DNA from: Bdellovibrionales bacterium RIFCSPHIGHO2_01_FULL_40_29
GTDB taxonomy: Bacteria; Bdellovibrionota; Bdellovibrionia; Bdellovibrionales; Bdellovibrionaceae
Direction of reading: 5' to 3'
DNA length: 64,000 nt
Assembly: GCA_001771815.1 (NCBI GenBank)
Contig: MEPU01000007.1
Location: 186,001 to 250,000 of the forward strand
Each line of letters opens with the position of its first letter. Position 1 is the stretch's first letter. The notes under the pieces are model-generated. The model did no database searches and had not been told where the DNA came from. It saw nothing but the letters and a program-made list of their open reading frames with translations. The translations under genes were made by a program, and so were the position numbers. Positions 1-64,000 of this stretch are shown here, piece by piece.

Positions 1-1047
1 GTTAAGAATGGCTGCTATTCAAAAATGAATTCTTATTTTAAAGAATCTCTCAGCTTCGAAGAGCGCGAGTTGAAGGGGTGTCCTATTGAGCTGTTGAATA
101 CGAAGTCAGATTTCACAAAAGCTCTGATTTTATTTTCTGAGTCGGATTTGATTCGTTCGCAGCGAGAATTTATTTTGCCCACAGCTCTAGGGGACAGAAC
201 TCATTATGTGATCTTTCAAAAAGTAGATTCCGCTGACGTTTCATCAAAAATTATTATTTCGACATTTGATATTGAAGATCTGAAGAATGCACAGAAGGAT
301 TTAGAGCTTCAACGTACAAAAATGGAATACAACGCTAAAATGGCCTCGTTGGGTGAGATGTCCAGTGGTCTGGCGCATGAAATTAATAATCCATTGGCTG
401 TTATTTCTGCGCGGGCTCAAATTCTGCAAGGTGAGTTTGAATCAGGACTTTTCAATAAGGATAAATCCATCAAGTCCGTTGAGACGATCATGAATATGAC
501 GTATCGAATTTCTAAAATTATTAAATCTCTGAAATTATTCGCGCGGGACACGTCTACTGATAGTTTTGAAGAGGCCAGTCTGACAGATATTATTAATGAA
601 ACTGTTTCTTTGTGTGAAATTCGATCAACCAAGTACGAAGCCCATATCAGTAAGCGAGGCCTTGATGAAGATATTCGAGTTGAGTGCCTTCCAACCCAGA
701 TCTCTCAGGTGCTTCTGAATGCTTTTAATAATTCTTTCGATGCTATAACGACATTGAAAGAAAAGTGGATTCAAATTGAAGTGGTTGATGAGGGCTCTAA
801 AGTTCGAGTTGAGATTACAGATAGTGGCGGTGGAATTCCAGAGGCTATTCAAGCTAAAGTGATGTTGCCATTTTTTACAACCAAGGAAGCCGGAAATGGA
901 ACGGGCTTGGGGATGAGCCTTTCAAAAGGGATTATTGATAGTCATCGTGGTGAAATTTTCTTTGATCACCAATCTAAAAATACAAAACTGGTTGTGGTTC
1001 TGCCAAAAACTCAAATTGAAAAGGTTCGATTGGCTCAATCTGCATAG
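1..1047 (+). CDS. Sensor histidine kinase, 5' end cut by window
   Basis: C-terminal part of a two-component sensor kinase. The reading frame is open to base 1 with no stop, so the gene starts upstream of the window. Numbering from the first in-window ATG at 25, residues 1-95 look like the end of a PAS-type sensor domain running into a helical linker. The HisKA H-box follows (SSGLAHEINNPLA, phosphoacceptor His118), then a HATPase_c domain with an N-box (LLNAFNNSFDA, about 230-240), a G1 box (DSGGG, 266-270) and a G2 box (GNGTGLGMSLSKG, 290-302). No transmembrane segment is visible in this part. It ends at residue 340 without a receiver domain, so it is not hybrid at the C-terminus. No cognate regulator is adjacent downstream. 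Confidence 0.92.
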   Translation, partial: VKNGCYSKMNSYFKESLSFEERELKGCPIELLNTKSDFTKALILFSESDLIRSQREFILPTALGDRTHYVIFQKVDSADVSSKIIISTFDIEDLKNAQKDLELQRTKMEYNAKMASLGEMSSGLAHEINNPLAVISARAQILQGEFESGLFNKDKSIKSVETIMNMTYRISKIIKSLKLFARDTSTDSFEEASLTDIINETVSLCEIRSTKYEAHISKRGLDEDIRVECLPTQISQVLLNAFNNSFDAITTLKEKWIQIEVVDEGSKVRVEITDSGGGIPEAIQAKVMLPFFTTKEAGNGTGLGMSLSKGIIDSHRGEIFFDHQSKNTKLVVVLPKTQIEKVRLAQSA

Positions 1048-1075
1048 TCGATCGATTATTCAGCACGTCAAAACT

Positions 1076-1094
1076 AAATCTTAACAGATTTTTT
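1076..1094 (+). terminator. Weak AT-rich hairpin after the histidine kinase
   Basis: AAATCT and AGATTT form a 6-bp stem around a 4-base loop and are followed by T residues, 29 bases after the kinase stop codon. The stem is AT-rich, so termination strength is doubtful. Confidence 0.3.
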
Positions 1095-1136
1095 GTTGAT
1101 TGGAGTATTTCCAAATGCAATTCTTCATTTCAGTTA

Positions 1137-1206
1137 CCTAAGTATATGCTGGAGATAGGGTTCAGCGTTTCTACCGGGCACCGTAACAGGCCTGACTACA
1201 AAGGGG
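1137..1206 (+). promoter_or_regulatory. Purine (guanine-type) riboswitch aptamer in the leader of endonuclease I
   Basis: All conserved parts of the purine aptamer are visible in order. P1 left arm is 1137-1144; J1/2 TAT is 1145-1147; P2 is GCTGGA/TTCAGC (1148-1153/1161-1166) around the 7-base loop GATAGGG. J2/3 GTTTCTAC (1167-1174) is the invariant core. P3 is CGGGC/GCCTG (1175-1179/1190-1194, one G-T pair) with a loop carrying CCGTAAC. The GG of L2 can pair with the CC of L3 as in the known fold. J3/1 is ACTA with a C (base 1196) at the position-74 equivalent, the base that pairs with guanine; adenine riboswitches have U there. P1 right arm TACAAAGG (1197-1204) overlaps the Shine-Dalgarno AAAGGGG (1200-1206), so ligand binding should block translation of the gene at 1213. 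P1 has two A-A mismatches. Ligand could be guanine, or 2'-deoxyguanosine as in known variants. Confidence 0.85.
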
Positions 1207-1212
1207 ATTTTA

Positions 1213-2079
1213 ATGAAGCAAACGTCTATTTTTATAGCGTTTTTTGTTCTCACGGTTTCTTATACTGCCCAAGCACTTCAACAATCACAGCAGTCTTATT
1301 ATGGTTCTGAGTTTTACTCGTCTATATTAAATCAGGCCAAAGATGAAAAGCTTAAGTTGGGACTTAAAAAGATACTCAAGTCAGGTCATATTCGCGCTCC
1401 AGGTCGGCCCGATCAGTTGGTGGAATCGTGCGATTCCATAAAGAACTGCTCCTCTCAGAACTCAATTGGTTATAGTAACGCTCGGAAGTTCTTATTTGGA
1501 AAATTCTATCTCGTTAAAGTGGATAGTGGAAATTATGGGATCAAAGAATTTTACTGTGACCGCGTTTATCAGAACTCTGATTTTGGTAGCGGTCAGCGCC
1601 CAGGTCCCGGACTTGTTCCAGATAATAATGTAATCAACGTAGAGCACACATGGCCTCAGTCAAAATTTACCGGTAAATACTCTAAAGAGATGCAAAAATC
1701 AGATTTGCATCACTTGTATCCTACAGATTCGCAAATGAATTCGATTCGCGGAAACCATATGTTTGGTGAAGTTGAGCGAGATGGGCAACACACCAAATGC
1801 TCAGCGTCTCGTACGGGTCAGGGTTCAGCAGGTGGTGCAACAATTTTTGAGCCACCGAATAACCACAAAGGTCATGTCGCTCGAGCTATATTTTATTTTT
1901 CAGTACGTTATGATATTCCTATTGCCCCCGCAGAAGAAGTTATTTTAAAGACTTGGGCGGAGCAGTTTCCGGTAGATGCTGAAGAGTCTCTTCGTAATGA
2001 TGAAATTTATAAAATCCAAGGCAATCGAAATCCATTTGTCGATCACCCTGAGTTAGTAAAGAGTATTACTGATTTTTAA
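1213..2079 (+). CDS. Secreted endonuclease I family nuclease
   Basis: Extracellular or periplasmic non-specific DNase of the endonuclease I family (EndA/Vvn type, beta-beta-alpha-metal fold). A signal peptide occupies residues 1 to about 21 (hydrophobic core, ending TAQA). The signature NVEHTWPQSKF is at 142-152 (His145 the expected general base, Glu144 metal-associated). DLHHLYPTD (164-172) and NSIRGNHMFGEV (176-187) complete the active site, and several Cys could form disulfides as in Vvn. Length 288 is normal. Translation starts at ATG 1213 behind AAAGGGG. The leader is a purine riboswitch whose P1 helix includes that site. In a Bdellovibrio-like organism it would degrade prey or environmental DNA, which fits control by a purine. 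The stop overlaps the stop of the convergent gene by 4 bases. Confidence 0.93.
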   Translation: MKQTSIFIAFFVLTVSYTAQALQQSQQSYYGSEFYSSILNQAKDEKLKLGLKKILKSGHIRAPGRPDQLVESCDSIKNCSSQNSIGYSNARKFLFGKFYLVKVDSGNYGIKEFYCDRVYQNSDFGSGQRPGPGLVPDNNVINVEHTWPQSKFTGKYSKEMQKSDLHHLYPTDSQMNSIRGNHMFGEVERDGQHTKCSASRTGQGSAGGATIFEPPNNHKGHVARAIFYFSVRYDIPIAPAEEVILKTWAEQFPVDAEESLRNDEIYKIQGNRNPFVDHPELVKSITDF

Positions 2080-2456
2080 TCTGCAATGCGACTTGTGTCG
2101 CATTTCTGCTCTAAAGTTAATCCTTGTTGAAAAAGAACATCTAATTTCCCAGCCAGTGAGCATGTCCACTGGTAGGGATATCGTGAACCCACGGTCACAA
2201 CCTGACTTTCGATAGATTGATTCTTGCGATCAATAATGAATTGAATATCTTTTAATTTTAAGGAGCCAACAGGTGTTGTGCAATGAAGAGTGAATTCATC
2301 TGCTGTTGAAGCGCTTGTGGTGTCATCCAGGCTGCAGCTGTGGCCAAGCTTACCTAGGGCTTGAACAGATTCCCAAAGGATCTGTTCAATAGACTGAGCT
2401 TGTGTGGTGGCCGTAACTGAAAGAACCATAACAACTGCAAGTAATAAACTTTTCAT
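2076..2456 (-). CDS. Small secreted protein of unknown function
   Basis: A 126-residue exported protein I do not recognise. The start at 2456 is preferred because AAAGGGGCACTC precedes it; a frame extension to 2483 has no such site. Residues 1-20 are a clear signal peptide (MKSLLLAVVMV core, TTQAQS cleavage region). Three Cys in the mature part (HSCSL, LHCTT, WTCSL) plus one near the C-terminus suggest disulfides and a periplasmic location. It is last in a minus-strand series after two secreted alpha/beta hydrolases, separated from the nearer one by 83 bp, so co-transcription is plausible but not shown. Confidence 0.75.
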   Translation of the reverse strand: MKSLLLAVVMVLSVTATTQAQSIEQILWESVQALGKLGHSCSLDDTTSASTADEFTLHCTTPVGSLKLKDIQFIIDRKNQSIESQVVTVGSRYPYQWTCSLAGKLDVLFQQGLTLEQKCDTSRIAD

Positions 2457-2539
2457 GAGTGCCCCTTTAGCGATAGGGCACAAGATTTACCTGATTCAAA
2501 AAATAATTGTAACTGTTATTATTTTAGACACTAAAAACT

Positions 2540-3397
2540 TCAATTTTTTCCGGATTTCAAGACGTAGTCTGCCAGGCTTGAATAGAACCTGATTTGTTCT
2601 CGCTGGATATAACCAATATTACGAACGCCTAAAAAGATAAAAGCATTAGGCTCTAAAACCTGCTCCCAGTGCTCGAGCTTGATGGCGATGTTGCTGACTA
2701 AGAACTGCTGAGCTTGTTTAGACTCAGTTGTTTTGATTGAGCCTAGGCCTAATGCAGACGAATAAGCGACAATTCCATCAGACTTTGATGAGATAAAATG
2801 ACTGGTGACGCGCAAGGGGACTGAAATATTTCGAGCATCTGTAATATCAAGGCCCTCTTCTTGAAAGCCACCAAAGGCGATGATTTTTGTTTCCGGTGAA
2901 ACCCGGACCGTATTTAAAAAGGATTGCACACCCGAGGCACTTAATTCTTTTAGCCCTTCTAAATAGGCCAATTCAGTCAGTGTTCGGAATAAAAATGACT
3001 TGTCGATCCAGGTTTGGATAAATTCCACCCCTTTGTACGGTGTGCTGATGGTGTATAAGTTTTTGATGGTAAACTTTTGGCGGTGAGCCACCCAGAGTGA
3101 GTAAAATCCACCGGCACTGTGGGCCACAATGTTAAACTGAACTTTTTGGCCTTCGAGGGCTTTAATTTGATCCAGAATAATTTCTAGTCGAGAGCCATTA
3201 TCAGCAATTGTGCCGATGGGGTTGAGTCCTTTGGCAACATAGGTTTTCATTCCTTTTTTGGTAAAGGCAGAAACCACATCATTGGAAAAATACTCGGGTG
3301 TAAAGGAATTGAAAAAACCTGGGACCAAAACCAGAACCTCGTTGGAACGAGCCTGGAATGAAATCAATGTGATAAATAATAGTGAAACGATTTTCAT
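2540..3397 (-). CDS. Secreted alpha/beta hydrolase (lipase/esterase-like)
   Basis: Predicted exported serine hydrolase of 285 residues. GAGGGGATCAAAT precedes the ATG at 3397, and a signal peptide follows (MKIVSLLFITLISFQARS). A first beta strand VLVLVPGF leads to an oxyanion-type turn. The nucleophile elbow is VAHSAGG, with the catalytic Ser in a G/A-H-S-A-G context. A late Asp and the His in LEHWEQ are candidates for the rest of the triad. The fold is consistent with lipase or esterase; the substrate is unknown. It lies 25 bp downstream of another exported hydrolase on the same strand, so the two probably form an operon. Confidence 0.8.
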   Translation of the reverse strand: MKIVSLLFITLISFQARSNEVLVLVPGFFNSFTPEYFSNDVVSAFTKKGMKTYVAKGLNPIGTIADNGSRLEIILDQIKALEGQKVQFNIVAHSAGGFYSLWVAHRQKFTIKNLYTISTPYKGVEFIQTWIDKSFLFRTLTELAYLEGLKELSASGVQSFLNTVRVSPETKIIAFGGFQEEGLDITDARNISVPLRVTSHFISSKSDGIVAYSSALGLGSIKTTESKQAQQFLVSNIAIKLEHWEQVLEPNAFIFLGVRNIGYIQREQIRFYSSLADYVLKSGKN

Positions 3398-3422
3398 ATT
3401 TGATCCCCTCAATATTTGAAAA

Positions 3423-5318
3423 TTATTTTTTGGCCATCATTAAATCGACATATGTCGAATGATAAGGTCGAACGAGGGCATCCACACGGCGCGTTTTTAA
3501 TCCGGGTAGAGTCACTGCAAATTGGAGTGTCGTTCCCGATTTTAAACTTTCATAATCTAAAGTGGTGCCTGGTTTTGGAACGATCAAGCCAGTGAAATTA
3601 ACTTTCAACTGGTCTTGATTGGCGAATGACATTTTCTTGATCAAAATAGAATTCAATTCCAATTTTCGACCAATTTGGATTTTGTAGGGTTGATCGGCTG
3701 AGCCCGTTAAAACACGATCACCTTGGGATTCTTTTTCAAACTGCATGCGGATATAATCCATAATATTGGTCTCTGTGATCAATCGTTGATCGTATCCCTT
3801 TGGTAGTCGAATATTCAATTCTAGGCTGAAACCATGCAGTTCGGAGGTTAGTTTATCTTGAAGTTTTTTCTCGTCTGCGGGAGCCATTTGAAACGTGCCA
3901 ACAAGCTTTTCAAATTGGTTCTGATCGCACGTTGAATCCGGTCGATCACAATCAGCCAATTCTTCCAATTCAAACTTATAAACTGGATGATCGCATTTAT
4001 CTGGTGTTTCGCATTTGTTTTTGTGAACAATGACGACATCATCTGCTAAACGTGTCCATGATTGACCAAGTTTTCCTAAGTACCCCAGAGCTTTCTGATA
4101 AATACTTTCAGTTACCAATGTTGCATGTAGTGTTTCTGCAAAAATAATCTTGTGATTTTCAGGTTTCACAGAATAGCGAAAAGCTGTCGACGGAGTCATG
4201 TGGCCATCCGTATAATCGGCATTTGTTTCAGCAGCATACAGAAATTGGACGTTTGACGACGGTGTGATGACGGCATTATCTGTTTCACGTCGGACCAAAC
4301 CAAAGGTGTATTTCGCAAAGGCTTTATTCAGTTTGGAAAAAGAATTATATTGAAAGTCGTCACAACCCGGAGACTTTGTGCCTAAGTCCGTTTCAAAACA
4401 TTGTACCAATGTGGAAATACTGACCCACTTGGTGCGATTGGCGTGGTTCATCATATTCAAGCGCAATTCTGTTTCAACAGATCCAGCGATAGAAAGGGCT
4501 TGTAGCTCTGCAAAACTGATTTTGGATAAATCTTTTATGGTTGAGTGGCGAAGTGATCGGAGGGCTTCAATAGAGTCCAAGCTTTTTCCCAGATCATATT
4601 TTGCAAAATCTTTCACTTTGCGATTGTCATAGAAATCTTGAATTTGCTCGATTGATTTTAATTTATCCACGACCGGAAAAATGTAATTGGTATTTAAATA
4701 GTTTTGCACTGTCGCTAAAGTCTTTGAGCCGAGGGTGCTGACATTGTCGCGGATCAATTGCTGGCTGAGTAGATTGATTTCAAGAATAGAGGCTTTAATA
4801 GTTCGTTTCATGAGATCAATATCAGAAGTCAGCAGGGCGGGCTCTTGGGCTCCCCAGTAAGCGGCTCCTAAGCTGATAAATTTTGCCGTTTGAAGAGGAT
4901 ATTTTTTATGAGCTTCATCTCGGAGTGAATTAAAGTACCAAGCCAACCCAACTTGGCCACCCATAGAGTACGCGACAACTGAGATTTTATCATGCGGTCC
5001 AAAATCGGGAATAAGCGAATCTAGTTTTGCATTGATTTCAGCGGCAGCCTTTGTCGGAGTGTAATCCGGTTGCCCCGTTTTATAGGTGATATTTAAAGGG
5101 ACAACATCATAAGCGGGATCAATTTTTTCAAGATGGGCTTCAATGACTTCGTGAAATTGACCATAAGACTGTTCGTTTCCTCGAACTCCATGCAAGGTCA
5201 TGATGTAGTGTTTTCCAACAGTATCGCTGGCTGGATTTCTTTTGAACGAAGAGCATCCTGTCGTCGTTATGAGAAAAGTTAACGCTATCATGGCGTATAA
5301 AGCTGGTATCAATTTCAT
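3423..5318 (-). CDS. Lipoprotein with alpha/beta hydrolase domain
   Basis: Large 631-residue lipoprotein. The N-terminus is a type II signal peptide with lipobox TTGC (Cys22). An alpha/beta hydrolase domain follows: strand IMTLHGVRGNEQSYG near residues 38-52 and a nucleophile elbow VVAYSMGGQVGLAW near 117-130, with Ser in A-Y-S-M-G-G. The C-terminal half has no family I recognise; it contains Cys-rich stretches (CETPDKCDHP, CDRPDSTCDQ, about 430-470) and looks like an added beta-rich domain. It is first of a likely two- or three-gene minus-strand operon with a second secreted hydrolase. A surface or periplasmic lipase, esterase or similar role is inferred from the fold. Confidence 0.8.
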   Translation of the reverse strand: MKLIPALYAMIALTFLITTTGCSSFKRNPASDTVGKHYIMTLHGVRGNEQSYGQFHEVIEAHLEKIDPAYDVVPLNITYKTGQPDYTPTKAAAEINAKLDSLIPDFGPHDKISVVAYSMGGQVGLAWYFNSLRDEAHKKYPLQTAKFISLGAAYWGAQEPALLTSDIDLMKRTIKASILEINLLSQQLIRDNVSTLGSKTLATVQNYLNTNYIFPVVDKLKSIEQIQDFYDNRKVKDFAKYDLGKSLDSIEALRSLRHSTIKDLSKISFAELQALSIAGSVETELRLNMMNHANRTKWVSISTLVQCFETDLGTKSPGCDDFQYNSFSKLNKAFAKYTFGLVRRETDNAVITPSSNVQFLYAAETNADYTDGHMTPSTAFRYSVKPENHKIIFAETLHATLVTESIYQKALGYLGKLGQSWTRLADDVVIVHKNKCETPDKCDHPVYKFELEELADCDRPDSTCDQNQFEKLVGTFQMAPADEKKLQDKLTSELHGFSLELNIRLPKGYDQRLITETNIMDYIRMQFEKESQGDRVLTGSADQPYKIQIGRKLELNSILIKKMSFANQDQLKVNFTGLIVPKPGTTLDYESLKSGTTLQFAVTLPGLKTRRVDALVRPYHSTYVDLMMAKK

Positions 5319-5493
5319 CCCATCTCCTTAGGTGATTTCACTCTGTATTTATACAAACATGGTCTCTTAAATTTGGCGAGGGAAACGAGAGTTTTGCATG
5401 AATACTCAGATCTTAGACGCAAAATGTTGGATGCCCGGTTCAATGTGATTTTACAATTATTTCATTATATTCAATTAAAACGTGTTTGACATG

Positions 5494-5522
5494 TTGCGAC
5501 ATTGGTTGAAGTGAGGTATAAG
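5494..5522 (+). promoter_or_regulatory. Sigma-70-like promoter
   Basis: TTGCGA (5494-5499) and TATAAG (5517-5522) are separated by exactly 17 bases. This is the best promoter match upstream of the acidic protein gene at 5554. Confidence 0.55.
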
Positions 5523-5553
5523 ATCTGAGTTTGAATCACATGGGGGAAATTGA

Positions 5554-6144
5554 ATGTCTGATATCCAATCTTTGACAGATGCTGATCGTATTTTGAATAC
5601 TGATAAAATCGAGACTAAAAACACTGAAATTGAGAAAAAAGCTCGCACCATAAGTCGTGACGAGGACGATGACCTTGACGACGATTTGAGCGAAAAAGGC
5701 TTAACAAAAGAAGAAATTGAAGCTCAGGAAATCCAGGAGGCCATGCAGGCCAATCCAGGTATTTTTAATGAAGATGAAGAAGAGTTCAACTTTGATGCTG
5801 TTGAGAACATCTTAGATCTTCCAGACAATGAATTTCCAAAATTCACATTGGCGAAGAATAAGGCGCGCTTTTTACGTATGGTGTCTTGGTACCGTCAAAA
5901 GGAAGAATGGATCGAAGTGGCTCCAGTCAGTGGAGTGGCTAAATTATTCAAACAACAGTCCAAGGAGTTGGAAGGCATTCGTTCCAGCAAATTGGACTAT
6001 GAAATGGAATTGGAAACAGGAACATTAACTCCATCACAGCGTTCATATCGCCGTGATGAATTGAAAATGTGTCGTGTTCAAGAAAAAATGGCTGTGCATC
6101 TTATATCTAAGCTTCAGGTGAAAATAAAATCTGGACGAAGATAA
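5554..6144 (+). CDS. Acidic cytoplasmic protein of unknown function
   Basis: 196-residue soluble protein with no domain I recognise. Residues 25-85 are strongly acidic, including RDEDDDLDDDLSEKG and NEDEEEFNFDA. The C-terminal half is mixed-charge and helical (about 95-190) and ends in a basic KLQVKIKSGRR tail. There is no signal peptide or membrane segment. GGGGGAAA precedes the ATG, and a good promoter lies about 30 bases upstream, so it is probably a well-expressed single-gene unit ending at the strong terminator 6177-6213. An acidic N-terminus with a basic tail could suit a protein- or nucleic-acid-binding adaptor, but that is speculation. Confidence 0.8.
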   Translation: MSDIQSLTDADRILNTDKIETKNTEIEKKARTISRDEDDDLDDDLSEKGLTKEEIEAQEIQEAMQANPGIFNEDEEEFNFDAVENILDLPDNEFPKFTLAKNKARFLRMVSWYRQKEEWIEVAPVSGVAKLFKQQSKELEGIRSSKLDYEMELETGTLTPSQRSYRRDELKMCRVQEKMAVHLISKLQVKIKSGRR

Positions 6145-6176
6145 TTTTTCTTTGGTTTAAATTGAATTCGATTTTG

Positions 6177-6213
6177 AAATAAGCGCATAATGAAATATGC
6201 GCTTATTTTTTTT
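6177..6213 (+). terminator. Strong intrinsic terminator overlapping the next gene's start codon
   Basis: A perfect stem of about 12-13 bp (right end of left arm AAGCGCATA 6181-6189, right arm TATGCGCTT 6196-6204, extended by A/T pairs) with the 6-base loop 6190-6195 is followed by eight T (6206-6213). The ATG of the PAP2 gene at 6197 lies in the right arm. Confidence 0.85.
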
Positions 6214-6895
6214 AATCTATCTGATGTCCGCAGTGAGCCTTGCTACGACATTTAAAGAAAAACATTTTGATCCCTTTGCAGCTCGCTTGATCGATCGAAC
6301 GTCACTGACAATTCTCTTGGCAGGTGGGGCGACAGTTGCTGCAGTTAACCCACATGATGATTCTATTCGAGAAGACTGGAAGGCCCATCAAAAAATGAGC
6401 TCAAGTCAGGCCTCTGTGGGGGATTATATTGGAACGGGTGGTTTGGGAGTTCTTATAACAGCCGGTCAGTATTTGTGGGATGAAAACCCAAATCACTATC
6501 AATCACATGTTCGAGCTTTGACTTACTCGACATTAGCCACATATGCCTTGAAGTATTCTTTTGGACGTCGGAGACCGGGTGGAAGTCAAAGTCCGCACTC
6601 CTTTCCGTCAGGGCATACATCCACAATTTTTGCGACGGCAACGGCGATGACGTACACCTATGGCTGGAAAGGTGCTCTGGTAACCTATCCAATTGCTATT
6701 TTTGTTGGACTGTCGCGCTTAGCGGATGATGCCCACTGGGCCAGTGATTTGGTAGGAGGTGCGGTTGTGGGATTTTTGACAGCCCGAGCAAGTACCTACG
6801 ATTTTGATGAGAATTCAGCAACCTCAACGGCTATGATGGTTTACCCTGTTTTTCACAACGATAGTCTGGGTGCAGGACTCTACGTTTCTTTTTAA
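6197..6895 (+). CDS. PAP2-family phosphatase, exported
   Basis: Phosphatidic acid phosphatase type 2 (PAP2/haloperoxidase-like) protein of 232 residues. The three family motifs are intact. Motif 1 is K119-x6-RP (KYSFGRRRP, 119-127), motif 2 is PSGH (137-140, catalytic His140) and motif 3 is SR-x5-H-x3-D (173-184, His180 nucleophile, Asp184). Residues 1-16 form a signal peptide or first membrane helix. Expected chemistry is dephosphorylation of a lipid phosphate or undecaprenyl pyrophosphate on the outer face of the inner membrane. The ATG at 6197 sits inside a terminator stem and the T-tract encodes the Phe-Phe of the signal peptide. A later ATG at 6224 would remove most of the export signal, so 6197 is preferred despite lacking a ribosome binding site. 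Confidence 0.85.
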   Translation: MRLFFLIYLMSAVSLATTFKEKHFDPFAARLIDRTSLTILLAGGATVAAVNPHDDSIREDWKAHQKMSSSQASVGDYIGTGGLGVLITAGQYLWDENPNHYQSHVRALTYSTLATYALKYSFGRRRPGGSQSPHSFPSGHTSTIFATATAMTYTYGWKGALVTYPIAIFVGLSRLADDAHWASDLVGGAVVGFLTARASTYDFDENSATSTAMMVYPVFHNDSLGAGLYVSF

Positions 6896-7043
6896 TGTGT
6901 CTCATACTGATTCAGATACCAGGCTATTTTTGATTTTTTGTAAAAACATTTTTTTTATTTACCCCCTTTAAGTTTTTTCATTTCAATCCGATACATTCAT
7001 TGTGAGTCGTTTGACTTCATTAAACTAGAATAGGGGAGGCCGC

Positions 7044-7478
7044 ATGGCTCGTTCGTTTGTGTACATCGTGAGTGAAAATCCAGAAGTGATTGAAAAAATC
7101 AAAAAATCACATGAAGCAGAAGACGTGAGTTATTATACGTACTCTGGACACCAATGGCGTGAAGGCTTAGATAATCCTTTCTTTCGTTCTCAATTAGTTA
7201 ATGGTGTGCCGGCGCTTTCAACGGGTCTTAATCCGCTGACAGCTGAATCAACTCCTCATATGGGGAATGTTGTTTCATTTCCAAATCAATCTGAAAATAA
7301 AGTTCAAAAGATGGATGATCTTGAAGCTAAAGCCATCGAGTCTGCAATCACTCAGTTTAAAGGCAACTTAACAGAAGCCGCTAAGGCTTTGGGAATTGGC
7401 CGGGCAACACTTTACCGTAAAGTGAAGCAGTACCACATTGATCCGTCGCAAGCGCGCCGTCGTAAGGTTGCAGCTTAG
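7044..7478 (+). CDS. Orphan Fis-type helix-turn-helix protein
   Basis: 144-residue predicted DNA-binding protein. The C-terminal 45 residues are a Fis/NtrC-type HTH (LEAKAIESAI, then NLTEAAKALGIGRATLYRKV), as at the end of sigma-54 activators. The N-terminus begins like a receiver (SFVYIVSENPEVIEKIKKS) but is too short and lacks the phosphoacceptor architecture. No AAA+ domain is present, so it cannot activate sigma-54 polymerase itself. GGGGAGG precedes the ATG. It stands alone between the PAP2 gene and a strong terminator (7510-7546). It may be a stand-alone repressor or nucleoid-type regulator, or a remnant of a larger response regulator; similar short Fis-domain proteins are common in delta-type bacteria. 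Confidence 0.85.
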   Translation: MARSFVYIVSENPEVIEKIKKSHEAEDVSYYTYSGHQWREGLDNPFFRSQLVNGVPALSTGLNPLTAESTPHMGNVVSFPNQSENKVQKMDDLEAKAIESAITQFKGNLTEAAKALGIGRATLYRKVKQYHIDPSQARRRKVAA

Positions 7479-7509
7479 TTCTGACGCAATAACATTTTAA
7501 ATTTAATGG

Positions 7510-7546
7510 GGCATCTCGACATAAATCGAGGTGCCTGTTCTTTTTT
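7510..7546 (+). terminator. Intrinsic terminator after the Fis-type gene
   Basis: GGCATCTCGA (7510-7519) pairs with TCGAGGTGCC (7526-7535), a 10-bp stem with one G-T pair. The sequence TGTTC and six T follow. Confidence 0.85.
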
Positions 7547-7569
7547 AAAAATCCTGGCATAATGAATTT

Positions 7570-8085
7570 ATGAATCAAAAAACAGTGACTATTTTATCCA
7601 TGAGTTTAGTTGTCTTCGGTGCCGTGATGGTCAATGAGTTTGTTCTGAAATCAGGTTCTGCGGATCAGGATCGAGCTGTGGCTAGTTTTGGTGAGCGATT
7701 TGAACCCAATCAGATCAAGTGGGAGCAAGAACTTGCAACTGCCATTTCTAAAGATGACAAAGCAAAAACAGTGATCGGGATCAAGCCCAATCCGCAGGAT
7801 AAAATGCTGTTCGAGATTTTTGAAGGCCGTTATGAGGCTCAGCTCAATCAAGGGAAAGTCAATCGCATTGCTCTTCTTCCGCACCAGTCGCCGCTCGAAA
7901 TCAACACCAGCGATTTCATGAAAGAATACGCCGATGTGATGAAAGAATTCGACACCTATGAAGTTTCAACAACATCTCCACAGAATGACTCGATCCGGTT
8001 AAAAGGAAAAAATGGTGAAGTCGTTGGGAATATGACCATTCAACGTGATGACAAAGGTCGAGTGTTGTCTATCGAAGTGCAATAG
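7570..8085 (+). CDS. Membrane-anchored protein of unknown function
   Basis: 171-residue protein with one N-terminal hydrophobic segment (about 7-25, TVTILSMSLVVFGAVMVNEF) that should anchor it in the inner membrane with the soluble part outside. The rest is an alpha/beta-looking domain without recognisable motifs or Cys. It starts only 24 bases after a terminator, has no ribosome binding site, and a CATAAT hexamer ends 6 bases before the ATG, so the transcript may be leaderless. It is followed by RDD and rhomboid membrane protein genes on the same strand (66-bp gap). Function unknown. Confidence 0.75.
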   Translation: MNQKTVTILSMSLVVFGAVMVNEFVLKSGSADQDRAVASFGERFEPNQIKWEQELATAISKDDKAKTVIGIKPNPQDKMLFEIFEGRYEAQLNQGKVNRIALLPHQSPLEINTSDFMKEYADVMKEFDTYEVSTTSPQNDSIRLKGKNGEVVGNMTIQRDDKGRVLSIEVQ

Positions 8086-8151
8086 AATCAGTTCAAAAAA
8101 AATAAAATTATTTTTAGTGTAGGGCTTTTTAAAAATGGCCGATAAATCAGT

Positions 8152-9366
8152 ATGGTTTATCAGGATATATCCCGGCCTCCACAAGGGTCTCAGTCACCCC
8201 TCAGTTCTAAGCCCGCGATTTTAGATCGTGCACTTTCTTTTTTTCTGGATTATTTGATTTTTGCTCCGGTGGTGAGTTTTATCAGTCTGTTGCTTTTTTA
8301 TGATGAGATTCAAATTTGGAAAAAAACTCCATTGGGCGCAGAAACAGTTTCTATTTTTTTAAACTTATTTATTCTTTTTGTGATTCTTTTTAGTGGGTTG
8401 CAAACTGTATTTATTTACTACTGGAAAGCCACGCCAGGACAGTACTATTTAAAACTGCAAATGCAATTTTCTAAGACGCCAGGTTTATTGTTATTTCGAA
8501 TATTTTTTCGTCAGATTGGATTTTGGATTTCACCGCTATTTGGGGGAATTCCCTGGTTGGCCGTTTTGGCTCATCCGCAGGGGCAGACCTTTTATGACCG
8601 AATGGCTGAGTGTCGCCTGGTGACGCTCAAGACATCAGAAAAAAGGTTTGGATTTGAATCCGAGCAAAAGTATTGGCGATCATTATTGGCAACATTGACT
8701 CTTTTTTTGGGATTTCTTTTTGCGGCTTCATTTTGGCAAAACCATCAACAGTTAAAAAATGGTGGCATTGCTTTTGAAAAACTGCAGAAGGAAAATCATT
8801 TTTGTGCCGAAATGAAATCCGTTCCGTTAAAAGAGCGGCTTCAGATGGTCATTGCCTTAAATTTGGTCGGTCATATTGCAGATGCCTGTGTTGATCAAGA
8901 GGCTGATTTTGTTTTGTGGAAATCAACCGAGTCTGATGTGAAAAGTTTGGCTTATTACGCCAAATCAATCACGGCTGAAGATGATGCCGAAGAGGCCATT
9001 TATTTGAAGCAAGCTTGCGTGGGTGTGGATGAGCGCGCATGGGGCTGTCAAGTGGCCTCAGCTTTTTCAGATAGCGATCGGTTGCAAGAGTTTTATCAAA
9101 CTCTAAATAGCAATACAGATGAGAATTTTTTGCGATCAACATTGCGCTATGAGCTAGGTCTTTTGTTAGACCAAGGCGAATTTCGTCAAGCCCATTTTGA
9201 AAAGCTCAAGTCTTTTGATGATCAGAAAATAGTGAAAAAATACTTGATCTCAGAACTGATGTTGAAAAATTCTGAAAGACAAAATCAGAATCGACAACCG
9301 GCTTCAGCAGAAAAAAAGCAAAGTGTCGATAGAGACTACGCACAGAAATTGTTGCGTGATTTGTGA
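8152..9366 (+). CDS. RDD-family membrane protein with soluble C-terminal domain
   Basis: 404-residue integral membrane protein. The RDD domain spans about residues 15-160: an Arg/Asp pair in the first helix (ILDRALSFFLDYLIF), two further helices (IFLNLFILFVILFSGLQTVFIYYW; LLLFRIFFRQIGFWIS), the ATPGQYYLKL loop and YDRMAECR. A fourth helix follows (about 180-200). The remaining 200 residues are soluble, helical, and contain several Cys (NHFCAEMK, DACVDQ, KQACVG, WGCQV), suggesting a repeat-like helical domain outside the membrane. RDD proteins are often accessory transporters or Na+/H+ exchangers; the role here is unknown. The rhomboid gene starts 14 bases after its stop, so they are probably co-transcribed. 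Confidence 0.85.
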   Translation: MVYQDISRPPQGSQSPLSSKPAILDRALSFFLDYLIFAPVVSFISLLLFYDEIQIWKKTPLGAETVSIFLNLFILFVILFSGLQTVFIYYWKATPGQYYLKLQMQFSKTPGLLLFRIFFRQIGFWISPLFGGIPWLAVLAHPQGQTFYDRMAECRLVTLKTSEKRFGFESEQKYWRSLLATLTLFLGFLFAASFWQNHQQLKNGGIAFEKLQKENHFCAEMKSVPLKERLQMVIALNLVGHIADACVDQEADFVLWKSTESDVKSLAYYAKSITAEDDAEEAIYLKQACVGVDERAWGCQVASAFSDSDRLQEFYQTLNSNTDENFLRSTLRYELGLLLDQGEFRQAHFEKLKSFDDQKIVKKYLISELMLKNSERQNQNRQPASAEKKQSVDRDYAQKLLRDL

Positions 9367-9380
9367 TTTTTCCAGGAACA

Positions 9381-10316
9381 ATGCAAAAATCAGATTTAAG
9401 TCTGAAGCTATCATTAGCTGTTGTCGTTGTTATTTTGAATTTTTTTGTTTTTATTTTTGCAAATTTATTTTTTGAAAACTGGCCAAACCCTAAAAATTTT
9501 AAAGAGCTACAGGCCAAGAGTTTCGATCAGTCTCTCAGCCAAATGTATTTGCAAACATTAGATGCTACAGAACGACGGACATTGGAGCATTTAAATCCTG
9601 GAAAAGTGGCTACAGTAGCCATTCGTGATCAGCGATTTTGGATGCGTGCGGCTTATTTTCCATTTCAAGGTGATGCTGTTCAAATTGAGGCTGTCAAATC
9701 ATTGCTCGGAAACTTGAACAAAGACTATCAAAATTCGGTTCAGCATCAATTGGGATTAGGGCCGAATCACACATCGCCGTGGGCGTGGGTGACGTATCAA
9801 TTCACCCACCATTCGGTGCTTCATCTCTTGAGTAACTTGGTGTTTTTATTTCTGATCATCACTTATCTAGAGAAACAAGTTTCCGCTGGGTGGATTGGTG
9901 CCATTTATCTTTTAGGTGGAATCGGCGGAGGAGTTAGTTTTCTGTTTTTTAATACAGAGGGTGACTTGTCGGTGATCGGGGCCAGCGGATCTGTTTGTGC
10001 CTTGTTAGCTTTCTTGATGGTCGTGAAAAAAAATAAAAATATTCCCTGGGTTTATTTTTTTGCCCCCGTACCACGTGGCTATGGGCAAATATATCTGCCT
10101 GCATTTCTTATTTTTCCAATTTATTTAATTGCTGATTTTACGACGATGCTGAACGAACCACTGCAGGTCACGGCCATCGCCCACTCGGCCCATATTGGTG
10201 GGACTCTTGTGGGTCTTGGGTTGGGTTCTCTTTTTTTAATTCAGGCTTTCTTCCGGCGCAAAGCCGCGTCTCATGGTATTTTCCGTAATCACGATGGGTT
10301 CGACGAACTGTTTTAA
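9381..10316 (+). CDS. Rhomboid-family intramembrane serine protease
   Basis: Predicted 311-residue rhomboid protease. A hydrophobic segment near residues 10-30 precedes a soluble region. The core follows: WVTYQFTHHSVLHLLSNLVFL (HxxxN-type motif), helix GWIGAIYLLGGIGGGVSFLF, catalytic Ser in GASGSVCALL, and the catalytic His in AHSAHIGGTLVGLGLG. Ser/His dyad and glycine-rich helix packing are therefore present. ATG 9381 is chosen over the GTG at 9363 because an AGGA lies 5-9 bases before it. The last 81 bases are antisense to the end of the convergent putA gene. Substrate unknown; co-transcription with the RDD gene is likely. Confidence 0.88.
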   Translation: MQKSDLSLKLSLAVVVVILNFFVFIFANLFFENWPNPKNFKELQAKSFDQSLSQMYLQTLDATERRTLEHLNPGKVATVAIRDQRFWMRAAYFPFQGDAVQIEAVKSLLGNLNKDYQNSVQHQLGLGPNHTSPWAWVTYQFTHHSVLHLLSNLVFLFLIITYLEKQVSAGWIGAIYLLGGIGGGVSFLFFNTEGDLSVIGASGSVCALLAFLMVVKKNKNIPWVYFFAPVPRGYGQIYLPAFLIFPIYLIADFTTMLNEPLQVTAIAHSAHIGGTLVGLGLGSLFLIQAFFRRKAASHGIFRNHDGFDELF

Positions 10317-13199
10317 ATAATCAGGTCCGCCAGTTTTTGAACCGATTCCCGACATTTTGTATCCGCCAAAAGGATGGCGATCCACCATCGCTCCGGTGAT
10401 GCCACGATTAATGTACAGGTTGCCGACTTCCAATTCATTTTTAATTTTTTGGATATTGGCCGGAGAACGAGTGAAAACTCCTCCGGTGAGGGCATATTCA
10501 GTTGAGTTTGCAAAAGCAATAGCTTCATCCAAATTTTTGGCTTTGATCAGCGCAATCACAGGACCAAAAAATTCAGTCTGGGCGACGTCATCCGTTGGTT
10601 TCACATCGCCAAAAACAGTGGCTGGGACGTAGTATCCCGTTTGTGGTGCTGTGCCCGTAAAAATAACGGTGTGCTTTTGCGAGTAATCCCTGATGACACC
10701 AAGTAGGCGCTGGTGAGCTTCGCTATCAACAACAGGGCCGTAGTAGGATTTTGGATTTTCTGCAGAGAGCACTTCGATGCTGGCGGCAGCTTCTTTCAAT
10801 CGGTCTGCAAATTTAGAATAGACATCTTCAAGAACAATGACCCGTGACGCTGCAGAACATTTTTGACCTGCAAATCCAAAGGCTGAATACAGAACGCCGT
10901 CCACAGCTTCATCTAAATCGGCATCGTTATCGATGATAAGCGCATTTTTCCCGCCCATTTCAATGATGCATCGTTTGACATGCTGTTGTCCTGGCTGAAC
11001 AACAGCTGCATTTTTTGCGATCAACAAACCAACGGCTTTAGATCCGGTGAAGGCAATTGTTGTCGTGTGAGCATGTTTCACTAAATAATCACCAACGTCT
11101 TCGCCATAACCCGGAACAAATTGAACCACATTTTTTGGAATTCCTGCTTCCATAAATAATTTCATCAGGCCCTGCGCAATCAGAGAACTTTGCTCTGCAG
11201 GTTTCATGACAACGGTATTTCCTGTGACAACGGCGGCGGCCACTTGTCCTGCTAAAATAGCCAGTGGAAAATTCCACGGAGAAATCACTGTGACAACTCC
11301 ACGAGGTTTGTAAATGTATTGACTGATTTCACCAGGCGCATGACCCACCCGAAGTGGATTGGCTAATGAGCGCATGTGATTGGCGTAGTAACGGCAAAAA
11401 TCTATGGCTTCAGCAACATCAGCATCAGCTTCGGCCCAGGGTTTTCCAACTTCCAGGATTTGGTCAGCCATCAATTGATATTTCTTTTGCACCATCAGGT
11501 CTGCAACACGGTCCAAGTAAGTGGCACGTTCCGTTGCTGGAACTTTGCGCCAAGTCGCAAATGCGGCATGCGCTTGCTGGATGGCTTTTTCAGCGATCGC
11601 AACAGTTGCCATTTGAACTTTGGCAACTGTTTCAGATGTGTTTGACGGATTTGGTCGTTCATAAACAGTGGTTGACGAAATAGCTTCGTGACCGACGATG
11701 GGTTGAACAGTTTTTGGTAATTCTGATTTTAATTTATGAAGTGCCTGCTGAGTGTTGTCGCGAACACTTTTAATCGCAAAATCTAAGTAAGGCTCGTTGT
11801 GAAAAACATTTGGTTTTTTGATGTAGCTGGCATCTGTTGGTCGCAGATTTTCAGCGGGATCTTTCAGAAGTTCTGCTGGCGTTTTTGATTCTGCAAATTT
11901 TCCGCGAAGCCAAGACTCATTGGATGTGTTTTCTAAGAGGCGACGCACCAAATAGGCCATTCCTGGAATCAATTCACCAACTGGGGCATACTCGCGCACG
12001 CGATAACCCATATCGGACAAAGTTTTTTTAATGGGTTCAGCCATTCCGTAGAGCATTTGAATTTCGTAAGCATTCTTGGCTAAGCCAAGCTGTTCCGCTT
12101 TGACTAATGCCGCAGCCAGCGTGCGCACATTATGTGAGGCTAAGGCGACGCGGATAAAACGATAATTTTCTAAAAGTAAATAAGCACAACGTTCGTAGTT
12201 GGCATCACTTTCGGCTTTAACAGTGTAAACCGGTGTGTCCCATCCGCGTTGTTGAGCATCGATTGTTTCCGAATCCCAGTAGGCCCCTTTGACAAGGCGG
12301 ATGGTGAATGGAACTTCGCGTTTTTTTGCAAATGAAATCATATCTTGAATATCGGCGTAAGAGTCGCGAAGGTAGGCTTGAATCACGCAACCAAAAAATC
12401 GATACGCCCGGAATTCAGGTTCACTGATCAGTTCCTGGAAAACTTCCAGAGTCATATGCTTCACAGCATAATGTTCCATATCCAAATTGATAAATACACC
12501 CAGCTCCATTCCTTTTTTGAAAATAGGGCGCAAGCGATCTTTGACTTTGGTTTTTGATTCTTCCCATGCTTTGTCACTGATTTGCGAATACAGCGCCGTC
12601 ATTTTGACAGAGACATTCACTTTGGGGATGGAACCTTCGGCATCTCGGTCCAGAAGCGGGTGCTCATCCCAGCTTTGAGCATCATGTGCGAGCCATTCAA
12701 TGAGTTCCAAATAGCGGCGTTGATAATCAAGAGCTTCTTTTTCTGATAAAGTGGCTTCACCTAAAATATCAACTGTAAATGTCAGATTATTTTTGCGGGC
12801 CTTCTTAAGCACGCTGAGGGCCTCTTTGGCGTCTTCACCAGTGATAAACATTTTGGCCATCGACATGACATTTTTTTTAATAGCTCCAGCCATTAAGCCC
12901 GGAGCTAAAGAACCCAACCCTAAACCCACATTAAAGACGCTGGGTAATTCTGACTTGCCACCTTCGGAAAAATATTCTTTTAAGTGAGTCGCCACCTCAT
13001 CGCCGGAATTCAATGATGGCAGAACGTCGACAAAGCGAAACATATTGGTTTTAAATTTTTCATTTTTCATGCTCCAGTCCATAATGGAGCCATACCAAAA
13101 ATCTTTGGAAAAAAGTGAAACTTTGGATTGAGATTCCATTTTTTTGAGAATCTCTTCGCCTCGAGTGATGATTTTTGATTGCAGAGTGGATTCGGACAT
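10236..13199 (-). CDS. putA: Bifunctional proline dehydrogenase / P5C dehydrogenase
   Basis: 987-residue PutA-type enzyme that oxidises proline to glutamate via P5C. Residues about 80-450 are the FAD-dependent proline dehydrogenase barrel (RLVKGAYWDSE and YAPVGELIPGMAYLVRRLLEN are visible). Residues about 500-975 are the aldehyde dehydrogenase part: PWNFPLAI, FTGSKAVGL, the EMGGKNALI motif, and the catalytic Cys in GQKCSAASR. It lacks the N-terminal ribbon-helix-helix repressor domain of E. coli PutA and its extra C-terminal domain, so it is the short, non-regulatory type. AAGAGGTAAAT precedes the start. FAH and histidine phosphatase genes lie just upstream on the same strand (32-bp gap). Amino-acid catabolism fits a protein-feeding lifestyle. 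Confidence 0.95.
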   Translation of the reverse strand: MSESTLQSKIITRGEEILKKMESQSKVSLFSKDFWYGSIMDWSMKNEKFKTNMFRFVDVLPSLNSGDEVATHLKEYFSEGGKSELPSVFNVGLGLGSLAPGLMAGAIKKNVMSMAKMFITGEDAKEALSVLKKARKNNLTFTVDILGEATLSEKEALDYQRRYLELIEWLAHDAQSWDEHPLLDRDAEGSIPKVNVSVKMTALYSQISDKAWEESKTKVKDRLRPIFKKGMELGVFINLDMEHYAVKHMTLEVFQELISEPEFRAYRFFGCVIQAYLRDSYADIQDMISFAKKREVPFTIRLVKGAYWDSETIDAQQRGWDTPVYTVKAESDANYERCAYLLLENYRFIRVALASHNVRTLAAALVKAEQLGLAKNAYEIQMLYGMAEPIKKTLSDMGYRVREYAPVGELIPGMAYLVRRLLENTSNESWLRGKFAESKTPAELLKDPAENLRPTDASYIKKPNVFHNEPYLDFAIKSVRDNTQQALHKLKSELPKTVQPIVGHEAISSTTVYERPNPSNTSETVAKVQMATVAIAEKAIQQAHAAFATWRKVPATERATYLDRVADLMVQKKYQLMADQILEVGKPWAEADADVAEAIDFCRYYANHMRSLANPLRVGHAPGEISQYIYKPRGVVTVISPWNFPLAILAGQVAAAVVTGNTVVMKPAEQSSLIAQGLMKLFMEAGIPKNVVQFVPGYGEDVGDYLVKHAHTTTIAFTGSKAVGLLIAKNAAVVQPGQQHVKRCIIEMGGKNALIIDNDADLDEAVDGVLYSAFGFAGQKCSAASRVIVLEDVYSKFADRLKEAAASIEVLSAENPKSYYGPVVDSEAHQRLLGVIRDYSQKHTVIFTGTAPQTGYYVPATVFGDVKPTDDVAQTEFFGPVIALIKAKNLDEAIAFANSTEYALTGGVFTRSPANIQKIKNELEVGNLYINRGITGAMVDRHPFGGYKMSGIGSKTGGPDYLKQFVEPIVITENTMRRGFAPEESLN

Positions 13200-13231
13200 A
13201 TTTACCTCTTAAATTTCGAGGTGAAGTCTCT

Positions 13232-13840
13232 CTAAATCACATCCCAATGGCAAGTCAAAAGCGTCTGATTTTCAACCCGCAATTCAGCCGTTAATAGATC
13301 GCCTGAATGTAAAGGTCCGACTCCTGCCGGAGTGCCTGTTAAAATGAGATCATGCTCGGATAAGGGGTAATGGTCTTTGATGAATTCCAGGAGCTGTGCG
13401 GGTTTAAAAACCATATCCCGCGTTTGTCCTGATTGGACAATCTGGTGATTTTTCTTGAGCTCAAAAGTAATGTTTTCGAACTCTTTGAGTTCCAGCACGG
13501 AAATCCAAGAGCCAATGGGGCAGGCGCCAATAAAAGACTTTGCCAGAGTCCAGGGTTGGCCGCTTTTTTTTGCATGGGATTGGGCATCGCGGGCAGTCAG
13601 ATCCAGCGCCAGGGTTGCGTGAGAAAAGCTTAAATTTTCATCAATACGAAAAGCAAGCTCCAGTTCATAATGAACATCTTGTGACCATTTTGGTAAATGA
13701 ATCACAGATCCGGGGTTCAAACAATTTCCTGATTTTAGAAAAAAAAAGGGAACTGTTGGGGTTTCGGCATTCATTTCTTTGGCATGATCAGCGTAGTTTC
13801 TTCCAACAGCCCAAATATTTTGTGTTAAATGAAGACTCAT
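13232..13840 (-). CDS. Fumarylacetoacetate hydrolase (FAH) family protein
   Basis: 202-residue short FAH-family protein, the size of the YcgM/FAHD1-type acylpyruvase or oxaloacetate decarboxylase group. It has the N-terminal GRNYADHAKEM, the metal-site strand VHYELELAFRI (Glu pair), KSFIGACPIGSW, and the C-terminal LILTGTPAGVGPLHSGD motif. The start at 13840 overlaps the upstream stop as ATGA and has AAAGGAC ahead of it; a frame extension to 13870 is not needed. Expected activity is metal-dependent C-C hydrolysis or decarboxylation of a small oxo-acid; the exact substrate cannot be read from sequence. Translationally coupled to the histidine phosphatase gene. Confidence 0.9.
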   Translation of the reverse strand: MSLHLTQNIWAVGRNYADHAKEMNAETPTVPFFFLKSGNCLNPGSVIHLPKWSQDVHYELELAFRIDENLSFSHATLALDLTARDAQSHAKKSGQPWTLAKSFIGACPIGSWISVLELKEFENITFELKKNHQIVQSGQTRDMVFKPAQLLEFIKDHYPLSEHDLILTGTPAGVGPLHSGDLLTAELRVENQTLLTCHWDVI

Positions 13841-14340
13841 GGTTGTTGTCCTTTGGTTATTAATTTCCAAGAGGTTTCAGATTCAATTTGAAAGTGAATG
13901 AATTGTGCGGGGGCCCAGTGTGAAAATTCAAAACCAGTCAGGTCGCGATCGCAGGGAATGAGGGCCATGGCATCTTCGATCCAATCGTAGTGAGAGCAGA
14001 GATAAATAGTTTTTTTAGCTGAGTCATTGCCTGCACTTACAGACAATTCATCAATTAATTTCTGAACTCGTTGTTGAAAAGTTTTTCCTGTTTCGTATTC
14101 GCTACGCAGATTTAATTCGGGCTTTACGGTCAGGGAAAGGCTCCAGGATTTTGCAAATCCTTGAAAGGTTTGATGGGTTCGAATTTTTTCAGAAACCCAT
14201 AGCTCTGTGGCCTTGGGGATTTTTTGTAATTCCACAGTCCCTGGTAACATCAGCGCCTGCTTGAACCCCTCTTCAGAAAGATGCGGATCCTCAAACGGAG
14301 CAAAACCTTTTTTAGCATGTCGAAACAAGACGATATTCAT
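13837..14340 (-). CDS. Histidine phosphatase (RHG) family protein
   Basis: 167-residue phosphatase of the SixA-like branch of the histidine phosphatase superfamily. The N-terminus MNIVLFRHAKKG carries the catalytic RH(A) motif (His8). A conserved Arg lies in SEKIRTHQTF, and a second His is in YLCSHYDWIEDA. SixA removes phosphate from phosphohistidine domains; the partner here is unknown. The last bases overlap the FAH gene start (ATGA), implying coupled translation. The gene diverges from hslO at 14398, so the 57-bp gap holds promoters for both directions. Confidence 0.85.
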   Translation of the reverse strand: MNIVLFRHAKKGFAPFEDPHLSEEGFKQALMLPGTVELQKIPKATELWVSEKIRTHQTFQGFAKSWSLSLTVKPELNLRSEYETGKTFQQRVQKLIDELSVSAGNDSAKKTIYLCSHYDWIEDAMALIPCDRDLTGFEFSHWAPAQFIHFQIESETSWKLITKGQQP

Positions 14341-14361
14341 GTCGTTACTTTACCTAAAAAG

Positions 14362-14390
14362 TTGAGTCCCGGTTAGGGATTTGTTACTTT
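14362..14390 (+). promoter_or_regulatory. Promoter for a probably leaderless hslO mRNA
   Basis: TTGAGT (14362-14367), a 17-base spacer and TACTTT (14385-14390). Only 7 bases separate the -10 hexamer from the hslO ATG, and there is no Shine-Dalgarno sequence, so transcription should begin at or next to the start codon. Confidence 0.5.
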
Positions 14391-14397
14391 AACTGCT

Positions 14398-15288
14398 ATG
14401 GCTAAAATTGAACGTTTTGTAACAAATGATTTAACAGTTCGCGCCGCAAGTCTTGATGCCACTGATGTTGTGGCTGAAATGCAGCGCTTGCATAAGGCTT
14501 TTCCATTAGCAACCGTTGGGGTCGGAAAGGCCATGATTGGTGCCTTGCTTTTAGCTAGCCAATTAAAAGATCAGCAAAAAGTAGGTTTGTTATTTCGTGG
14601 CAATGGGGCTTTGAAGAGTATTTATGCCGAAGCCGATTTCGAGGGGCATGTTCGGGCTTATACTCCCAATCCTGAATATCAACCTCCTAGTTACGAGCGA
14701 GGGCTGACATTAGCAGAGGCTTTGGGGCATGGAACTTTATCCGTTTCTAGACATCAACCATTTCAAAAACAACCCTTTCACGGAACTGTGGAGCTGGTCA
14801 CCTCAGAAATTGGTGATGATATTGCTCATTACTTGCATCAATCCCATCAAATCCGTTCGATCGTGGGTTTGGGAATTTATTTAGATCAAAATGGTAAAGT
14901 TGTTAAAGCCGGTGGAGTCATCATCGAGGTCATGCCAGGAGTTGAAGACACGATTGTCGAGCTTCTGGAAAAAAATGCAGCAGCACAACCCCATATTTCA
15001 AAAATATTAAGAGACGGTGGAACAGCTTTGGATTTGGTGAAGCCCTACTTTTCAGGGATGGAGTACACCAATTTGGATCACCCCTATCAGGCCAAATATT
15101 TTTGTCCGTGTACAAAAGATCGGGTGATTGCAGCGCTCGAGGTTTTGGGAGAGGCTGATCTTCAAGATATGATCGATAAAAAAGAACAACCCGAAATCAC
15201 GTGTCAGATGTGTGGCAAGCCCTATCACTTCACGTTGGATGAAGTTGTCACGATCCGTGAAGAGCTTCGAAAAAACTCAATGCACTGA
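14398..15288 (+). CDS. hslO: Redox-regulated chaperone Hsp33
   Basis: 296-residue cytosolic holdase activated by oxidative unfolding. The family body is present (FRGNGALKSIYAEADFEGHVRAYTPNP, then FHGTVELVTSEIGDDIAHYLHQSHQI). The C-terminal zinc switch has all four Cys: CPC in YFCPCTKDRV and CQMC in TCQMCGKPYHF. Length matches the family (about 290). No ribosome binding site is visible; a promoter-like pair ends 7 bases before the ATG, so leaderless translation is likely. The other proteostasis genes of this window (dnaJ, dnaK, clpA, clpS) lie elsewhere. Confidence 0.96.
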   Translation: MAKIERFVTNDLTVRAASLDATDVVAEMQRLHKAFPLATVGVGKAMIGALLLASQLKDQQKVGLLFRGNGALKSIYAEADFEGHVRAYTPNPEYQPPSYERGLTLAEALGHGTLSVSRHQPFQKQPFHGTVELVTSEIGDDIAHYLHQSHQIRSIVGLGIYLDQNGKVVKAGGVIIEVMPGVEDTIVELLEKNAAAQPHISKILRDGGTALDLVKPYFSGMEYTNLDHPYQAKYFCPCTKDRVIAALEVLGEADLQDMIDKKEQPEITCQMCGKPYHFTLDEVVTIREELRKNSMH

Positions 15289-15302
15289 TGTTGAGGGATT
15301 TG

Positions 15303-16718
15303 TTACGGGCAGGTGACTGATGCCGGCAATGGAGCTCCTGCGAAAAGTCGTAACCCCATTTTATCATCATAAGAAAGTGCGACGTTGCAAATTGCAGACA
15401 GCGCAACATTTGTGGGGCTGGCAACTCCTGTACTGCTAAAACCATCTCCTCCGACAGTGATTGTTCCGGTTGCTGATGTTGATGGAATTGTAAAGCTTAA
15501 TCCTGCAGAAGTTTCGCTACTTTTTTGCGTGTACAGTGTCATGTAGGCTCCAGAGGATTGTACCATCAGACTGACCTCGGTCGCTGTCGCTTGTATCCAT
15601 GTGGATCCCGATTTTTTCATCCATTTATAGTCTAATCCAGTGATTATATTGGATGATGTATTTATTTTTACAAAAGGCAGTAAGACTCCGTTAGAGTTTA
15701 ATTGTGCTTTTGTTTTTGTTTTAACGTTATTAAAGCGAAGCTGTTTTGCTACAGACCCCAAAGTAAATGTGAGCACAGCAGGAGTGTCGGACCCAGCAAT
15801 TTCTTGCGTAGACATATCGTAATCTGGCCCCCATTGTCTTGAATCTGAAAAAGTACCACCACTGGCCGAGGTGTGTGTGATAGCTGTTCCTGTTACAGCT
15901 AAGGCCCCTCCATTTTGCAGAGCCGTGCTGACGCCAGAATTAACGATGTAATCAATATCATCATAAGATTTTGGATAAACGGCGTAGGCCGACGCTAAAG
16001 TCCAATCTAATGTCACGTTGTTTTCATCTGCAAAAGTATTCTGTACGTCGGTTAATAATAAAGTGGAACCGCTTAGTTTTGAATCTGCTCGGACATGCCA
16101 ATCCAGGCCAAATGTTTTATTTTCTAAAGCATCAATTTCTCCGTTCATATCAATATCAGGATTTGCAAGTCGCAGGGTTAAATCATCAACAGCGCCAAGA
16201 TAAGTTCCTTCATCAGCAGACAATCCTAGGCTCGTTAGCAGGGTATCCACAGATGTTGAAACACTTGCATTTGTGGTTGTCGCATTCGCAGAGACATCTC
16301 CAAGATCTATAGTTGCTGGATTGACGATCGCTAATGAATCTAAATCATTGCTGGATATTTTCACTGTCGATACGATCATATCTGGTCCTGTTAAGACGCC
16401 ATCTTTTGATACAAAAACAATGATATAGGGTTTGCCTGAGTTGACACCTAAACTAAATGAGCCATCTGCTCCCACTTCTGAGATATATCTTTCAGAGTTT
16501 GCTGTGGCCGGGGAAATAGCCATCACATGTGTGATGGTTTTTGTGGTGTAGGTACCAATAGTGCCATCGAATGAGCTTGCACTTAAAGAAGTCAGTCGTC
16601 CTAAGAAGGCTGAATTTGTGCTCACTCCGCCCGAGGCTTCGTCCTCAGACTTAGAGCACGATACGACTGTTAAAATAATTGCGGAAATGAAGGCGAAATA
16701 CAAATGTGACTTTATCAT
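15303..16718 (-). CDS. Large lipoprotein of unknown function
   Basis: 471-residue lipoprotein. It has a type II signal peptide MIKSHLYFAFISAIILTVVSC with lipobox VVSC (Cys21), then a flexible Ser/Glu-rich linker. The rest is Ser/Thr/Asn-rich and beta-looking, with a segment near 150-200 that resembles dockerin-like or calcium-loop text (NPDIDMNGEIDALENKTFGLD, Asp/Asn-rich). The C-terminal region has alternating hydrophobic strands typical of surface beta domains. No enzymatic motif is visible. AGGATG precedes the start. It is convergent with hslO. A surface or outer-membrane adhesin-like role is possible but unsupported. Confidence 0.8.
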   Translation of the reverse strand: MIKSHLYFAFISAIILTVVSCSKSEDEASGGVSTNSAFLGRLTSLSASSFDGTIGTYTTKTITHVMAISPATANSERYISEVGADGSFSLGVNSGKPYIIVFVSKDGVLTGPDMIVSTVKISSNDLDSLAIVNPATIDLGDVSANATTTNASVSTSVDTLLTSLGLSADEGTYLGAVDDLTLRLANPDIDMNGEIDALENKTFGLDWHVRADSKLSGSTLLLTDVQNTFADENNVTLDWTLASAYAVYPKSYDDIDYIVNSGVSTALQNGGALAVTGTAITHTSASGGTFSDSRQWGPDYDMSTQEIAGSDTPAVLTFTLGSVAKQLRFNNVKTKTKAQLNSNGVLLPFVKINTSSNIITGLDYKWMKKSGSTWIQATATEVSLMVQSSGAYMTLYTQKSSETSAGLSFTIPSTSATGTITVGGDGFSSTGVASPTNVALSAICNVALSYDDKMGLRLFAGAPLPASVTCP

Positions 16719-16908
16719 AAAACATCCTGTCTTGAAAGTATGTCGAACACTTTAAATAATTTTTAACGAATTCGACGGGATTGTCTATTTGTTTCTGGTA
16801 CTGTTTTACTTTAGTGCAGTTAAGATTTTGTGAACTCGTTTGTTAAGATAACGCGTAGACTTTAATAAGAAGTCTGCCGATCTTGCGTTTTCCAATAGAC
16901 AGTGTGTA

Positions 16909-16932
16909 AATCTCCTAACCTAATGGGAGGTT
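16909..16932 (+). promoter_or_regulatory. Hairpin covering a Shine-Dalgarno sequence
   Basis: AATCTCC (16909-16915) can pair with GGAGGTT (16926-16932), a 7-bp stem with one G-T pair and a 10-base loop. The right arm is most of the ribosome binding site of the gene starting at GTG 16935. Confidence 0.4.
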
Positions 16933-16934
16933 TT

Positions 16935-17204
16935 GTGAAAACAAATTTTTTAATGTGTCTTTGTTTCGTTTCATTATTCGGAATGAGCGTGCATGCCGAA
17001 GTCACGGCGACTGAAAAGATTGAGACCAGTGCAGACAAGGCTGGAGATTCAGTTAAAAAGGCCTATCGCAAAGTCAAAGATAAGACGTGTGAGATGGTTA
17101 ATGGAAAAATGGAATGTGTTGCTAAGAAAATAAAGCATAAAGCAAAGAATGCTGCTGATGCTATCGAGACGAAGGCCACTGAAATTAAGAACGAAACAAA
17201 TTAA
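16935..17204 (+). CDS. Small secreted Lys-rich helical protein
   Basis: 89-residue exported protein. The GTG at 16935 is chosen because GGGAGG lies 4-9 bases upstream; an in-frame ATG at 16902 has no such site and would spoil the signal peptide. The signal peptide is KTNFLMCLCFVSLFGMSVHA. The mature part is one long amphipathic, Lys/Ala/Glu-rich helix (KAGDSVKKAYRKVKDKTCE, KIKHKAKNAADAIETKATE), with two Cys (KTCEMVNGKMECV) placed to form a small disulfide loop. The pattern resembles periplasmic stress or entericidin/late-embryogenesis-like proteins. Function unknown. It ends at a clear terminator. Confidence 0.75.
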   Translation: MKTNFLMCLCFVSLFGMSVHAEVTATEKIETSADKAGDSVKKAYRKVKDKTCEMVNGKMECVAKKIKHKAKNAADAIETKATEIKNETN

Positions 17205-17224
17205 ATTTTGTGAGCGTGAGATAT

Positions 17225-17256
17225 CAGATGGCCTAGTTGGCCATCTGAAGTGTTTT
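17225..17256 (+). terminator. Intrinsic terminator between convergent genes
   Basis: CAGATGGCC (17225-17233) and GGCCATCTG (17239-17247) form a perfect 9-bp stem with a 5-base loop, followed by AAGTGTTTT. Confidence 0.75.
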
Positions 17257-17260
17257 CAAA

Positions 17261-17821
17261 TTACTGAACTGTTTTGCCTTTGCGTGCATTCAGCTCTGTT
17301 TTGCAGATAGCCGTTTTTTCTTCGTACTCATCTTGACGTTTGTTCAATAAATTTTTGTAACCTTTGAAGCGCACAATGCGGTCATGCAAAAATTCTTCGG
17401 TGACCCCCACAAGTTTTTTATTTTCATCAAGACCAATTTTTAACTCGTCTTCTTTGTCGGTGATGCGTTCAATAGGTTCGGTCCACATCATTTTTCCGTC
17501 GCCACCATTGCGAGGGTCTGAAAGTTGTAATTTGCATTCACGTAAGACGCCATACAGGCCAAGGGATCCGTACTTGCGATTTCCATAGACTCGGTCTTCA
17601 AGTTCATAAACTTCGTATTGGATTTTTCGGAGTTCTTCATTCATTTCAACTTTGCGTTGAACAACCATGTTTCCATCTTTTATTCCCAAGGTTGTTTCTG
17701 CATTTAAGGCTGTTCCATTTTCAACCTTGGTATCTATTTTCTCAGCTTTATTTTTATTTGTAGCACATGACGAAAGTATTAAGCTGGCAGCCAAAAGGGC
17801 TAAAGTTATTTGAGTTTTCAC
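17261..17821 (-). CDS. Lipoprotein of unknown function
   Basis: 186-residue lipoprotein starting at GTG 17821 with a near-perfect AGGAGGATT just before it. Signal peptide KTQITLALLAASLILSSCATN with lipobox LSSC. The mature protein is charged and mostly helical, with a long coiled-coil-like stretch around VEMNEELRKIQYEVYELEDRV and another near the C-terminus (EFLHDRIVRFKGYKNLLNKRQDEYEEK), and two isolated Cys (LRECKL, AICKTE). No known family recognised. It may be an envelope structural or adaptor lipoprotein. Confidence 0.8.
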   Translation of the reverse strand: MKTQITLALLAASLILSSCATNKNKAEKIDTKVENGTALNAETTLGIKDGNMVVQRKVEMNEELRKIQYEVYELEDRVYGNRKYGSLGLYGVLRECKLQLSDPRNGGDGKMMWTEPIERITDKEDELKIGLDENKKLVGVTEEFLHDRIVRFKGYKNLLNKRQDEYEEKTAICKTELNARKGKTVQ

Positions 17822-17899
17822 GAATCCTCCTTCTACCGCAGTAGAAATATTTCTTTCTCAAATCCTAACTGAAATTGAGTGTTAAGAAAGTTGTAAATA

Positions 17900-18016
17900 A
17901 GCTGCGTTGCATTTTGCGCGCAGCTGGAGACCGGGGGGTGAGCCCCTACCAGCGAAGGAATTTTATGATGGGATGGGTTTCGCTTGTAGGGTACCACGAT
18001 TGTGGTGAAGCGAAGG
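17900..18016. other. Structured, gene-free stretch (candidate RNA or regulatory element)
   Basis: The 475 bp between 17822 and 18296 holds no convincing gene. Within it, AGCTGCG/CGCAGCT (17900-17906/17919-17925) forms a perfect 7-bp hairpin. It competes with GCTGG/CCAGC (17923-17927/17949-17953), which encloses GGGG/CCCC. The element AGCGAA occurs at 17951-17956 and again near 18008-18013, and either copy can pair with TTCGCT (17980-17985). CCAC/GTGG forms a short hairpin near 17994-18005. Mutually exclusive stems suggest a folded RNA, but no known ncRNA family or T-tract was recognised. The strand is undetermined. Confidence 0.3.
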
Positions 18017-18230
18017 CTTGTCTTGATATGAGACAATAGCAAAGGCTTTGCCAATTCTGTTTTGCGAGTTATTTCAATAAGTTAAACTAAGTGGTGCCAT
18101 GTTGGAACTTTCTATGATGAGGATCGTGGAAAAAAGCGGGGCGAAACAGCACGGGAGTTACGCTAATATTAAGTATTATCAAAACTTTGACAGCGTGGTG
18201 TCGTGAATAGTCTTTCCGCAAAAAGCAGTC

Positions 18231-18260
18231 TTGAAATGAAGCGTTTAAAATCACTATAAA
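18231..18260 (+). promoter_or_regulatory. Sigma-70-like promoter for the matrixin gene
   Basis: TTGAAA (18231-18236), an 18-base spacer and TATAAA (18255-18260), about 37 bases before the start at 18297. Confidence 0.5.
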
Positions 18261-18296
18261 GCTTATAAATTGGTCATCTTATTGAAATGAATTCGT

Positions 18297-18962
18297 GTGA
18301 TGGCAATTTGGTCTAAATCTTATTCTTATGGCGTGAGTCTTCTGTTGGTGGCATTGCTGTCAAGCTGTTCACCGCAAAATCAAGATGACTGCGGCTTTGT
18401 TCAGAACATCTATGGACAACGAATTTCTTGGAAGTCGCAAAAAATTATTCCATTAACTATTCATCATTCTATTCCAGAAGCTTTGCGTCCGGCTATCTAT
18501 CGGGCCGCTGCAACATGGGAAGTCCAGGCTGGACGTAAAGTATTTGAAATCTCTGAAGATTCTTCAAAAGTGAGCGGAGTGCCGACCAGAGATCAAAAAA
18601 ATGCTATTTACTTCTTAGAAAAATGGGAGTCAGATAGAGTTTCTGAGCAAGGTCGCACATCTGTCTACTGGGCGGGTGATGAGATTCAAGAAGCAGACAT
18701 ACGGATCAATGCAGCTAACTTTAGCTACTATGATAAAAATCCTAGCGTACTAATCGGATCGTACAATCTTGTGAATAAGCAAGAAAAGACCGCTGACGGT
18801 TACAGCTTTGAAGCACTTGTGCTTCATGAGATGGGCCACTTCTTGGGATTAAAACATCGTGAGGGTACTGGCACTGTGATGGCCACACACTTGGCGGCGT
18901 TTGCAAATAGGACACAGTTGGCAGCATCGGATCAAAATGCTGTTCGTTGTGAATACAATTAA
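18297..18962 (+). CDS. Matrixin-like zinc metalloprotease lipoprotein
   Basis: 221-residue exported metallopeptidase of the matrixin/M10 type. The N-terminus is a lipoprotein signal ending LLSSC (about residues 8-24). The zinc site HEMGHFLGLKH is complete (three His and the catalytic Glu), and the Met-turn is GTVMATH downstream. The upstream part (PEALRPAIYRAAATWE) matches the first helix of the matrixin catalytic domain. Translation may use GTG 18297 or the adjacent ATG 18300; neither has a strong Shine-Dalgarno. There is no obvious pro-domain cysteine switch. Anchored to the envelope, it would cleave periplasmic or prey proteins. The next small gene follows after 25 bases. Confidence 0.88.
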   Translation: MMAIWSKSYSYGVSLLLVALLSSCSPQNQDDCGFVQNIYGQRISWKSQKIIPLTIHHSIPEALRPAIYRAAATWEVQAGRKVFEISEDSSKVSGVPTRDQKNAIYFLEKWESDRVSEQGRTSVYWAGDEIQEADIRINAANFSYYDKNPSVLIGSYNLVNKQEKTADGYSFEALVLHEMGHFLGLKHREGTGTVMATHLAAFANRTQLAASDQNAVRCEYN

Positions 18963-18987
18963 AAAAGTAAATAATGAAGGAATGAAA

Positions 18988-19212
18988 ATGAAAAATGTAA
19001 ATACGAAAATCGAAAATACTCAGCAAATGGAAACCGAATCAGCCGGTTCACTCGCTTGGAATGACGTCGTGGTTTACAATGAAATGGCAGATCAAACTTC
19101 GGTGCGAATGAATTTACTTACGCAAATTCAAGGTCAGATGAAGCAACTGCAAGAGATGTCGGACCGACGTCAGTTTTTAACTCGCGAGATTATGAATTAT
19201 TTTTCTAAATAG
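18988..19212 (+). CDS. Small helical protein of unknown function
   Basis: 74-residue soluble protein. ATG 18988 is used because GAAGGA lies 6 bases before it; ATG 18982 is too close and longer in-frame extensions have no site. The sequence is helical and Gln/Met-rich (NLLTQIQGQMKQLQEMSDRRQ), suggesting a short coiled coil, with no Cys or signal. It sits 25 bp after the matrixin gene on the same strand, so it is probably co-transcribed, and overlaps the end of the convergent Hsp20-like gene by 8 bases. Function unknown. Confidence 0.65.
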   Translation: MKNVNTKIENTQQMETESAGSLAWNDVVVYNEMADQTSVRMNLLTQIQGQMKQLQEMSDRRQFLTREIMNYFSK

Positions 19213-19852
19213 TGCTTTCGTCGTCTGGGGTCGCAATCGCTTCCAGTTTGGGAATTGAAAATCGAACAAAATCTCCCACTCTTTCTCGGGTCATGCCCTC
19301 GTGGCTGACGGGACGATCAAATTTGAACTCTTCGCGAAATGTTTGAAAATTATTTGTGCGCATTTTTTTGGTGCCGTCGTCGACTTCATCAGCATGTTTT
19401 CGTTGTCCCGAAATAACAGCTTTATTTTTTTGAATGGAAACTCTTAAATTATTTTGTTCGTGTTCGGGAGCATAGGCTTCAATCACGTAATTATTTCCGT
19501 TGTCACTGACGCGACTGCCACGATCTAAAACTTGGTAAAATTTATCGGTTTCTTTGGTCTCATAATTTTGAACAGCGGGCTCGGTTTGGGCTTTGCGATT
19601 ATAAATTGATTTTTTTTCTAAGCGGGGATTTCCATCAACGCCTGCAGGCTCACGCGAACTGGATCTGATGTGACTGACAGCAGCCGCTGATTCGCCATCG
19701 ATTTCGCGGCTTTTATCGGCGTAGTACTGCTTCATAGATTGCAGATCTTCTTTTTGTTGAGCGGCGAGTTCACGTTTGCGTTTCGCTTGCTCTTGTTGTG
19801 TGGCGCGAAGTTGCGTTTGTTGGGCACGTCGGTTTTGTATAGATTCAGCCAT
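19205..19852 (-). CDS. Coiled-coil protein with Hsp20/alpha-crystallin-like domain
   Basis: 215-residue soluble protein. Residues 1-50 are a Gln/Arg/Lys-rich helix (a likely coiled coil). Residues about 103-205 look like an alpha-crystallin (Hsp20/p23) beta sandwich: strand NYVIEAYAPEHEQNNLRVSI, then KAVISGQRKHAD, the NFQTFREEFKFDRPV edge typical of the F-x-R-x-F motif, and DFVRFSIPKLE, where small heat shock proteins have G-x-L-x-x-x-x-P-K. The C-terminal I-x-I oligomerisation motif is missing. No Shine-Dalgarno; a TACAAT hexamer ends 6 bases before the ATG, suggesting a leaderless transcript. A chaperone-like or p23-like adaptor role is inferred. Confidence 0.65.
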   Translation of the reverse strand: MAESIQNRRAQQTQLRATQQEQAKRKRELAAQQKEDLQSMKQYYADKSREIDGESAAAVSHIRSSSREPAGVDGNPRLEKKSIYNRKAQTEPAVQNYETKETDKFYQVLDRGSRVSDNGNNYVIEAYAPEHEQNNLRVSIQKNKAVISGQRKHADEVDDGTKKMRTNNFQTFREEFKFDRPVSHEGMTRERVGDFVRFSIPKLEAIATPDDESTI

Positions 19853-19898
19853 GGCTTCATTGTATCAAAATGAGAAACGTCGGAGTAAAAAATTGAAT

Positions 19899-20156
19899 CT
19901 AGCGATTCAATTCTGGGCTTTGGCAATAAGGTTTATGGTGGTTTGTGTTGCCTTGACAGCGCCACGTCTGGACGTAAGTCACGTATTCGTTAATGCCGAT
20001 CGGATAGACCATTTGAAATTGCTCGGGATCTAAGGTGGATTGAACTTGGCGAACATTTTGGGTTTTTGAATCTGTGATTTGAATTTGAAACACGCGGTAC
20101 TCAGCCCCAGCTGAGTTTGTTATGAGCATCAGGATTGTTGCGAAGACACGATTCAT
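19899..20156 (-). CDS. Small secreted protein of unknown function
   Basis: 85-residue exported protein with signal peptide MNRVFATILMLITNSAGA. The mature part is beta-rich (EYRVFQIQITDSKTQNVRQVQSTLDPEQF) with two Cys (TWRCQGNTNHHKPYCQS) likely to form a disulfide. It lies between the Hsp20-like gene (46 bp away) and another minus-strand gene (52 bp away). No ribosome binding site was seen. Similar small QIQITD-type periplasmic proteins occur in this lineage as far as I can judge, but I do not know a function. Confidence 0.65.
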   Translation of the reverse strand: MNRVFATILMLITNSAGAEYRVFQIQITDSKTQNVRQVQSTLDPEQFQMVYPIGINEYVTYVQTWRCQGNTNHHKPYCQSPELNR

Positions 20157-20208
20157 ACTGCCATATCGGTTGATCAGATTGAAATCTTAAGGCAAACGAA
20201 AGCTGTGA

Positions 20209-20538
20209 TTAATGAGTTTGTTTCGAATGCGAACGGATATTGTTTTCAATAATATAGAAGTAAGCACGTACAATACGCTGCTTGGACTCTGGATCTAGGG
20301 AGCTGATAAAATCTTGTTTTTGTGCCAGAGTTTTGAACTGCAAAAGTTTCATCACTTCGTCTTGAACTTTTTTGATATTTTCAGGAGTGAAGAATTCATC
20401 TTCATCATAGGGTTGTTTGAAAACGTCGGTGATAAGATCATTATCAAACAGAACATGAATTCCGAGTTCTGACTGATTCAGAATTTTTTGCAAGCTTTGG
20501 ACTTGCGATTGATCTAGGTACACTTCCACCTTGGACAA
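20209..20538 (-). CDS. Conserved-looking soluble protein of unknown function
   Basis: 109-residue acidic protein. The TTG at 20538 is preferred as start because GAGGTGAT, an excellent anti-SD match, lies just upstream; a GTG at 20544 would overlap that site. The sequence is alpha/beta then helical (KVEVYLDQSQVQSLQKILNQ; PENIKKVQDEVMKLL; DFISSLDPESKQRIVRAYFYIIENNIR) with no Cys, signal or membrane segment. It is divergent from the gene at 20675, with a perfect inverted repeat and promoter between them. Function unknown. Confidence 0.7.
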   Translation of the reverse strand: MSKVEVYLDQSQVQSLQKILNQSELGIHVLFDNDLITDVFKQPYDEDEFFTPENIKKVQDEVMKLLQFKTLAQKQDFISSLDPESKQRIVRAYFYIIENNIRSHSKQTH

Positions 20539-20593
20539 AATCACCTCGTTATCATTAGCGTATATGTCTGTGGGAGTTTGTCTACGAACTTAA

Positions 20594-20618
20594 GCTTTTG
20601 ACTATTTTCGTCAAAAGC
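20594..20618. repeat. Perfect inverted repeat, candidate operator
   Basis: GCTTTTGAC (20594-20602) and GTCAAAAGC (20610-20618) are 9-bp perfect arms with a 7-base centre. It sits between divergent genes, one base before the -35 box of the plus-strand promoter, and no T-tract follows, so an operator is more likely than a terminator. Confidence 0.45.
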
Positions 20619-20619
20619 C

Positions 20620-20647
20620 TTGCAACGCGGATCGAAGTATTTAGAAT
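20620..20647 (+). promoter_or_regulatory. Sigma-70-like promoter
   Basis: TTGCAA (20620-20625), 16 bases, TAGAAT (20642-20647), reading toward the gene at 20675. It abuts the inverted repeat. Confidence 0.45.
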
Positions 20648-20674
20648 GATTTGTGAGCATTGGAGAGTCATCTT

Positions 20675-21634
20675 GTGAATAAAGTTGCCAGCAAATTGAA
20701 CAAAACATTAAGCAAAGCCAGTAAGGTTAAGAAGAATAAGCAAATAAAAATTAAGATGCGTAAAGCACCCACTTCGCACCGCAAGGCTAAAACTCATAAA
20801 GCCACCAAGAAGATGCAAGAAAAAGAATTAATTATCATTGATGAAAAACAGGGCTTGATCTTTGAAAATGAAAAAACCATGTTTGGTTTTTTTTCTGAAG
20901 CTATTAAAGACTATGAAAATAAATATCAAAAACAGTATCGAGCTGATCGAGATTTTTCAATTACAGAACAGGCTGAACTTGAATATTTATTGGAAGATAC
21001 CTTAGACGATCCCGATGAGATCTGGATCAATGATGTGTCCTTTGAGGATTTGAAAGTTCATACTTTGATTAAAACGATAGAGACTGTTCAGCAAACATTT
21101 TATTACGTGGCTGTGGTTTATATCAATAGTGAAGAAAATTATCCGACATTTGTGTTTATGCATTTTCCGACGAAAGACGTCGAAATGCTCGAGACCTTTC
21201 GCGAAAATGAAATTGTTTTTCACCGTAAACTCGAGGCCATTGAATTTGCCGCGATTGATGGGGATTCATTGCTTGAGGGTGATTACTTAGCCATTGGGCT
21301 TTTGGAATCGATGATCAAAATTCGTTCTGAAAAAGATATTGCAACAGATAAATTCCAGGATTATGCCGAGTTGCGAGAATCAGCCATTGATTCTCCGGAT
21401 GAGATTTGGCGCAAGGTGGATTCAACTGGCCATGTGTTGGTGACATTTATTAAAGAATTTCCAGATAATGGAGTTGAGGATTTGCATTATTTGGTGGTCA
21501 CTGAAGAAGACGCCGAATCGCAGATCAACACCTTATTATTTTCTTTTCCAACAAATGACACCACATTGGTGGATCGGTATCGACAAGGTGAAAATCTAGA
21601 GGCGGATGAAGTTTCAACAGAATCCAGTCACTAG
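20675..21634 (+). CDS. Protein with basic tail and duplicated DEIW-motif domain
   Basis: 319-residue soluble protein starting at GTG 20675, 7 bases after GGAGAG. The first 45 residues are very basic (KVKKNKQIKIKMRKAPTSHR and KAKTHKATKKM). Two copies of one domain follow. Copy 1 has DDPDEIWI, a YYVAVVYIN strand, then FMHFPTKDVEMLETFRENE; copy 2 has DSPDEIWR, HYLVVTEED, then FSFPTNDTTLVDRYRQGE. The D/S-PDEIW core followed by two strands resembles the phage Barnase-EndoU-colicin-RelE-like (PBECR) domains, but no catalytic His was confirmed, so this is a low-confidence family guess. The basic tail suggests nucleic acid binding. It overlaps the convergent lipoprotein gene by 4 bases. Confidence 0.75.
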   Translation: MNKVASKLNKTLSKASKVKKNKQIKIKMRKAPTSHRKAKTHKATKKMQEKELIIIDEKQGLIFENEKTMFGFFSEAIKDYENKYQKQYRADRDFSITEQAELEYLLEDTLDDPDEIWINDVSFEDLKVHTLIKTIETVQQTFYYVAVVYINSEENYPTFVFMHFPTKDVEMLETFRENEIVFHRKLEAIEFAAIDGDSLLEGDYLAIGLLESMIKIRSEKDIATDKFQDYAELRESAIDSPDEIWRKVDSTGHVLVTFIKEFPDNGVEDLHYLVVTEEDAESQINTLLFSFPTNDTTLVDRYRQGENLEADEVSTESSH

Positions 21635-22341
21635 AAGCAATACTGTGAAAATGCTTGAGTGAATTGATCGGATGTCCAACCAGTTGTTGTGACTCCGTAC
21701 AACGCATGCATCTGTTGCAAGAGTGTCGCGCGTGCTGTGCCATCCGCATTGTATTGATAATCGGCAGGATTTGAATTAAACGCCGGGATCAAAGAATTTA
21801 ACTCTCCAATATTTTTCCCAGTGCTGTCGTAGGCTACTATTTTAATCACCTGAAAAAGAGCATTGGGATCAGCTAGATTCACATAATAGCCATGGCTTCC
21901 GGTGATTTGATCTGCAGCAAGAGCTGAGACCGGGCTTGAAACTGTTTGTCCGGTAGAAAAATCATAGGCAGAAACTTGCAGTGGTGTTTCGCTTAAAACC
22001 GATTGGCCATTGGCAACGCGCCATTTGAAAAGTCTAATGGTATTTCCGGATTGAGTGATTGCGGCGCTGATAAAATTAAACTTGAGTTTAATCCATTCGT
22101 TGCTGATCTGTCCATTTTGGTCCGAAACAATAGATGTATTGAATGAAAAACTTCCATTCGCAGATTTATTACAATGTGCCAATGGCTTTTGCGCATTCAC
22201 ATCAATGCGAAGTGAGGTGTCTTCGATGGGATCATTTGCTTTTGAATTTCCGCAGGCTGTTAATAATCCCACAACCGCTAAAATCAGAACCACCTTCAGT
22301 GTCGTATTTTTTTGAGTATGGTTTGTAGCTTGTTGTTTCAT
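21631..22341 (-). CDS. Lipoprotein of unknown function
   Basis: 236-residue lipoprotein. The start at 22341 follows AGGGGGC; an open-frame extension to 22467 lacks a site and has no meaning as a signal. Signal peptide TTLKVVLILAVVGLLTAC with lipobox LTAC. The mature region is a beta-rich domain (NGSFSFNTSIVSDQ; IRLFKWRVANGQSVL; YDFSTGQTVSSPV), with Cys in AHCNKS and a C-terminal QYCF that could pair. No enzyme motif was found. The N-linker is short. It may be an outer-membrane surface lipoprotein. Confidence 0.78.
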   Translation of the reverse strand: MKQQATNHTQKNTTLKVVLILAVVGLLTACGNSKANDPIEDTSLRIDVNAQKPLAHCNKSANGSFSFNTSIVSDQNGQISNEWIKLKFNFISAAITQSGNTIRLFKWRVANGQSVLSETPLQVSAYDFSTGQTVSSPVSALAADQITGSHGYYVNLADPNALFQVIKIVAYDSTGKNIGELNSLIPAFNSNPADYQYNADGTARATLLQQMHALYGVTTTGWTSDQFTQAFSQYCF

Positions 22342-22537
22342 CGAAGCCCCCTGGTTACTACAGGTATAAAGCAATCCAGCGGCCATATTTCGAAATGGGA
22401 CGCTTGCTGGGTATACTGCTTTTCGAGGAGATGGCTGTGCTATTGTGAGAACTGGGTTTAAGAGCAAATATCATTCTAGAGCACCTGTTGATATTCACTA
22501 AGCAGGTGTCATGAAAATGGACAGGCTTAATTTAGAG

Positions 22538-24874
22538 TTAGCTGAGGCCAATCTCGGCCCAGGTAATTCCATCGCCACCACTTTCTGCAGAACCAGCTTT
22601 CCATTTTTTCACATAAACAGATCTTGAAAGATAAGTCCTCACCGATTTTTTTAAAGTTTCAGTTCCATGGCCATGAATTATTTTGATGCGATCTTCATTG
22701 TGGTTGGTCGCCAGATCCAGTGCAATTTCCAGCTCGCTCAGGGCCTCGGCGACAGTTTTTCCGCGAAGATCCAGTGTGCGATCTTGATCTACAAATGTGG
22801 CTCGTGATGAACCGCTCTTGCGTGCCAAGGATTGGGTTGGGTTTGCAGACTTCAGTGGTGGTTTCAGCTCGCTCCAGTGGATTTGTAATCGAATGGATTG
22901 AGATAAAACCAAGACCTCACCTTTGGCGTTCGGTGTGGATTGAACAATGCCATCTTGATTCAGTGTTGATACAAATATTTTACTGCCAGGAGGGAATTTT
23001 TCAGCAAATTCATCAGACGTTTGAATTTGATAAGGACTTCCGGTGTTGATGGGTTTTGCTTTTACAATTTCTGGCAAGTTGTATTTTATTTCTTGAAGCT
23101 GGCGGTGTTTATTTAAAACATCAGAGGCTTTGACTGTGGCAATAGCATCATCCACTTTTTCGCCGGCTTTTTTCAATGCGTGCGCAAGCTTTCGTTGTTT
23201 TTCATTTTCAAATTCTTGCAGTTTTGTTTCGTATTCATTTTGAACTTTTTCAGCCGTTTTGATTTGTTTTTTGAGTTGATCTTGCAAGGTGTGAATATCT
23301 TTTTTTAAATTTTCAAATTCACTCAATTGATTTTGTCGCGCTCGCGCTGCTGGAGAAAGGTTTTGAACAGCCGCATCAATAATATCTGTGGAAATTCCCA
23401 CGCGTCTTGCAGTCTGTAAAGCCAATGAATCACCAGCAATGCCGGATAAAAATTGATAGGTGGGTTTTCCATTTTTCGAATCATATTCAAGACTGCCATT
23501 CAAAACAACGTCGCTGTCATTCCAGCCCATTTTCAGAGGACTTAAGTGAGATGTAACCACGGCAAATACTTTGTGACTGGCGTAGCGTTCGATAAAGGCT
23601 CGAGCCAAAGCACTGCCTTCTTCGGGATCGGTGGAGCCACAAATTTCATCGATAAGAATTAAATTTTGATAGCCGCTGAGTTTTGAGGCTTGGTCTAATA
23701 TTTTTAAATGAGCTGCAAATGTACTTAAGTCTTCATCAACACTTTGTGCATCACCAATGCCTGTCACAATTTCAGAAAAAAACGGCATCACAGAAGTTTC
23801 AGCGGCGCAAATCAACAGGCCACAGCGTGCCATCTGGGCAGCAAGTCCAATCGATTTAAGAAGCACTGTTTTTCCTCCGGCATTGGGGCCAGACAGAATC
23901 AGAATGCTTTTTTCTGGAGTCAATTGCACAGTGTTGCTGATCAATTTTTTTCCAGACATTTTTAAAAGGGGGTGAGATAAATCTTTCAGATGAATTTGTT
24001 TCTCATCAAAACGGCAGGGTCGCGCTTCCAGAAGGCAGGCTAATTGAGCTTTGGCTAACAGCACATCACATTCTAAAAGTACGGCATGAGCGCGTTCAAA
24101 GTTTGAAACTTGTCCAGCCATGTATTCAGAAATTTCCATAAGCAAGCGTTCAATTTCAATCTCGATCTCAACTTCAATCTGTCGAACACGATTATTCATT
24201 GGAATAATCGCTTCGGGTTCCATAAATACAGTTTGTTTTGTTTGAGAGCTGCCATGAATCACGCCATCAACAAAATGTTGCATTCCACCTTTGACGGGAA
24301 TGACCCAGCGACCCTCGCGAGTTGTCACGTACTTTTCTTGTAACATGTGTTCGATCTTGTGATCGCGAACCAGGCGATCCATATGGCTGTGTATCTGTCG
24401 CGCCAGATTGTCTTTTTCTTTCGAAAGACTATAGAGCTTTTCCGAAGCATCCATTCGGATGTCTCCACCGGGAGTCATCAGTTGGTCAATTGCTGACAGG
24501 GGCTCGTCGGCGTTCATTAAATTCTCGGTACAAGCGACAGACCACGGAGTGTTTTGAGTTTTTAAAGTTTCATCCAGAGCGAGAATCTCGAGACAAAAAT
24601 GGCGGATGTCTTTTAATTCTAAATTTTTAAGAACAGCCTTCTTTTTCAACCGCCCGAACCAGATATCAAAAAAATCTAAGCTTTCCATGTGTGGCCGAAC
24701 GCCACTCAGGACAATGGATGTCGCACTTTCTATTTCAAAGAAGCTTTTCTCGGCAACATCAGCAGTCGGTAAAGGTTTTACTTGAGAAATCAAATTGCGA
24801 CCTGACTCGCTGGTGGCAAAGAATTTGATTTTTTCTAGAATTTCAGCCCAGTCTAAGTTTTTAATCTCGAACAT
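22538..24874 (-). CDS. mutS2: MutS2-type ATPase with Smr domain
   Basis: 778-residue MutS2 protein. The start at 24874 (MFEIKNLDWAEILEK) follows AAAGGAAAAT; a longer open frame would add an irrelevant hydrophobic stretch read across the end of lnt. Visible: core/lever helices (EKYVTTREGRWVIPVKGG), Walker A GPNAGGKT, Walker B ILIDEICGSTDP, a long coiled coil (about 510-610), and a C-terminal Smr nuclease domain (LDLRGKTVAEAL, IIHGHGTETLKK). Roles known for the family are recombination suppression and rescue of collided ribosomes. Its start overlaps the lnt stop by 14 bases, implying coupled translation. Confidence 0.95.
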   Translation of the reverse strand: MFEIKNLDWAEILEKIKFFATSESGRNLISQVKPLPTADVAEKSFFEIESATSIVLSGVRPHMESLDFFDIWFGRLKKKAVLKNLELKDIRHFCLEILALDETLKTQNTPWSVACTENLMNADEPLSAIDQLMTPGGDIRMDASEKLYSLSKEKDNLARQIHSHMDRLVRDHKIEHMLQEKYVTTREGRWVIPVKGGMQHFVDGVIHGSSQTKQTVFMEPEAIIPMNNRVRQIEVEIEIEIERLLMEISEYMAGQVSNFERAHAVLLECDVLLAKAQLACLLEARPCRFDEKQIHLKDLSHPLLKMSGKKLISNTVQLTPEKSILILSGPNAGGKTVLLKSIGLAAQMARCGLLICAAETSVMPFFSEIVTGIGDAQSVDEDLSTFAAHLKILDQASKLSGYQNLILIDEICGSTDPEEGSALARAFIERYASHKVFAVVTSHLSPLKMGWNDSDVVLNGSLEYDSKNGKPTYQFLSGIAGDSLALQTARRVGISTDIIDAAVQNLSPAARARQNQLSEFENLKKDIHTLQDQLKKQIKTAEKVQNEYETKLQEFENEKQRKLAHALKKAGEKVDDAIATVKASDVLNKHRQLQEIKYNLPEIVKAKPINTGSPYQIQTSDEFAEKFPPGSKIFVSTLNQDGIVQSTPNAKGEVLVLSQSIRLQIHWSELKPPLKSANPTQSLARKSGSSRATFVDQDRTLDLRGKTVAEALSELEIALDLATNHNEDRIKIIHGHGTETLKKSVRTYLSRSVYVKKWKAGSAESGGDGITWAEIGLS

Positions 24875-26477
24875 ATTTTCCTTTAAAAACAAAAAATATA
24901 AAAAGCATACCCCAAAGAATCCAATCCCAATGCCCAAAGCGTGTGTAAAAACTTTGCCTTGGATTTTTAAGATAAGGAACTTCAAAAGTATGGGTCCACG
25001 GCGTATTCATTTCCGAAGTTTTCAGGATTGTCCCATTGGCTAAAATAGCACTCGAGATTCCTGTATTGGTTGCGCGAACCAAGGGTCTTCGCACTTCAAT
25101 CGCCCGTGCCAATGTCATGATATTATGCTGAAAAGGTTCACCCCACCAGCCAAACCATGAATCGTTTGTGACATTAAACAAAACTTGTGACCCTTTGAGT
25201 GCTAATCCTCGAGAAAATGCAGAATCCAATGATTCATAGCAAATTTGAGGTCCTAAAATAATATTCTTTTGATTTTTAAGTTCGATCTGCTGAGGGCTGG
25301 GGCCCGGACCTCGTTCATAGACGCCAACAAAAGGAAAAAGTTTATACAAGAAGGGGATATATTCCCCAAAGGGCATGTACTCGCCAAAGGCTAAAAGTGC
25401 TGATTTATTGTAGGTTTTAGCAGCGAGAGTTTTTTGAGGACTTAAGAAAAAAACAGAGTTGCTTGTCAGTGGATATCCCAGAAGATCTCGGCGATCAAGA
25501 TGTTGTGAGTAAGCTCCGGTGACAAGCGGAATAGACCACTGGTGGACTTTCTGTAAAAGTACTTGCTGAAGATGGCGCGTGTGAAAGTAGGGATCAAGAG
25601 CAAAGGGCAGGGCTGTTTCTGGCCAAAGAATAATTTCAGTTTCAGGATGAGTTTGTAGATGCTGATCCGTTAAATTAGCAAAGATCTCTAGGATAAATAA
25701 TTGAAACCGTTCTTTTTTTTCGGATTGAATTTTTTCAGAATTCCCAATATTGCCTTGAACAACTGCGAATTGGATCGAACTATCTGTTTTTGACCAGTAT
25801 TTTTCTTTAACAACTCCAACTGCCGTGAGGGCGCCCAGGACGCCAATTAACAGTGTAAAAATAAGAACTGCAAAACGTCGGTCTTCGCGCCGTTTGACCC
25901 AGCAGTATCCCAATACGGCCTGAGCCAAAAGTATCCATGTCGATAATCCCCAAAAACCAACCATATCCGCCCACTGATACAGCGGAATCTTCATCCACAA
26001 AAGGGTGTATCCCAAATTCCACTCGAAAATGCTGGGCCAAACGCGTTCAACAAGCGCCAAGGTCAGGGCCATCAGAAAAAATTGTGATAAGCGAGACTTG
26101 ATCTGTCGCCGGCGAATCAAAAAGGCAGCAATAACAGCGGCGATTGGAATATAAACATGCACAGTTGCGGCAAAGAGTAAAAGCCCCATCAAAGATAAGA
26201 AGGCGTTGAAGCCACCAAACTCACTGGCTGTGTAATAAACCCAGTTAAATCCAATCAATGTGAGGATAAATTGGGTGAGCCAACCCGCTAAAAAAACACG
26301 AGTGAGTGGGCTATTTTCTTGAAGTAACTGCAAAGCGGCGATCCAAAATGGAATGTAGCAAAACAAAATGGCCCATCCAGGGAATGGAATGTAAGAAGTT
26401 CCTACTAAAATGCCACTGAAAATCGACCACAAATAGGGTCGAGGAATCTGTTTTAAGTTACGAAAAATATTCGACAT
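24861..26477 (-). CDS. lnt: Apolipoprotein N-acyltransferase
   Basis: 538-residue inner-membrane enzyme that adds the third acyl chain to lipoproteins, important here given the many lipoproteins in the window. Several transmembrane helices fill residues 10-220 and one more is at the C-terminus. The nitrilase-like periplasmic domain carries the Glu-Lys-Cys triad: ILWPETALPF (Glu), YNKSALLAFGEYMPF (Lys) and GPQICYESLD (Cys). The start at 26477 fits the family N-terminus; the open frame upstream reads antisense through the next gene and is not coding. A TATGAT hexamer lies 12 bases before the ATG. The gene is divergent from the zinc-ribbon gene 44 bp away. Confidence 0.95.
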   Translation of the reverse strand: MSNIFRNLKQIPRPYLWSIFSGILVGTSYIPFPGWAILFCYIPFWIAALQLLQENSPLTRVFLAGWLTQFILTLIGFNWVYYTASEFGGFNAFLSLMGLLLFAATVHVYIPIAAVIAAFLIRRRQIKSRLSQFFLMALTLALVERVWPSIFEWNLGYTLLWMKIPLYQWADMVGFWGLSTWILLAQAVLGYCWVKRREDRRFAVLIFTLLIGVLGALTAVGVVKEKYWSKTDSSIQFAVVQGNIGNSEKIQSEKKERFQLFILEIFANLTDQHLQTHPETEIILWPETALPFALDPYFHTRHLQQVLLQKVHQWSIPLVTGAYSQHLDRRDLLGYPLTSNSVFFLSPQKTLAAKTYNKSALLAFGEYMPFGEYIPFLYKLFPFVGVYERGPGPSPQQIELKNQKNIILGPQICYESLDSAFSRGLALKGSQVLFNVTNDSWFGWWGEPFQHNIMTLARAIEVRRPLVRATNTGISSAILANGTILKTSEMNTPWTHTFEVPYLKNPRQSFYTRFGHWDWILWGMLFIFFVFKGKYVRD

Positions 26478-26521
26478 CCCTAAAGTGTTATCATATCCTT
26501 GCGGGTAGGGGGTAGCAGCAA

Positions 26522-27262
26522 TTGGACATTTTAAACACTTCAAATGAAATTCGATTCCGTTGTCCAAGTTGTGAAAAACTTTATCGCACTCAAGCAGATG
26601 TCTTTGCGGACGCAGAGCCAGAACCTGAATTTGATTGTGAAGGGTGCCAAAAGACCTTTGCCCTGACGCGCACTTTGAACTCTTTTGGCCTTTTTGAAAC
26701 CAAAACACGAGATTCAAATTTTTTAACCTGTCCGAAGTGCACGCATTTGATGCCCAATGCCGCAAAAGAATGCCCATCATGCGGCATTTTTATTGAGAAG
26801 TTTCAGCAAAAAATGGAGCAAAAAGAAAGTCCTGCGCTTTATGAAATCAATCAATTATGGGCAGCGGTACTTGAAAACTTTAACAACGATCAAAATCATC
26901 AAAACTTTTTAACTCTTTGTCAGAAAAAAATGGCTTTGAATTTTGCATTTCAGAAGTACGACGATCTTCGTAAAACCATGGGCTATGATCTGCTTTGCGA
27001 AAAGTATTTGAAACAAATTGAAGTGCGTCTTGAACAGCAGTTTATCGCAAAAATGCGCAAGGACATGACGACGGAAAAAACCACTGGAAAAGCCATGAGC
27101 CAATGGATTTTTGCTGGAATTGGTTTTGTGGGACTTGCACTTTTAATTTTTAATAAGATCCGACCGACATATCCTAATTTGACAGGTCTTGTTGTGGCAA
27201 TCACATTGTTGTCATTTGGATTATGGCTTTTTTCATCTCAAAAAAATAATAACACTCTCTAA
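26522..27262 (+). CDS. Double zinc-ribbon protein with C-terminal membrane anchor
   Basis: 246-residue protein starting at TTG 26522 with AGGGGGT upstream. Two zinc ribbons are evident: C14PSC17 with C39EGC42, and C70PKC73 with C84PSC87. A helical charged region (about 95-190) follows. Two hydrophobic helices end the protein (WIFAGIGFVGLALLIF; LTGLVVAITLLSFGLWLF), giving a hairpin anchor with both termini cytoplasmic. The layout (MJ0042-type finger, then membrane) is common in delta-type bacteria and often unassigned. It is divergent from lnt and convergent with the subtilase gene. Function unknown. Confidence 0.85.
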   Translation: MDILNTSNEIRFRCPSCEKLYRTQADVFADAEPEPEFDCEGCQKTFALTRTLNSFGLFETKTRDSNFLTCPKCTHLMPNAAKECPSCGIFIEKFQQKMEQKESPALYEINQLWAAVLENFNNDQNHQNFLTLCQKKMALNFAFQKYDDLRKTMGYDLLCEKYLKQIEVRLEQQFIAKMRKDMTTEKTTGKAMSQWIFAGIGFVGLALLIFNKIRPTYPNLTGLVVAITLLSFGLWLFSSQKNNNTL

Positions 27263-27283
27263 AAACTTCGGCTTAAAAGTAGG

Positions 27284-28681
27284 CTATTGGTCTTCGGTGC
27301 TTTGTTCTGTTCCCAAGCGCACTGGTTGCTTTTGCTTAAGCTGAGGCTGTTGAACAGCATCGAGTAAACTTTTTCCAAAGCGCGCTACATTCTTTGTGGC
27401 TTTCAAGTTTGGGTCTTCATGCTGTCGTTTATTCTGTTTGGGATCAGAATAAAATTTATCCTGAACCACCTCAGATTTGTCAGCACCAGAGAAGGCCTTT
27501 GCGCCACTCAGAATAGTAAGTGATTTAAAAAGATTCAGCTGACGTGCGGTCCGAGTTTTTGCAAACAAAGATTGCGAGGTGTCGCCGGTAGCCAAAATAT
27601 ATTTTTTCACATCCACAGCTTGATAGTACTGTCCTTTGTGGGACATAACCAAGGCCGCCGCTCCGGTTACAAAGGCGGTGGCTTGGGACGTTCCTGTCAT
27701 GAGTCCATAAGAGTTATTGGGTAAGCACGAAAGAATATTTTGTCCAGGAGCTGCGATATCAACAGTTTCTGTTCCGTAATTTGAAGACGCCAGAACTTCG
27801 GTTGTTTGATCAATGGCCGTGACAGAAATAATATTTTTTAATTTATAATCTGCGGGGTAGTAGTGATGTTGATCCGAGTTGGATCGCTCATTTCCAGCAG
27901 CAGCGACAAATAAAATCCCCTTTTGTTCGGCCAAGGAGACCGCTTCAAACTCATCTTGAGAGTAATCCGTACCACCACCGGAGTAATTGATAATGTGCGC
28001 CCCCATTTTGACGGCATACTGAATAGAGGCAATCGTGTTTTTTAAATTATCTGTGTTAGGAACTTTTGGATCAAAATATTTCAGAACCATGATACTGACC
28101 TTTGGTGCAATACCGCTGATTCCTTTTCTATTCTCGGCTTCTGCGCCAATGATTCCAGCGATGTGGGTTCCGTGTCCATGATTGTCATCTAAGCGATTGT
28201 TATTCGAGACAAAATTCCAGCCATGCACATCATCGACAAATCCATTTTCATCATCATCAATGCCATTTGTGGATTTGTTTTTTCCTTTATTGTCGGTTCC
28301 GGTTTCTCCGGGATTGGTCCAAATATTTGCTTTAAGATCTTCGTGGTTTTCATCGATTCCCGTGTCAATCACGGCAATCAATACATCACGACTGCCTTGA
28401 GTCACGGACCAAGCACGAGCCGCATCGGATTTTTTTAATCCCCAGGCTTGTTTGATTGCCGGATCATTAAATAGTGCTGAGGGCTCATCAATGACCTGCG
28501 TGGTTTGGTCTTTGACCTGGCCAAGCTCAAGATCGCGTCCTTCATCAAACTTATTTTTCTTTTTAGTGGATTGAGTTTGTCGACTGGGGTTCTCGGAGAT
28601 GAAAAATTGATAGGTCAATAGCGATGCGCAAAATATAAAGAAAATGCCTGCTGTTGTCAGTGTCCCGTTGAGTTTTTTCAT
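27284..28681 (-). CDS. Subtilisin-like (S8) serine protease, exported
   Basis: 465-residue subtilase. An N-terminal hydrophobic segment (about 8-28, no clear cleavage or lipobox) exports or anchors it. The catalytic triad is complete: Asp106 in AVIDTGID, His170 in NHGHGTHIAG, Ser332 in MTGTSQATAF, with oxyanion Asn264 in AAAGN. A calcium-loop-like Asp/Gly/Asn-rich segment (residues 128-152, NGIDDDENGFVDD) is present. A polar, Lys/Gln-rich C-terminal tail extends past the catalytic domain (about 395-465). It lies 74 bp after slt on the same strand, with an inverted repeat between. Expected role is periplasmic or extracellular proteolysis. Confidence 0.93.
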   Translation of the reverse strand: MKKLNGTLTTAGIFFIFCASLLTYQFFISENPSRQTQSTKKKNKFDEGRDLELGQVKDQTTQVIDEPSALFNDPAIKQAWGLKKSDAARAWSVTQGSRDVLIAVIDTGIDENHEDLKANIWTNPGETGTDNKGKNKSTNGIDDDENGFVDDVHGWNFVSNNNRLDDNHGHGTHIAGIIGAEAENRKGISGIAPKVSIMVLKYFDPKVPNTDNLKNTIASIQYAVKMGAHIINYSGGGTDYSQDEFEAVSLAEQKGILFVAAAGNERSNSDQHHYYPADYKLKNIISVTAIDQTTEVLASSNYGTETVDIAAPGQNILSCLPNNSYGLMTGTSQATAFVTGAAALVMSHKGQYYQAVDVKKYILATGDTSQSLFAKTRTARQLNLFKSLTILSGAKAFSGADKSEVVQDKFYSDPKQNKRQHEDPNLKATKNVARFGKSLLDAVQQPQLKQKQPVRLGTEQSTEDQ

Positions 28682-28700
28682 ATACTCAACGTGTCGGATG

Positions 28701-28720
28701 GTTACAGGTGATTCTGTAAC
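28701..28720. repeat. Inverted repeat before the subtilase gene
   Basis: GTTACAG (28701-28707) and CTGTAAC (28714-28720) are perfect 7-bp arms with a 6-base centre, 20 bases before the minus-strand start at 28681. No T-tract follows, so it may be an operator or a weak hairpin. Confidence 0.3.
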
Positions 28721-28755
28721 TTAAATGACCTCAATAGAAGACTTGTAATTGAGAA

Positions 28756-30639
28756 CTAATTATTTGCGGCCGTGTTCTTTTTTGAGTCAGTCCATTCTAA
28801 AAATTCCGCAGGAAACAGATGCTCTTCGTCTCGTTTTGAGATGCGTTCATAGAATAATTTGTTGCGGGCAATCAACTTCACGTAGGTTCTAGTTTCCTCA
28901 TAGGGAATTTCCTCGATGAACTCCAACATATCAGCCCTGTTGCGGGTGCGAAGCCAGCCACTCAGTGCATTGGGTCCAGCGTTGTAGGCGGCTGCAACGA
29001 AGGTCAATTGGCCAGATTGTTTTTTGATTTGTTCCATAAGTTCCAGTGCACCCAATTGGATATTGATCTCGGGATCATACAGATCGTGGGGCTCTCGGTA
29101 GCTGATGTCGAATTTTTTCGAGAGTTGTTTTGCCAGACGAGGAATCATTTGCATCAACCCCAAGGCATCTGCGGGGCTACGTGTTTTTTCATTAAATGCG
29201 GATTCTTGTTTCATGATTGAATAAATGAGCGACGATGGAATCGATGTCTTTTCGGACATGATCTTCACTTGATCCTGGTGAGGTTGTGGGTAGACCAAAT
29301 TGGCATAAGTTACAAGAACTTCAATTCGACCGTTATTATCAAGCTTTCCAAAAGCGGCAAACAAGGGCAAATAGCGCAGGCCGTGCTCGGCCAAATAGAG
29401 TCCAAGATTGATATTGTCTTCGGGGGATTTGCCTAAAATGGAAACGGATCGTTCTGCAAGATCTAATTCTTGAAATCGGATGAGATCTTGAAAAATATTT
29501 TTTTCAATGGGATTTAAGAATCCCAATTCCAAATCAAAGGGGAACTTTTTTTCAAATTTGATTTTTGAAATCGCAGGAAGCTTGCGTCCTAATTCGTGGT
29601 AAGCAACCAGTCCGTAATAACCAAAAAAATCATCTTGAGTGATGGATTCAAGTATCTTGCGGGCTTCTTCTTTTTTATCCTGTTGACTTAAAGTTCGCGA
29701 TCTAAAGAAATTAGCCCGAGATTTCTCGCTGATATCAGTTGTTGTCTCGGCCAGCAATTGAAAAGATTTTTCAGCCTCGGGCCATTTTTTTTCCTTCAGT
29801 AAAATCCAGGATTTCAGCCACAAAATGCGATCCATATTGAAGGACAAAGGTTTTGGTTTATATGTTTGAATATCAGCGGCGGCTAAATCATACAGCGCCA
29901 CGGCGTGGTCCATATCCAATTTTTCTTCAGCCATGCGGGCTTGCAAAAAATAAATTTCACCAACAGTTGAGTCGTCTTTTAACAGAGTAAGTGCTTCTTC
30001 AAGGACTGTTTGGGCTTTTGAAAGTTTGTCTTCGGTCCAAAAAGTTCTGGCATAAAGCTGCGAGGCTTCATAGTAAATGATTCTATTTTCTATATTCTTT
30101 TTGTTTTTGAAATTGGTCCTGGCCCAGATGTGCATGGCGGTTGTTGTTTTTATAAAATCATGACGGCGTCCATTGTTTTTCTGTTTCGCGCGAAGTTGTT
30201 TGTAGGCTTTGTATTTTTCAGCAGGTGTTTTTGCCAGTTGCAGGCGCAGCTTAAGGTCATCGATACTAAGACTTCCCAGTGAAGTCGGCGCGGAGGTTGG
30301 ATCAAATTCCGCAATTCTTTCTGCATAAATTCTTTTTTCAACGTCAGATAGTTTTTGCACATCAAATGTAAAGTTGGCGCATCTTTTTTTTGCAACAAGT
30401 GCGGCCAGATTGTTTAAGGAAAAATTTGTATCTTCAGCGCGCTCAATAAGCACATCACATGCCCAGTTTGAAAGTTTCCCAGTGGGCTCTGAGGATATCG
30501 GATCGGGCGCTAAAGAGCTTTCGCTGATCATATCATCAGTGGCCAAGGGGATTGGTCCGGGAATGGATATAGTTTTTGCTGTGGGCTGAGTGCTGCAAGC
30601 AATAAGGACCAAACAAAAATAGCTCAGGTATCGCTTCAT
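28756..30639 (-). CDS. slt: Soluble-type lytic transglycosylase, lipoprotein
   Basis: 627-residue Slt70-like murein transglycosylase. Lipoprotein signal [15 protein letters not shown] (lipobox LIAC). A long superhelical region (about 60-455) of helical repeats precedes the catalytic goose-lysozyme-like domain (about 460-600): QESAFNEKTRSPADALGLMQ with the catalytic Glu, QLGALELMEQI, and AAYNAGPNALSGWL. It cleaves glycan strands to 1,6-anhydro products. The ATG overlaps the clpA stop (ATGA), an odd coupling of a cytosolic unfoldase with an envelope enzyme. Cell-wall remodelling is central to predation and septation in this lineage. Confidence 0.93.
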   Translation of the reverse strand: MKRYLSYFCLVLIACSTQPTAKTISIPGPIPLATDDMISESSLAPDPISSEPTGKLSNWACDVLIERAEDTNFSLNNLAALVAKKRCANFTFDVQKLSDVEKRIYAERIAEFDPTSAPTSLGSLSIDDLKLRLQLAKTPAEKYKAYKQLRAKQKNNGRRHDFIKTTTAMHIWARTNFKNKKNIENRIIYYEASQLYARTFWTEDKLSKAQTVLEEALTLLKDDSTVGEIYFLQARMAEEKLDMDHAVALYDLAAADIQTYKPKPLSFNMDRILWLKSWILLKEKKWPEAEKSFQLLAETTTDISEKSRANFFRSRTLSQQDKKEEARKILESITQDDFFGYYGLVAYHELGRKLPAISKIKFEKKFPFDLELGFLNPIEKNIFQDLIRFQELDLAERSVSILGKSPEDNINLGLYLAEHGLRYLPLFAAFGKLDNNGRIEVLVTYANLVYPQPHQDQVKIMSEKTSIPSSLIYSIMKQESAFNEKTRSPADALGLMQMIPRLAKQLSKKFDISYREPHDLYDPEINIQLGALELMEQIKKQSGQLTFVAAAYNAGPNALSGWLRTRNRADMLEFIEEIPYEETRTYVKLIARNKLFYERISKRDEEHLFPAEFLEWTDSKKNTAANN

Positions 30640-32966
30640 GTTGCCAATTCCTTTTTTGATTTCCCCAAAGTCTTTTTGGAGGACGATAGAAACTCAAATT
30701 GCAGTCGATTCTTTGAATTTTCTTTTACAAGAGTCACTGAAACTTTTCCGCCGTCTTTAAGTTTGCCAAATAAAATCTCATCGACAAGTTGTGATTTAAC
30801 ACGTTGATCAATGGTGCGAGAAATAGGGCGTGCTCCATAAATTGGATCAAAACCTTCGGTAGCCAAGTAGGCAACAACATCATCAGTGTACTCAAGTTCA
30901 ATATTTTTCTGAGCCAGACTCATTCGGAGTTCAGTTAAAAACTTTTCAACAACATTCTGGATCAATTCTTTGGATAAAGAGTTGAAATACACAACCTGAT
31001 CCAACCGATTCAGAAATTCTGGAGCAAACGTTTTTTTGATGGCTTCCTGGCTGACGCCCGTACGATCATTAAGACCCAAGCCAATTGTGCCTTTGGCGAC
31101 ATCTTGGGCTCCGGCATTTGAAGTCATCACCACCAGCGTGTTTTTAAAATTCACGGTGCGTCCATTGCCATCGGTCAAGCGGCCGCCATCCATGACTTGC
31201 AGTAAGATCGCATAAATATCGGCATGGGCTTTTTCAATTTCATCTAATAAGATCAATGAATAGGGATTCTTGCTGATGACTTCAGTCAGTTGTCCACCTT
31301 GTTCAAACCCCACATATCCCGGAGGGGCGCCAACCAAACGAGACACCGCATGTTTTTCCATGTACTCGCTCATATCAAAACGCTGAAAATGAATTCCCAG
31401 CAGTCGCGCCAATTGTTTGCAAACTTCAGTTTTACCAACACCTGTAGGGCCTGCAAACAGATACGAGCCCCAAGGTTTTTCTTTGTTTTCAAGACCACTA
31501 CGCGCAAATTTTATGGATCGCACCAAGACATCAATGGCTTCGTCTTGTCCGAAGACAACGGATTTTAATTTTTTATCTAAGTCTTTCAGTTCTTTGAGAT
31601 CGTTTTGACTCATGTCGCTGATGGGAACTCCCGCCAAACGACTGACAACATCCATGACATCGGTGGGTTCAATTTGAATAATGGCTGTGCTATTCGGTGA
31701 TGATTTGAGTTTTTTAAAACTGCCCACTTCATCTAATAAATCGATGGCCTTGTCGGGCATTTTTGCCTGAGTTAAGTATTTCAAAGATAAATCCACGCAC
31801 GCCTTTAGAGCTTCTTCAGAATACATTACGTGGTGAAAGCTTTCGAATTTACTTTTAATGCCTCTTAAAATAATAAGTGTGTCCTCAGCCGTCGGCTCGG
31901 AAACATCCAAACGTTGAAAACGTCGAGTCAGTGCTTTGTCTTTTTCAAAATGCTGGCGGTACTCTTGAAAAGTTGTGGCGCCAATGCACGTCAAATCTCC
32001 TTTGGTTAAGGCTGGTTTTAGTAAATTGGAAGCATCCATCGAACCACCAGAGGTCGACCCTGCGCCAACGATTGTGTGAATCTCATCAATAAAAAGAATA
32101 ATATTTTTTCGTTCAACCACTTCTTTTAAAATATTTTTAAGACGACTTTCAAAATCACCTCGGTATTTGGCTCCTGCTAAAATAGATCCCAAATCGATTG
32201 AATAAATAATTTTATCTTTTAAAAACTCGGGGACATCTCCGGAGACAATCTTTTCAGCAAGTCCTTCAGCAATGGCCGTTTTGCCAACGCCAGAATCTCC
32301 AATCAAAAGGGGATTATTTTTTGTTCGTCGCCCTAATGTTTGAATCATTTTCTCAATCAGATCCTGACGGCCGACCAAAGGATCTTTTTTCCCGGATAGA
32401 ACATAATCGTTCAAATTGAGTGCAAAATCTTCGAGAGCCGATTTCTTATTGGTGGGACTTTCAGTAGATTCCTCAGGACGAGCACCCGCTTCAGAAGGAG
32501 CGCCAGGGTGACTGTCCAGGCTGTGACTGACGATGGAAATCACATCAAACTGTTTCACGCCAAATTTTTCTAGACAATACACAGCATTTGATTTTTTCTC
32601 TTCAAAGATAGAAATTAAAACATGCCCTTCGTGAACTTTATTTTTTCCAGCAGCATGCAGCTGAAGAGCCGCGCGTTCAAAAACACGATGCACGGAAAGA
32701 GCCAGCTCGGGTTTCCAGTTTTCAATCGTGTCATCTGCTGTTAATTTTTTTTGATCAGCACTTAATGTTGGATTTTTTTGAATGTAACTTAACAACTCTT
32801 TCTTAAGTGCAGGTATCTCAACGTCTAGTTTTTCTAAAATTTCAACAACCAAGGGAGCTTCGATCAGGCAATAAACAAAATGCTCGAGTGTGACAAACTC
32901 ATGACTTTTTTTTGCTGCTAAATCAATTGATTTGCCAAGACGCTTATCTAATTCTTTTGAAAGCAT
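30636..32966 (-). CDS. clpA: ClpA, AAA+ unfoldase of the ClpAP protease
   Basis: 776-residue class I Clp ATPase. N-terminal repeat domain (residues 1-145), linker to 180, D1 with Walker A GDSGVGKT and Walker [11 protein letters not shown]2 with GPTGVGKT and [10 protein letters not shown], and a C-terminal small domain. An IGL loop (TIGLGLND) for ClpP binding is present after D2. AAAGGAAAC precedes the ATG. It is preceded by clpS (35-bp gap) and coupled to slt by ATGA overlap. The protease ClpP is not encoded in the window. Expected to degrade N-end rule and other substrates. Confidence 0.96.
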
Positions 32967-33001
32967 TGGTCTGTTTCCTTTCGCTTTTCTTGAGACGGTA
33001 A

Positions 33002-33313
33002 CTAAACTTCTTCCAGCGTTGACTTTAATGGATACTGATTATTTTTTGAAAATTGATTCACCTGAGCAACCTTTGTTTCTGCCACTTCGAATGAGTAAAT
33101 TCCCGCCACCCCAGCGCCTTTGTTGTGAACATCCAGCATGATGGCATGTGCATCTGTTTCATTTTTTCCAAAGAATTTTTTTAAAACAAAAATCACATAA
33201 TCCATAGGAGTGTAATCATCATTTAATAATAATACTTTATATTGTTCCGGTTCTTGCGTCTCATTTTCTATATCCAGATCAAAGTCTGGGTTTTGTGATT
33301 TGTTATGACTCAT
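33002..33313 (-). CDS. clpS: ClpS adaptor for N-end rule substrates
   Basis: 103-residue adaptor that hands N-degron proteins to ClpA. The core is conserved: [42 protein letters not shown] (with the His-containing binding pocket) and a terminal strand KSTLEEV. The N-terminal extension (about 20 residues) is acidic and disordered as usual. It precedes clpA by 35 bp and is divergent from the pilin gene. Together they form a clpS-clpA pair as in many Gram-negatives. Confidence 0.95.
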
Positions 33314-33466
33314 GTCTCAAGTATAGATCAATTCTCAGGATGAGATCATTAAATTATTTTGATTGGACGTGGCACAAACAGGATTGCGTGATGAGACATT
33401 TCTGATACCCTAATGAGGTCGGTAAATAAATACAAATAAGAGACGTTATAAAAGGAGATTTTTTGC

Positions 33467-34039
33467 ATGAAGCATTTTAAAAACAACCAAGCGGGTTTTT
33501 CATTGATCGAGCTGATGGTGGTCGTTGCGATCATCGGAATTTTGTCAGCCATCGGAATTCCACAGTATGCGAAATTTCAAGCCAAGGCGCGGACATCCGA
33601 GGCTAAAGTTGCTTTATCCGCATTATATCAAGCGGAAAAAGCATTTCAGCTAGAATGGAATGGGTACACAGTTGATTTGAACAATGTGGGTTTTGCTGTG
33701 GAAGGCACGGGTTTAAGATACGTGACAGGATTCCAAACAGCTCAAACGTGCAATGCAACAGCCCCTGGTATGCCAACAGAAACAACAACTAGAACGCAGT
33801 CCATTTCAACAGGAGTTTATACAGCGGGTGTTGCTGGATGGAATGCAACAGTGGGTACTGATGGAACACCCATTGCGGCTGGTGTTTTTGTTACTGCATC
33901 GGCTGATTGCACAACAACATCATTTTTGGCAATGGCATTGGGTGATCCAAGAAATACTCCTGCGGCTTTAACAACAGGTTCTGATACATGGCGGATGTCT
34001 CAGGCCAAGGTTTTAACGAATACAGTGACATTGTACTAA
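33467..34039 (+). CDS. pilA: Type IV pilin, PilA-like
   Basis: 190-residue prepilin. The leader KHFKNNQAG ends at the prepilin peptidase site G10/F11, followed by FSLIELMVVVAIIGILSAIG with Glu at +5, the classical N-methylated hydrophobic helix. The C-terminal globular domain has two Cys (QTCNAT and ADCTTT), likely a disulfide as in pilins. AAAAGGAG precedes the ATG. Known for the family: type IV pili; in Bdellovibrio, PilA is needed for prey entry. Which pilin this is, major or minor, cannot be fixed from sequence. A strong terminator closes the unit. Confidence 0.92.
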   Translation: MKHFKNNQAGFSLIELMVVVAIIGILSAIGIPQYAKFQAKARTSEAKVALSALYQAEKAFQLEWNGYTVDLNNVGFAVEGTGLRYVTGFQTAQTCNATAPGMPTETTTRTQSISTGVYTAGVAGWNATVGTDGTPIAAGVFVTASADCTTTSFLAMALGDPRNTPAALTTGSDTWRMSQAKVLTNTVTLY

Positions 34040-34066
34040 AATGAATCTCCTCAGTTTGATGGATAT

Positions 34067-34098
34067 AAAAAGGCAGGAATTTTTTCCTGCCTTTTTTA
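34067..34098 (+). terminator. Intrinsic terminator of the pilin gene
   Basis: AAAAAGGCAGGAA (34067-34079) and TTCCTGCCTTTTT (34084-34096) form a long perfect stem over a 4-base loop, with a T-tract in and after the right arm. Confidence 0.9.
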
Positions 34099-34122
34099 TT
34101 TTTTATCACGTTTAATAGTCGT

Positions 34123-34788
34123 ATGAGAATCGCATGGCATTCGAATTCATTTTACTTTCTAGGTCTTATTTCGGTGGTGAGCTTTGCCATAAGCCATTTC
34201 TTAAGTGAGCCAAAGCCATTGGCGCGTTCAGATTATTTGGCTCCACCCAAAGTGATTGAAAAGCTTTCTTCGGGATTAAAAGTCGCCTCATCTGATTCTT
34301 TTTGGTTGCGCGCTATTCAAGATTTTGATTTTTGTAGTGCTCCTATTAACGATCGCGAGTGCCAGGGGAAGTCGTGGTTATTTCATGTTTTGGATTTAGC
34401 AACAGATTTGGATCCTCGATTTTACTATGCGTTTTATGCTGGTGGATTAGATCTGACTGTCGTGATTTCTGATTATGAAGGGGCCTCTAAAATTTTTGAC
34501 AAAGGTGTTCCCTTGTATCCTAAAAAATGGGGATTTCTGTATGCGGCTGGATACCATGCTTATTTTGAAGAGAAAAATAAGGTCAAAGCCGCCAATTTAT
34601 TTTTTCAAGCAGCAGAAAATGGAGCGCCGGAATGGTTAAAGGTAACCGCTGGCCGTCTTGCTAAAGAAGGCGGCGATACGGAAACATCCGAGCGCATATT
34701 ACAGCAATTGATTCAGACCAGTGATGATCCGAAGCTGGTGGAACGCTTAAAGAAAAAGCTAAGTGATTTAAAATCAACGAACGAATAG
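34123..34788 (+). CDS. Membrane-anchored helical-repeat protein
   Basis: 221-residue protein with an N-terminal hydrophobic helix (SFYFLGLISVVSFAISHFL, about 8-27), so probably inner-membrane anchored with the soluble part outside. The rest is helical and TPR-like (DYEGASKIFDKGVPLYPKKWGFLYAAGYHAYFE; KVKAANLFFQAAENGAPEWL; SERILQQLIQTSDDPKLVERL), with two Cys (DFDFCSAPINDRECQG). It begins 24 bases after the pilin terminator, without a Shine-Dalgarno, and a TTTAAT hexamer ends 6 bases before the ATG, so it may be leaderless. It lies upstream of dnaJ by 43 bp. Function unknown; a pilus-assembly role is only a neighbourhood guess. Confidence 0.75.
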   Translation: MRIAWHSNSFYFLGLISVVSFAISHFLSEPKPLARSDYLAPPKVIEKLSSGLKVASSDSFWLRAIQDFDFCSAPINDRECQGKSWLFHVLDLATDLDPRFYYAFYAGGLDLTVVISDYEGASKIFDKGVPLYPKKWGFLYAAGYHAYFEEKNKVKAANLFFQAAENGAPEWLKVTAGRLAKEGGDTETSERILQQLIQTSDDPKLVERLKKKLSDLKSTNE

Positions 34789-34831
34789 ATCACCACTTGA
34801 CCTTTTTTCAAAATCGCTCATATTTAGGCGC

Positions 34832-35965
34832 ATGTCTGCAAAACGTGATTTTTATGAAATTTTAGGTGTGGGTAAATCAGCCGATAACGATGAGCTTAAG
34901 AAAGCTTATCGAAAATTAGCAATGCAATTTCATCCAGATCGAAATCCTGGAGATAAGGCTTCCGAAGATAAATTCAAAGAAGCCGCAGAAGCGTATGATA
35001 TTTTAAGCAATCCTGAAAAACGCGCTCAGTATGATCGTTTTGGTCACCAGGCTTTTGGTGGTGGCGGCGGTGGATTTGGCGGTGGCGGTTTTCAGGATAT
35101 GAATGATATTTTCTCTCAGTTCGGGGATGTTTTCGGAGATATTTTTGGTGCGGCTGGAGGCTTCGGTGGCGGACGCCAATCGGCACGACAAAGAAATGCT
35201 CCTCGGCGTGGAAATGATTTGCGCTATATTACTGAAATTGAGCTGGTCGATGTTTTAAAAGGCAAAGAACAACAGATTGAATTTGAAACCAATACGAATT
35301 GCACATCCTGCAATGGCTCGGGTGCTGAAAAAGGTTCATCTCCCGTGACTTGCAAGACCTGCGCGGGATCTGGTCAAGTTGTCCGACAGCAAGGTTTTTT
35401 CACGATGGCCACCACCTGTTCCAAGTGCGGTGGAACTGGTGAAACAATCGAAACTCCTTGCAAGCCCTGCAAGGGGCAAGGCCGAGTTAAATCGGCGCGA
35501 AAAATCAAGGTCACAATTCCTGCCGGAGTTGATAACGGCACTCGTTTGCGAATTTCTAACGAGGGTGAGGGCGGCTACAAGGGCGGTCCGAACGGAGATT
35601 TGTTTGTTGAGGTGCGTGTGAAAGATCACGAGGTCTTCACTCGTGAAGAGGACCATTTATTTGCTGATTTAGATGTGCCTTATGTGCAGTTTTTATTAGG
35701 CGGAGAAGTCACCTCGGAGGCCTTAGATGGCGATGTTGAGATCACTATACCGCGGGGTACAAAACCCGGCGAGCGAATCAAAATTGCGGGACGAGGAATT
35801 CCATCCCTTCGTGGATCTCGGCGTGGTGATTTGTACTACACGTTGAATGTTGAGTTTCCTGAAAAATTGACAGAAGACGAGGATAAACTGCTGAGACAAA
35901 TTGCAGAAATAAATCAGGTCAAGGTCTTAGCTGAAAAAAAAGGCCTTTTCGGTCGTAAAAAGTAA
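34832..35965 (+). CDS. dnaJ: Chaperone DnaJ (Hsp40)
   Basis: 377-residue class A J-protein that delivers substrates to DnaK and stimulates its ATPase. J domain residues 5-70 with HPD (FHPDRNPGD), Gly/Phe-rich linker (about 72-120) with GGGGGFGGGG runs, a zinc region with four CxxCxGxG repeats (CTSCNGSG, CKTCAGSG, CSKCGGTG, CKPCKGQG) and the C-terminal substrate domain. No strong Shine-Dalgarno is visible. Gene order is dnaJ then dnaK, the reverse of the common order, with a heat-shock-like promoter in the gap before dnaK. Confidence 0.97.
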   Translation: MSAKRDFYEILGVGKSADNDELKKAYRKLAMQFHPDRNPGDKASEDKFKEAAEAYDILSNPEKRAQYDRFGHQAFGGGGGGFGGGGFQDMNDIFSQFGDVFGDIFGAAGGFGGGRQSARQRNAPRRGNDLRYITEIELVDVLKGKEQQIEFETNTNCTSCNGSGAEKGSSPVTCKTCAGSGQVVRQQGFFTMATTCSKCGGTGETIETPCKPCKGQGRVKSARKIKVTIPAGVDNGTRLRISNEGEGGYKGGPNGDLFVEVRVKDHEVFTREEDHLFADLDVPYVQFLLGGEVTSEALDGDVEITIPRGTKPGERIKIAGRGIPSLRGSRRGDLYYTLNVEFPEKLTEDEDKLLRQIAEINQVKVLAEKKGLFGRKK

Positions 35966-36013
35966 GTCCTTTTCAAAAAACATCATCAGTTTGTGATATT
36001 TAGCAGGTCTGGG

Positions 36014-36043
36014 CCTTGACGGTTTACCATTAGACCCCAGTTT
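36014..36043 (+). promoter_or_regulatory. Sigma-32-like heat-shock promoter for dnaK
   Basis: CCTTGAC (36014-36020) and CCCCAGTTT (36035-36043) are separated by 14 bases. This matches the heat-shock consensus CTTGAA with CCCCAT-type -10. It is 73 bp before the dnaK start. Confidence 0.6.
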
Positions 36044-36115
36044 TAAGTTGTTATATGAACATCAAAATTTAAAGCTTTAAAAGCTTAATGACAGAAATAA
36101 ATGAGGAGTCTCAGT

Positions 36116-38044
36116 ATGGGAAAAATTATCGGTATCGACTTAGGAACTACAAATTCATGTGTATCAATCATGGAGGGTGGCGAACCTAAAGTTCTTGTTA
36201 ATGAAGAGGGTGCGCGTACAACTCCTTCGGTTGTGGCTTACACCAAAGACGGCGAACGTCTTGTGGGGCAAATTGCCAAACGCCAGGCGGTGACCAATCC
36301 AGAAAATACCATTTACTCATCAAAGCGTTTTATCGGACGTAAGTTCGAAGAAGTGCAAGAAGAAATTAAACTTGTGCCTTATACGGTGGTATCTAAAAAC
36401 GGTGGAACGGACTGTGGTTTCAAGGTGGGCGGAGACAAAGTGATGTCACCAGAAGAAATCGGTGCGGGTGTTTTATCAAAACTCAAAAAAGTGGCTGAAG
36501 ATTATTTGGGTGCCGAAGTGACTGATGCTGTGATTACAGTGCCAGCTTATTTCAACGATGCTCAACGACAAGCAACTAAAGATGCAGGCCGTATCGCCGG
36601 GTTGAATGTCCGACGTATTATCAATGAACCAACAGCTGCAGCTTTGGCTTATGGGTTGGATAAAAAGAAAGACCAAAAAATTGTTATTTATGATTTCGGT
36701 GGTGGTACATTTGACGTGTCTATCCTTGAAGTGGGCGAAGGCGTTGTTGAAGTGAAATCAACAAATGGTGACACGCACTTGGGTGGTGATAACTTTGATA
36801 CTATCATCTTGGAGTGGTTGATTGCAGAATTTAAAAAAGACCAAGGAATTGATTTAAAGAACGATAAGATGGCTTTACAGCGTCTTAAAGAGGCTGCTGA
36901 GAAAGCGAAGATTGAATTATCTTCGGCGCAAGAGTCAGATATCAATCTTCCGTTTATTACTGCAGATCAATCTGGTCCAAAACATTTGCAGATTAAATTA
37001 TCTCGATCAAAATTTGATCAGATGACAGAGTCTTTGGTTAAGCGCTCTATTGAACCTTGTAAAAAAGCTTTGGCTGATTCGGGTTATAAACTGACTGATA
37101 TTGATGAAATCGTATTAGTGGGTGGTTCGACTCGTATTCCGGCGATTCAAAAAGCCGTTAAAGATTACTTTGGTAAAGAGCCAAATCGTACGGTCAACCC
37201 CGATGAAGTTGTTGCTATTGGAGCGGCAGTTCAGGGTGGAGTTTTAGCTGGTGATGTGAAAGATATTTTATTGTTGGATGTGACGCCGCTATCTTTGGGT
37301 ATTGAAACATTGGGTGGCGTGATGACAACTTTGATCGAGCGGAACACAACAATTCCATCAAAGAAAACTCAGGTGTTTTCAACTGCGGCAGATAATCAAC
37401 CGGGTGTGGATATTCATGTTCTTCAAGGCGAACGTAAAATGGCAGCAGACAACAAGTCATTGGGACGCTTTGAATTGTCTGGAATTCCTGCAGCACCGCG
37501 TGGTGTGCCACAGATTGAGGTGATCTTTGATATGGATGCCAACGGAATCTTGAATGTTTCTGCAAAAGACACAGCGTCTGGAAAAACACAGAATATCAAG
37601 ATCACGGCTCAATCAGGTCTTTCAGAAGAAGAGATTAAAAAATTAGTAAAAGACGCCGAACTGCAAGCCGAAGCCGATAAAATTAAAGTGGAAGCGATTC
37701 AGAACCGCAACAACTTAGACAATTTGGTTTACCAAACAGAAAAACTTTTAACAGAATCAGGGTCTAAGATTGCAGCGACAGAAGTGGATTCTGCAAAAGC
37801 TGCAATTGCTGACGCTAAAAAAGTTTTAGAAAATAAAGAGGCGACAACAGCAGAACTCAAAGCCGAATTTGACAAGCTTCAAGCCATTTCTCACAAAGTG
37901 ACTGAAGAGCTTTACAAAGCTGGAGCGCAACCAGGTGCAGATGCTGCAGCTGGAGCCGAGTCTACTGATGGTGCCACAGGCGAAAATGGATCCGGCAAAA
38001 AAGGTGACGACGTCATCGACGCCGACTTCAAAGACGTCAACTAA
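36116..38044 (+). CDS. dnaK: Chaperone DnaK (Hsp70)
   Basis: 642-residue Hsp70. The start at 36116 follows GAGGAG; the in-frame ATG at 36101 lies upstream of that site and is not used. Nucleotide-binding domain residues 1-385 with [22 protein letters not shown] and [11 protein letters not shown]; linker [16 protein letters not shown]; substrate-binding domain; then helical lid. The C-terminal tail is Ala/Gly-rich and ends [15 protein letters not shown], close to the EEVKD-type ends of bacterial DnaK. A sigma-32-like promoter stands 73 bp ahead, so heat induction is expected. GrpE is not in the window. Confidence 0.98.
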
Positions 38045-38110
38045 AAGGTACCAGCTCACTTTTTAGGATGCGACGAGTCGTTTCGGTGAAGGCTGAATGG
38101 TATTGGGGAG

Positions 38111-38671
38111 ATGTCTGTGATTGCTTTCGGAAAAATAGCGGTTTTCTTTTTTATATTGGCGACTGAAGCTGTAATGGCTTCAGTCGTATCTGCTCAAACT
38201 CAATGTTTTGTTGCCAATGACGATGATTATTTGATCAGTAGTATTTCGCTATCTCAGTCAGAGCTGACTCAACGCTGGATCGCATTTGAAGATGAAAAGT
38301 GTGAGAATCCCTATTTAGAAATCACGAGAAATTACAGAATTAAAAATTCAAAAGATAAAAATTTTGATTTAGAGACCACTGAAGTCACCTACACAGCAAG
38401 AACAGCCGAGGCGGCTACTTCATTGAAACAGGTGCGCTACTGTGGTTCTACCTTATGGAAAAAAGATTTGCCTATCAGTGTTGTTGGACGCGACTGTGAC
38501 GGGTATCAGCAGCCTAAAATCAATCAAATGTTTTTTCAAATTTTGGATAAGTCGGAAACTCGCATTTTGGTGGGTGAACTGACAAAAGAACATGACGGAA
38601 CCACAGCCATTAAGCGTCCCAAGAATTTTGATAATTTGATATTTATTATTCCCTCAAGCAGCGATCAGTAA
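38111..38671 (+). CDS. Secreted protein of unknown function
   Basis: 186-residue exported protein. Signal peptide at residues 1-28 (hydrophobic core FGKIAVFFFILATEAVMASVVSA). The mature part starts QTQCFVANDDDY and is beta-rich; Cys at CFVAND, KCENP, RYCGSTL and DCDGYQ suggest two disulfides. GGGGAG precedes the ATG at 38111. It lies 66 bp after dnaK on the same strand and 67 bp before acs. No recognised family. Confidence 0.75.
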   Translation: MSVIAFGKIAVFFFILATEAVMASVVSAQTQCFVANDDDYLISSISLSQSELTQRWIAFEDEKCENPYLEITRNYRIKNSKDKNFDLETTEVTYTARTAEAATSLKQVRYCGSTLWKKDLPISVVGRDCDGYQQPKINQMFFQILDKSETRILVGELTKEHDGTTAIKRPKNFDNLIFIIPSSSDQ

Positions 38672-38738
38672 AACAGTTCCTCAGTGCGGCGATGCTTCAA
38701 TTCCTTGCAAAAAATGAATTAGCGGGTACGCTTTATTT

Positions 38739-40586
38739 ATGGAAGCAAATTGGGATCAAATTGCAAAAAGAATTTCTTGGTACAAGCCCTGGGCGAAAAC
38801 AAGTGACTGTCATTTTACTAAGCCAATCAGTATCAAATGGTTTATAGATGCCGAATTAAATGCTAGCTATAACTGCATAGATCGGCATTTGCCCCAGCGT
38901 GCAAAGCAAGTGGCTTTTATTTGGGAACCTGATAGCCCAGATGAAGAGTCTTTGAAAATTTCCTATCAAGATTTGCATGATTCTGTTTGCCGGATGGCCA
39001 ATATTTTGAAAGCCCATGGAGTTCAAAAAGGTGACCGAGTCACGATCTATATGCCGATGATACCCGAGGCTGCTTATGCGATGCTGGCTTGCGCTCGAAT
39101 TGGAGCTGTGCATTCGGTAATTTTTGCGGGATTTTCTGCTGAGTCCATTGCAAATCGTATTTTAGATTGTGAATCCAATTTTGTGATCACTGCTGATGAA
39201 GGATTTCGCGGTGGGAAAAAAGTTCCACTTAAAAACACCATGGATGAGGCCATCGAAAAATTAGGAAATAAGAATACCATTCGCAGTGTTCTGGTTGTGA
39301 AGCGAACGGGTGGAATCACAACATGGAATAAAGACACTGATCATTGGTATCACGATGAGCTTTGTAAAGTGGACGCCATTTGTGAACCCGAAAGAATGAA
39401 CTCTGAGGATCCTTTGTTCATGTTGTACACGTCAGGTTCTACCGGAAAACCAAAAGGAGTTCTGCATACAACGGGCGGCTACTTAGTTTATGCCAGTTAT
39501 ACTCATGAATTGGTTTTTGATTACAAGCCAGGTGATGTGTATTGGTGCACAGCGGATATTGGTTGGATCACTGGTCATAGCTATAGCGTTTATGGTCCGT
39601 TGGCTAACGGGGCAACAAGTATTTTATTTGAAGGCATACCAAGCTATCCGAATTTTTCACGTTTTTGGGATGTGATCGATAAATACAAAGTTAATATTTT
39701 TTACACAGCACCAACGGCCATTCGTGCGTTGATGAAAGAGGGCGATGAACCTGTCACAAGGACGTCGCGAAAATCGTTACGTGTTCTGGGAACTGTGGGC
39801 GAGCCCATCAATCCAGATGTTTGGAATTGGTATCACCGTGTTGTGGGTGATAGTCGGTGTCCGGTGGTGGACACTTGGTGGCAAACAGAGACCGGCGGAA
39901 TTTTAATTTCAGCAACTGCAAAATCAGATGTGCTAAAACCGGGATCGGCCAGCGAGCCCTTGCCGGGGATCTTTCCAGAAGTTTTATCTAGCGATGGGAA
40001 AGTCCTTGAAGGTGAATGTGAAGGTGTACTTGTTTTGAAGTCCTCTTGGCCCGGACAAATGCGCACAGTTTACAATGATCATGCGCGTTTTGAAGAAACC
40101 TATTTTTCAGCCTATCCAGGATATTACTTTACTGGAGATGGCTGTCGTCGAGACGAAGATGGATTTTACTGGATCACCGGACGTGTCGATGATGTGATTA
40201 ATGTGTCAGGTCATCGCTTAGGGACTGCAGAAGTAGAATCAGCATTGGTTGCGCATCATCATGTGGCCGAAGCCGCCGTGGTGGGGTTTCCGCATGACAT
40301 CAAGGGGCAAGGAATTTATGCCTATGTGACTTTGAAATCAGGGTTTGAAGGCACAGATGCACTTAAAAAAGAATTGATTGCTCATGTTCGAAAAATGATC
40401 GGTCCAATTGCAACACCGGACGCCATCCAGTGGGCCCCAGGATTGCCCAAAACACGCTCTGGAAAGATCATGCGGCGAATTTTACGCAAAGTGGCTGAGG
40501 GAGATTTCCAAAACTTGGGCGATATCTCAACGCTGGCCGATCCTGGGGTGGTAAAAGATCTTGTCCAGAATAGAAATCAGAATTAG
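38739..40586 (+). CDS. acs: Acetyl-CoA synthetase (acetate-CoA ligase)
   Basis: 615-residue AMP-forming acyl-CoA synthetase of the Acs type, converting acetate, ATP and CoA to acetyl-CoA. Visible: [22 protein letters not shown]-loop [44 protein letters not shown] hinge, and the catalytic Lys in RSGKIMRR, which is the usual acetylation site. It is about 35 residues shorter at the N-terminus than E. coli Acs; an in-frame stop at 38715 rules out a longer start. There is no Shine-Dalgarno, and TTGCAA-16-TACGCT ends 6 bases before the ATG, so it may be leaderless. Confidence 0.93.
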
Positions 40587-40595
40587 GATCAAAAA

Positions 40596-41132
40596 ATGGA
40601 AATGAAATCGCAAAAAATCGAAATATTAGTTGCTATCAGTTTAATTGGATTCATCGTCTTGTCGCGATTAACGGCGCACTTCTGGAACTTTACAGTTGTT
40701 GGGGGAGTGGCTTTATTTGCAGGAGCCTATTTCTCGCGAAAGTATTTTGCTGTGGCGACAGTATTTGCAGGTCTTTTAATTTCTGATTTCGTCATTGGAT
40801 TTTATGATCAGATGTTTGAAGTCTATTTTGCATATGCCATCGTTTCTGCAGTTGGTTTTTTTCTGACTGTGAAATCACCTCGTACAAAAACCTTTGGCGC
40901 GACTCTGTTGGGCGCATGTCTATTTTTTCTCATCACAAATTTTGCTGTTTGGATGAATGGAGTTCTTTATCCACTGACGTTTGATGGATTGATCCAATCC
41001 TATACTATGGCTATACCATTTTTTAGAAATCAGTTGATTTCAGATATTATTTTTACAGTGGCATTATTTGAGGTGGCAAAAGCCATTAAATTACCAAGTG
41101 CCGCGCCCGAAGCAGTCCGTATCAAATTTTGA
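40596..41132 (+). CDS. Small multi-pass membrane protein (DUF6580-like)
   Basis: 178-residue integral membrane protein with about five hydrophobic helices (around 8-26, 32-50, 56-72, 78-95, 103-122, 150-168). The text NFTVVGGVALFAGAYFSRK and LLISDFVIGFYDQMFEVYFAYA looks like the DUF6580 family, whose members resemble ECF-transporter-like membrane components; the family name is from memory. It begins 9 bp after the acs stop with AGGATC as a ribosome site, so it is co-transcribed with acs. The 3' end overlaps a convergent lipoprotein gene by 42 bp. Confidence 0.8.
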   Translation: MEMKSQKIEILVAISLIGFIVLSRLTAHFWNFTVVGGVALFAGAYFSRKYFAVATVFAGLLISDFVIGFYDQMFEVYFAYAIVSAVGFFLTVKSPRTKTFGATLLGACLFFLITNFAVWMNGVLYPLTFDGLIQSYTMAIPFFRNQLISDIIFTVALFEVAKAIKLPSAAPEAVRIKF

Positions 41133-41360
41133 TCGTCGTAAATCATAGGCGCAATAATTATTAAGCGAATCATTTTTTAGCCCCTCGCACATGCTATCAA
41201 GAGATGAAAAAGCTTGATCTCCCGTTGTGCATCCATTGACTGTAAAGTTATAAGAATAATCTTGAACATCTTTTTTTGTGACAATTCCATCTTGCAAATC
41301 CACATTGCATCCCGAGGCAAATAAAAGAGCTATTATCAATAGAAACGAATAAGACTTCAT
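41091..41360 (-). CDS. Small Cys-rich lipoprotein
   Basis: 89-residue lipoprotein. Type II signal MKSYSFLLIIALLFASGC, lipobox ASGC (Cys18). The mature 72 residues hold four more Cys (NGCTTGD, DSMCEGL, NNYCAYD, DTDCFGR), consistent with two disulfides, so a compact outer-membrane or periplasmic module. The C-terminal coding part is antisense to the last 42 bases of the DUF6580-like gene. Function unknown. Confidence 0.75.
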   Translation of the reverse strand: MKSYSFLLIIALLFASGCNVDLQDGIVTKKDVQDYSYNFTVNGCTTGDQAFSSLDSMCEGLKNDSLNNYCAYDLRRSKFDTDCFGRGTW

Positions 41361-41541
41361 ACGATTAATTTAGCACAAAAATGGTCACACGGGTTGTAAA
41401 TTTTCGTGCGCTCAAAATGGGTACTGTCAACTCTCTGGTCAGTAGAATGTACATCAAAAACAGAATTGTTGCGAAAAGGGTGCTTAAAATTTTAATTCCT
41501 AAAGTGCTTGTGGTATGAACAAGTCACACAAAGGAGAACTT

Positions 41542-41613
41542 ATGAACGCAACAAATATTATTTTAAGTACGTTTTTAGTTGTTTTAGTTATTTCAAATAT
41601 CATCATGGCGTAG
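41542..41613 (+). CDS. Tiny 23-residue hydrophobic peptide
   Basis: An ORF of 23 codons encoding MNATNIILSTFLVVLVISN then IIMA. It is preceded by a strong Shine-Dalgarno AAAGGAGAAC 5 bases before the ATG, and its stop codon TAG is the first base triplet of an intrinsic terminator stem. This leader-gene-terminator arrangement argues that it is a genuine mini-gene. The peptide is a single transmembrane helix with Asn/Thr near the start. Similar small membrane peptides act as type I toxins or regulators of membrane complexes; no antitoxin RNA was identified. It lies between a lipoprotein and purE. Confidence 0.6.
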   Translation: MNATNIILSTFLVVLVISNIIMA

Positions 41614-41640
41614 TACCTGTCGGGTACTACTTCTTTTTTT
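41611..41640 (+). terminator. Intrinsic terminator of the mini-gene
   Basis: TAGTACC (41611-41617) and GGTACTA (41623-41629) form a 7-bp stem; CTTC and eight or more T follow. The stem contains the mini-gene stop codon, and the T-tract runs into the end of purE on the other strand. Confidence 0.8.
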
Positions 41641-42133
41641 TCTTCAATTCTGCATTCATGGATTTGACTTTGAGTTTTTGTTTTTTTTGATGGGACTCAA
41701 TTTTTTTAGATAAATTAATATTCTTTAAACCCAGAATGCGCACAGCTAATAATCCAGCATTGTAGGCATTGTCGACGGCGACAGTCGCTACGGGAACACC
41801 CTTAGGCATTTGAGCGATCGACAAAAGAGCATCAATTCCCTTAAGCCCGCCAACCGTCACGGGAACTCCAATAACAGGCAATGGTGTCAAGCACGCAACC
41901 ATTCCTGGTAAGTGAGCCGCACCACCAGCGCCAGCAATAATCACTTCAATTCCTTGCAAATGAGCTTTTTTTGAAAAATCAAACATCTCTTCGGGAGTGC
42001 GATGTGCCGAAACTATTTTCGTAATAAAAGAAATCTTAAACTCGGTCAGAGCGTCTTCAGCGGCTTGCATCACTTTCAAATCCGTTTTGCTTCCCATGAT
42101 AATGGCAACGAGTGGTTTTTTAGATAGGCTCAT
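41627..42133 (-). CDS. purE: N5-CAIR mutase PurE
   Basis: 168-residue class I PurE that rearranges N5-carboxyaminoimidazole ribonucleotide to CAIR in purine synthesis. It has IMGSKTDL near the start, the SAHRTPEEM active-site motif, and [13 protein letters not shown] Lys-rich tail ([15 protein letters not shown] to KKKK) extends past the usual 160 residues. The start overlaps the purK stop by 4 bases, so purK-purE is a coupled pair. It ends in the T-tract of the mini-gene terminator. Confidence 0.96.
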
Positions 42134-43251
42134 AGCAGAATCCCCTTACGTTCCAGAAGTGCTTTTTTTAAAAGTGCTTTCTTATTTTTACCGATGTAAT
42201 TGATATGTCCCATTTTTCGTTTTGGACGATTCTCAGTTTTATCATACCAATGCATTGAGCCCGTCGGCATTTTAGCAAGCGTGGGTTGACGCGTGCTCGT
42301 GCCCAATAAATTCACCATGATAAAAACAGGTTGTTTCAGTTGTGGCTTTGGAAGTGGAAGCCCCAGTACGCAACGCAAATGCAATTCGAATTGATCCACA
42401 TTCAGGGCATCTTGAGAGTAATGTCCGGTGTTGTGAACTCGAGGAGCAATCTCGTTGATCAGTAATTTCCCATCAACCTCGAACAATTCAAAAGCGATGA
42501 CTCCAACATAATTAATCTGAGTTAAAAAATTTGAAATTTTTTGAATAAGCTTTGATTCCTTTGGATGACGAGCAGGTCCAATGACGTAATCACATTGATT
42601 TTTCGTTTGAACAGATTGCACCATCGGCAAGTGAATCATCTGCCCTTTTGAATTGCGTGCAAATATCAAAGATCGTTCTGATTTAAAAGGCGTGAAACGT
42701 TCTGCGATAAACTGACTTTCCTGACCTTTAAAAGTATTTTTAAAAGCAACTAGCTCGGCCTTATTTTTTATAACAAAGGTTCCGTAGCCATCATAACCAC
42801 CATAACGGCGCTTGCAAACCATTTTGGAATTAAAAGCCTTGAAGGCTAACTCTAAATCATCTCGTGAACTGACTTTGACGTAGTCTAAGGTGGGAAGATC
42901 GAAATCATAAATCCATTCTTTTTGTAAAAGCCTGTCTTGAATGTGTGCCAATACAGTTAGGTTGGGTTCTATTTTTTTTCGATTTTTATTTTTGGTGCAA
43001 GCCTTCAGCAAATCTGCAGAAATAAATTCACTTTCAAAAGTCACATAGTCCACATTGGCGATGAGTCTTGAAATATCTTGCGGAGATTTAAGACTGCCTT
43101 GGATCCACCGAGTGGCCACAGGACGGGCAGGATCATCCAGTTTTTCTGAAAGCACGACAGTCGATAAACCCATTTGGGTTGCTTTGAGAGCCAGCATCCG
43201 GGCCAATTGACCACCACCCAGGATACCAATAGATTTTGCATGTATAGGCAT
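42130..43251 (-). CDS. purK: N5-CAIR synthetase PurK
   Basis: 373-residue ATP-grasp enzyme making N5-carboxyaminoimidazole ribonucleotide from AIR, ATP and bicarbonate. N-terminal fold [24 protein letters not shown]-grasp motifs [14 protein letters not shown] and [35 protein letters not shown] precedes the ATG. It is coupled to purE, and divergent from a dihydrouridine synthase gene with an inverted repeat in the 52-bp gap. Confidence 0.96.
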
Positions 43252-43262
43252 AGCGTATTGTT

Positions 43263-43288
43263 CCCTTTTATTATTAGAAAATAAAGGG
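43263..43288. repeat. Inverted repeat between purK and dus
   Basis: CCCTTT (43263-43268) and AAAGGG (43283-43288), an imperfect palindrome extended by T/A-rich bases, within the 52-bp divergent promoter region. It could be an operator for either direction; the right arm lies just before a ribosome site. Confidence 0.3.
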
Positions 43289-43303
43289 TAAAAGGCTTGT
43301 TAT

Positions 43304-44362
43304 ATGCGTAACGTAACAGATTTGAATTTTCCTCTGACTTTGGCCCCTATGGTTGGGCTAAGTCATGTGGCTTTACGGCGCTTGATCCATGATTACCTGC
43401 CTAAGCAGGCAACAACCCACTGGCCGACAGAGATGCTCAATTCAAGACGAATTCCAGGTGAAAATCTAAAGTTCACGCCTGAAACCTTGCGCGACGAATT
43501 TGAATCCCATCTTGTCCCACAAATTTTAGGTAATGAAGAGAAGCCCATTGCAGAGTCCGTTCGGCGTTTAGTCAATGAGTGGGGGGCATCGGGTATTGAT
43601 ATCAATATGGGGTGTCCCGTACAAAAGGCATTGAAGCACAATTATGGAGTTTCCTTGATGGGTGATGTGCAGTATGCCGCGCGCGTCGTTGAGGTCACTA
43701 AGAAAAACTCAACAGTCCCTGTCTCTGTCAAGTTACGAGCTGTTGGCAGTTCTCATTCCGTGCCGGAATTAATACTTTTTGTGAATACTTTGGTAGAGGC
43801 GGGAGCCGATTGGATCACATTGCATCCCCGAACGGCTGAACAAAAGCGTCGCGGTCATGCGGACTGGACTCAGATCACAGAGCTTAAAAAGAATTGCAAA
43901 GTTCCTATTATCGGAAATGGCGACATTCAGGTTGTGGGTGATGTCTTGGATATGATGGATAAAACCGGTTGTGATAAAGTCATGGCTGGGCGTGCTTTAG
44001 CCGCCAGACCTTGGATGATGTGGCAGCTCGGAGAAAAGTTGGGGATGGAATCACCTGAAATGTTTCAGAATTTACATGCTCCCCAATCACCAGAAGCTGA
44101 AGGCGCTGAATACGGCCGCGCCTTGTTACGGTTTATTGATTATTGCGAGTATTATTTTATGCAACAAGCCGGTAGCAGCGAAAATTTAACCTTGCGAAAG
44201 GTTTCATTTTTTGTGCGGACCACACATGTTTGGTTAGAGTTTGGTCATGCGCTGATGTCAGCAGTCAGTGTTGCAAAAAATTTAACAGAATTGCGCGAAA
44301 ATGTGCGGCGTTTTTTTGAGTCTGAACAGCGCATGATGCAAAAAACGGAACTTCGACAATAG
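43304..44362 (+). CDS. dus: tRNA-dihydrouridine synthase
   Basis: 352-residue FMN-dependent enzyme that reduces uridine in tRNA D-loops. TIM-barrel motifs: LTLAPMVGLSHVALRR, the catalytic Cys in DINMGCPVQKALKHNYG, SVKLRAVGSSHSV, TLHPRTAEQKRRG, and IIGNGDI. It belongs to the general Dus family and is not the DusC type found nearby; the position modified is unknown. A C-terminal helical domain is normal. AAAGG precedes the ATG. The next gene begins 12 bp after the stop. Confidence 0.92.
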   Translation: MRNVTDLNFPLTLAPMVGLSHVALRRLIHDYLPKQATTHWPTEMLNSRRIPGENLKFTPETLRDEFESHLVPQILGNEEKPIAESVRRLVNEWGASGIDINMGCPVQKALKHNYGVSLMGDVQYAARVVEVTKKNSTVPVSVKLRAVGSSHSVPELILFVNTLVEAGADWITLHPRTAEQKRRGHADWTQITELKKNCKVPIIGNGDIQVVGDVLDMMDKTGCDKVMAGRALAARPWMMWQLGEKLGMESPEMFQNLHAPQSPEAEGAEYGRALLRFIDYCEYYFMQQAGSSENLTLRKVSFFVRTTHVWLEFGHALMSAVSVAKNLTELRENVRRFFESEQRMMQKTELRQ

Positions 44363-44374
44363 ATAGGGAGATTT

Positions 44375-45415
44375 ATGAAAATGAATGGTTCAAAATTTGT
44401 AGTGGTTTTTCTGGGTGGTTGCGTGATTGCCGCAGTTATTGCCGTTATGATTCTGGCGCGAGCTTTCGAGTCTCGACCACAACTGAATATCCCAGATGTT
44501 TCCCTAAAAAGATACAATCCTAAAATTTATGATTTTAACGAAAAATTAAGAGGTCCTCTCGAGAGTCGAATTGATCTGGCGACAGTGCCGCAGAAAACAG
44601 AAGCGGAACAAAAATGCCAAGCCCACTTTTCTGAATTACTCAAAGGGGATTACAGTGCCAATATCGATCAATTGGTGGCAGCACTTCAGAAAGACAGCTG
44701 TTTTGAAAATGCTACTTTCACAACGGGAAGTTTCAATAAGAAGCGCGTGATTGAACTTTGTCTCAAGGATCTCAGTGCTCCGGATTGTCAACAAGCGGCT
44801 ATTTTTTTTAGAGCCAAACTTTTGGATCACATCACATTGTTGACGCCACTTCATGATTTGACTGAGCAGCAATTGATAGTCAAATTTTTAGCACAGTTTG
44901 ATGCTCAAAATTCAGATATGAATCGGAAAATAGATTCTGAAAAGATGAAGTTGATCGCAGAAGAAATGTTAAAAAGAAACCCCGCTGATCCACAATATCA
45001 AGATGCATTTCTGCAAAGTGAGATGATTCCATTTTTAAATGGCCTAGATCAAGTCACTGCTTCTGATTTTTCGCCTGAATTTGATCAACTGCTGAATGAG
45101 AAATTACAAGAGCGTCCTTATGACGAGAAATTACAAGAGTATTTATTTGTCCGACAAATGAGTCTGTCTCAAGATGAAAAGCGGGCCTTGATATTAAAAG
45201 TTCAAAATGAAAATCCGGACTCTTCGATTGCAGCCTATGGATTATCGTCGCTTTATTTTAAAAGCGGAGACTTAGAAAATGCACGAGTGATGTTGGATCG
45301 TGCCATCGTATTAAATCCTGATAGTACTCGGTACCGCGAAACTCGACGACGGCTCAATGCCGGAGAAACCTCCGATATTTATACCATCAGGCTTACTTGG
45401 GGAGTGAATCAGTAA
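44375..45415 (+). CDS. Membrane-anchored TPR-like protein
   Basis: 346-residue protein with an N-terminal transmembrane helix (FVVVFLGGCVIAAVIAVMILA, about 8-28) and a large soluble helical domain. The C-terminus has a clear TPR unit (IAAYGLSSLYFKSGDLENARVMLDRAIVLNP). Cys at AEQKCQAHF, KDSCFEN, LCLKDL and PDCQQA could form disulfides if periplasmic. GGGAG precedes the ATG. It follows dus by 12 bp but no functional link is known. Overlaps the convergent OmpA lipoprotein by 23 bp. Confidence 0.8.
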   Translation: MKMNGSKFVVVFLGGCVIAAVIAVMILARAFESRPQLNIPDVSLKRYNPKIYDFNEKLRGPLESRIDLATVPQKTEAEQKCQAHFSELLKGDYSANIDQLVAALQKDSCFENATFTTGSFNKKRVIELCLKDLSAPDCQQAAIFFRAKLLDHITLLTPLHDLTEQQLIVKFLAQFDAQNSDMNRKIDSEKMKLIAEEMLKRNPADPQYQDAFLQSEMIPFLNGLDQVTASDFSPEFDQLLNEKLQERPYDEKLQEYLFVRQMSLSQDEKRALILKVQNENPDSSIAAYGLSSLYFKSGDLENARVMLDRAIVLNPDSTRYRETRRRLNAGETSDIYTIRLTWGVNQ

Positions 45416-45938
45416 TTCGTGATGCATCCATTGCGATTTCAATTTCAATTCGACGATTTTGAAGTCGTCCTTTTTTAGTGGTGTTATCCGCGATGGGATA
45501 GTCTTCGCCGTAGCCAATTGTTTTGATTGTTGTTGAGGGAAAATTATTTTGAATTAAAATTTCTTTGACGGCAGAGGCTCGGCGCTCTGAGAGGATATCA
45601 TTAATGGAGTCCGGCCCCGTCGCATCTGTGTAACCCCGAATCGTCAAAATATTTTCAGGATACTTTTTCATGATATCTGCTATTTTTTGAAGGTTGTCTT
45701 TGGCTTCGGATTTTAATTCGGTTTTGCCTGTGTCGAATAGAGTATCACCGTTGAGGGTGGTTATTAAACCCTTTTCAGTGCGTTTGGTATCAGCTATTTT
45801 ATCTAATTCACGAGCTTGCTTGTCCATTCGATTTTCTATTGTACTGAGTCCATTACCTTTGAGTGTTTTGTTGTAATGACTGGAGCAGCTAATACCTAGA
45901 AATAATGCGGGAACGAGAATGAATGATAGGTATTTCAT
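45393..45938 (-). CDS. OmpA-family outer membrane lipoprotein
   Basis: 181-residue lipoprotein with peptidoglycan-binding domain. Lipobox GISC at Cys18. Residues 60-175 are an OmpA_C domain: NGDTLFDTGKTELKSEAKDNL, LTIRGYTDATGPDSIND, LSERRASAVKEIL, and the C-terminal GRLQNRRIEIEI. These residues bind diaminopimelate in murein. It has the layout of Pal or YiaD-type proteins, without neighbouring Tol genes, so I do not call it Pal. AAAGGATC precedes the start. Confidence 0.92.
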   Translation of the reverse strand: MKYLSFILVPALFLGISCSSHYNKTLKGNGLSTIENRMDKQARELDKIADTKRTEKGLITTLNGDTLFDTGKTELKSEAKDNLQKIADIMKKYPENILTIRGYTDATGPDSINDILSERRASAVKEILIQNNFPSTTIKTIGYGEDYPIADNTTKKGRLQNRRIEIEIAMDASRITDSLPK

Positions 45939-46020
45939 TTTTGATCCTTTTGTGAAAGGTTTTAGATCTCACAAAAGTTTAATCATTACTTGATGAAAAA
46001 CCGAAACCTTTTAGATTGAC

Positions 46021-46884
46021 TTAAGAAGCTTTAACATTAACAACACCCCAGGTTCCAATCAGGATGAGTCCTGTGCCAAAAATCATTTGAAATGTGATAA
46101 TCTCACCTAAAAATAAATATCCCCAAAGCATACCAAATGGCGGCATCAGTAAAGTGACAGTTAATGCTTTGGTCGCCCCAACTTCGGCCATCAAAGGATA
46201 ATAGATAATATAAGCGACTGCACTGCACAGAATAGCTAGACCAAAAAGGGCCAGCAAAACTCCCGTTGTCACATGATGTGGTGTTGGTTGAAAAAGACTC
46301 GGACCAAATAAAATAAAACTGGCGCCAATTTGGCTGCCGGCTGCGATCCCCAAAGCAGGGACTTCATGGGCTATTTTTTTGACGAAGTTTCCAGAAAATC
46401 CGTAACTGGCTGCTGCCGCCAAACACGCCAATACTGCAAAATAAAAAAAAGAATCATTCTGAACGGCTGCAATTTTCACCACCATGGAGACGCCGACAAC
46501 ACCCAGAATCAGGCCGCCAATCTGTTTTGGAGAGAATTGTTCTTTGAACATGATCCATGAAAAAAGTGCGCCAAAAAAAGGAGATGTGGAATTAAGGATC
46601 ACCGAGTAAGAAGCTGGGATGTAAAGTCCTGCGAATGAGTACAAACAAAATGGCAATGCAGAATTAATAAACCCCACCATGACATATTTTCGCCAGTATT
46701 TTTTCCATTCCAGATCAAACTTTATAAATTTGAAATAGGCCATCATGACAAGGCTTGCGATTAAAACTCGAAAAAAAGTCATGACGATAGGCCCCAGGCT
46801 TGGGGCAACAATGCGAATAAATAAAAATGAAAAACCCCAAAGGGCCGCTAGAAAAACCAGCTTGAGTGTATTAACAGATGACAT
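46021..46884 (-). CDS. EamA/DMT-family transporter
   Basis: 287-residue inner-membrane transporter with ten predicted helices in two EamA repeats (about 3-135 and 150-280). Repeat 1 has AALWGFSFLFIRIVAPSLGP and repeat 2 has ASYGFSGNFVKKI and TLLMPPFGMLWGYLFLGE. DMT proteins export or exchange metabolites such as amino acids or drugs; the substrate cannot be read. It is 11 bp after the glutaredoxin gene, so it is part of the EVE-dusC-grx-eamA run. Confidence 0.9.
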   Translation of the reverse strand: MSSVNTLKLVFLAALWGFSFLFIRIVAPSLGPIVMTFFRVLIASLVMMAYFKFIKFDLEWKKYWRKYVMVGFINSALPFCLYSFAGLYIPASYSVILNSTSPFFGALFSWIMFKEQFSPKQIGGLILGVVGVSMVVKIAAVQNDSFFYFAVLACLAAAASYGFSGNFVKKIAHEVPALGIAAGSQIGASFILFGPSLFQPTPHHVTTGVLLALFGLAILCSAVAYIIYYPLMAEVGATKALTVTLLMPPFGMLWGYLFLGEIITFQMIFGTGLILIGTWGVVNVKAS

Positions 46885-46895
46885 CGAGGTGGAGA

Positions 46896-47159
46896 CTAAC
46901 CCATGACCATGGCGTCTAGTTTTCCCTCGTCGGCCAAAGTTTTAAGATCTGTATATCCACCAACAAGAGTGTCGTTGATGAAAATCATAGGGACTGTTTT
47001 CCATCCTGTTTTTGTTTTCCAAGCATCGAGTTCGTCTTGATTGTCTGTCAGATCAATCACTTCGTAGCTGAAACCTTTATTGTCTAAAAGAGTTTTGGCG
47101 CGATCGCAGTAAGGGCATGGATTTTTTTTAATCATTTTGATTTTGGCAATTTGCTTCAT
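46896..47159 (-). CDS. Glutaredoxin
   Basis: 87-residue dithiol glutaredoxin. Active site CPYC at residues 14-17, then TVPMIFIND with the cis-Pro and GGYTDLKTLADEG for glutathione binding. It is similar in length and motif to GrxC. GGAGATCCGA precedes the ATG. It lies between dusC (30 bp) and the EamA gene (11 bp) on the same strand. Confidence 0.95.
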   Translation of the reverse strand: MKQIAKIKMIKKNPCPYCDRAKTLLDNKGFSYEVIDLTDNQDELDAWKTKTGWKTVPMIFINDTLVGGYTDLKTLADEGKLDAMVMG

Positions 47160-47189
47160 TCGGATCTCCGGTGTTAAAAAATGAGACTA

Positions 47190-48152
47190 TCAGTTTGTGA
47201 AATAGGACTCAAGGTGCCTTCGAAAATCGGTAGGCTTTTCGAGAATTTTTATTTCATCAAACATATCTTTGATGTGAGGTTGAACGAATGACAATTGTTT
47301 GAGCCAGCCTTTCGTGCGCGTCACGGCAAAGTGGTCATTAACATGCAGGCAGCTGGCTTGGTAAAAATTCAGTATCAAGTGGCCCGGAATTTTTTCATTC
47401 GGTTCAAGATTTGGGTTCAGAGCATTTTTGATTTTTGTGAATATAAAGGGGTCTCGAATAGCGCCGCGACCAATCATGTAATTGTTTGTTTGGGCAATAG
47501 AGTGGCATTTTTGAAAATCAGCAGTATTCCAGATCTCTCCGTTAGTGACGATTTCAATGGGTGTCACCGCTCTGATTTTTGGAATCCATTCCCAAAATGC
47601 AGGCGGTTTATAACCATCTGTTTTAGTTCGACAATGCACAGTTAGCCAAGAGGCTCCGGCAGCAGTAATGGCTTTGGCATTTTCTAAGCAGGCTTCGGGA
47701 TGATCAAAACCCAAACGTATTTTGGCCGTGACGGGGATGTGCGGGGGAACTTTTGTGCGAACCGCCGAGACAATATTGAAAATGCGATCAGTTGATTTCA
47801 ATAAACTGGCGCCGCCATCATGTCGATTGACCGTTTTAGCGGGACAGCCAAAATTCAAATCAATTCCAAGTGCGCCCAATTCGACAGCGCGTGCTGCATT
47901 TTCAGCAAGTGGTGCAACCTGACCGCCCAACAGCTGAATAAATACAGGAGTCCCTGCGCGTGTGCGTGATCCTGTTTTTAATTCGGGGCAATTTTTTTCA
48001 AAAACAGAATCAGGAAGCAACTGATCCGTCACGCGAAGAAATTCGGTGACGCAAAAATCGATGCCACCCAAGGAGGTCAGTAAGTCGCGCATCACCCAAT
48101 CAGTGACACCCTCCATAGGTGCTAGAAAAAGTTGAGGTCTTTTGGCAGACAA
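47190..48152 (-). CDS. dusC: tRNA-dihydrouridine synthase, DusC type
   Basis: 320-residue FMN-dependent synthase. It matches the DusC branch closely: LFLAPMEGVTDWVMRDLL, VTEFLRVTDQLLP, ENAARAVELGALGIDLNFGC with catalytic Cys, AKTVNRHDGG, KIRLGFDHP, and MIGRGAIRDP. DusC modifies U16 of tRNA in E. coli. The start is TTG 48152 directly after the EVE stop codon (TAG TTG), with AAAGGAC as ribosome site. It is a second Dus in the window, so tRNA modification is divided between two paralogues. Confidence 0.9.
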   Translation of the reverse strand: MSAKRPQLFLAPMEGVTDWVMRDLLTSLGGIDFCVTEFLRVTDQLLPDSVFEKNCPELKTGSRTRAGTPVFIQLLGGQVAPLAENAARAVELGALGIDLNFGCPAKTVNRHDGGASLLKSTDRIFNIVSAVRTKVPPHIPVTAKIRLGFDHPEACLENAKAITAAGASWLTVHCRTKTDGYKPPAFWEWIPKIRAVTPIEIVTNGEIWNTADFQKCHSIAQTNNYMIGRGAIRDPFIFTKIKNALNPNLEPNEKIPGHLILNFYQASCLHVNDHFAVTRTKGWLKQLSFVQPHIKDMFDEIKILEKPTDFRRHLESYFTN

Positions 48153-48632
48153 CTAAAGTCCTTTTTTCTTAAGGTAGAGGAAATCTTTTTCAGAAACGGG
48201 TTGAATCGACAAGCGTTGGCCTTTTCTGATCACCAACATATTGGAGCACTGCGGATCCTGTTTGATTTCTTCAAGAGAAATAAAGTTTTTAAATTTATGC
48301 TGAAAAGCGACTTGGACACAAAACCAAACAGGTTTTTCACGCGTAGCGCGTTTTTCAAAAGAAGCCGATTTTTTATTAAATTGCAATTGATCAGGTTCGG
48401 CATTGTGACTGACGACAGCTAAACCTGCAATCCCTGAAGGTTTAGCATTCGAATGATAGAATAAAATCTGATCACCGACGTGCATTTCATTCATCATATA
48501 GTTGCGTGCCAAGTAATTACGAACACCTTCCCACCATGTGGTTTTATCTTTTTTAAGGTGATCAATTCCAAACACATCGGGTTCGGATTTCATCAGCCAA
48601 TATTTCGGAGTGTGATTCTGCTGAGTTTTCAT
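48153..48632 (-). CDS. EVE-domain protein
   Basis: 159-residue EVE domain (PUA-like; YTH-related fold), most like human thymocyte nuclear protein 1 and bacterial homologues. Key text: YWLMKSEPDVFGIDHL, WWEGVRNYLARNYM, ILFYHSNAKPSGIAGLAVVS, and WFCVQVAFQHKF. EVE domains bind modified bases in DNA or RNA. Its stop directly abuts the dusC start, so an operon with a tRNA-modifying enzyme is clear. No Shine-Dalgarno was seen. Confidence 0.93.
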   Translation of the reverse strand: MKTQQNHTPKYWLMKSEPDVFGIDHLKKDKTTWWEGVRNYLARNYMMNEMHVGDQILFYHSNAKPSGIAGLAVVSHNAEPDQLQFNKKSASFEKRATREKPVWFCVQVAFQHKFKNFISLEEIKQDPQCSNMLVIRKGQRLSIQPVSEKDFLYLKKKGL

Positions 48633-48676
48633 ACATGCGCATAATCGAAAAAGAGATGAGCAGAGTCAAGGGTTCA

Positions 48677-48705
48677 TTGCGCGAATGAAGTCTGGCTGGT
48701 ACTGT
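48677..48705 (+). promoter_or_regulatory. Sigma-70-like promoter for the SDR-fumC run
   Basis: TTGCGC (48677-48682), 17 bases, TACTGT (48700-48705). The -10 hexamer ends 9 bases before ATG 48715, which lacks a ribosome site, so the leader should be only a few bases. Confidence 0.35.
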
Positions 48706-48714
48706 GCTTTCACT

Positions 48715-49476
48715 ATGAAAAACAAAACTGTATTAATTACCGGAGCATCTGCGGGAATTGGTCAAGCTGTGGCTTTTGATTGCAGCAAGTTACAAGCTCA
48801 TTTGATTTTGGTGGCCAGGCGAGTTGATCGGCTGAAATCCATTCAAAAAAAATGCCTTCAATTGGGGGCTCAATCTGTTCAAATTTTTAAACTGGATGTG
48901 CAAGATACAAAAGAGATTCAGAACTTTTGTAAGACGAATAAAAAAATATTAAAAACCGTGGATATTTTGATTAATAATGCAGGTCTGGCCAAGGGAACTG
49001 AGCGATTTCAAGATGCTCAACCCGATGATTGGGATCAAATGTTGGACACCAATGTCCGTGGCTTGCTGTATTTAACCCGTGGACTGATCGCACCTTTGAT
49101 TAAAAACCAAGGTCATATCGTGAATATGGGGTCTGTTGCAGGGCGATTGGTTTATGAAGGTGGCAGCGTCTATTGTGCCAGTAAATTTGCTGTGCGCGCC
49201 ATTTCGGATGGGCTTCGTATGGATCTAAAAGGGACCAATGTGCGCGTGACCAATATTGAGCCTGGAATGGTCAACACAGAATTTTCACTTGTTCGCTTAG
49301 GAAATCAGCAAAAAGCCAAGGCAGTCTACGATGACATGACGCCGCTATCTGCCGAAGATATTTCCGAGACCATTTTGTGGTGTTTACAACGTCCTTCACA
49401 TGTTAATATTCAGGAACTTGTTATTTACCCAACGGATCAGGCATCGGTTGGACAAGTCGTCAGAAAAGGAAAATAA
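48715..49476 (+). CDS. Short-chain dehydrogenase, YdfG-like
   Basis: 253-residue SDR enzyme. Cofactor site TGASAGIG (residues 8-15), ARRVDRL suggesting [19 protein letters not shown] with catalytic Ser, and YCASK with catalytic Tyr and Lys. Text around the active site ([32 protein letters not shown]) is like YdfG, an NADP-dependent 3-hydroxy acid dehydrogenase acting on serine and malonate-semialdehyde. ATG 48715 is preferred; an ATG at 48685 adds 10 residues that do not match the family. It heads a tight plus-strand run ending at 54624. Confidence 0.9.
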
Positions 49477-49478
49477 AA

Positions 49479-50876
49479 ATGTCGCAAAATTTTCGCATTG
49501 AAAAAGACACTATGGGTGATGTTCAAGTTCCTCAATCAGCACTTTGGGGAGCCCAGACTCAGCGATCCATTCAAAATTTTAAAATTGGAGGAGACCGTTT
49601 TCCTCGTGAAATGATCCGGGCCCTTGGAATTTTAAAAAAATGTGCGGCACTGACAAATGCGCAACTAGGATTATTAGATTCTAAAAAAACTGAATTGATT
49701 GTGCGCGCAGCAGACGAAGTGATCAGTGGTGATTTAGATGCTCATTTTCCATTGGTTGTTTGGCAAACGGGTTCGGGCACGCAATCCAACATGAATACAA
49801 ATGAAGTCATTGCAAATCGAGCGATGACAATGATGAATTTAACATTACCGTCAAAAGAAATTCACCCCAATGATGATGTAAATAAAGGGCAAAGTTCAAA
49901 CGACACATTTCCAACTGCAATGCATATTGCTGTCGCAGATCAGATTTATAATCGTCTGATTCCCATGCTTGAGAAATTGCAGACCTCTTTAGATAAAAAA
50001 ACAAAAGAATTTGATAAAATCGTAAAAATTGGTCGCACTCATTTGATGGATGCGACACCTTTGACACTGGGGCAAGAGTTTTCAGGTTATACGACGCAAT
50101 TGAAAAATTCTATTCAGCGAGTTAAAAATACGCTTCCGCATTTGCATGAACTGGCGTTGGGCGGAACGGCTGTTGGGACAGGATTAAACACACATATTGA
50201 ATTTCCAGTTAAAGCAGCGGCCGCGATCGCTAAAGAAACAAAAATACCATTTGTAACGTCACCGAATAAATTTGAAGCATTGGCCACTCATGATGCTTTG
50301 GTGGAAGTTCACGGAGCTTTAAAAACAGTGGCTGTGTCTCTGATGAAGATAGCGAATGATATTCGTCTATTGGGAAGTGGCCCGCGCTGTGGATTTGCGG
50401 AATTGAATTTACCAGAAAATGAACCTGGATCATCGATTATGCCAGGAAAAGTCAACCCGACTCAAAGTGAAGCTATGACTATGGTTTGCGCGCAAGTCAT
50501 GGGTAACGATGTGGCCGTCAATGTGGGTGGTTGTATGGGACATTTTGAATTGAATGTTTTTAAACCTGTGATTGTATTTAATTGTCTAAATTCCATTCGA
50601 CTGCTGGCAGATGCGTGTGAAAGTTTTTGTGATCATTGTGTGGATGGAATCACAGCCAATACAGTTCAAATAAAAAAACATTTAGATAATTCATTGATGC
50701 TGGTGACGGCGTTGAATCCTCATATCGGCTACGATAATGCGGCAAAGATTGCTAAAACGGCTCATAAGAATGGAACAACTTTAAAGGAAGAGGCTGTTAA
50801 TTTGGGATTACTGACAGCTGAAAAATTTGATCAGGTGGTGCGTCCAGAAACAATGACGTCACCGTTGGGAAAATAA
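49479..50876 (+). CDS. fumC: Class II fumarase
   Basis: 465-residue fumarate hydratase, iron-independent, interconverting fumarate and malate. Motifs [56 protein letters not shown], the signature [16 protein letters not shown], and [11 protein letters not shown]. Length is typical. Starts 2 bp after the SDR stop. It is a likely operon member. Confidence 0.97.
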
Positions 50877-50878
50877 TT

Positions 50879-51751
50879 TTGACAGGGAATCCTTTCTCAT
50901 CACGAGCAGATTGGTTAAATTCCGGGGATATTCGTCCTTATGTTTTCGTTCGTCCTGAAAACATGATTGCAAATCCGGGAACTCGACACAATATTGATTG
51001 GTTTAAGCATGAACCTATTTATAAAAACCCACTTAATATTGAAGAGTTGCCATTTGCTGAAGCGATCTATCAAATAGAGTGGAAAAGTTTTGGTCATCAA
51101 GATTTAGCTATTCCGCGTTGGGTTTTTTATGACTGTGCCGCAATGCCTGGTTTTATCGCCGGTTATGCTGGCCGCACGAAGATAATACCTAAAAAAATCC
51201 TAAATTTGTTAAATTACTCAGAAGAGAATGAATGGTGCCCTTTGTCATTATTTATCATCATTCCAACAATGCATAAGGGCGAATGGGTTGCTTATGATTT
51301 GTGTTCCGTGAACTCCTTGTTACCCAAAGAAGAGCAATTTTATGGTCTGGGTTTCTTATCGAAAGCCTTTGCTTTGTGGTATGCTAATGTTGGTCAGTGT
51401 TCGGGAATGACCCAATGGGGAAGTCCGTCGCTGAAGTTGCATTCGCACTATGGTCCCATTGAAATGATTGGAGCATATGCTCCGCTTCATACCCATGCGA
51501 AAACCATGACGTACCGATGCGAAGTGACTGTAAATAACTGGGAAAAGTTTTTCTCTAAGGAACCTGATTTGGCATTTTTAGAACGGTACGGAAAAACGGA
51601 TTATATGATTGAACCCAACAACGTGGAATCTATGATTCGTATGCAAGAGCGCATTCAAAATAATGAAGGTCCGTTTTTTTTAAATGCCGGTGACATTGCT
51701 CACAAAGGTCTGCGTGACCCACTTCACATCTATAAATTAAAACAAGGATAA
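50879..51751 (+). CDS. Protein of unknown function
   Basis: 290-residue soluble protein, no family recognised. It starts at TTG 50879, two bases after the fumC stop. Composition is aromatic-rich (Trp, Tyr, Phe), with conserved-looking blocks: PRWVFYDCAAMPGF, ENEWCPLSLFIIIPT, GLGFLSKAFALWYA, LHSHYGPIEMIGAY, and PLHTHAKTMTYRCE. His and Cys residues are scattered and could build a metal or active site. There is no signal peptide or membrane helix. The run fumC-unknown-zinc ribbon-helicase suggests co-expression. Confidence 0.75.
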   Translation: MTGNPFSSRADWLNSGDIRPYVFVRPENMIANPGTRHNIDWFKHEPIYKNPLNIEELPFAEAIYQIEWKSFGHQDLAIPRWVFYDCAAMPGFIAGYAGRTKIIPKKILNLLNYSEENEWCPLSLFIIIPTMHKGEWVAYDLCSVNSLLPKEEQFYGLGFLSKAFALWYANVGQCSGMTQWGSPSLKLHSHYGPIEMIGAYAPLHTHAKTMTYRCEVTVNNWEKFFSKEPDLAFLERYGKTDYMIEPNNVESMIRMQERIQNNEGPFFLNAGDIAHKGLRDPLHIYKLKQG

Positions 51752-51759
51752 GTTAAAAA

Positions 51760-52191
51760 ATGGCACAGATAACATTACCACCCGTGGCGAAATCTTTTTT
51801 TACAGCATGCAAGAAATGTGGAGCGGACCGATATCATACTGTCCTCACGCACACATCTTCGACGTCGGCTAAAATTCAATGTGAAGTTTGTAAAAGTAAT
51901 AAAACATATACCTTACCAAAGGCGGGCTCGATGGCTAAAAAAGCAGTTCCAGGAACAAAAACGAAAACAGGGCGAGTTCGCAAAACAAGTCACGCGGATG
52001 ATTTTCAAGCATTGCAAACAAATCGCGGCACTGAAAAAGGAATTCCATTTAGCATTAAAACTAAATTTGAAGTGAATCAAAAAATTGATCACCCGACATT
52101 TGGATCGGGTTACGTGAAAACAGCTCAATTAGATCGTATCGATGTGATGTTCGAAGGCGAAGTTAAAACCTTGATGCACAATAAAGTTTAA
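51760..52191 (+). CDS. Zinc-ribbon protein with UvrD/PcrA-type Tudor-like end
   Basis: 143-residue protein. Residues 12-50 are a zinc ribbon (CKKC at 17-20, CEVC at 41-44). Residues 55-95 are a basic, disordered linker. Residues 97-143 match the C-terminal Tudor-like domain of UvrD/PcrA helicases: KFEVNQKIDHPTFGSGYV with the HPxFGxG motif at 111-117, then RIDVMFEGEVKTL. In PcrA this domain binds RNA polymerase. The gene is 27 bp upstream of a Rep/UvrD helicase that lacks such an ending. GGATAAG precedes the start. Confidence 0.8.
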   Translation: MAQITLPPVAKSFFTACKKCGADRYHTVLTHTSSTSAKIQCEVCKSNKTYTLPKAGSMAKKAVPGTKTKTGRVRKTSHADDFQALQTNRGTEKGIPFSIKTKFEVNQKIDHPTFGSGYVKTAQLDRIDVMFEGEVKTLMHNKV

Positions 52192-52218
52192 TTCTGATAA
52201 ATAAGTTTCGGTGAACTC

Positions 52219-54237
52219 ATGAGCAAATGGCTAACAGGCTTAAATTTTGAACAAGGTGAAGCTGTTAACCACAACCATGGGCCATTGTTGATTCTGGCGG
52301 GTGCGGGTTCGGGCAAAACCACAGTTTTGGTTTCTCGCACAGGACGGCTGATCGATGAGAAAGTGGCCTATGCCGGACAAATCTGTGTTCTAACATTCAC
52401 GAATAAGGCCGCTCGCGAATTGAAGCATCGTGTGCAAGACAAGGTGGGGCCTTTAGCAAAAGGCCTGTGGGCGGGTACATTTCACTCGTTTGGTTTACAA
52501 CTGCTTCGAAAAAATTATCAGTACTTGGGGTTGTCGCCTCATTTTGGTGTGTTGGATCAATCGGATTCGCAGTCCATTATCAAAGAGCTCGTTAAAGAAG
52601 TTAAAAATGCGACCAAAGAAAAATTCGATGCGGATAAGCTTCTTAATTTAATCAATATTTTGCGTGCCGGGAAAAAAATCCCACCAGGTTATTTGGATGA
52701 GTATCATGAATTGGCTGAAGTGCTGATGCCAAAATATGAAAAACGCTTGATCTTGTTGGGTGTCACCGATTTTGAAGGTCTTTTGCTTGAGCCCATCAAA
52801 TTATTTAAAAAGTATCCGGATGTATTACAAAAAACACAAAGTCAGTTCACACAAATTATGGTGGATGAATTTCAAGACACCAACTCTGAACAAATGAAAT
52901 TGATCGAGTACCTATCCAGTGAACATCAAAACTTAACAGTTGTCGGAGATGATGATCAGTCTATTTATGGCTGGCGGGGCGCTCAGATTCAGAATATTTT
53001 AAATTTCCCTCATGACCATAAGAATTGCAAAGTGGTTAAGCTCGAGAAGAATTACCGCTCGGTGACCAGTATTTTAGATCTTGGAAATGAAGTGATCTCT
53101 AAAAATCAAAAACGTCATGGTAAAGTGTTGCAATCAACAAAAGAGGCTGTGAGCAATGAAAAACCAGAAGTTTTTGTTTTGGAAAATGAGGATGAAGAGG
53201 CTGATTTTGTTCTACGTGAAATTCAAAATTTAAAATCACAGAATTATAAATTCTCAGATATCGCCATTCTGTACCGTTCGAATACTCAAGGCGCATTTAT
53301 TGAAAGTTCGCTTCGTAGAGCTCATATTCCTTATGAAATTTCCGGTGGAACATCCATCTTTGAGCGCAAAGAAGCCAAAGACTGTTTAGCCTATGTGAAG
53401 CAATCATTATTACCCGATGAGGTCAGTCTTCGTCGCATTATTAATATGCCTCCTCGAGGAATTGGTGAAACCACCATCGAATCACTTTCAGCTTATGCAC
53501 AGTCAAAAAAAATGGATTTGCAAACAGCATGTAAAAATTGGCGTGAAGCCGATGTGGGCGAAAAGGCCGGAGAAACATTAGATCAATTTTTTCAATGGCT
53601 TTGGGTTTTTCCACAACGAATCTTGGATGACACCAGTTTGGGAGCTACCGTTTCTGAACGTTTTCAAAATTTGATGCGTGAGATTGGCTACCGAGATTAT
53701 CTTTCAAAGTCCGCCAACGACGGGGTTATCTTTGATAAAAAATGGCAAGTGGTTGAAATCGTGAGTCGAATTCTGGAATCTTTTTTGACAAAACGTGAAT
53801 ACACAATTGCAGCCATCAAAGAATTTATCGATGCCATGTTGCTTCGAGATGACGTGGGAGATGATGCCCGTAAGGACCAGGTGCAGTTGATGACATTTCA
53901 TGCGAGCAAAGGTCTGGAGTTTCCAGCTGTGATGTTGGTTGGAGTTGAAGAAGATCTGATTCCACATAAGCGTTTGGGTTCTGATATCGATGAAGAGCGA
54001 AGGTTATTTTATGTGGGCATCACCAGAGCCCAAAAAAAATTGGTCCTGACATACTGTCGTCAGCGAAAAAAAATGGGAGTCATAAAACCAGTTTTTGCCT
54101 CGCGATTTTTAAGTGAGACTTCAAAATCACTGTATTCGTTTTATGAAATGGGAGCTAGACCGGTGTCGGGTCAAGCCAGGGACAGTCTAGTCAGTGATTT
54201 TTTAAGTAAATTAGGCAATACTCAGAAGAACACCTAA
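52219..54237 (+). CDS. UvrD/Rep-family superfamily 1A DNA helicase
   Basis: 672-residue 3'-5' helicase. Conserved motifs: Q-motif GLNFEQGEAV, Walker A GAGSGKTTVL, CVLTFTNKAARELKHRV, Walker B VDEFQDTN, GDDDQSIYGWRGAQI, LEKNYRS, TFHASKGLEFPAVML, and VGITRAQKKLVL. Length equals Rep (about 673) and there is no UvrD/PcrA-type C-terminal Tudor domain; a protein bearing that motif is encoded just upstream. No Shine-Dalgarno stronger than GGTGAA. It acts in replication restart, repair or transcription-conflict relief; exact class (Rep, PcrA or UvrD) is not settled. Confidence 0.93.
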   Translation: MSKWLTGLNFEQGEAVNHNHGPLLILAGAGSGKTTVLVSRTGRLIDEKVAYAGQICVLTFTNKAARELKHRVQDKVGPLAKGLWAGTFHSFGLQLLRKNYQYLGLSPHFGVLDQSDSQSIIKELVKEVKNATKEKFDADKLLNLINILRAGKKIPPGYLDEYHELAEVLMPKYEKRLILLGVTDFEGLLLEPIKLFKKYPDVLQKTQSQFTQIMVDEFQDTNSEQMKLIEYLSSEHQNLTVVGDDDQSIYGWRGAQIQNILNFPHDHKNCKVVKLEKNYRSVTSILDLGNEVISKNQKRHGKVLQSTKEAVSNEKPEVFVLENEDEEADFVLREIQNLKSQNYKFSDIAILYRSNTQGAFIESSLRRAHIPYEISGGTSIFERKEAKDCLAYVKQSLLPDEVSLRRIINMPPRGIGETTIESLSAYAQSKKMDLQTACKNWREADVGEKAGETLDQFFQWLWVFPQRILDDTSLGATVSERFQNLMREIGYRDYLSKSANDGVIFDKKWQVVEIVSRILESFLTKREYTIAAIKEFIDAMLLRDDVGDDARKDQVQLMTFHASKGLEFPAVMLVGVEEDLIPHKRLGSDIDEERRLFYVGITRAQKKLVLTYCRQRKKMGVIKPVFASRFLSETSKSLYSFYEMGARPVSGQARDSLVSDFLSKLGNTQKNT

Positions 54238-54264
54238 TTGAAAAAATAGAATCGGGGTCTTTGA

Positions 54265-54624
54265 ATGTATTCACTGATAAAAAAACAAGCCAATGATGTT
54301 GTGCTGACCGAGGGAACGTTAGAACCTTATATCTATATTATAAAAAGTGGGACATTGAACGCGATCAAAAGTCATGGTCGACAAACTCAAGTTATCGCTC
54401 AGTTAAATCCAGGTGATTTTGTGGGTGAAATGGCTCATTTGGGATCTGTCAAAGCGCATTCGGCATCGATTGTTGCTGCCGTTGATTCGGAATTGATTCA
54501 AATTGATGCGGATAAAATATTTGATGTCTTGGCTCAAAATCCTATTTGGTTAAAAGCTCTGTTAAAGAATCTAGTCAAAAAAATTGAAGTGGCTAATAAT
54601 AAACAGCATCCCAAATTTAATTAA
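54265..54624 (+). CDS. Cyclic-nucleotide-binding domain protein
   Basis: 119-residue stand-alone cNMP-binding domain: EGTLEPYIYIIKSGTLNAIK, LNPGDFVGEMAHLGSVKAHSASIVA, then a C-terminal helix. The phosphate-binding cassette is present as GEMAHLG, but the Arg usual in the R-x-A position is replaced (KAHSASI), so ligand binding may be altered or lost. No DNA-binding domain. It follows the helicase by 27 bp and ends over the convergent pseudouridine synthase gene. It may serve as an adaptor in a larger complex. Confidence 0.85.
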   Translation: MYSLIKKQANDVVLTEGTLEPYIYIIKSGTLNAIKSHGRQTQVIAQLNPGDFVGEMAHLGSVKAHSASIVAAVDSELIQIDADKIFDVLAQNPIWLKALLKNLVKKIEVANNKQHPKFN

Positions 54625-55250
54625 CTGAAATATGTATCTAAATTGATTTTATTTTCAAACTTGAAGTCTTGATCTTGAAGTTTAAATTGAAGGCATTCGG
54701 CATGAAGCCACATCCTTGAAATTTTGTAGCGATCAGCAATCATATCATTGTACTTTTTGTCGTTGTAGCGACCATCACCGACGATGGGATGTTTTGCCAG
54801 AGCAGAGTGCTTCCGAATTTGGTGCTGCCGGCCAGTCAAAATTGTGATCGCAGCTTCAGTAAAAAATTTATTGCTGCGAATAACTTGAACATGACTTTCG
54901 CAAGGCAGGCGTTCAGCGGTTTTTCCCTGAGGATTGTCACGGCCTTCGGCTTTGTCGGTCAGTGGCCATGCCCATTGATTGGATTCGGATTCGCGCCATT
55001 GATTTCGCAGCAAAGCTCGGTATGTTTTTGTTCCTTGCTGGAGGGCTTCTGACAGCGTCTCGTGCAAAAGGGCTGTTTTAGCGACAATCATTAATCCGGA
55101 AGTTTCTCGGTCCAGGCGACTGACAAAATGAGGCGGGCGCTTTTGACTTTGCAGAAAATCAAGCAAAGAGGGCTTTTCATTATGAACACTGACCCCAGGG
55201 GGCTTATTAAGGACAATAAAAAAATCATTTTCCTGTAGGATTTGAATCAT
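54621..55250 (-). CDS. Pseudouridine synthase, RluA family
   Basis: 209-residue RluA-type synthase. Catalytic Asp in SRLDRETSGLMIVAK (residue about 46) and TGRQHQIRKHSALAKHPIVGDGRY. It is short and lacks the N-terminal S4 domain. In this family such compact members act on rRNA or tRNA; the site is not readable. A TATAAG hexamer lies 11 bases before the ATG. Divergent from the gene at 55277 with a 26-bp gap. Confidence 0.92.
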   Translation of the reverse strand: MIQILQENDFFIVLNKPPGVSVHNEKPSLLDFLQSQKRPPHFVSRLDRETSGLMIVAKTALLHETLSEALQQGTKTYRALLRNQWRESESNQWAWPLTDKAEGRDNPQGKTAERLPCESHVQVIRSNKFFTEAAITILTGRQHQIRKHSALAKHPIVGDGRYNDKKYNDMIADRYKISRMWLHAECLQFKLQDQDFKFENKINLDTYFS

Positions 55251-55276
55251 GGTACACTGATCTTATAGAGGTAATT

Positions 55277-55645
55277 ATGATCAATGTCGAATTAAATGAA
55301 CAAGATGAGCAGGACGAATCCACTGAACCCAAAGTTGAGCCTTCTGAAGAAAAAGTAAAAGTAAAAATCGATTTTCCATTTAGCGACGTTGTTCGTGCTC
55401 AGATTCCCAAAGTTTTTGAAACAGCAGAAAACGTGGCCACCGAAGTGAAGCATCATTGGAAAAATGAAGGTGACTTTTCTAATCTAGGATTGCCACATCC
55501 TGTCGCAGATTTAATGGCTACAACAGCCTTGCAAAAAGCAAAGCAGGTTGAAAAAAAGCTCGAAGAAAAAGGTGTCATCAGTTTGGCTAAAATGGGATTC
55601 GAAGTTGCCAAATCAAAAATCGATGATCTGAAAAAGAAGATTTAA
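55277..55645 (+). CDS. Acidic helical protein of unknown function
   Basis: 122-residue soluble protein. The N-terminus is very acidic (NEQDEQDESTEPKVEPSEEK). The remaining part is helical and alanine/lysine-rich (TAENVATEVKHHWKNEG; TALQKAKQVEKKLEEKG; EVAKSKIDDLKKK), suggesting a coiled coil. GAGGTAATT precedes the ATG. It lies 5 bp before bolA and is probably co-transcribed with it. No family known to me. Confidence 0.7.
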   Translation: MINVELNEQDEQDESTEPKVEPSEEKVKVKIDFPFSDVVRAQIPKVFETAENVATEVKHHWKNEGDFSNLGLPHPVADLMATTALQKAKQVEKKLEEKGVISLAKMGFEVAKSKIDDLKKKI

Positions 55646-55650
55646 GAATC

Positions 55651-55932
55651 ATGAATCGGGAAAATCGTATCTTAGAGCGAATGAAAACTTTAAATCCAAC
55701 ATATTTGGAATTAAAAAATGATTCACAAAAGCATGCGGGCCACGTTGAGCATTTAGGCAGCGCTGGCTTCACGGGTGAAACCCATTATAAGTTGGTGATC
55801 GAAAGTCCGGTTTTTTTGGGAACCTCTCGTATTGATCGTCAACGCATGGTGATGGATTTACTCAAAGACGAGTTCGCCAATGGTTTGCATGCTTTAGAAA
55901 TAAAAACCCGGGTTCCTGGAGAAAAACAGTAG
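55651..55932 (+). CDS. bolA: BolA-family protein
   Basis: 93-residue BolA domain: RMKTLNPTYLELKNDSQKHA, GHVEHLG, ETHYKLVIESPVFLG, and the RHR-type MVMDLLKDEFANGLHALEIKT. BolA proteins partner with monothiol glutaredoxins in iron-sulfur handling or regulate morphology genes. The C-terminus KTRVPGEKQ is short. It lies 5 bp after an acidic protein gene. A glutaredoxin is encoded elsewhere in the window at 46896. Confidence 0.9.
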   Translation: MNRENRILERMKTLNPTYLELKNDSQKHAGHVEHLGSAGFTGETHYKLVIESPVFLGTSRIDRQRMVMDLLKDEFANGLHALEIKTRVPGEKQ

Positions 55933-55950
55933 TAGACTCTGCATAATATT

Positions 55951-56187
55951 TTAAAAATGATCGAGCTTGTCTTTGAGCTGATTGATGATTGATTTAATTT
56001 TAACCAATTGCTCTTCTTCTTGACTGAGTGCAGGTTGTGATTTCTCGAGCTCTTCCCACGTATTTAGGGCCTTTTCCAAGTCATTTTGAATAAAACTCCA
56101 GCGTTTCGGAAGATTCGTTGCTGGATTCTGGCCACCAGGGTTTGAGGTCTTGGTGTCTTTGTTTCTGCTGCTGTTCGTGTTGCTCAT
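55951..56187 (-). CDS. Small helical protein of unknown function
   Basis: 78-residue protein: flexible N-terminus (SNTNSSRNKDTKTSNPGGQNPATN), then a helical region (KRWSFIQNDLEKALNTWEELEKSQ; EEEQLVKIKSIINQLKDKL) resembling a short coiled coil. ATG 56187 is preferred over a TTG one codon earlier. No Shine-Dalgarno. The reading frame is open and composition looks real, but a chance ORF cannot be excluded. Confidence 0.5.
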   Translation of the reverse strand: MSNTNSSRNKDTKTSNPGGQNPATNLPKRWSFIQNDLEKALNTWEELEKSQPALSQEEEQLVKIKSIINQLKDKLDHF

Positions 56188-56257
56188 CAATGAGTGTAAT
56201 GCTACTGTCCATCATTCTTAGATTCAACCTAATTGATTAAATAAAAGAGGTTTTTTT

Positions 56258-57934
56258 ATGTCTCAAGATATTATCTATACAATGAAGGGTGTTTCCAAAG
56301 TTTACCCTCCGAACAGATATGTTCTAAAGAATATTTATCTGTCTTACTTTTATGGAGCTAAAATTGGCGTGTTGGGATTGAATGGTTCCGGCAAATCATC
56401 TCTGCTTAGAATTATGGCGGGAGTCGACAACGAGTTTATTGGTGAAGCCTTTCCTGCAAAAAAAATGAAGGTTGGTTACTTAGAACAAGAACCAAAACTC
56501 GACGAAACAATGACTGTTAAAGAAAATATATTCTCAGGGATGGGTGAGCTGCCTCAATTGATGAAGGATTACAACGCCATCAATGAAAAATTTGCGGACC
56601 CTGATTTGGATCCAGACGAAATGAATAAATTGATTGAAAAGCAAGGAGAGCTTCAAGAAAAAATTGAAGCGCTTGATGGATGGGAAGTCGATCAAAAAAT
56701 TGAAATGGCCATGGAAGCACTTCGTTGTCCCGAAGGGGATATGTTGGTTGGTCCGTTATCAGGCGGAGAAAAACGCCGGGTCGCTTTAACAAAATTAATC
56801 ATGAGTAATCCAGATATTTTATTGCTGGATGAACCAACGAATCATTTGGACGCGGAATCTGTCGGATGGCTCGAGCAGTATTTGGCTAAATTTCCTGGAA
56901 CTGTTATTGCGGTCACGCATGATCGCTATTTTTTAGATAATGTAGCGGGATGGATTTTAGAACTTGATCGCGGTGAAGGCATTCCTTGGAAAGGGAACTA
57001 TTCATCTTGGCTCGAGCAAAAAGATAAACGTTTGGCTCAAGAGCAAAAATCGGATAGTAAAAAAGCAAAGACCTTAGAGCGCGAATTGGATTGGATCCGT
57101 CAGGGTGCAAAAGGCCGTCAATCCAAAGGAAAAGCCCGCTTGGCCGCTTACGAGAATTTATTGAAAGAACCCTCAGCCGATAAATTACAAGAGATGTCGA
57201 TTTACATTCCGCCAGGACCTCGATTGGGAAATATTGTCATCGAAGCTCAGGGTGTTACAAAGGGTTATGGAAAGAAAATTCTTTTAGACAACGTGGATTT
57301 CACAATCCCACGTGGCGCAATTGTTGGGGTTATTGGACCGAATGGTGCGGGTAAGTCAACATTGTTTAAAATGATCACCGGTAAAGAAAAACCTGACAGC
57401 GGTACTTTCAAAGTCGGCGAGACCGTGAAAATTGCATATGTGGATCAATCGCGCGAAACTTTAGATCCCAATAAAACAATTTTTGAAGAGCTATCTGGTG
57501 GCCAAGATGTGATTGCGTTGGGTGGACGAGAAATCAACGCTCGTCAGTATGTCAGCTGGTTTAATTTTTCAGGCAGTGATCAACAGAAAAAAGTTGGAAC
57601 CTTGTCCGGTGGAGAGCGAAACCGAGTTAACTTGGCAAAGATCTTAAAAGAGGGCGCCAATCTGTTATTACTGGATGAGCCGACAAATGATTTGGATGTG
57701 AACACCATGCGAGCGCTCGAAGAGGCCCTGAATGAATTCGGTGGTTCTGCGATTGTGATCTCTCATGATCGTTGGTTCTTGGACCGTGTTTGCACTCATA
57801 CGATGGCATTTGAAGGTGATTCAAAGGTCTATATGTATCCAGGAAGTTTCTCTGAGTACGAAGAAGACCGCAAAAAGAGAATGGGCGAAGATTCAACTCC
57901 GAAGCGCATTCGTTATAGAATGATTGAAGCGTAA
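56258..57934 (+). CDS. ettA: Energy-dependent translational throttle protein EttA
   Basis: 558-residue ABC-F protein that binds the ribosomal E site and gates elongation by ATP/ADP ratio. Two ABC domains: Walker A GLNGSGKSS and GPNGAGKST, signatures LSGGEKRRVAL and LSGGERNRVNL, Walker B ILLLDEPTNHLD and LLLLDEPTNDLD. The arm insertion after the first Walker A and the linker RQGAKGRQSKGKARLAAYE are of the EttA type. GAGG precedes the ATG. A short perfect hairpin covers the stop codon. Confidence 0.96.
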   Translation: MSQDIIYTMKGVSKVYPPNRYVLKNIYLSYFYGAKIGVLGLNGSGKSSLLRIMAGVDNEFIGEAFPAKKMKVGYLEQEPKLDETMTVKENIFSGMGELPQLMKDYNAINEKFADPDLDPDEMNKLIEKQGELQEKIEALDGWEVDQKIEMAMEALRCPEGDMLVGPLSGGEKRRVALTKLIMSNPDILLLDEPTNHLDAESVGWLEQYLAKFPGTVIAVTHDRYFLDNVAGWILELDRGEGIPWKGNYSSWLEQKDKRLAQEQKSDSKKAKTLERELDWIRQGAKGRQSKGKARLAAYENLLKEPSADKLQEMSIYIPPGPRLGNIVIEAQGVTKGYGKKILLDNVDFTIPRGAIVGVIGPNGAGKSTLFKMITGKEKPDSGTFKVGETVKIAYVDQSRETLDPNKTIFEELSGGQDVIALGGREINARQYVSWFNFSGSDQQKKVGTLSGGERNRVNLAKILKEGANLLLLDEPTNDLDVNTMRALEEALNEFGGSAIVISHDRWFLDRVCTHTMAFEGDSKVYMYPGSFSEYEEDRKKRMGEDSTPKRIRYRMIEA

Positions 57935-57942
57935 GCTTCAAT
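57923..57942 (+). other. Perfect hairpin at the ettA stop codon
   Basis: ATTGAAGC (57923-57930) and GCTTCAAT (57935-57942) with loop GTAA that includes the stop codon. No T-tract follows, so it may be a 3' stabilising hairpin rather than a terminator. Confidence 0.4.
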
Positions 57943-57971
57943 TAGAAATGGCGGCGGTTAGATAGTTTGTT

Positions 57972-59276
57972 TTAGATGCCGCCGACATTTAATAAATAAG
58001 TTGCTCCGTCAAGTGGGGTTTCCATATCACTCAAAATATCATGCCATGTGGGGTCACTATTCTGAGGCGTCAGAAGATGGTCTAACAGTTTCGTCAACAC
58101 CGCGTTCGATGTGTGAAAATAACTGGAAAGACCATTCGAGATAATATCAATTTTAGCCTTGGTTTTTTCAACGCGAAAATGTTCGAGATAATACGAGTAG
58201 CTCGCACAAGAATCAAAAAAGAAGACTTGTTTTTTCTTTGGGTTAAACTGAAAAGCACCCGCTTTTTCTTCAAGTGAAGAAATATCTAAATTTCCACCTA
58301 ATCCAGAGTGACCGCCATAAAGTATGACATCAGCATTCTCGACAGCTTCTTTAAAAAATGTGGCAAAAACTTTTGATTTTGAACTCTGTGAAGTTTCGAC
58401 AAGAAGATGCTTGATTTCGACTTGAATTTTTTTACCGTTATCCAGACGAATATCTTTTCTATAAACATACATAGGAATGACACGGCTTTGGTGTTCGCGA
58501 GTTTCCGTGAAGCCGTTTTCTAAAAGATAAGTATTGAGTTCTTTGAAGTTCACGCGACCTGGATCGTCAGCGATATTTTCTTCGGCATAACCGTGAATCG
58601 CATAGATTGAAAATAAATCCCCATTGCCATTGTTGCCTCGTAAATAGGGAAGCTTTGGTGTTTGGTCCATTTTTTTGTATTCAGTCGCTGTGATGGCGAT
58701 GCGAACATTTGCAGCTTTTGGTGGTGCACTCAAATACTCGCAGCCCTTGCGAAAAGGATTATAGAAATACCAATAATCTGAAAAACCGGAATAGTATTCG
58801 TCCGTGCAGGCCGGATCATAGATTTCATAGGGATTCACAGGTAAAGGCAAATCAAGAGACCCTGTTTTTAAAAGTCGTTTGGCAACCTTGTTATGCAAAA
58901 TCATTTTTCCAGAGTTTTTGTAGGTGATTCGAAAATTTTGACCGCTGATTTCAGATGCCAGCAATTTGAATTTCATCTGCGACCTGGGCGCGCCAATGCC
59001 TTCGGATAATTCGGGATCTATTTTGAATTTGGTAACTAATTCCGGAGAATGAAAAATTCCAAAAATATGCGACGCATGCAAATGCATCAGTTCGTCATAG
59101 GATTCTTCATCAGCATCTAAAGGCGCTTCAAAAGTGGCCTGATAGCTGAACTTAACTTCGGTGGCCTGGGGACTGATGATTTGGGCTTGAGTGGCAAAAG
59201 AAAATCCTGTGAGACCGATGGCCATAAGTGATGATAATATCTTAGACGCTCTTGTAAAAAACACATGGGCCATCAT
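57972..59276 (-). CDS. Secreted protein with caspase-like active-site signature
   Basis: 434-residue exported protein; signal peptide about residues 4-32 (ILSSLMAIGLTGFSFATQAQ). The N-terminal half is beta-rich with Cys in DPACTDEYY and KGCEYL. The C-terminal part (about 220-400) looks like a caspase/gingipain-type Rossmann-like domain. Strand DVILYGGHSGLGGN carries a His (323) and strand KQVFFFDSCASYSYY carries a Cys (357), the spacing and order of the clan CD His/Cys dyad. LFSIYAIHGY and VETSQSS are further candidates. AGGAG precedes the start. The family assignment is inferred. It follows a B12 radical SAM gene by 73 bp. Confidence 0.7.
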   Translation of the reverse strand: MMAHVFFTRASKILSSLMAIGLTGFSFATQAQIISPQATEVKFSYQATFEAPLDADEESYDELMHLHASHIFGIFHSPELVTKFKIDPELSEGIGAPRSQMKFKLLASEISGQNFRITYKNSGKMILHNKVAKRLLKTGSLDLPLPVNPYEIYDPACTDEYYSGFSDYWYFYNPFRKGCEYLSAPPKAANVRIAITATEYKKMDQTPKLPYLRGNNGNGDLFSIYAIHGYAEENIADDPGRVNFKELNTYLLENGFTETREHQSRVIPMYVYRKDIRLDNGKKIQVEIKHLLVETSQSSKSKVFATFFKEAVENADVILYGGHSGLGGNLDISSLEEKAGAFQFNPKKKQVFFFDSCASYSYYLEHFRVEKTKAKIDIISNGLSSYFHTSNAVLTKLLDHLLTPQNSDPTWHDILSDMETPLDGATYLLNVGGI

Positions 59277-59349
59277 ATAAAAGTTCTCCTCGGACGTTTA
59301 GAGATTCGGTATCATCAAATAGCAAGGCCTGCGCCAGTGACCGGAGGAC

Positions 59350-60876
59350 TCATGTCAGGTGATGCATTTGGCGATGATTCTTTGCGGCGGCAGTAGTGGG
59401 ATCAGCTGGGATGGCGGGTTTTAAAAATACAGGAAGATCGCGACGTTTGAAGCCGTGGCAATAGTCTTTTTCAATAATAGTGGCCGCATCGATATCTGAA
59501 ACATTCTGTGTCTTTAAATACAGCCAGGCTTGCTCAGCCAGACTCATTAACGAAAGACTGTGAGTTTCGGTAAATCGCTGCGACAAAAATTCTGTAAAGG
59601 TAAAAAAGGCGTCAAAAAAAGATTGTCCCTGAGCGCGTTGAGTGAACCATGTCATAAAATTTTTAAACTGTCCGCTGTTAGCATACAGATCCCAGAACTT
59701 GGCAAAGCGATTCATTTTCTGAAGGGTGATATAGTCCATCGTTGATGTGCTCAAAATCTGAAACGGTGGAAACTCTGAATAGATCATTTGAAAGTTTTTT
59801 TCATGTCGCGCAATGGGTGTTCCCTTGAGTCGTTTGAGTATGCCCACTTGTATTTCATCAGGTCCCATGTGTACCAAACGATCAAATCCCGCGGCAAAGC
59901 TTTCTAGAGTTTCTCCGGGAAGGCCCGCAATAAGATCGGCATGGGTATGAACATGAGTCGAGGTTCTTAAATAGTGAAAATTCTGTTCTACTTTGAGCAG
60001 ATCGTTTTTTCGTGAAACGTTGATGGCCACTTGGGGATTCAGAGTTTGTATGCCCACTTCGAACTGTAATGAGCCTGTTGGAAACTTCTCGATGAGTTCG
60101 CGAATTTCGGGTGGAAGGCGGTCGGGGACCATCTCAAAATGTAAAAAAAGACCCAAAGAGATGTGTTCTAAAAAAAACTGAAGTATCTGACAAGAGGAGG
60201 TGGGTGAAAGATTAAAAGTGCGATCAACAAACTTGAATGTTCGAGCACCACGTTCCATCAATTTTTTAAGTTCAGTAAGGAATAGGTTTAAATCAAAGCT
60301 GCGTACAGATTTATCCAATGAAGATAAGCAGTACTCGCATTTGTAGGGACATCCCCGCGAGGCCTCCACATAAATGATTCGATTTTTGATGTCCTCGGTC
60401 GAATACAGATCATAGGGGAGCTGTATACTTTTAATATCGGGCAGCTCGGATGTCAGAATTTTTTGATCAGGCAGTTGGTTGCGATAGATCAGGTTTTCGC
60501 AGAATTGCCGAAACGAAAAATCAGCTTCGCCGGTGATCACATAATCACACCATTTAAGGTGTTCTTGGGTTTGGGTTTCATGGGAAATCTCAGGGCCACC
60601 GAGGACGATTGTAATTTGAGGAGCGATCTTTTTAAGGGTCGAGATGATTTGAAGGGTTTCGGTTGTATTCCAAATATAGACACTGAATCCAACAATTCGA
60701 GGGGTATGCAACAGGATTTTTTCGACTATCACGCGAGGGTTTTCTTTGATGGTCCATTCCAGCAAGGTGGCTTGAGATTGTAGAGGTCCCAAGTTAGCCA
60801 GAAGATAGCGAAGCCCAAATGAAGCATGCTGATAGGTCGAATTCAAAGTGCAGAGTAAGATAGGTGTTTGTTGCAT
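59350..60876 (-). CDS. B12-binding-type radical SAM protein (DUF4080-like)
   Basis: 508-residue radical SAM enzyme. N-terminal cobalamin-domain-like region (about 5-130: TLNSTYQHASFGLRYLLANL, IVGFSVYIWN, VLGGPEIS) lacking the usual DxHxxG cobalamin ligand. Then the [4Fe-4S] motif C176-P-Y-K-C180-E-Y-C183 in EASRGCPYKCEYC, FKFVDRTFN, and LIAGLPGETLESF. The C-terminal 200 residues resemble DUF4080. The substrate is unknown. AAAGGTTC precedes the start. It is 6 bp downstream of the J-domain gene. Confidence 0.88.
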   Translation of the reverse strand: MQQTPILLCTLNSTYQHASFGLRYLLANLGPLQSQATLLEWTIKENPRVIVEKILLHTPRIVGFSVYIWNTTETLQIISTLKKIAPQITIVLGGPEISHETQTQEHLKWCDYVITGEADFSFRQFCENLIYRNQLPDQKILTSELPDIKSIQLPYDLYSTEDIKNRIIYVEASRGCPYKCEYCLSSLDKSVRSFDLNLFLTELKKLMERGARTFKFVDRTFNLSPTSSCQILQFFLEHISLGLFLHFEMVPDRLPPEIRELIEKFPTGSLQFEVGIQTLNPQVAINVSRKNDLLKVEQNFHYLRTSTHVHTHADLIAGLPGETLESFAAGFDRLVHMGPDEIQVGILKRLKGTPIARHEKNFQMIYSEFPPFQILSTSTMDYITLQKMNRFAKFWDLYANSGQFKNFMTWFTQRAQGQSFFDAFFTFTEFLSQRFTETHSLSLMSLAEQAWLYLKTQNVSDIDAATIIEKDYCHGFKRRDLPVFLKPAIPADPTTAAAKNHRQMHHLT

Positions 60877-60882
60877 GAACCT

Positions 60883-61350
60883 TTAGCTTTTAACTAACGA
60901 TCGCAGGATTTCATAGCTTTTTTTTGTCAGTAGAAAAGATTCGCTGCTGCCACCGTGGTCTGGATGGGTTTTCAGCAAGGCCTGGCGGTAAGCTGATTTC
61001 AGTTCGATCTTGTTGAAGCTATTTGTCAGTGTCGAAGACCACTTTGATAAACTTTCAAAGGCCTCGGATTGCTCGGGTGTAAAGGAGTGAGGGGTACGTT
61101 TGAAGCTGGTGACGTATTTCTTGTAGCCGGATTTATAGACGGGAATTTGGCCAATCATTTGCGCAAGTCCCAGGGGATCCAGTGCCGTTTCCCACTCAGA
61201 ATAAGTTGAAGAGCCTGGATAAGACTCGAAAGTTTCAGTGAAGGATTCTAGAATTTCCGAGAAGCCACGCTCTGATTTCATAGGAGACTCATCGGTTGAA
61301 ATCAACTTTTGGTGAAGGTTTCGAGCTGATTTCAGAGGGAAAAATGTCAT
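60883..61350 (-). CDS. Protein with C-terminal J domain
   Basis: 155-residue protein. Residues 1-100 have no recognised domain (SEILESFTETFESYPGSS; PLGLAQMIGQIPVYKSG). The last 50 residues are a J domain: ELKSAYRQALLKTHPDHGGSSESFLL with the HPD tripeptide, so it should stimulate an Hsp70 such as DnaK. The ATG at 61350 has GAGGGG just before it; an in-frame TTG at 61404 has none. The ribosome site and start lie in an RNA hairpin (61330-61363). Starts a minus-strand run with the radical SAM gene and probably the caspase-like gene. Confidence 0.8.
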   Translation of the reverse strand: MTFFPLKSARNLHQKLISTDESPMKSERGFSEILESFTETFESYPGSSTYSEWETALDPLGLAQMIGQIPVYKSGYKKYVTSFKRTPHSFTPEQSEAFESLSKWSSTLTNSFNKIELKSAYRQALLKTHPDHGGSSESFLLTKKSYEILRSLVKS

Positions 61351-61363
61351 TTCCCCTCTGAAA
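61330..61363 (-). promoter_or_regulatory. Start-sequestering RNA hairpin, possible RNA thermometer
   Basis: CCCTCTGAAA (61354-61363) and TTTCAGAGGG (61330-61339) are perfect 10-bp complements. In the minus-strand mRNA the stem pairs the Shine-Dalgarno GAGGGG with the early coding UUUUUCCCUC, extended by one G-U and three A-U pairs. The AUG (61350-61348) sits at the edge of a loop of about 5 bases. Confidence 0.55.
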
Positions 61364-61440
61364 ACGTCAAAAAAACGAAGATTTGTGTTTTTTCTATTGG
61401 ACAAAGTAAAATTTTTGGCCTTAGACTGAGGTCATTAGAT

Positions 61441-61458
61441 TTTAGTCTTGAGACTAAA
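61441..61458. repeat. Palindrome before SWIB gene
   Basis: TTTAGTCT (61441-61448), TG, AGACTAAA (61451-61458). A related TTAGACT occurs at 61421-61427. It is between the divergent J-domain and SWIB genes and could be an operator. Confidence 0.35.
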
Positions 61459-61499
61459 GTAATAAAGAAACAATTAGCCAACCCTACGGAGGATACACA

Positions 61500-61868
61500 A
61501 TGGCAAAAGCAAAAAAAGCGACTAAGAAAGCCGCGCCGAAGAAAGCTGCTCCTAAAAAAGCTGCTCCTGCTAAAAAAGCAACTGCAAAGAAAGCTGCTCC
61601 TAAAAAAGCTGCTGGAAAACGCAAGCCAAACGCAGCATTCATGAAAGCATTAACACCTTCTGCTACTTTAGCAGCTGTTATCGGTGCTACACCAATTCCA
61701 CGTACTGAAGTTGTTAAAAAATTATGGGCTTACATCAAGAAGTTCAATCTTCAAGATTCTAAAAACCGTCGTAACATCAACGCTGACGACAAATTGAAGC
61801 CAATTTTCGGTAAGAACCAAGTTTCTATGTTCGAAATGACAAAACTTGTTTCTAAGCACTTAAAGTAA
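61500..61868 (+). CDS. SWIB/MDM2-domain protein with histone-like tail
   Basis: 122-residue DNA-associated protein. Residues 1-43 are almost only Lys, Ala and Pro (KKAAPKKAAP repeats), like histone H1 tails. Residues 45-122 are a SWIB domain: LTPSATLAAVIGATPIPRTE, VKKLWAYIKKFNLQD, NINADDKLKPIFG, SMFEMTKLVSKHL. SWIB domains occur in chlamydiae and some other bacteria in chromatin-like or topoisomerase proteins. ACGGAGGAT precedes the ATG, so expression should be strong. It ends at a strong terminator. Confidence 0.93.
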   Translation: MAKAKKATKKAAPKKAAPKKAAPAKKATAKKAAPKKAAGKRKPNAAFMKALTPSATLAAVIGATPIPRTEVVKKLWAYIKKFNLQDSKNRRNINADDKLKPIFGKNQVSMFEMTKLVSKHLK

Positions 61869-61911
61869 GTCTTACTCACGTAAGCTTAACTTTATCTATT
61901 AGATAATAAAC

Positions 61912-61944
61912 AACCCCTTAAGGCCTAGCTTTAAGGGGTTTTTT
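61912..61944 (+). terminator. Strong intrinsic terminator
   Basis: AACCCCTTAA (61912-61921) and TTAAGGGGTT (61931-61940) form a perfect 10-bp stem, with a T-tract from 61939 to 61944. Confidence 0.9.
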
Positions 61945-61964
61945 CATTTATATTCTTAAACATT

Positions 61965-62726
61965 ATGTCGAATCGCCCAATGGATAAATCTGAAATTATT
62001 AAAATGAAACAGGCTTGTAAGCTGGCGGCCCAAGTTCTTCAATACACTGAAAAATTCGCCAAGCCAGGTATCACAACACTCGAGCTGGATAAAATCGCAG
62101 ATGATTACACCAATTCCATTGGCGCCACATCGGCGTGTATCGGTTATCATGGATATCCTTTCTCAACATGTATTTCGGTGAATGAAGTGGTTTGTCATGG
62201 TTTGCCGGGCTCTTACGTCATCAAAGAGGGCGACATATTAAATATTGATGTGACGGTTAAAAAAGAGGGCTTCTTTGGCGACACTTCGAAAACGATCAAA
62301 GTGGGCCAAGTTTCCAATGCCGCTGCGGATCTTGTTGAGACAGCCTATCAGGCCATGATGATTGGTATAGGGGCAATTACGGCAGGCGGTTGGACGGGTG
62401 ATGTTGGATTTGAGACCAATAAGTTTGTCACACGCAAAGGGTATTCGACAGTTAAAGAAATTGGTGGTCATGGAATTGGACGCGAGTTTCATATGGATCC
62501 ATTCGTTCCGGCATTTGGGAAAAAGGGAAAAGGCGAACGGTTTATTCCATGGACTTGCTTTACTGTCGAGCCAATGGTGAACCAGGGGACTGAGGATTTC
62601 GAAGAGCACTCGATTCCGGGCTCAAGTATCAAGTACTACACCACATCAGATAAGAAATTATCAGCACAATTCGAACACACGATTTTGATGACCGATACCG
62701 GATATGAAATTTTAACTTTAATATAA
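61965..62726 (+). CDS. map: Methionine aminopeptidase, type I
   Basis: 253-residue enzyme that removes the initiator Met. Type I motifs: GYHGYPFSTCISVNEVVCHG, DILNIDVTVKKEGFFGDTSKT (metal-binding Asp), GGHGIGREFHMDPFVP, FTVEPMVNQG, and AQFEHTILMT. The ATG is 20 bases after the SWIB terminator. There is no Shine-Dalgarno, and a TATATT hexamer (61949-61954) ends 10 bases before the start, implying a nearly leaderless mRNA or read-through. The ahcY gene follows after 23 bp. Confidence 0.95.
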   Translation: MSNRPMDKSEIIKMKQACKLAAQVLQYTEKFAKPGITTLELDKIADDYTNSIGATSACIGYHGYPFSTCISVNEVVCHGLPGSYVIKEGDILNIDVTVKKEGFFGDTSKTIKVGQVSNAAADLVETAYQAMMIGIGAITAGGWTGDVGFETNKFVTRKGYSTVKEIGGHGIGREFHMDPFVPAFGKKGKGERFIPWTCFTVEPMVNQGTEDFEEHSIPGSSIKYYTTSDKKLSAQFEHTILMTDTGYEILTLI

Positions 62727-62749
62727 ATTAACAAAACTTAAGGAATAAC

Positions 62750-64000
62750 ATGCGAACGACAACTGAAAAACGAACGGATTCAAAAATGGCAAAAATGACA
62801 AAAGTAAAATCAACAACATTAAAAACTAAATCTACTGGAAGAATTGCTGTCAAAGCAGCGGGTAAGACAGCTACAAAATCTACAAAGTTGGATTATGCCG
62901 TTTGCAAAGAAGCTATGAATGATCCCAAAGTTTTTGCTGAGTTGGCTCGCTGGGGTCGTGAAGAAATTAAAATCGCAGAAAAAGAAATGCCAGGATTAAT
63001 GGCATTACGAAAAGAGTTTGGAAAATCAAAACCCTTAAGTGGGGCTCGCATTGCGGGATGTCTTCATATGACAATTCAAACAGCGGTATTGATTGAGACA
63101 CTGATTCATTTGGGTGCTGAGGTTCGTTGGTCATCATGCAATATTTTTTCTACTCAAGACCATGCGGCTGTTGCCATTGCAGCAGCTGGTATTCCGGTAT
63201 TTGCATGGAAGGGTTTGAGCGAAGTGGATTTCAACTGGTGTATTGAACAAACCATCACAGGTTGGGGGCCACAAGGTTACAATTTGATTTTAGATGATGG
63301 TGGCGATTTGACGAATATGATGCATGAACCACGCTTTGCTAAAGAATTGAAAAAGATCATTGGATTATCTGAGGAAACGACAACAGGAGTTCATAATTTA
63401 GAAATCAAATTACGAGCTAAGCAATTAAAAGTTCCGGCAATCAATGTGAATGATTCTGTAACAAAATCAAAGTTTGATAATCTTTATGGTTGCCGCGAAT
63501 CTTTGGCTGATGGAATCAAGCGCGCAACAGATGTGATGATGGCGGGTAAAATTGTTGTTGTTGCTGGCTACGGAGATGTTGGTAAAGGTTCAGCTCACTC
63601 GGTAAAGGGCTTGGGCGCTCGTGTATTGGTAACTGAAATTGATCCAATTTGCGCATTGCAAGCGGCGATGGAGGGTTTTCAAGTTGTAACCATGGACGAG
63701 GCGGCTTCTATAGCTGATATTTTTGTAACGGCTACGGGATGTTGCGATATTATCACAGAAAAACATTTTATGATGATGAAGGATAACGCGATCGTTTGTA
63801 ATATTGGTCACTTTGATATCGAAATTGACATGGCCTGGTTGAATAAAAATTCAAAAATGCGCGAAGTAAAACCACAGGTGGATATTCATACTTTAAAAAA
63901 TGGCCGCGAGATCGTAGTTCTCGCAAAAGGCCGTTTGGTCAACTTGGGGTGTGCAACTGGTCACCCTTCATTTGTGATGAGCAATTCATTTACAAATCAA
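62750..64000 (+). CDS. ahcY: Adenosylhomocysteinase, 3' end cut by window
   Basis: S-adenosylhomocysteine hydrolase, 417 residues visible and open to the window end. It splits SAH to adenosine and homocysteine. Conserved text: [52 protein letters not shown], the NAD-binding [10 protein letters not shown], and FVTATGCC. The first 47 residues (Lys/Thr-rich, [20 protein letters not shown]) precede the normal N-terminus [10 protein letters not shown] and are not found in typical members. AAGGA lies 5 bases before ATG 62750. Later in-frame ATGs (62786, 62795) have no ribosome site, so the tail appears real. Confidence 0.96.

Follow-up and report, generated by a model that had tools for sequence, protein, structure and literature searches.

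Classical members of the guanine class of purine riboswitches regulate genes for the synthesis, salvage and transport of purines, in most cases through transcription termination, and in the purine riboswitch class ligand binding stabilises the P1 helix. Purine switches are also able to act as translational ON switches. Two classes of the fold recognise 2'-deoxyguanosine (2'-dG) and need a C at position 51, with 2'-dG-II having in addition a G21-C79 pair and a two-base insertion in J3/1, and replacing C51 with U weakens the binding of 2'-dG 18- to 83-fold (PMC8872408). In Mesoplasma florum, ribonucleotide reductase is under the control of the 2'-dG-I switch, in which C replaces U51 and L3 is shorter, and the 2'-dG-II switches of Bacteroidetes precede genes for endonuclease I and ComEC, both acting on DNA, as well as phospholipase D and receiver-domain genes; HNH, EndoU and PD-(D/E)XK-like targets are not reported there (PMC8872408).

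The locus described here lies in the window, a stretch of 64,000 nucleotides (positions 186,001 to 250,000 of contig MEPU01000007.1) from Bdellovibrionales bacterium RIFCSPHIGHO2_01_FULL_40_29, and brings together features of these systems. With the guanine class of the Bacillus subtilis xpt type (RF00167) it shares the three-way junction, the predicted L2-L3 contact, the pocket bases U22, U47, U51 and C74 and a J3/1 without insertion. Unlike the xpt type, the switches of this phylum almost always precede secreted nucleases and, at nearly all of these loci, hold the Shine-Dalgarno sequence within P1, and the window locus has no terminator. The fold and the endonuclease I target are common to 2'-dG-II, which, however, differs in C51, G21-C79 and the J3/1 insertion and belongs to another phylum. 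With 2'-dG-I the locus has in common a purine-fold aptamer at a non-classical gene, although the base at position 51, the length of L3 and the controlled gene set the two apart.

Results

When the whole 64 kb were scanned with cmscan, the Rfam Purine model (RF00167) matched positions 1120-1218 of the plus strand, on which all features given below are located, end to end and with flanks included, at 50.5 bits (E = 1.4e-5) against a gathering score of 37 bits; it is the sole Rfam match within the window. Compared on its own with Rfam, the region 1000-1400 yielded no further family up to E = 1, with Purine at the top of its clan. The first-pass annotation, made by reading the letters, had claimed that all blocks of a purine aptamer are readable, and L2, J2/3, L3 and C74 were each found at their place in the alignment. 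The 5' strand of P1, CCUAAGUA (1137-1144), whose positions covary across loci, faces the 3' strand at 1197-1204, with pairing of 1137-1139 to 1202-1204 and of 1142-1144 to 1197-1199; between these two blocks of three pairs lie the two A-A mismatches that had been noticed before, now located at 1141/1200 and 1140/1201. J1/2 is UAU (1145-1147), at the expected place, and is followed by the P2 hairpin (1148-1166, strands 1148-1153 and 1161-1166) with L2 GAUAGGG (1154-1160), by J2/3 GUUUCUAC (1167-1174) and by the P3 hairpin (1175-1194, strands 1175-1180 and 1189-1194) with L3 CCGUAACA (1181-1188). The kissing bases G37-C61 and G38-C60 are present as G1159 and G1160 with C1182 and C1181, from which the loop-loop contact is predicted.

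In standard numbering the pocket consists of U22 (1145), U47 (1168), U51 (1172) and the pair A21-U75 (1144/1197), all of guanine type. Position 74, which distinguishes the guanine subclass (C74) from the adenine class (U74), is a C at 1196 and would be the Watson-Crick partner of guanine. J3/1 carries no insertion, so that both J2/3 and J3/1 proved as canonical for guanine as initially described. Since the folding energy gains only modestly on shuffled sequences (z = -1.75), the case rests on the covariance model and on comparative data, by which the window RNA is classified as an ordinary guanine-class purine riboswitch aptamer, a type of aptamer already known.

The gene downstream (1213-2079, 288 aa) encodes an endonuclease I of the EndA/NucM family, as judged by its match to PF04231 (E = 5e-36; 124.9 bits against a cut-off of 25) and by its closest solved structures, which are endonuclease I entries such as PDB 1oup (E = 1.5e-13). 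The catalytic motifs EHTWPQ, DLHHLYP, RGNHMFG and IQGNRNPF are intact. By a crude rule the hydrophobic N-terminus resembles a signal peptide and export is predicted, in agreement with the earlier proposal that the target is a secreted endonuclease I and not a gene of purine synthesis or transport. A search of genome contigs with this protein returned two named loci only, both in Bdellovibrionales metagenome-assembled genomes. A histidine-kinase-like gene (25-1047) is located on the same strand immediately 5' of the switch. The source genome carries purH, genes of the purine nucleoside phosphorylase family and several phosphoribosyltransferases, and hence guanine should be obtainable from digested nucleic acid, with purines also made de novo; the phosphorylase and phosphoribosyltransferase homologues make guanine a plausible signal.

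RF00167 has exactly two matches in the whole source genome. Directly 3' of the second match (62.6 bits) lies a gene whose 163-aa product bears the HNH signature DHFIPLSIGGANSKTNLWPQ and has a signal-like N-terminus, and the complete purine riboswitch set of this genome thus consists of switches before two unrelated putatively secreted nucleases, EndA and HNH. Purine matches occur in 57 of the 66 genomes of the family and in 93 of the 369 genomes of the phylum. Across the phylum 149 loci, these two included, were examined by translation of the downstream gene and grouping by BLAST, Pfam and motif. The switch-bearing genes code for HNH nucleases (76), endonuclease I by Pfam (39), a secreted PD-(D/E)XK-like family of about 190 aa (11), DNase I-like proteins of the exonuclease/endonuclease/phosphatase family (6), EndoU RNases (2), DUF3465 proteins (4) and EamA transporters (11); a Pfam match or a catalytic motif identifies the product as a nuclease at 134 of the 149 loci, and classical purine genes (xpt, pbu, pur and others) are absent among them. 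In the HNH group, the signature DHxxPLxxGG...NLWP is present as a strict pattern in 66 of 76 proteins and with small deviations in the remaining ten, and the Pfam HNH models match weakly, below the curated cut-off. The switch precedes at least one of these genes for secreted proteins in 88 of the 92 genomes counted, and in the other four the sole switch precedes EamA. Control of nucleases is selective, as a switch is present at 39 of the 94 endonuclease I matches in the family.

The proteins of about 190 aa (L044, L046, L053, L058, L076, L098, L105, L133, L199, L214 and L216) possess conserved cysteines and invariant GELD and EVKCW motifs (alignment A2), which correspond to the D...ExK pattern of PD-(D/E)XK nucleases. 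No Pfam family matches them above cut-off, one member weakly matches the nuclease-related NERD domain, and a profile search against PDB sequences gave nothing credible. On the basis of these motifs they are a candidate new family of secreted PD-(D/E)XK-like nucleases. The DUF3465 proteins (L049, L061, L082 and L114) would be nuclease-related by association; at L061 the start codon is located about 190 nt 3' of the aptamer, beyond a second possible ribosome site. The aptamers at the EamA loci (L077, L111, L112, L119, L120, L132, L134, L138, L182, L208 and L211) have J2/3 GUCUCUAC, or GUAUCUAC in one case, the start codon 11-35 nt past the aptamer match in 10 of 11 and no Shine-Dalgarno sequence within P1. 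These loci have a different expression platform, and EamA is a candidate purine or nucleobase transporter. Enlarged hairpins were observed at L131, for P3, and in one genus, where the P2 hairpin of aptamers preceding EndA (L122, L123, L130 and L139) has 11-13 nt more.

With respect to the expression platform, the Shine-Dalgarno core GGGG of the window gene (1203-1206) is located 6 nt 5' of the AUG at 1213, and its first two G belong to the 3' strand of P1, as the first-pass annotation had stated. Closure over the window ribosome site is partial, because canonical P1 pairs take up just two of the four G and the helix is interrupted by the two A-A mismatches. Among the loci with a recognisable Shine-Dalgarno core, the first base of the core falls on aptamer positions 78-82, within the 3' strand of P1, at almost every nuclease locus: in 72 of 73 HNH, 39 of 39 EndA, 10 of 10 PD-(D/E)XK-like and 4 of 6 DNase I-like loci. 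It does so in 4 of 4 DUF3465 loci as well, and in 0 of 5 EamA loci. The distance from the aptamer to the start codon is nearly fixed over about 138 loci with unrelated genes. In 133 distinct nuclease leaders the P1 pairs 19-77, 18-78 and 17-79 are kept by AU, GC, CG, UA and GU combinations, beating 500 of 500 shuffles in which the strands were re-dealt between loci irrespective of kinship; the pairs 16-80 and 15-81, which face the Shine-Dalgarno sequence chiefly as C-G or U-G, are more weakly supported (25 and 76 of 500).

Since the ligand stabilises P1 and the Shine-Dalgarno sequence resides in its 3' strand, a translational OFF switch is predicted. The ligand-driven shut-off of translation anticipated from the window locus gains by the recurrence of this overlap across the phylum. 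A terminator-like site was not found between the aptamer and the window gene. Access to the Shine-Dalgarno sequence, as calculated with ViennaRNA for the free and the enforced aptamer, showed no consistent change, the ligand and the loop-loop contact being outside its model. An outer extension of P1 is conceivable in the window, where CUUCAUU (1123-1129) is predicted to pair with AAUGAAG (1212-1218), which contains the start codon, and a similar helix can form in the Bdellovibrio bacteriovorus leader. As a general rule, pairing of the leader with the start codon was rejected, because over all loci it performed no better than with swapped or shuffled leaders.

The opposite direction of control, in which guanine would activate synthesis of the nuclease as adenine does for the Vibrio vulnificus add gene, has to be weighed, as translational ON designs exist within the purine class and unconstrained folding of the RNA already buries the ribosome site. 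ON designs, however, free the ribosome site when P1 forms, but here the site lies inside the 3' strand of P1 at almost every nuclease locus, and no conserved helix that competes with P1 was found; we judge an ON switch to be unlikely.

The identity of the ligand was approached through the pocket. U22, U47, U51 and C74 are present in all 147 parsed loci, with the reservation that the parser required U51 and sought C74 by pattern and was not blind to them. The two of 149 loci that were not parsed, owing to a second copy of the motif upstream, show GUUUCUAC and C74 by eye. A21-U75 and a J3/1 without insertion are found in all parsed loci, and Purine wins the Rfam clan competition in all loci scanned. 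Beside the pocket the sequence varies in a way that may tune affinity: of the 147 parsed loci, 55 carry U in place of A at position 73, and 45, including the window locus, carry U at position 24.

The proposal that 2'-dG deserves consideration as a ligand was reasonable, as genes of the same kind are found behind one of the 2'-dG classes, and a natural ligand such as 2'-dG or another nucleoside would be released by DNA digestion itself. Control of a nuclease by a 2'-dG-II sensor has a precedent in Bacteroidetes (PMC8872408). Against 2'-dG-II, however, stand the U at 1172, the A21-U75 pair and the missing J3/1 insertion of the window, and the same U at 1172 speaks against 2'-dG-I, which has C there. 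As these features are common to all parsed loci and the change from C51 to U is accompanied by the loss in affinity for 2'-dG cited above (PMC8872408), assignment to a 2'-dG class is ruled out as the best reading and 2'-dG or another nucleoside as the natural ligand is very improbable. With C51, the J3/1 insertion and G21-C79 absent, guanine is the expected and, as far as the pocket can tell, the favoured ligand. That the aptamer is a relic or a chance similarity without regulatory role, as the mismatched P1 of the window and the folding z of only -1.75 might indicate, is scarcely credible in view of a score well over the cut-off, the constant pocket, the covariation in P1 and the near-fixed spacing to the start codons of unrelated genes.

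For B. bacteriovorus, three proteins of the endonuclease I family, Bd0934, Bd1244 and Bd3507, can be compared. The published bd1244 primer (PMC3593177) was found inside an endonuclease I gene of genome G003, whose three EndA genes agree in order and size with Bd0934, Bd1244 and Bd3507. Only one EndA of this genome bears a switch; this protein of 289 aa fits Bd3507, the fusion of which is of about 59 kDa (PMC7925074), in both position and size, and neither the EndA gene with the bd1244 primer nor the other switchless EndA gene is preceded by a purine match. Unlike the other two, Bd3507 of strain HD100 thus very probably bears the switch, an assignment that relies on order and size instead of an accession. 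Predator cells growing inside prey produce Bd3507 and secrete it into the bdelloplast, and the protein is not essential. Its transcript is still present when growth in prey ends (PMC7925074), which argues neither for nor against translational control. Two published accounts of B. bacteriovorus nucleases contain no mention of a riboswitch.

Discussion

Computation shows the aptamer with its pocket, the Shine-Dalgarno overlap and the association with nucleases, and we consider it highly probable that this guanine-class riboswitch turns off translation of a secreted endonuclease I and is part of a phylum-wide nuclease regulon. At low levels of guanine, or of a close analogue, for instance hypoxanthine, P1 would be weak, the ribosome would bind the GGGG core and the nuclease would be synthesised and exported. 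Occupation of the three-way junction by guanine would stabilise P1, hold the Shine-Dalgarno region in its 3' strand and block initiation. We infer the ligand, the direction of regulation and a feedback loop, which follows from these parts: products of the nuclease would give rise to guanine, which would turn the nuclease off. With at least five unrelated types of secreted nucleases under one kind of switch, extracellular digestion of nucleic acids is probably matched to the purine supply, which suggests that these bacteria turn nucleic-acid digestion down when guanine is plentiful.

The broader proposal, which we regard as likely, is that the phylum has redeployed the guanine riboswitch from purine metabolism to at least five unrelated kinds of secreted nucleases, all translationally shut off through P1 and the Shine-Dalgarno sequence, as a feedback on the digestion of prey or environmental nucleic acids, and it predicts a new PD-(D/E)XK-like family. 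A precedent for a purine sensor before a DNase gene, with a different ligand variant, is given by 2'-dG-II, which precedes endonuclease I and ComEC. As 2'-dG-II of Bacteroidetes also precedes endonuclease I, purine sensing of secreted nucleases seems to have arisen more than once. In the literature searched, which left most subscription papers outside so that a prior mention is possible, no paper was found to connect a purine or guanine riboswitch to Bdellovibrio or to nucleases in this manner, and the regulon with its expression platform, that is phylum-wide translational control of several unrelated secreted nucleases, appears undescribed.

If true, control by a riboswitch of the very enzymes that generate its ligand extracellularly would represent an unusual logic for the purine class. 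At the same time, candidate secreted nucleases can be named from the regulatory association, among them a family for which Pfam has no model. If the proposed control holds, the riboswitch would constitute a direct control point for the digestion of prey DNA and RNA by predatory bacteria.
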